Below, one piece after another: positions 1 to 12,944 of a stretch of 12,944 bases of DNA. The first letter of the stretch is position 1; each line of letters begins with the position of its first letter. Below the pieces are notes generated by a model, which saw only the letters and a list, made by a program, of their open reading frames with translations, was not told the origin of the DNA and made no database searches. Origin of the DNA: an uncultured bacterium (lineage in GTDB: Bacteria > Eisenbacteria > RBG-16-71-46 > CAIMUX01); assembly GCA_946886185.1 (NCBI GenBank), contig CAMPIC010000026.1:1-12944 (forward strand), in the 5' to 3' direction. The position numbers and the translations under genes are program-made.

Positions 1-1
1 G

Positions 2-2617
2 CTCAGGAGCAGCGACGCCGGCCCGGTCGGCCCGGAGCTGCGCATCAGCATGGAGCTCGGATTCGGAGCGGCCAGCGCTCCGAGCATTGCCACCAACAGC
101 TCCGGCAAGTCGTTGGTGGCGTGGATCGCCGATCAGAATCAGCACGGGCATGTCTTCGGCCAGCTCGTCACTTCCGACGGAATGCGCGAGGGCACGAACA
201 TCGATCTCGTTCCCACCGGAGTGGGCCGCGAGCAGTCGCAAGCCGCGGTCGCTTCGATCCCGGATGGGCGCTGGATCGTGGCCTGGACCGAAGTAAGCGA
301 ATCGGGAGACCAGAACATCTTCTATCGATTCCTTGCGGCCGGCGGCACGCCCACCGGCTCGGTCATGCGCGCGAACTCCGACCTCTTCTCCGACGCCGCG
401 CAGACCAGTCCGGACGTGATGTGCGACGGCGAGAAGATCCTCCTCGTATGGACGGACGGCCGGACCTCCGGCTTCGATGTGTGGGGGCGCTGGTTCGATC
501 TGGAGGGCGCTCCGCTCGGAGCGGAATCCTCTCTGCGCGAAGCGCCCGACGATCCGGGAGACCTCGATCCGCGCGTCATTCGCGCCCCCGGCGGCGACTT
601 CGCGGTGCAATGGTTCGGAGGAATCGACAATCGCCAGCGCCTCATGGCCCGAATCTTCGACGCGACCGGCGCCGCGCGCGGCGCGAGCTTCGTCTTCGAT
701 GATCCGAACGCAGGCGTCCAGATGCGGGGAGGGCGTCTCGCGCCCGCAAGCAATGGACGGTGGATCGCGGGCTGGAGCGACAACCGCACCTTCGCCTTCA
801 ACGGCTACGCGCGCTCGCTCGACGCGACGGGACACGGAGGCGAGGTTTCGGCGATCCACTCGGTTCCGAAGTCTTCCAGTCAGGTGTATGGAGACATCGC
901 GCTCTTCCCCGACGGCCGCGCCATCGCAGTCTGGTCCGACATGCAGTTCGGAGCGCTCACGGTCTTCGGTCGCTTTCTCGACGAGACGGGGCGTCCGGTG
1001 GGCGGAAGCTTCCAGGTGAGCGGCGTGCCGCCCAACGCCTCCTTCGACACCGTCGATTTCATCCAAAGCATCGCCGACTACTCTCCTTCCGTGGCCGCGT
1101 CCGCCGATGGATTCGTCGTGACCTGGTCGATCAACCAGCAAGGAGGAGTCCTGAACGCCTTCGGGCAGTACTACCTGCCCGACGGAACGCCCATCGGGGG
1201 CAACTTCCGCATCGTCCCGGATCGGATCGCGGACTCGCAGTGGTCGTCACGCCCCGCCATGCTGCCGGGAGGCGGCTTCGTGATCGCGCTCCAGATCAAC
1301 GACGGCAACAGCGGATGGGACGTGGTCCTGCAGCGGTTCGCCGCCGACGGTCTGCCAGCCGGATCGCTGATCCAGTGCGCGGACAACCGCACCGCGGATC
1401 AGCTCGATCCGGACGTCGCGGTCTCCCGCTTCGGACAGATCATGGTGGCTTGGACCGATCACCGCGGCGGCGGCTGGGACATCTATGCGCAACGGTTCGC
1501 GCCGAACGGCGATCGGCTCGGAGCCAACGAAATCCAGCATGGCGAGGATCCCAATTACAGCGATCAGCTCCGCCCCTCGGTGGCGATCTCCGACGATCGC
1601 ACCATCACGGTCTGGGAGACGCGCCCGAACCTCGACGGCCTGGTGGAAGCGCGCCTCGAGATTTTCCCGACCGCGGCTCCCGCAGGATCCCGATCGCGAT
1701 CCCAGACGGTCGTGAACTTCGTCGTGAACAGCGAAGGCATCGCGAAGGGAGCGAAGTATCCGAAGGTATCGATGACCCACGACGGGCGCTTTCTCGTGAC
1801 CTGGTGGGACAATGCACGCGGGCATACCGAGCTGCTCGCGCAGCGCTACGACCCCGAAGGGAAGCCGGTGGGTCCGCCTTATCCGGTGCATGGAACCGGC
1901 GATGAGGGAAGCCGGCTCGATCCACGCGTAGAGGTGACCGAGTCGATGATCCAGTACCTATGGAGCGACTCCCGGCGCGCCAAAGGATGGGACATCCGCA
2001 CCCGCCGGGTCGACTGGGAGTTCTCCGGCGAGCCGAGCCCGGTGCTCCTCGCGGGTTGGGACGCGAGCGTCGACGCTCGCGGCGTAGCACTGCAATGGCA
2101 CACCGACTTCGAGACCGGCTTCTCCGGCTTCCACGTCTGGCGCGCGCCGGCCGAATCGGAGCGCGGCTCGGAGAGATTTCCCGAAGCGGAGGCGGCGCGC
2201 CTCACGGGGGATCTGGTCGGCGCGGTCGACCCGGGCACCTACTCCTTCCTCGATGTGCTGCCGCCCGCCGGGTTCGTCGAGTACTGGTTGGAAGCGGTCG
2301 ATCGCGATGGCAGCTCCGAGTTCTTCGGCCCTCGGACCGTGCGCGTGCAGCTGAACGCGAGCGCGCTCGCGTGGCCCAATCCATTCCACGATGCGGTGCA
2401 GCTGCGGTTGCCTGGAGTAGACGGCGGGACGATTCAGATCCTCGACATCACCGGCCGGCTGGTTCGCGAGATCAGCGTTCCGGGGGCTTCGACCGGGATC
2501 TGGGATGGGCGCAACGCCGATGGCCTCGTGATGCCGGCGGGAGTGTACTTCGCGCGGCCGAAGGACCCGCTCCTGCGGCGGGACGTCGAGGCTAGCAAGC
2601 TCCTGCGAGTGCGTTGA
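2..2617 (+). CDS. Large repeat-rich probable exported protein with Fn3-like and FlgD-like C-terminal domains (5' partial)
   Basis: The frame is open to the left edge of the window, so the true start and any signal peptide lie outside it; the first internal ATG is at 50. Counting from that ATG (855 residues), about residues 15-660 are roughly twelve degenerate repeats of 50-60 residues. Each has a core like (V)xW(S/T)DxR, an aromatic-x-Q/R-R-F strand and a G-x-P-x-G turn, for example WTDHRGGGWDIYAQRF. This suggests a beta-propeller-like fold. About residues 667-765 resemble a fibronectin type III module (VALQWHTDFE, GFHVWRAP). From about 770 the motif WPNPFHDAVQLRL and the later TGRLVREI, WDGRNADG and PAGVYFAR form a FlgD-like/T9SS-type sorting domain. 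Such proteins are usually secreted or surface-attached; the substrate or role is unknown. The stop is TGA. The gene converges with lexA. Confidence 0.9.
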   Translation, partial: LRSSDAGPVGPELRISMELGFGAASAPSIATNSSGKSLVAWIADQNQHGHVFGQLVTSDGMREGTNIDLVPTGVGREQSQAAVASIPDGRWIVAWTEVSESGDQNIFYRFLAAGGTPTGSVMRANSDLFSDAAQTSPDVMCDGEKILLVWTDGRTSGFDVWGRWFDLEGAPLGAESSLREAPDDPGDLDPRVIRAPGGDFAVQWFGGIDNRQRLMARIFDATGAARGASFVFDDPNAGVQMRGGRLAPASNGRWIAGWSDNRTFAFNGYARSLDATGHGGEVSAIHSVPKSSSQVYGDIALFPDGRAIAVWSDMQFGALTVFGRFLDETGRPVGGSFQVSGVPPNASFDTVDFIQSIADYSPSVAASADGFVVTWSINQQGGVLNAFGQYYLPDGTPIGGNFRIVPDRIADSQWSSRPAMLPGGGFVIALQINDGNSGWDVVLQRFAADGLPAGSLIQCADNRTADQLDPDVAVSRFGQIMVAWTDHRGGGWDIYAQRFAPNGDRLGANEIQHGEDPNYSDQLRPSVAISDDRTITVWETRPNLDGLVEARLEIFPTAAPAGSRSRSQTVVNFVVNSEGIAKGAKYPKVSMTHDGRFLVTWWDNARGHTELLAQRYDPEGKPVGPPYPVHGTGDEGSRLDPRVEVTESMIQYLWSDSRRAKGWDIRTRRVDWEFSGEPSPVLLAGWDASVDARGVALQWHTDFETGFSGFHVWRAPAESERGSERFPEAEAARLTGDLVGAVDPGTYSFLDVLPPAGFVEYWLEAVDRDGSSEFFGPRTVRVQLNASALAWPNPFHDAVQLRLPGVDGGTIQILDITGRLVREISVPGASTGIWDGRNADGLVMPAGVYFARPKDPLLRRDVEASKLLRVR

Positions 2618-2711
2618 CGCGTGCGTCGGTCGGGTGCGAGTGCGTTGACGAGCGCGTCGGTCGGCCTGCGGATCGTGGACCTGCGGGTGCGTTGACGCGC
2701 GCGTTGATGGG
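2603..2711 (+). repeat. 31-bp tandem duplication carrying the stop codon of the upstream gene
   Basis: Two contiguous 31-bp units lie at 2603-2633 and 2634-2664 and match at 28 of 31 positions. The first contains the last codons and the TGA of the plus-strand gene (core TGCGTTGACG). A third, more diverged unit with the same core is at 2681-2711, and a further GTTGACG remnant sits at 2723-2729. The repeat fills most of the 160-bp gap between this gene and the convergent lexA. I see no hairpin followed by a T-run here, so it is not an obvious intrinsic terminator. Confidence 0.8.
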
Positions 2712-2777
2712 CCGGCGGAGTGGTTGACGTGCGGATCCGTTGGCTCGCACGTCCATCGTCGAAACGATCGTCCTCGG

Positions 2778-3374
2778 TCAGACGCGGCGCACCACTCCCA
2801 CGACGCGACCGGCCAGACGGAAGAACGGATCCCCCTGGACCCGGATCGGCGAATAGCGCGCGTTGGCGGGACGCAGCTCGATCGCGCCGTCCGCCTTGTG
2901 ATAGCGCTTGACCGTGCACGCCTGGTCCTCGCCCACGTACGCGACGACCATCTCTCCGCTGCGCGCGGTCTCGGAAGGCTCCACGAGGACGAAGTCCCCT
3001 TCGAGAATCCCCTCCTCTATCATGCTGTCGCCCTGGACGCGGACGGCGAAGAGCTCCCCGCCGCGGGTGAACTCCTCCAGGCGCAGATGGCCTTCGAAGT
3101 TGGCGAACGCCGAGAGCGGCTCTCCCGCGCGCACCGGCCCGAGAATCGCGACGCCTCGCTCGCGCCTCAGGTTGGACGGCACGATCAGCTTGTTCCCGTC
3201 GCGCGCCAGATATCCCTTCTCCTCGAGCGCCTTGAGATGCTGCGCCACCGTAGCGACCGAGCGCAGTCGAAACGCGGCTCCGATTTCGCGATAGGAGGGG
3301 AATCTGCCCGGGTCCTCGACCCGGTCCACGATGTACTGCAGGATCGACTTCTGCTTCGACGTGAGATTCTTCAC
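2778..3374 (-). CDS. lexA: LexA, SOS-response repressor and self-cleaving protease
   Basis: Full-length LexA of 198 residues, the usual family size. Residues 1-66 form the winged helix-turn-helix (LTSKQKSIL, FPSYREIGAAF, HLKALEEKGYLAR). The autocleavage bond is Ala83-Gly84 in the context VRAGEP. The S24-peptidase dyad is Ser117 (GDSMIEEGILEGD) and Lys156 (TVKRY), matching the spacing of known LexA proteins. The start is GTG, preceded by a strong AGGGGAGG ribosome site about 6 nt upstream. In the cell it represses DNA-repair genes until RecA filaments trigger its cleavage. It lies downstream of lipA in the same orientation, but a promoter-operator about 280 bp upstream suggests separate, autoregulated expression. 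The stop is TGA, and the gene converges with the plus-strand repeat protein. Confidence 0.97.
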   Translation of the reverse strand: MKNLTSKQKSILQYIVDRVEDPGRFPSYREIGAAFRLRSVATVAQHLKALEEKGYLARDGNKLIVPSNLRRERGVAILGPVRAGEPLSAFANFEGHLRLEEFTRGGELFAVRVQGDSMIEEGILEGDFVLVEPSETARSGEMVVAYVGEDQACTVKRYHKADGAIELRPANARYSPIRVQGDPFFRLAGRVVGVVRRV

Positions 3375-3648
3375 CGTGCTCCTCCCCTACCGTCGGCCAC
3401 CCGCCAGGTCGACGGCGAGCACTCCGGCTCGCTCGCTTCCCGCGGGAACACTGAGTCCAAGTTCAAATGCCCCTCGAGTTCCTCCTGCCCGACTCTCGAG
3501 TGGTGCCGGGGCGGTCATCGGCGGGCGCCGACAACCGTACCCGGTCCGCTCGTCTCATTCAGGGCTTCGTTCGCACCCTTCTGGGGGGAAAGGTGGGAAC
3601 AGCGCCGTCCGCACGGAGGGAAAGCCGCGACTGGACGACTCGAGAGCC
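3375..3648 (-). other. Long untranslated leader of lexA
   Basis: About 270 bases lie between the predicted lexA promoter and the lexA GTG, with no convincing coding sequence. They contain an imperfect inverted repeat at 3512-3537 (outer CGGT/ACCG arms and a 5-bp TCGGC/GCCGA inner stem with a 4-nt loop). CTCGAG-centred words recur at about 3473, 3494 and 3638. A 31-codon frame at 3463-3558 on the minus strand has no ribosome site and is not called as a gene. The ribosome site for lexA is at the very end of this stretch. Confidence 0.5.
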
Positions 3649-3678
3649 ACTGTACCGAACGCCCGTTCGAAACGTCAA
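3649..3678 (-). promoter_or_regulatory. Predicted sigma70-type lexA promoter with LexA operator between -35 and -10
   Basis: On the minus strand a -35 element TTGACG (3673-3678, overlapping the TGA of lipA) is followed by an 18-nt spacer and a -10-like TACAGT (3649-3654). The spacer contains the perfect palindrome CGAAC-GCCC-GTTCG at 3656-3669. This matches the CGAAC-N4-GTTCG LexA box known from Bacillus-type SOS systems. An operator in the -35/-10 spacer is a classic steric repression site, so this is read as the autoregulated lexA promoter. The sequence match is directly visible; function is inferred. Confidence 0.75.
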
Positions 3679-4580
3679 CCGAAAAAACGTTCGAGCGATT
3701 TTTCCGCGCGCTCCGCGTGGTACGAGCTCCGGACCAGCGGGCCGCTCTCGACGTGAGCGAATTCTAGCGCACGGGCCTCGTCCGCGAACGCCGCGAACTC
3801 GTCCGGGGTGACGTAGCGCTGTACGGGCAGATGCTGGCGGGTCGGCTGCAAGTACTGCCCCAAGGTCAGGATGTCGACCCCGTTCCGTCGCAGGTCGCGC
3901 ATCACCTCCCGCACTTCATCGGCGGTCTCCCCCAGACCGAGCATCAAGCTCGACTTGGTGATGAAGCCGCGTTCATGCGCATGGGCGAGCACCCCGAGGC
4001 TGCGGTCGTAGCGCGCTTGAGGGCGCACCGTACGCTGCAGCCGCGGCACCGTTTCGCAGTTGTGAGCGAGAATGTCCGGGCGAGCCGCGAGCACCACATC
4101 GATCGACGACTCCGCCCCTTTGAAGTCCGGGATCAGGACCTCGATCCGTGTCTTCGGAGCGCGCCGGCGCACCGCTTCGATCGTGCGCGCCCAGATCGAG
4201 GCCCCGCCGTCGCTCAGCTCATCCCGGTCGACCGAAGTGATGACCACGTGGACGAGGTTCATGGACGCGATCGCTTCCGCGACTCTCTCCGGCTCCTCCT
4301 GGTCGAGCTCGGTCGGGCGGCCCGTGAGCACGTTGCAGAAGCCGCAGGAGCGGGTACACACGTTGCCCAGGATCATGAAGGTGGCGGTGCCGGCCGACCA
4401 GCACTCGCCGATGTTGGGACAGGCGGCGCTTTCGCAGACCGTATGGAGACGGTTGCCCCGGACGATCCCGCGCGTCCGCGCGAACTCGGTCGACTGGGGC
4501 AGCCGCACCTTCAGCCACTCGGGGCGGCGCCCGAGGGTTCCGCCTGCTGGTCCAGAGCTCGAAGAGCTTGGAGAGCTCAA
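3675..4580 (-). CDS. lipA: LipA, lipoyl synthase (radical SAM)
   Basis: LipA inserts two sulfur atoms into protein-bound octanoyl groups to make lipoate, using S-adenosylmethionine and two iron-sulfur clusters. The protein has 301 residues, normal for the family. The auxiliary-cluster cysteines are Cys49, Cys54 and Cys60 (CESAACPNIGEC). The radical-SAM motif CxxxCxxC is Cys75, Cys79 and Cys82 (CTRSCGFC). The C-terminal R-S-S-Y motif, whose serine ligates the sulfur-donating cluster, is at 284-287. The family's RRPEWLKV segment at 18-25 requires a start upstream of it. The only suitable one is TTG at 4580, with GAGG 6 nt upstream. That start and ribosome site lie inside the last unit of the 26-bp repeat array. 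The gene follows the E2 whose lipoyl lysine is its likely substrate. It ends in TGA overlapping the lexA promoter. Confidence 0.96.
   Translation of the reverse strand: MSSPSSSSSGPAGGTLGRRPEWLKVRLPQSTEFARTRGIVRGNRLHTVCESAACPNIGECWSAGTATFMILGNVCTRSCGFCNVLTGRPTELDQEEPERVAEAIASMNLVHVVITSVDRDELSDGGASIWARTIEAVRRRAPKTRIEVLIPDFKGAESSIDVVLAARPDILAHNCETVPRLQRTVRPQARYDRSLGVLAHAHERGFITKSSLMLGLGETADEVREVMRDLRRNGVDILTLGQYLQPTRQHLPVQRYVTPDEFAAFADEARALEFAHVESGPLVRSSYHAERAEKSLERFFG
3680..3693 (-). promoter_or_regulatory. Second LexA-box-like site inside the 3' end of lipA
   Basis: The minus strand reads CGAACGTTTTTTCG, which fits CGAAC-N4-GTTCG at 9 of 10 defined positions. It starts 24 bp upstream of the perfect box, about two helical turns, and encodes the last residues of LipA (Leu-Glu-Arg-Phe-Phe). 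It could be an auxiliary operator just upstream of the -35 element, or a coincidence of coding sequence. Confidence 0.45.
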
Positions 4581-4834
4581 ATTGCGCCTCGTTTCATCGC
4601 CCTCAGAGTGCGCCTCGTTTCACTGCCCTCAGAGTGCGCCTCGTTTACCGCCCTCAGAGTGCGCCTCGTTTCACTGCCCTCAAAGTGTGCCTCGTTTCAC
4701 CGCCCTCAGAGTGCGCCTCGTTTCACTGCCCTCAAAGTGCGCCTCGTTTCATCGCCCTTAAAGTGCGCCCGTTTCATCGCCCTCGGATTGCGCCTCGCTT
4801 CACTGCCTCAAATTGCGCGCCTCGTTTCACCGCC
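4576..4834 (-). repeat. Tandem array of ten ~26-bp units filling the E2-lipA intergenic gap
   Basis: Ten head-to-tail units occur at 4576-4601, 4602-4627, 4628-4652, 4653-4678, 4679-4704, 4705-4730, 4731-4756, 4757-4781, 4782-4807 and 4808-4834. Most are 26 bp, two are 25 and one is 27. The plus-strand core is CTCAGAGTGCGCCTCGTTTC followed by AYYGCC. Units 2, 4 and 6 are identical. The array begins beside the E2 stop (4837-4839), whose CTC-TGA-G is itself in repeat phase, and ends inside the lipA start region. On the minus strand each unit carries GAGG, and most carry a closed GTG/ATG-Lys-Arg-Gly-Ala/Thr-Leu/Ile-stop frame. The units are contiguous, without spacers, so this is a minisatellite and not CRISPR. 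Confidence 0.97.
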
Positions 4835-4836
4835 TC

Positions 4837-6441
4837 TCAGAGAGAAGCGGGATCGAACGACTCCAGGTTCTGCCGCACGCGTTGAATGAAGAGTCCGCCG
4901 AGCTTGCCATCCACATGGCGATGATCGTAGGACAGGCTCAGGTACATGATGTCGCGGATCGCGATCGCCTCTCCCAGGACCACGGGACGCTTCACGATCG
5001 CCCCTACGCCGAGGATTCCCGACTGCGGCTGGTTGATGATCGGGATCCCGAAGAGATTCCCGAAACTCCCCATGTTGGTGATGGTGAAGGTTCCGCCCGC
5101 CACTTCGTCCGGCTTGAGCTGCTTGGAGCGCGCCCGGTTGGCGAGATCGTCGATCGCGCGCGCGATCCCGAGGAAGTTCTTCTCCTCGGCATGGCGCACC
5201 ACCGGAACGATGAGGCCGCTCTCGAGCGCCACCGCCACTCCCAGATTGATGAACCGCTTGAGCAGGATCTGATTGTTCTCGACCGTCGAGTTCATCATCG
5301 GATAGTCGAGGAGCGCCTTCACCGCCGCCTGCACGATGAACGGCGTGTAGGTGAGCTTGAACCCGTGCTGCGCCTCGAACGCTTTCTTGCTCGCCTCGCG
5401 GTAGCGGACGATCGCCGTCATGTCCACTTCCGTGACCGAGGCGACGTGCGGGGAGGTCGCCTTGGAACGCACCATGTGCTCGGCGATCAGACTGCGCATC
5501 CGGTCCATCCCCACCACGTCGATGCGGCCTTCCGGCGTGGTCAGAGATTCTTGCACCGTGAACTTCGGATACTGCTCGAACTTCGCTCCTCGCGGAGCCG
5601 CCGGAGCGACGAACGTGGGCAGAGTGGGCTGCTCGCGGGGCGCCATGGGCCGGGCTGCCGGAGCGGGAGCAGACGCGACCGCTGCCGGGCGGTGCTCCAC
5701 GTACGACAACAGATCGTCCTTGGTGATCCGTCCTCCCCGTCCCGAGCCTTCCAGCGACTGCAGCTCTTCGAGGGAGACCCCTTCCTCGCGCGCGATCGAG
5801 CGCACGAGCGGAGAGTAGAACCGATTTCCGTCGGTACGCGGCACGTCACCGCCGTTGGCGCCGGGACCGCGTCCGCCCGAAGCGGACCGGGCGGGCACGC
5901 TCTCCTGAGGCCGCGCGCCTTCACGACGAGAATCACCGCGCGCCTCTTCACGCCTGGACGGCGCCCCGGGACGCGAAGGGATCTCCGCCTCGTCCCCTTC
6001 TTCCTGACGGATCGCGGCCTCGGCCGCGCCGTTGCTGCGCCGAGCCGACTGCGGAGCTTCGTCCGCTCCGCGAGACGTGGCAGCGGCAGACTCACCGGAG
6101 GAGCCGTCGCGCTGCTTCGACCCGCTCGCCGGTATCTCCTGCGGTTCCTTCGCCGCTCCCGCGGCGCCCTTGCTCGGCTGCTCGGAACCGGTCTCGGCCC
6201 CTTGCTCGGTCTCCAGGATCGCGATCACCTGGCCGATCGGAACGACGTCCCCTTCGTTCGCCTTCAGCTCCACGATCGTGCCGGCAACGGGCGAGGGGAT
6301 CTCCGAGTCGACCTTGTCGGTCGAGATCTCGAGCACGTTCTCGTCCTTCTCGACCCGGTCTCCCACCTTCTTCAACCACTTGAGAACGGTGCCTTCCGCG
6401 ATACTTTCCCCCATCTGGGGCATGACCATGTCGACCTTCAT
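4837..6441 (-). CDS. 2-oxoacid dehydrogenase E2, dihydrolipoamide acyltransferase
   Basis: E2 core of a 2-oxoacid dehydrogenase complex: it takes the acyl group from E1 on its lipoyl arm and transfers it to CoA. From the ATG at 6441 it has 534 residues. Residues 1-78 are the lipoyl domain, with lipoylation Lys43 in TDKVDSE. Residues 80-205 are a flexible Ala/Glu/Arg/Ser-rich linker. About 205-250 is the peripheral E1/E3-binding domain (SPLVRSIAREEGVSLEEL, GRGGRITKDDLL). A Pro/Ala linker follows, then the catalytic domain from about 290, with DHRHVDG (His507, Asp511). This start is preferred over an in-frame ATG at 6573 because AAGGTGAGG precedes it and the lipoyl domain begins there. The single lipoyl domain and the E1 type fit a branched-chain 2-oxoacid complex, but pyruvate cannot be excluded. 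The stop is TGA, abutting the repeat array. Confidence 0.95.
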   Translation of the reverse strand: MKVDMVMPQMGESIAEGTVLKWLKKVGDRVEKDENVLEISTDKVDSEIPSPVAGTIVELKANEGDVVPIGQVIAILETEQGAETGSEQPSKGAAGAAKEPQEIPASGSKQRDGSSGESAAATSRGADEAPQSARRSNGAAEAAIRQEEGDEAEIPSRPGAPSRREEARGDSRREGARPQESVPARSASGGRGPGANGGDVPRTDGNRFYSPLVRSIAREEGVSLEELQSLEGSGRGGRITKDDLLSYVEHRPAAVASAPAPAARPMAPREQPTLPTFVAPAAPRGAKFEQYPKFTVQESLTTPEGRIDVVGMDRMRSLIAEHMVRSKATSPHVASVTEVDMTAIVRYREASKKAFEAQHGFKLTYTPFIVQAAVKALLDYPMMNSTVENNQILLKRFINLGVAVALESGLIVPVVRHAEEKNFLGIARAIDDLANRARSKQLKPDEVAGGTFTITNMGSFGNLFGIPIINQPQSGILGVGAIVKRPVVLGEAIAIRDIMYLSLSYDHRHVDGKLGGLFIQRVRQNLESFDPASL

Positions 6442-6645
6442 CGCTACACGCCTCACCTTCTGATTGAGCTCGGGCTCCCGAGAGAGCGATCCCGCCTGCG
6501 ACGGCGTCCGTGAATTCTCGTGATTGTTTTCGTGCCTGCGAGCAGGCTGCCAAAAGTCTCCGGTCCGGCGCAACGCCCACGATCCCGCTCATCGCCGTGC
6601 GCGTGGCCAAACGGTTGCTACGCAACGCCTGCCGCGCAAAGACCG
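6442..6645 (-). promoter_or_regulatory. E1-E2 spacer with three short perfect inverted repeats
   Basis: This 204-base spacer holds three perfect inverted repeats. They are GTTGC-TAC-GCAAC at 6614-6626, GCCTGC-GA-GCAGGC at 6534-6547 and CTCGGG-CT-CCCGAG at 6469-6482; the last is about 18 bases upstream of the E2 ribosome site. None is followed by a T-run on the transcribed strand, so they are not clear terminators. They could be mRNA-processing or stability elements that set the E1:E2 ratio; that is inference. An in-frame extension of E2 to an ATG at 6573 crosses this region but shows no recognisable domain. Confidence 0.4.
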
Positions 6646-8433
6646 CTAGTACTGCGCGAGCTCCAGGAGCGCGCGCTGCACGTGCCGCTCCTGAGGCAGG
6701 ATCTCCGCTTCCAAGATCCAGTTGTACGGAATCGGGCTCTCCGCACCTCCCAGGCGCCGCACGGGAGCGTCCAGATGCTCGAACGCTTCGCTCGCGATCC
6801 GCGCCGCTACTTCCGCGCCAAATCCGCTCGAGAGCACGTCTTCGTGCGCGACCAGGACCTTTCCCGTCTTGCGCACGCTTTCCACGATCGTTTCCATGTC
6901 GAGCGGAACCATGGTGCGCAGGTCGATCACTTCGACCGACACGCCATGCTCGCGCTTCATCCATTCCGCGCCGTCCAAACTCTTCTTCACGAGCGCGCCC
7001 CAGGTCACGACCGTGAGATCGGTGCCGGCGCGCACCACGCGTCCCACTCCCCACGGGAGCAGATAATCCGCATCCGGTTCCGGCGTCGCCGCATAGGACT
7101 GGCGGTACAGTCCCTTGTGCTCCAGGAAGAGGTACGGATCCTCTCCGCGGATGGCCGACTTGAGCAGGCCCTTGGCGTCCGCGGCGTTCGACGGATACGC
7201 GACGTAGAGCCCGGGAAAGTGCGCGAACGTCGCTTCGATGTTCTGGCTGTGATAGAGCGCGCCGTGGATGTAGCCGCCCACGGGGATGCGCACCACCACC
7301 GGGCAGGTCCAGTCTCCCGCCGATCGATACCGCATCAGCGCGAGCTCGTTGCGGATCTGCATCATGGCGGTCCAGACGTAGTCGCCGAACTGGATCTCCA
7401 CGACCGGCTTGATTCCAGTCACGGCCATGCCGATGGCGGTGCCGATGATCGACGACTCCGCCAGCGGCGAGTGGAAGCAGCGCGTGTCTCCGTACTTGTG
7501 GGTGAGACCGCGCGTCGCCGTGAACACTCCTCCCTTGTCGCCTTGCACATCCTGCCCGTAGACCACGACGGCATCGTCGCGCGCCATCTCCTCTTCCATG
7601 GCGTGATTGATCGCGTCCACCAGCACGATCGAATCGGAGATCTTGCCCGCCGGCTCGCGCCGGGCCCCCGCGGGCGCGCGATAGACGCGATGCGCATAGA
7701 CATGATCGAGCGCCGACTCGGGATCAGGGAACGGCCTCGACTCCGCATGCTCGGCGCGCTCATCGATCTCGCGCCGCACTTCCGCGCGCACCTCTTCGAG
7801 CTCCTCGCTCGTCACGAGTCCCATTTCCACCAGCTGCCGCTCCAGATGCGGAACCGGATCGCGCTCCTGATCCGCCGCCAGCTCTTCCGCAGAGCGATAC
7901 TTCGCCTGGTTGTCGGACGAGGAGTGCGGAAGAAGCCGCACCACGTCGGCCGCAATCAAGGTGGGTCCTTCTCCGCGGCGGGCGCGCTCCACTGCCTGCC
8001 GCGCGACCTCGAAGGAGGCGAAGAGATCGCAGCCGTCCACTTCGACGCGCGCCAGCCCTTCATAACCCGCGGTCATCTTGTAGACCGAGCATCCCGCGGT
8101 CTGTTGGGAGATCGGCACCGAGATCGCGTAGTTGTTGTCTTCGACGAGGAAGATGACCGGCGCGTGCGCGCGCGCCGCCCAGTTGAGCGCCTCGTGGAAG
8201 TCTCCCTGGCTGGTGGTTCCTTCGCCGCACGACACCATCACGACTTCGTCGCTGCCCGCGCGCTGAATCGCGAGCGCGGTCCCCACGGCCTGGAGGAACT
8301 GCGTCCCGGTCGGGCTCGATTGCGAGACGATGCGCAGCTTGCGATGGCCGTAGTGCGCCGGCATCTGACGCCCGCCGGAGTTCGGATCGTCCCGCTTCGA
8401 AAGGAAGCAGAGCAGCACTTCCTCGGTCGTCAT
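6646..8433 (-). CDS. Fused 2-oxoacid dehydrogenase E1 alpha-beta, main part after an in-frame TGA
   Basis: E1 decarboxylates a 2-oxoacid with thiamine diphosphate and acylates the E2 lipoyl arm. From the ATG at 8433 (595 residues), residues 1 to about 260 are most of the alpha subunit. This includes GGRQMPAHYGH, the ThDP/Mg motif (Gly70-Glu71-Gly72 through Asn100-Asn101, EDNNYAIS) and the loop PHSSSDNQAKYRS. Residues from about 264 are a complete beta subunit (SIVLVDAINHAM, HSPLAESSIIGTA with Glu326, GALYHSQNIEATF, WGALVKKSL). Alpha and beta are therefore one polypeptide, as in fused branched-chain-type E1 enzymes. The alpha N-terminus is encoded directly upstream in the same frame, separated only by TGA plus four codons. 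No frameshift is seen over these 595 codons, so the rest of the gene appears under selection. ATG 8433 has no clear ribosome site. The stop is TAG. Confidence 0.9.
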   Translation of the reverse strand: MTTEEVLLCFLSKRDDPNSGGRQMPAHYGHRKLRIVSQSSPTGTQFLQAVGTALAIQRAGSDEVVMVSCGEGTTSQGDFHEALNWAARAHAPVIFLVEDNNYAISVPISQQTAGCSVYKMTAGYEGLARVEVDGCDLFASFEVARQAVERARRGEGPTLIAADVVRLLPHSSSDNQAKYRSAEELAADQERDPVPHLERQLVEMGLVTSEELEEVRAEVRREIDERAEHAESRPFPDPESALDHVYAHRVYRAPAGARREPAGKISDSIVLVDAINHAMEEEMARDDAVVVYGQDVQGDKGGVFTATRGLTHKYGDTRCFHSPLAESSIIGTAIGMAVTGIKPVVEIQFGDYVWTAMMQIRNELALMRYRSAGDWTCPVVVRIPVGGYIHGALYHSQNIEATFAHFPGLYVAYPSNAADAKGLLKSAIRGEDPYLFLEHKGLYRQSYAATPEPDADYLLPWGVGRVVRAGTDLTVVTWGALVKKSLDGAEWMKREHGVSVEVIDLRTMVPLDMETIVESVRKTGKVLVAHEDVLSSGFGAEVAARIASEAFEHLDAPVRRLGGAESPIPYNWILEAEILPQERHVQRALLELAQY

Positions 8434-8445
8434 CCCGAACTCGAG

Positions 8446-8448
8446 TCA
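8446..8448 (-). other. In-frame TGA codon interrupting the fused E1 gene
   Basis: Codon 93 of the E1 frame is TGA, between Gly-Leu-Ala-Phe and Leu-Glu-Phe-Gly-Met. Frame and similarity continue on both sides with no base gained or lost. Nearby genes (the first plus-strand gene, lexA, lipA, E2, lpd) all end in TGA, which argues against a reassigned code. A possible UUCGG/CCGAG stem with an 8-nt loop begins about 8 nt after the TGA, but it lacks the GU-bearing apical loop typical of bacterial SECIS elements. Confidence 0.9.
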
Positions 8449-8724
8449 GAAGGCGAGACCGCGGTAGTAGGGATAGGCCCAGTCATGTCCGGGACGCATG
8501 TTGGCCGCGAGCGCGATCTGGACCGCTTCGTGACCGGCCGCGCCGATGTGGAAGAAGCTTTTCCCCTGCTTCAAGAGGATGAGCATCTTCTCGTCGAGGC
8601 GGCGCGTGCGCAGCATGTTGCGATGCATCGCGCGCAGCGCCTCCACCGGGATCTCGACTCCCGGCCGGGCCGACTTTCCTCGCTTGCTCTGCGTGCGCGC
8701 TCCCGACTTGGTGTTTACTGGCAT
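8446..8724 (-). CDS. N-terminal segment of the fused E1, ending at the in-frame TGA
   Basis: These 92 residues are the start of E1 alpha (EALRAMHRNMLRTRRLDEKM, FFHIGAAGHEAVQIALAA, DWAYPYYRGLAF). They stop at a TGA that is in frame with the following 595-codon E1 reading frame. Read through, the product would be 692 residues, a normal size for a fused alpha-beta E1. The ATG at 8724 has GGGAG about 5 nt upstream. It overlaps the lipB TAA by 10 bases, so translation is probably coupled to lipB. Alone this segment has no ThDP site. It could act only if the TGA is decoded, if the two pieces associate, or if the TGA is a sequencing or recent mutational artefact. Confidence 0.85.
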   Translation of the reverse strand: MPVNTKSGARTQSKRGKSARPGVEIPVEALRAMHRNMLRTRRLDEKMLILLKQGKSFFHIGAAGHEAVQIALAANMRPGHDWAYPYYRGLAF

Positions 8725-9584
8725 GAAGCTCCCATCCTCCCTTCGAGCGAGTCGTTCCTGCTCGTAGGGTTCTCTTTCTTGGACGATTCGGCGCTCTCAC
8801 GCGCTTCCACGCGCGACAGCTCCGCCTCCAGTTGATCGCTCGACAGGCGGATCGGAGTGCGACCGAATCCGCGGGAAGCATGGTTCATGACGAGACGCTC
8901 GACTTGGGCTCTCTCCGGAGCGGTGCCCGAAAGAGCGGCGATCGAGGTCACGGGACGGCCGGTCAGGCCGCAAGGGACGATCCACGAGAACGGTTTCAGA
9001 TCGAGATCGAGATTGAGCGCGAACCCGTGCGTGCTCACCCAGTGGCTGAGATGGAGCCCGATGGCCGCCACCTTGGCGTCCGACGCCCATACTCCGGTAG
9101 CGCCCGCCGATCTCCCCGCCGCGATGCCGAAATCGCGCAAGGTCGCGATCAGCACCTCCTCGATTTCTCTCAAATAGCGATGCACGTCCATGTGCCAGCT
9201 CCGCAGATCGAAGATCCAGTAGCCGATCAATTGGCCGGGACCGTGATAGGTGACATCTCCGCCCCGATCGACCTCGACCAGCTCCACTCCTCGCCGCGCC
9301 AACTCCGCTTCCGGAAGGAGCACGTTCTCCAGGTGCGCGTTCCGCCCCAGAGTGACGACCGGATCGTGCTCGAGGAACAAGAGCGTGTCGGGGATCCCTC
9401 CCCGCCAGCGCGCGCGCCAAAGCCGCCGCTGGAGATCCCAGGCGCGCCGATACGGCTGGCGGCTCTCCCAGGAGACCACCCAAAGCGGAGGTGCCCCGCT
9501 GTCAGAGCGAGGTGCCCCGCTGTCAGAGCGAGGCGCCCCGCTGTCAGAGCGAGGTGCACTGGTCGTAGGCCAGTCCCGTTGCAT
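8715..9584 (-). CDS. lipB: LipB, octanoyl-[ACP]:protein octanoyltransferase
   Basis: LipB moves octanoate from acyl carrier protein to the lipoyl-domain lysine, the first step of lipoate assembly before LipA. From the ATG at 9584 it has 289 residues. The conserved core begins at LWVVSW (about residue 34) and contains RGGDVTYHGPGQ (His114). The catalytic pair is Lys171 (AKVAAIG) and Cys205 (PCGLTG). The core is followed by a charged Ser/Glu-rich tail of about 35 residues not expected in the family. The start is uncertain. ATG 9584 overlaps lpd by 41 bases and has an upstream GAGG; ATG 9617 would overlap by 74; GTG 9479 sits directly at the core. With either ATG the N-terminus contains three copies of APRSDSG, encoded by the 21-bp repeats. 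The stop TAA overlaps the E1 ATG. Confidence 0.93.
   Translation of the reverse strand: MQRDWPTTSAPRSDSGAPRSDSGAPRSDSGAPPLWVVSWESRQPYRRAWDLQRRLWRARWRGGIPDTLLFLEHDPVVTLGRNAHLENVLLPEAELARRGVELVEVDRGGDVTYHGPGQLIGYWIFDLRSWHMDVHRYLREIEEVLIATLRDFGIAAGRSAGATGVWASDAKVAAIGLHLSHWVSTHGFALNLDLDLKPFSWIVPCGLTGRPVTSIAALSGTAPERAQVERLVMNHASRGFGRTPIRLSSDQLEAELSRVEARESAESSKKENPTSRNDSLEGRMGASCQ
9490..9552 (-). repeat. Three 21-bp tandem repeats spanning the lpd stop and lipB start
   Basis: Units lie at 9490-9510, 9511-9531 and 9532-9552, with a 5-base start of a fourth to 9557. They are identical except for one T/C change in the third. On the minus strand each unit contains CACCTCGCTCTGACAGC or its variant. The copy at 9532-9552 provides the last codons and TGA of lpd, and the next two repeat them after the gene. 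In the lipB frame the units read APRSDSG three times. Because 21 is a multiple of three, changes in copy number would not shift the lipB frame. Confidence 0.95.
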
Positions 9585-10947
9585 CCGCCACCGCCTCGGC
9601 CAAGGTTGGATGGGCATGGACGGTGTCGAGGATCTCCTGGTAGGTCGTCTCCAGGCTCAACCCCAACCCGAGCTCCGCGATCATCTCGGTCGCTTCCGAT
9701 CCGATGATGTGCGCGCCCACGAGCCCGCCGTACTTCGCATCGAAGATCAGTTTGACGAAACCCTCGGTCTCCCCGATCGCGAGGCTCTTGCCGTTCGCGC
9801 GGAACGGGAACTTCCCGATCTTGAGCTCGAGACCTCGCTCGCGCGCCACCTGCTCGGTGAGTCCGATCGACGCCACCTGAGGCTGGCAATAGGTGCATCC
9901 GGGGATCTTCTCGTAATCCATCGGCGCGTGATCCTGCCCGGCGATCTGCGTAACGCACGCGAGCCCTTCGTGGGACGCGACGTGCGCGAGCCAGGGAGGG
10001 CCGATGACATCGCCGATCGCATACACCCCCGGCACGTTGGTCTGATAGGAGTGCTTGTCCACCACGATGTGGCCGCGGTCGGTCTTCACGCCGACTTCTT
10101 CCAGACCCAACGATTCGATGTTCCCCTGGACGCCGATCGCGACCAGCGCGACGTCCGCATCCACCGTCTGCTCTCCCTTGGGAGTCTCGATCTTCGCCGA
10201 GACTCCATCCTTGGTGCGCTGGAGAGAGCTCACCTTCGAGGACAGCAGCATGTTCATCTTGCGCTTCTTGAAGATCCGCCCGAGCTCCTGCGAGACCTCG
10301 TGATCTTCCACGGGAAGCAATCGATCGAGCATCTCCACGATCGTGACCTGGGTTCCGAACGCCTGGTACATGTAGGCGAACTCCACTCCGATCGCCCCCG
10401 CGCCGATGATCAGCATCGACTTCGGGATCTGCGGGAGAATCATCGCTTCCTTCGACGTGAGGATCCGCTCGCCGTCGAACTCGACTCCCGGCAGCCGGCG
10501 CGGCCGCGCTCCGGTCGCGATCACGATGTGATCGGCGCTCACCGTGCGCTCTCCTCCTGCGGAAAGCTCCACGGTGAGACGATTGGCCGCGGTCAGACGG
10601 GCGCGTCCATCGATCACGTCGCTCTTGTACTTCTTGAGGAGAAAGCCGACCCCGCGGTTGAGCTGGTTGGCGACTTCACGGCTCCGCTCGACGACGCGGC
10701 CGAAATCGAGCGAGATGCCTTGCGCATGGATGCCCCAGAAGTCGCCGTTCTTGAGGTGCGCGTAGAGCTCGGCGTTCTTGAGGAGCGCCTTGGTCGGGAT
10801 GCATCCCCAGTTGAGGCAGATTCCGCCCAGATGCTGCGATTCGATCACCACGGTGCGCAGCCCCAGCTGCGCCGACCGGATGCCGGCCACATAGCCGCCC
10901 GGGCCACCGCCCACGATTGCGACATCCCAATGATCGGAATTGGACAT
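9544..10947 (-). CDS. lpdA: Dihydrolipoyl dehydrogenase (E3)
   Basis: E3 is the FAD flavoprotein that reoxidises dihydrolipoamide on E2 and passes electrons to NAD+. The start at 10947 gives 467 residues, a standard size, with GGAGGA 7 nt upstream. Residues 9-36 are the FAD-binding Rossmann motif (VAIVGGGPGGYVAG). The redox disulfide is Cys44 and Cys49 (GGICLNWGCIPTK). A second GxGxxG motif (IIGAGAIGVEFA) binds NAD, and YAIGDVIG contacts FAD. The C-terminal HAHPTLAE supplies the catalytic His446 and Glu451 contributed across the dimer. A longer frame reaches a GTG at 11028, but those residues show no homology and a poor ribosome site. It heads the apparent lpd-lipB-E1-E2-lipA run. Its TGA lies in the 21-bp repeats. 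Confidence 0.96.
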   Translation of the reverse strand: MSNSDHWDVAIVGGGPGGYVAGIRSAQLGLRTVVIESQHLGGICLNWGCIPTKALLKNAELYAHLKNGDFWGIHAQGISLDFGRVVERSREVANQLNRGVGFLLKKYKSDVIDGRARLTAANRLTVELSAGGERTVSADHIVIATGARPRRLPGVEFDGERILTSKEAMILPQIPKSMLIIGAGAIGVEFAYMYQAFGTQVTIVEMLDRLLPVEDHEVSQELGRIFKKRKMNMLLSSKVSSLQRTKDGVSAKIETPKGEQTVDADVALVAIGVQGNIESLGLEEVGVKTDRGHIVVDKHSYQTNVPGVYAIGDVIGPPWLAHVASHEGLACVTQIAGQDHAPMDYEKIPGCTYCQPQVASIGLTEQVARERGLELKIGKFPFRANGKSLAIGETEGFVKLIFDAKYGGLVGAHIIGSEATEMIAELGLGLSLETTYQEILDTVHAHPTLAEAVADATGLAYDQCTSL

Positions 10948-11263
10948 CCTGTTCCTCCGCTCCTCCACTTGCCACCCCGGTCTTCCCCGAAGATGACGCG
11001 CCGCGCGTCGAGTCGCGCGGTTCATCACCTCCGTTTCGACCGCTCGCCACCCCTCTCCCGGAACGGAGCGCTCATTTCCTCAGGGCGTAGTCGGCCCCGG
11101 CCGGCCTCGTCGCTGGCCTTCGTCCGATCGGAACCGAGATCGAGAAATCGCGCGCGTACCGGGTCGAAATCCGCCGGGGCGTGAGCTGTTCCGGCGGCTG
11201 GTGGGCCTCCCACCGCGAACGGTCAAGCTAACATAGACCGACCGCGGCGACCAAGAGCGGCCG
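10948..11263 (-). other. Intergenic stretch upstream of lpd
   Basis: This 316-base gap separates the DHH phosphoesterase from lpd. It contains a perfect GGTGGG-CCT-CCCACC hairpin at 11200-11214, a small CCGC-TA-GCGG palindrome at the DHH stop (11261-11270) and a TTGACC at 11221-11226 that could be a -35 element. I find no good -10 at the right distance. A 62-codon minus-strand frame (11025-11213) ends at the lpd upstream extension but shows no domain and no ribosome site. A promoter for the lpd operon probably lies here but cannot be placed with confidence. Confidence 0.4.
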
Positions 11264-12325
11264 CTAGCGGGTCAGCGCGCCGCTCGGCACCTCCGGCGCG
11301 ACCAGCTGGGCCCCCGCGGCCGGTGCCCGCAGGATTTTCAGGATGCGCAACTTGAGGAGCTTCTCCATCTCCCGCGCGCGGTCGGGGGTGCTCGCGGCAG
11401 CCGGCACCTTTCCTCCCGCCATCATCCCGTGGCCTCCCGCCTTGCCGAGCTTTCCGACCACCTTCTGGATGACCGATCCGGCATTCGCGTGCGGCAGGTT
11501 GGTCCGGGCCGAGAGCAGGATGTCTCCGCCGTAACGTCCGATCGTGAAGGCCCAGCGAATCCCTTCCATGCGCACGATGAGGTCGGCGAACTGAGCGACG
11601 ATGTCCGGATTCGAGACGCTGCCCAGCTTCGTCACTGCCACCCGACCGTGCGTTTCGGTGCCCGAGATCGCTTGGTCGAACATCGCGAAGTAGCTCCGTG
11701 GAATCGGAGGATGCTCGATGCGCGAGAGCGCGACATTGTCGACCAGCGGGAAGAAGCGCAGGAAGGCGCGGAAGTCCGCGCGCGAAGACTCCCGCCCCAG
11801 GTTCTGCGTCTCCGACTTGATCGCGTAGAAGAGCGCGGTCGCGAGCCGCTTGTCCACCTTGACCTGCGCCGCTTCCAGATACTCCGCGAGCATGGAAGCG
11901 GTCGCTCCGTATTCCTCGCGCACGTCGTAGAACGGGACCGAGCGGGTCAGCTCCCGGCAAGGATGGTGATCGATCACGATCGTCGGCAGCACTCCTTCGG
12001 GAAGCGAGTTGTTGCCGGTCCCGGGTTGGGAGTCGACCAGCGCGAAGGAGTCGTACGAAGACAGATCGATCTGGTGGAGCGGGCGGATCGGAACGCGCAG
12101 CACTTCGGCCAGAGTGCGATTCTCGTTCCGTCCGATGATGCCGGCGTATGCGAAATCGACCCGCATCCGCTTCACCTTGCGCACCACACGAGTCAGAGCC
12201 CATCCGCTCGCGATGCAGTCGGGGTCGGGATTGTCGTGGGTCAGAACCAATAGCCGGCGCTTCCCCTTCAACGCCTCCACCATCTGGCGGAGACGCCTTT
12301 CCGGGGCGCCCGTGGAACTGGACAA
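11264..12325 (-). CDS. DHH/DHHA1-family phosphoesterase (NrnA-like)
   Basis: The 353-residue protein has the ordered motifs of the DHH superfamily. Motif I is THDNPDPDCIAS (His30, Asp34, Asp36), motif II is VDSQPG (Asp98) and motif III is DHH at 119-121. The C-terminal DHHA1 domain ends in the GGHGMMAGGKV substrate-binding loop. Family members are metal-dependent hydrolases acting on nanoRNA, pAp or cyclic dinucleotides. This two-domain layout without membrane or CBS/PAS domains is nearest NrnA-like oligoribonuclease/pAp phosphatases, but the exact substrate cannot be read from sequence. The start is TTG, chosen because AAGGAGGAG lies 7 nt upstream; an internal ATG at 12283 would trim the first helix. 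The stop is TAG. It has its own predicted promoter and is separated from lpd by about 316 bases. Confidence 0.92.
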   Translation of the reverse strand: MSSSTGAPERRLRQMVEALKGKRRLLVLTHDNPDPDCIASGWALTRVVRKVKRMRVDFAYAGIIGRNENRTLAEVLRVPIRPLHQIDLSSYDSFALVDSQPGTGNNSLPEGVLPTIVIDHHPCRELTRSVPFYDVREEYGATASMLAEYLEAAQVKVDKRLATALFYAIKSETQNLGRESSRADFRAFLRFFPLVDNVALSRIEHPPIPRSYFAMFDQAISGTETHGRVAVTKLGSVSNPDIVAQFADLIVRMEGIRWAFTIGRYGGDILLSARTNLPHANAGSVIQKVVGKLGKAGGHGMMAGGKVPAAASTPDRAREMEKLLKLRILKILRAPAAGAQLVAPEVPSGALTR

Positions 12326-12356
12326 GCGGGGACTCCTCCTTCCATCGCCCTCGAGA

Positions 12357-12373
12357 GAGGCGCGAAGCGCCTC
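12357..12373 (-). promoter_or_regulatory. 7-bp hairpin near the 5' end of the DHH phosphoesterase transcript
   Basis: A perfect inverted repeat, GAGGCGC-GAA-GCGCCTC, lies between the predicted -10 element and the ribosome site of the DHH gene. It would form a stable hairpin at or near the 5' end of the mRNA. It has no T-run after it. A stabilising 5' cap-like stem is one possible role; a protein-binding operator is another. Confidence 0.5.
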
Positions 12374-12403
12374 ATCCTAGGAACCGCGTCGAGCGGGGGT
12401 CAA
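12374..12403 (-). promoter_or_regulatory. Predicted sigma70-type promoter for the DHH phosphoesterase
   Basis: On the minus strand TTGACC (12398-12403, 5 of 6 matches to the -35 consensus) is followed by 18 nt and TAGGAT (12374-12379, 4 of 6 matches to the -10). Transcription would start near 12367, about 40 bases upstream of the TTG start codon and its strong ribosome site. This is a consensus match only. Confidence 0.5.
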
Positions 12404-12765
12404 GCACGATCCCGGGCGACACGCGCCGTCCAGCCGGACCCTTCGATGGACGTAACATACTATCTATCAATTATTTACTGCATCCAACCGGGCATTTCTG
12501 GCGAACCACCTCTGCAATCCCGCCTTACGGATGACACGCCTGTCCGCGGATCCTTGCAGCTCGACCCTGGGATCTCAGAACCCCGCGGGTCGCATCTCGG
12601 GATCGGCCGCGACACGGTTCCTGCGACTCGGCGCGGGCGGTCCTGCCGCGTTGGGCCCGACCTGGATGCACTTTCCAGTTGGATGATGGCGGTTGGAATA
12701 CGGCCGCGGTTGGGAAGCGGGGCGCCCGCGCGCGACCGGCACATGGATCCCGCGGAAGGCGAATT
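12404..12765. other. Non-coding gap with an AT-rich patch
   Basis: About 360 bases between the histidine-kinase stop and the DHH promoter. Bases 12449-12488 are strikingly AT-rich (ACATACTATC, TCAATTATTTACTG) against a GC-rich background. A 107-codon plus-strand frame (12446-12769) starts there, but it has no ribosome site and no recognisable domain. The words GTTGGA, GTTGGA and GTTGGG recur within about 12675-12715. I see no transposase remnant, tRNA or clear terminator. Confidence 0.4.
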
Positions 12766-12944
12766 CTAGGTGGTTCCGGCCGATTCGCCCGTCTCCCCGA
12801 AGACCGGCACCGGATCGGTTCGGCGGCGATCCACCGGAACGATCTTGGAAATCCGAGATTCCACCGGAAGCACGATCCGCATGGTCGTACCCACTCCTTC
12901 CCGGCTCTCGATCTCGACCCGGCCTTCGTGGCGCTGGACGATGC
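12766..12944 (-). CDS. Sensor histidine kinase, C-terminal end (partial)
   Basis: The last 58 codons of a minus-strand gene that continues beyond the right edge; the stop is TAG at 12766-12768. The visible start reads IVQRHEGRVEIESREGVGTTMRIVLPV in two overlapping parts: IVQRHEGRVEIESR and then GVGTTMRIVLPV. This is the end of a HATPase_c ATP-binding domain, with the G2-box GVGTT and the final beta strand. It is followed by a 30-residue polar tail. The kinase type, sensor region and partner regulator are outside the window. Confidence 0.85.
   Translation of the reverse strand, partial: IVQRHEGRVEIESREGVGTTMRIVLPVESRISKIVPVDRRRTDPVPVFGETGESAGTT

Follow-up and report, generated by a model that had tools for sequence, protein, structure and literature searches.

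Fused E1 alpha-beta proteins of 2-oxo acid dehydrogenase complexes, which some sources call the 2-oxoisovalerate dehydrogenase E1 component, carry the E1_dh, Transket_pyr and Transketolase_C domains in one frame. A gene of this kind that is broken by a TGA can be set beside bacterial selenoproteins that have Cys homologues, and beside the nonsense alleles and consensus errors of metagenome contigs. For selenoproteins, the main text of PMC13188914 takes as criteria a conserved Cys opposite the TGA, a potential bSECIS element, and homologues from other organisms that also carry the TGA, and neither this main text nor that of the other prokaryotic selenoprotein review, PMC9312934, mentions 2-oxo or pyruvate dehydrogenase. 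Our literature searches found no report of Eisenbacteria with selenocysteine and nothing directly applicable on errors or premature stops in metagenome assemblies.

The window, by which we mean the whole stretch of 12,944 nucleotides that was analysed, carries on its minus strand a TGA-interrupted gene (6646..8724) that, judged by its domains and homologues, is a fused E1 alpha-beta 2-oxo acid (pyruvate or branched-chain) dehydrogenase. Read directly, the frame runs from ATG 8724 to TAG 6646 and counts 693 codons with the final stop; its sole internal stop is the TGA of codon 93 (8446..8448, minus strand, read 8448-8446), just as the sequence-only reading of this DNA had described it. The 595 codons which that reading placed after the TGA are the count from ATG 8433 (Met98), and the sense codons that follow the TGA number 599. 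Pfam matches the 92-codon piece before the TGA (8449..8724, minus strand) to positions 2-56 of PF00676 (E1_dh), and the 595-codon piece that begins at the Met five codons past it (6646..8433, minus strand) to positions 67-300 of the same profile, followed by Transket_pyr (PF02779) and Transketolase_C (PF02780), so that all three domains lie in one frame when the TGA is read through. Because E1_dh is split across the TGA, such a frame was not made by chance.

The same strand also carries genes for LexA, LipA, E2, LipB, E3 and a DHH-family protein (Pfam), and each of the seven other recognised genes of the window is one open frame. Five of the window's genes, those for the FlgD-Ig protein, LexA, LipA, E2 and E3, terminate with TGA, in agreement with what had been noted earlier. 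Genome-wide reassignment of TGA was considered and is ruled out by these five genes; the E1 frame, for its part, holds no second in-frame TGA. Between the E2 and LipA genes, at 4576-4842, a 26-base unit is repeated head to tail about ten times, and a 17-base core of this unit had no exact match in 132 loci or in genomes G001, G002 and G003. Just over three copies of a 21-base unit stand at 9488-9557, near the start of the LipB frame and overlapping the end of the E3 gene; the listed LipB start codon is inside E3, and the true start may lie further in. Overlapping 31- and 47-base tandem repeats fill 2604-2742, where the FlgD-Ig protein and LexA genes converge.

Whether codon 93 is a stop in other organisms was judged on proteins and on genome contigs. 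The protein search scored the 8000 candidates sharing most words with the query, and the best 120, at 59-100% identity over 83-100% of its length, were listed. Residue 93 among these 120 is Val in 62, Cys in 36, Ala in 8, Thr in 5, Met in 3, Ile in 3 and Asn in 2, with one gap in P0009, a protein that starts later, which bears out the earlier remark that homologues often have Cys or a small hydrophobic residue here. The nearest homologues that cover the position have Cys, and the Thermus E1 alpha chain (1um9_A) aligns an Ala with it. A scan of genome contigs, from which the best 80 of 235 confirmed relatives were used, found that codon 93 is sense in all 80, including the locus of the closest genome (Cys 55, Val 15, Thr 3, Ala 3, Met 2, Asn 1, Tyr 1). 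Among the closest loci were L001 (83%), L002 (75%), and L003 and L004 (68% each); L001, L003 and L004 belong to MAGs of Candidatus Eisenbacteria. When all fetched loci were searched for the motif in six frames and identical stretches were counted once, 102 sites were obtained, 10 of which have Met at position 93 and may be paralogues. TGA stands at codon 93 in 0 of the 80 loci and 0 of the 102 motif sites; the alignment of relatives that had been proposed as a check thus returned no conserved TGA.

A wider search of genomes extended this comparison. Some E1 match came from 97 of 99 genomes, and none of the 31 best E1 matches from the 99 genomes has an internal stop. Among the matches listed, internal stops occur solely in weaker ones of at most 49% identity, which are presumably paralogues or unfused alpha and beta genes whose match ran on beyond the gene end. 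The TGA therefore occurs in this contig alone among all the sequences compared, as does a second peculiarity of the same gene, the His at codon 418.

This second peculiarity emerges from the best database protein, P0002 (JGI, 692 aa, encoded on a contig of 9183 bases, in a cluster of 9 sequences), which differs from the E1 of the window at 2 of 692 residues. At residue 93 P0002 has Cys, known from the protein letter, where the window has TGA, and its frame is uninterrupted where that of the window is broken. Residue 418, a His in the window (7471..7473, minus strand, read 7473-7471), is Asn in P0002. Asn418 is found in 120 of the 120 listed homologues, and codon 418 specifies Asn in 80 of the 80 genome loci, so the earlier statement that every expected E1 motif is kept fails at this place. 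Measured against these homologues, both differences are of a damaging kind, one a stop and the other a change at Asn418, and two damaging differences fit random errors or a freshly dead gene, unlike ordinary strain variation under selection. The His418 codon is possibly a second consensus error.

Outside these two codons the gene has the pattern of a selected one. Relative to the nearest genome (L001), the stretch before the TGA shows 29 synonymous and 14 non-synonymous codon differences and the stretch after it 219 and 104, a synonymous excess on both sides that points to purifying selection. We consider it probable, though short of assured, that the TGA of codon 93 is a wrong base in the contig consensus, an error rather than a real mutation. 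This explanation is favoured because P0002 differs at codons 93 and 418 alone and both changes appear damaging, because codon 93 is sense in every genome locus, that of the closest genome included, and because purifying selection is seen on both sides of the TGA in a window whose seven other genes are in open frames. If so, codon 93 of the organism would be a sense codon, with Cys in the near-identical copy as a guide, and a single 692-residue chain would be made. The product would be the ordinary fused E1 of a 2-oxo acid dehydrogenase complex in a Candidatus Eisenbacteria-like bacterium, encoded among the genes for E2, E3, LipA and LipB.

The distribution of odd residues over the window counts the other way. 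At columns at least 98% alike among the listed proteins (118 of 120 proteins used for E1, 119 of 120 for E3 and 120 of 120 for LipA, those below a set length being excluded), the window departs at 1 of 183 columns in E1, the one at position 418, and at 0 of 102 in E3 and 0 of 93 in LipA. Both anomalies thus fall in E1 and none at near-invariant columns of E3 or LipA, which is also expected of a decaying gene and lends some weight to real decay. Among the fetched loci, again at columns at least 98% alike, the departures number 1 of 113 in E1 (again residue 418), 0 of 28 in LipB, 0 of 76 in E3, 1 of 66 in LipA (Glu at residue 273 of the 301-aa frame; 36 homologues) and 1 of 50 in E2 (Val63; 15 homologues). 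Neither of the last two was kept as an anomaly: LipA residue 273 is not among the differences from its two nearest homologues, and the change at E2 Val63 is conservative. LexA and the DHH-family protein had 1 and 2 homologues among the loci, too few to judge odd residues. The E3 of the window differs from a near-identical copy, P0122, at one variable residue, besides three extra N-terminal residues in the query; the closest homologue of LipA lies further off, at 23 differences in 297 residues.

That pattern gives weight to a recent and real null allele, in which a strain or subpopulation would carry the nonsense change, perhaps with a second damage at 418, and would obtain no working E1 from the gene. 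The two damaging differences in one gene are what such an allele would leave, and since the rest of the E1 frame is intact any loss would have to be recent. The adjoining E2, E3, LipA and LipB genes nevertheless remain in open frames with their domains. The closest genome, G001, a fragmented MAG, has one close E1 copy (83%) and one 34% paralogue among the matches listed, and hence no spare close copy there. With the accessory genes open and a single close E1 copy in the relative, true loss becomes less likely, and we regard a null allele as the second-ranked reading after consensus error, conceivable but rather doubtful. Consensus error and recent pseudogene had both been put forward from the letters alone, and both accommodate a private TGA beside a near-identical intact copy with Cys.

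A further possibility is that the gene works in two parts, an N-terminal chain of 92 residues acting together with a chain of 595 residues whose translation restarts at ATG 8433. The ATG lies five codons past the TGA, near enough for reinitiation. Met98, however, is an ordinary residue of the family, present at 82 of the 102 motif sites, so ATG 8433 is no sign of an evolved start. The cut would also fall within the E1_dh domain, just past a Tyr-Arg pair at residues 87-88 that we presume to contact the diphosphate of ThDP; a chain restarted at ATG 8433 would lose its first 97 residues, this pair included. The absence of internal stops from the 31 best matches in the 99 genomes argues against a split as well. 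The restart suggested by the sequence-only reading therefore finds little encouragement in a Met that is an ordinary protein residue and in the loss of the first 97 residues, and we hold split translation to be very improbable.

Suppression, or leaky readthrough by a near-cognate or suppressor tRNA, would instead keep E1 at a low level. A C following TGA is regarded as a leaky context, and the E1 TGA is followed by C; position 93, moreover, tolerates several residues. Set against this are the five window genes that use TGA as their terminator and the failure of any compared relative to have TGA at position 93. Suppression, too, is very improbable in our estimate, if marginally less so than a split.

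Under the selenocysteine reading the TGA would be decoded as Sec by SelB and tRNA-Sec in place of the relatives' Cys, and Cys is indeed the residue of the closest homologues that cover position 93. Genes for the machinery occur in more distant genomes, with selA, selB and selD over the cut-off in G002, G003 and G005, tRNA-Sec over the cut-off in G002, G003 and G004 in a search that excluded G005, and selB also in G004. In G001, by comparison, there was no selA match, and selB, selD and tRNA-Sec gave nothing over the cut-off, in a fragmented MAG that may miss them. Matches to tRNA-Sec, selB and selD below the cut-off arise in 14 of 14 control genomes and were given no weight. Against the Sec reading stand the relatives themselves: no locus or motif site has the TGA, so that the TGA-containing homologues in other organisms named in the main text of PMC13188914 were not found for E1, and the near-identical P0002 has Cys. 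Nor does the place look like a conserved redox-active Sec/Cys site, with Cys in 36 and Val in 62 of the 120 listed proteins; the occurrence of Val, Ala, Thr, Met, Ile and Asn at position 93 makes a redox role unlikely.

Loose criteria for a bacterial SECIS element are a G early in the loop and a distance of 16-37 bases from the TGA. A hairpin in the coding stretch 3' of the E1 TGA (8401..8424, minus strand) agrees with them, having 8 pairs, 3 of them G-C, a loop of 8 that begins with G, and a fitting distance, and the predicted fold of an 81-base stretch includes a stem with the same 8-base loop. The earlier remark that no typical SECIS loop is present in this stem was too strong, since a stem with a loop-initial G can be drawn at a fitting distance, and such stems are common by chance. 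Under our scoring, a simple in-house rule rather than a published SECIS finder, some hairpin follows 441 of 660 E1 codon positions and 1717 of 2911 in the other window genes, and one equal to or better than that of codon 93 follows 37 of 660 and 128 of 2911, respectively. Equally good hairpins occur at 6 of the 102 orthologous sites, which have no TGA, and the 81-base stretch folds no better than its shuffles (z 0.28; of 200 shuffles, 119 folded at least as well). The SECIS candidate is thus not distinguished from chance, and taken alone the hairpin excludes nothing.

The selD genes of G002 and G003 (loci L131 and L132) served as a positive control from the same group. Both have an in-frame TGA at the same codon, and the selD match of G005 also has one TGA. 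The stem after the TGA, counted by eye, has 8 pairs in G002 and G003, 5 and 6 of them G-C, and a three-base loop. The two genomes differ by a change on both sides of one pair and on a single side of another, and the stem persists. From this comparison the selD TGA is likely a genuine Sec codon in this group. The E1 stem is of the same length; with its 3 G-C pairs and loop of 8 it is poorer in G-C and weaker than that of selD, although not wholly unlike it. The difference between the cases lies in the TGA itself: that of selD is shared between genomes, and that of E1 is not.

The selenocysteine option raised from the letters alone consequently fits poorly, given that no relative has TGA, that P0002 has Cys, that Val stands in 62 of the 120 listed proteins and that G001 yielded no Sec genes over the cut-off. 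It is unlikely, and we place it lowest of all the readings. A subpopulation with a real TGA at 93 that makes E1 by UGA decoding, whether by Sec or by suppression, is highly improbable, and all the decoding readings taken together (Sec, suppression and split) still amount to an improbable account of the gene.

Other searches turned up no competing feature at the codon. The four Rfam matches in the window all fell short of their gathering scores and lay clear of 8446-8448, and no tRNA was found within the window. Plasmid records gave no megablast match, and the DNA around codon 93, with one base left open, had no exact counterpart in viral contigs.

Translation of the TGA would add a thiamine-dependent E1 to the recoded proteins, with Sec or readthrough arising within a species, and true UGA decoding would mean that, at the level of strains, a central metabolic enzyme has traded a Cys for a recoded UGA. 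The evidence points away from a translated TGA, most likely to a sequencing or assembly error or a fresh mutation and not to new decoding. It also carries a caution: where a TGA stands opposite Cys in a single contig, a near-identical intact copy should be sought before Sec is proposed.

Compared with the known systems, the locus resembles bacterial selenoproteins with Cys homologues in that its TGA is aligned with Cys in the closest relatives and a loose hairpin follows 3' of it. It differs from them in a TGA that no compared relative has, in a place that is not conserved as Cys, and in a hairpin equalled at about 5% of other codon positions. It resembles the fused E1 alpha-beta proteins in its three domains in one frame and differs in the in-frame TGA at 93 and in His rather than Asn at 418. 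With nonsense alleles and consensus errors in metagenome contigs it shares a single private stop in a frame under selection, alongside a near-identical protein that is intact on another contig.
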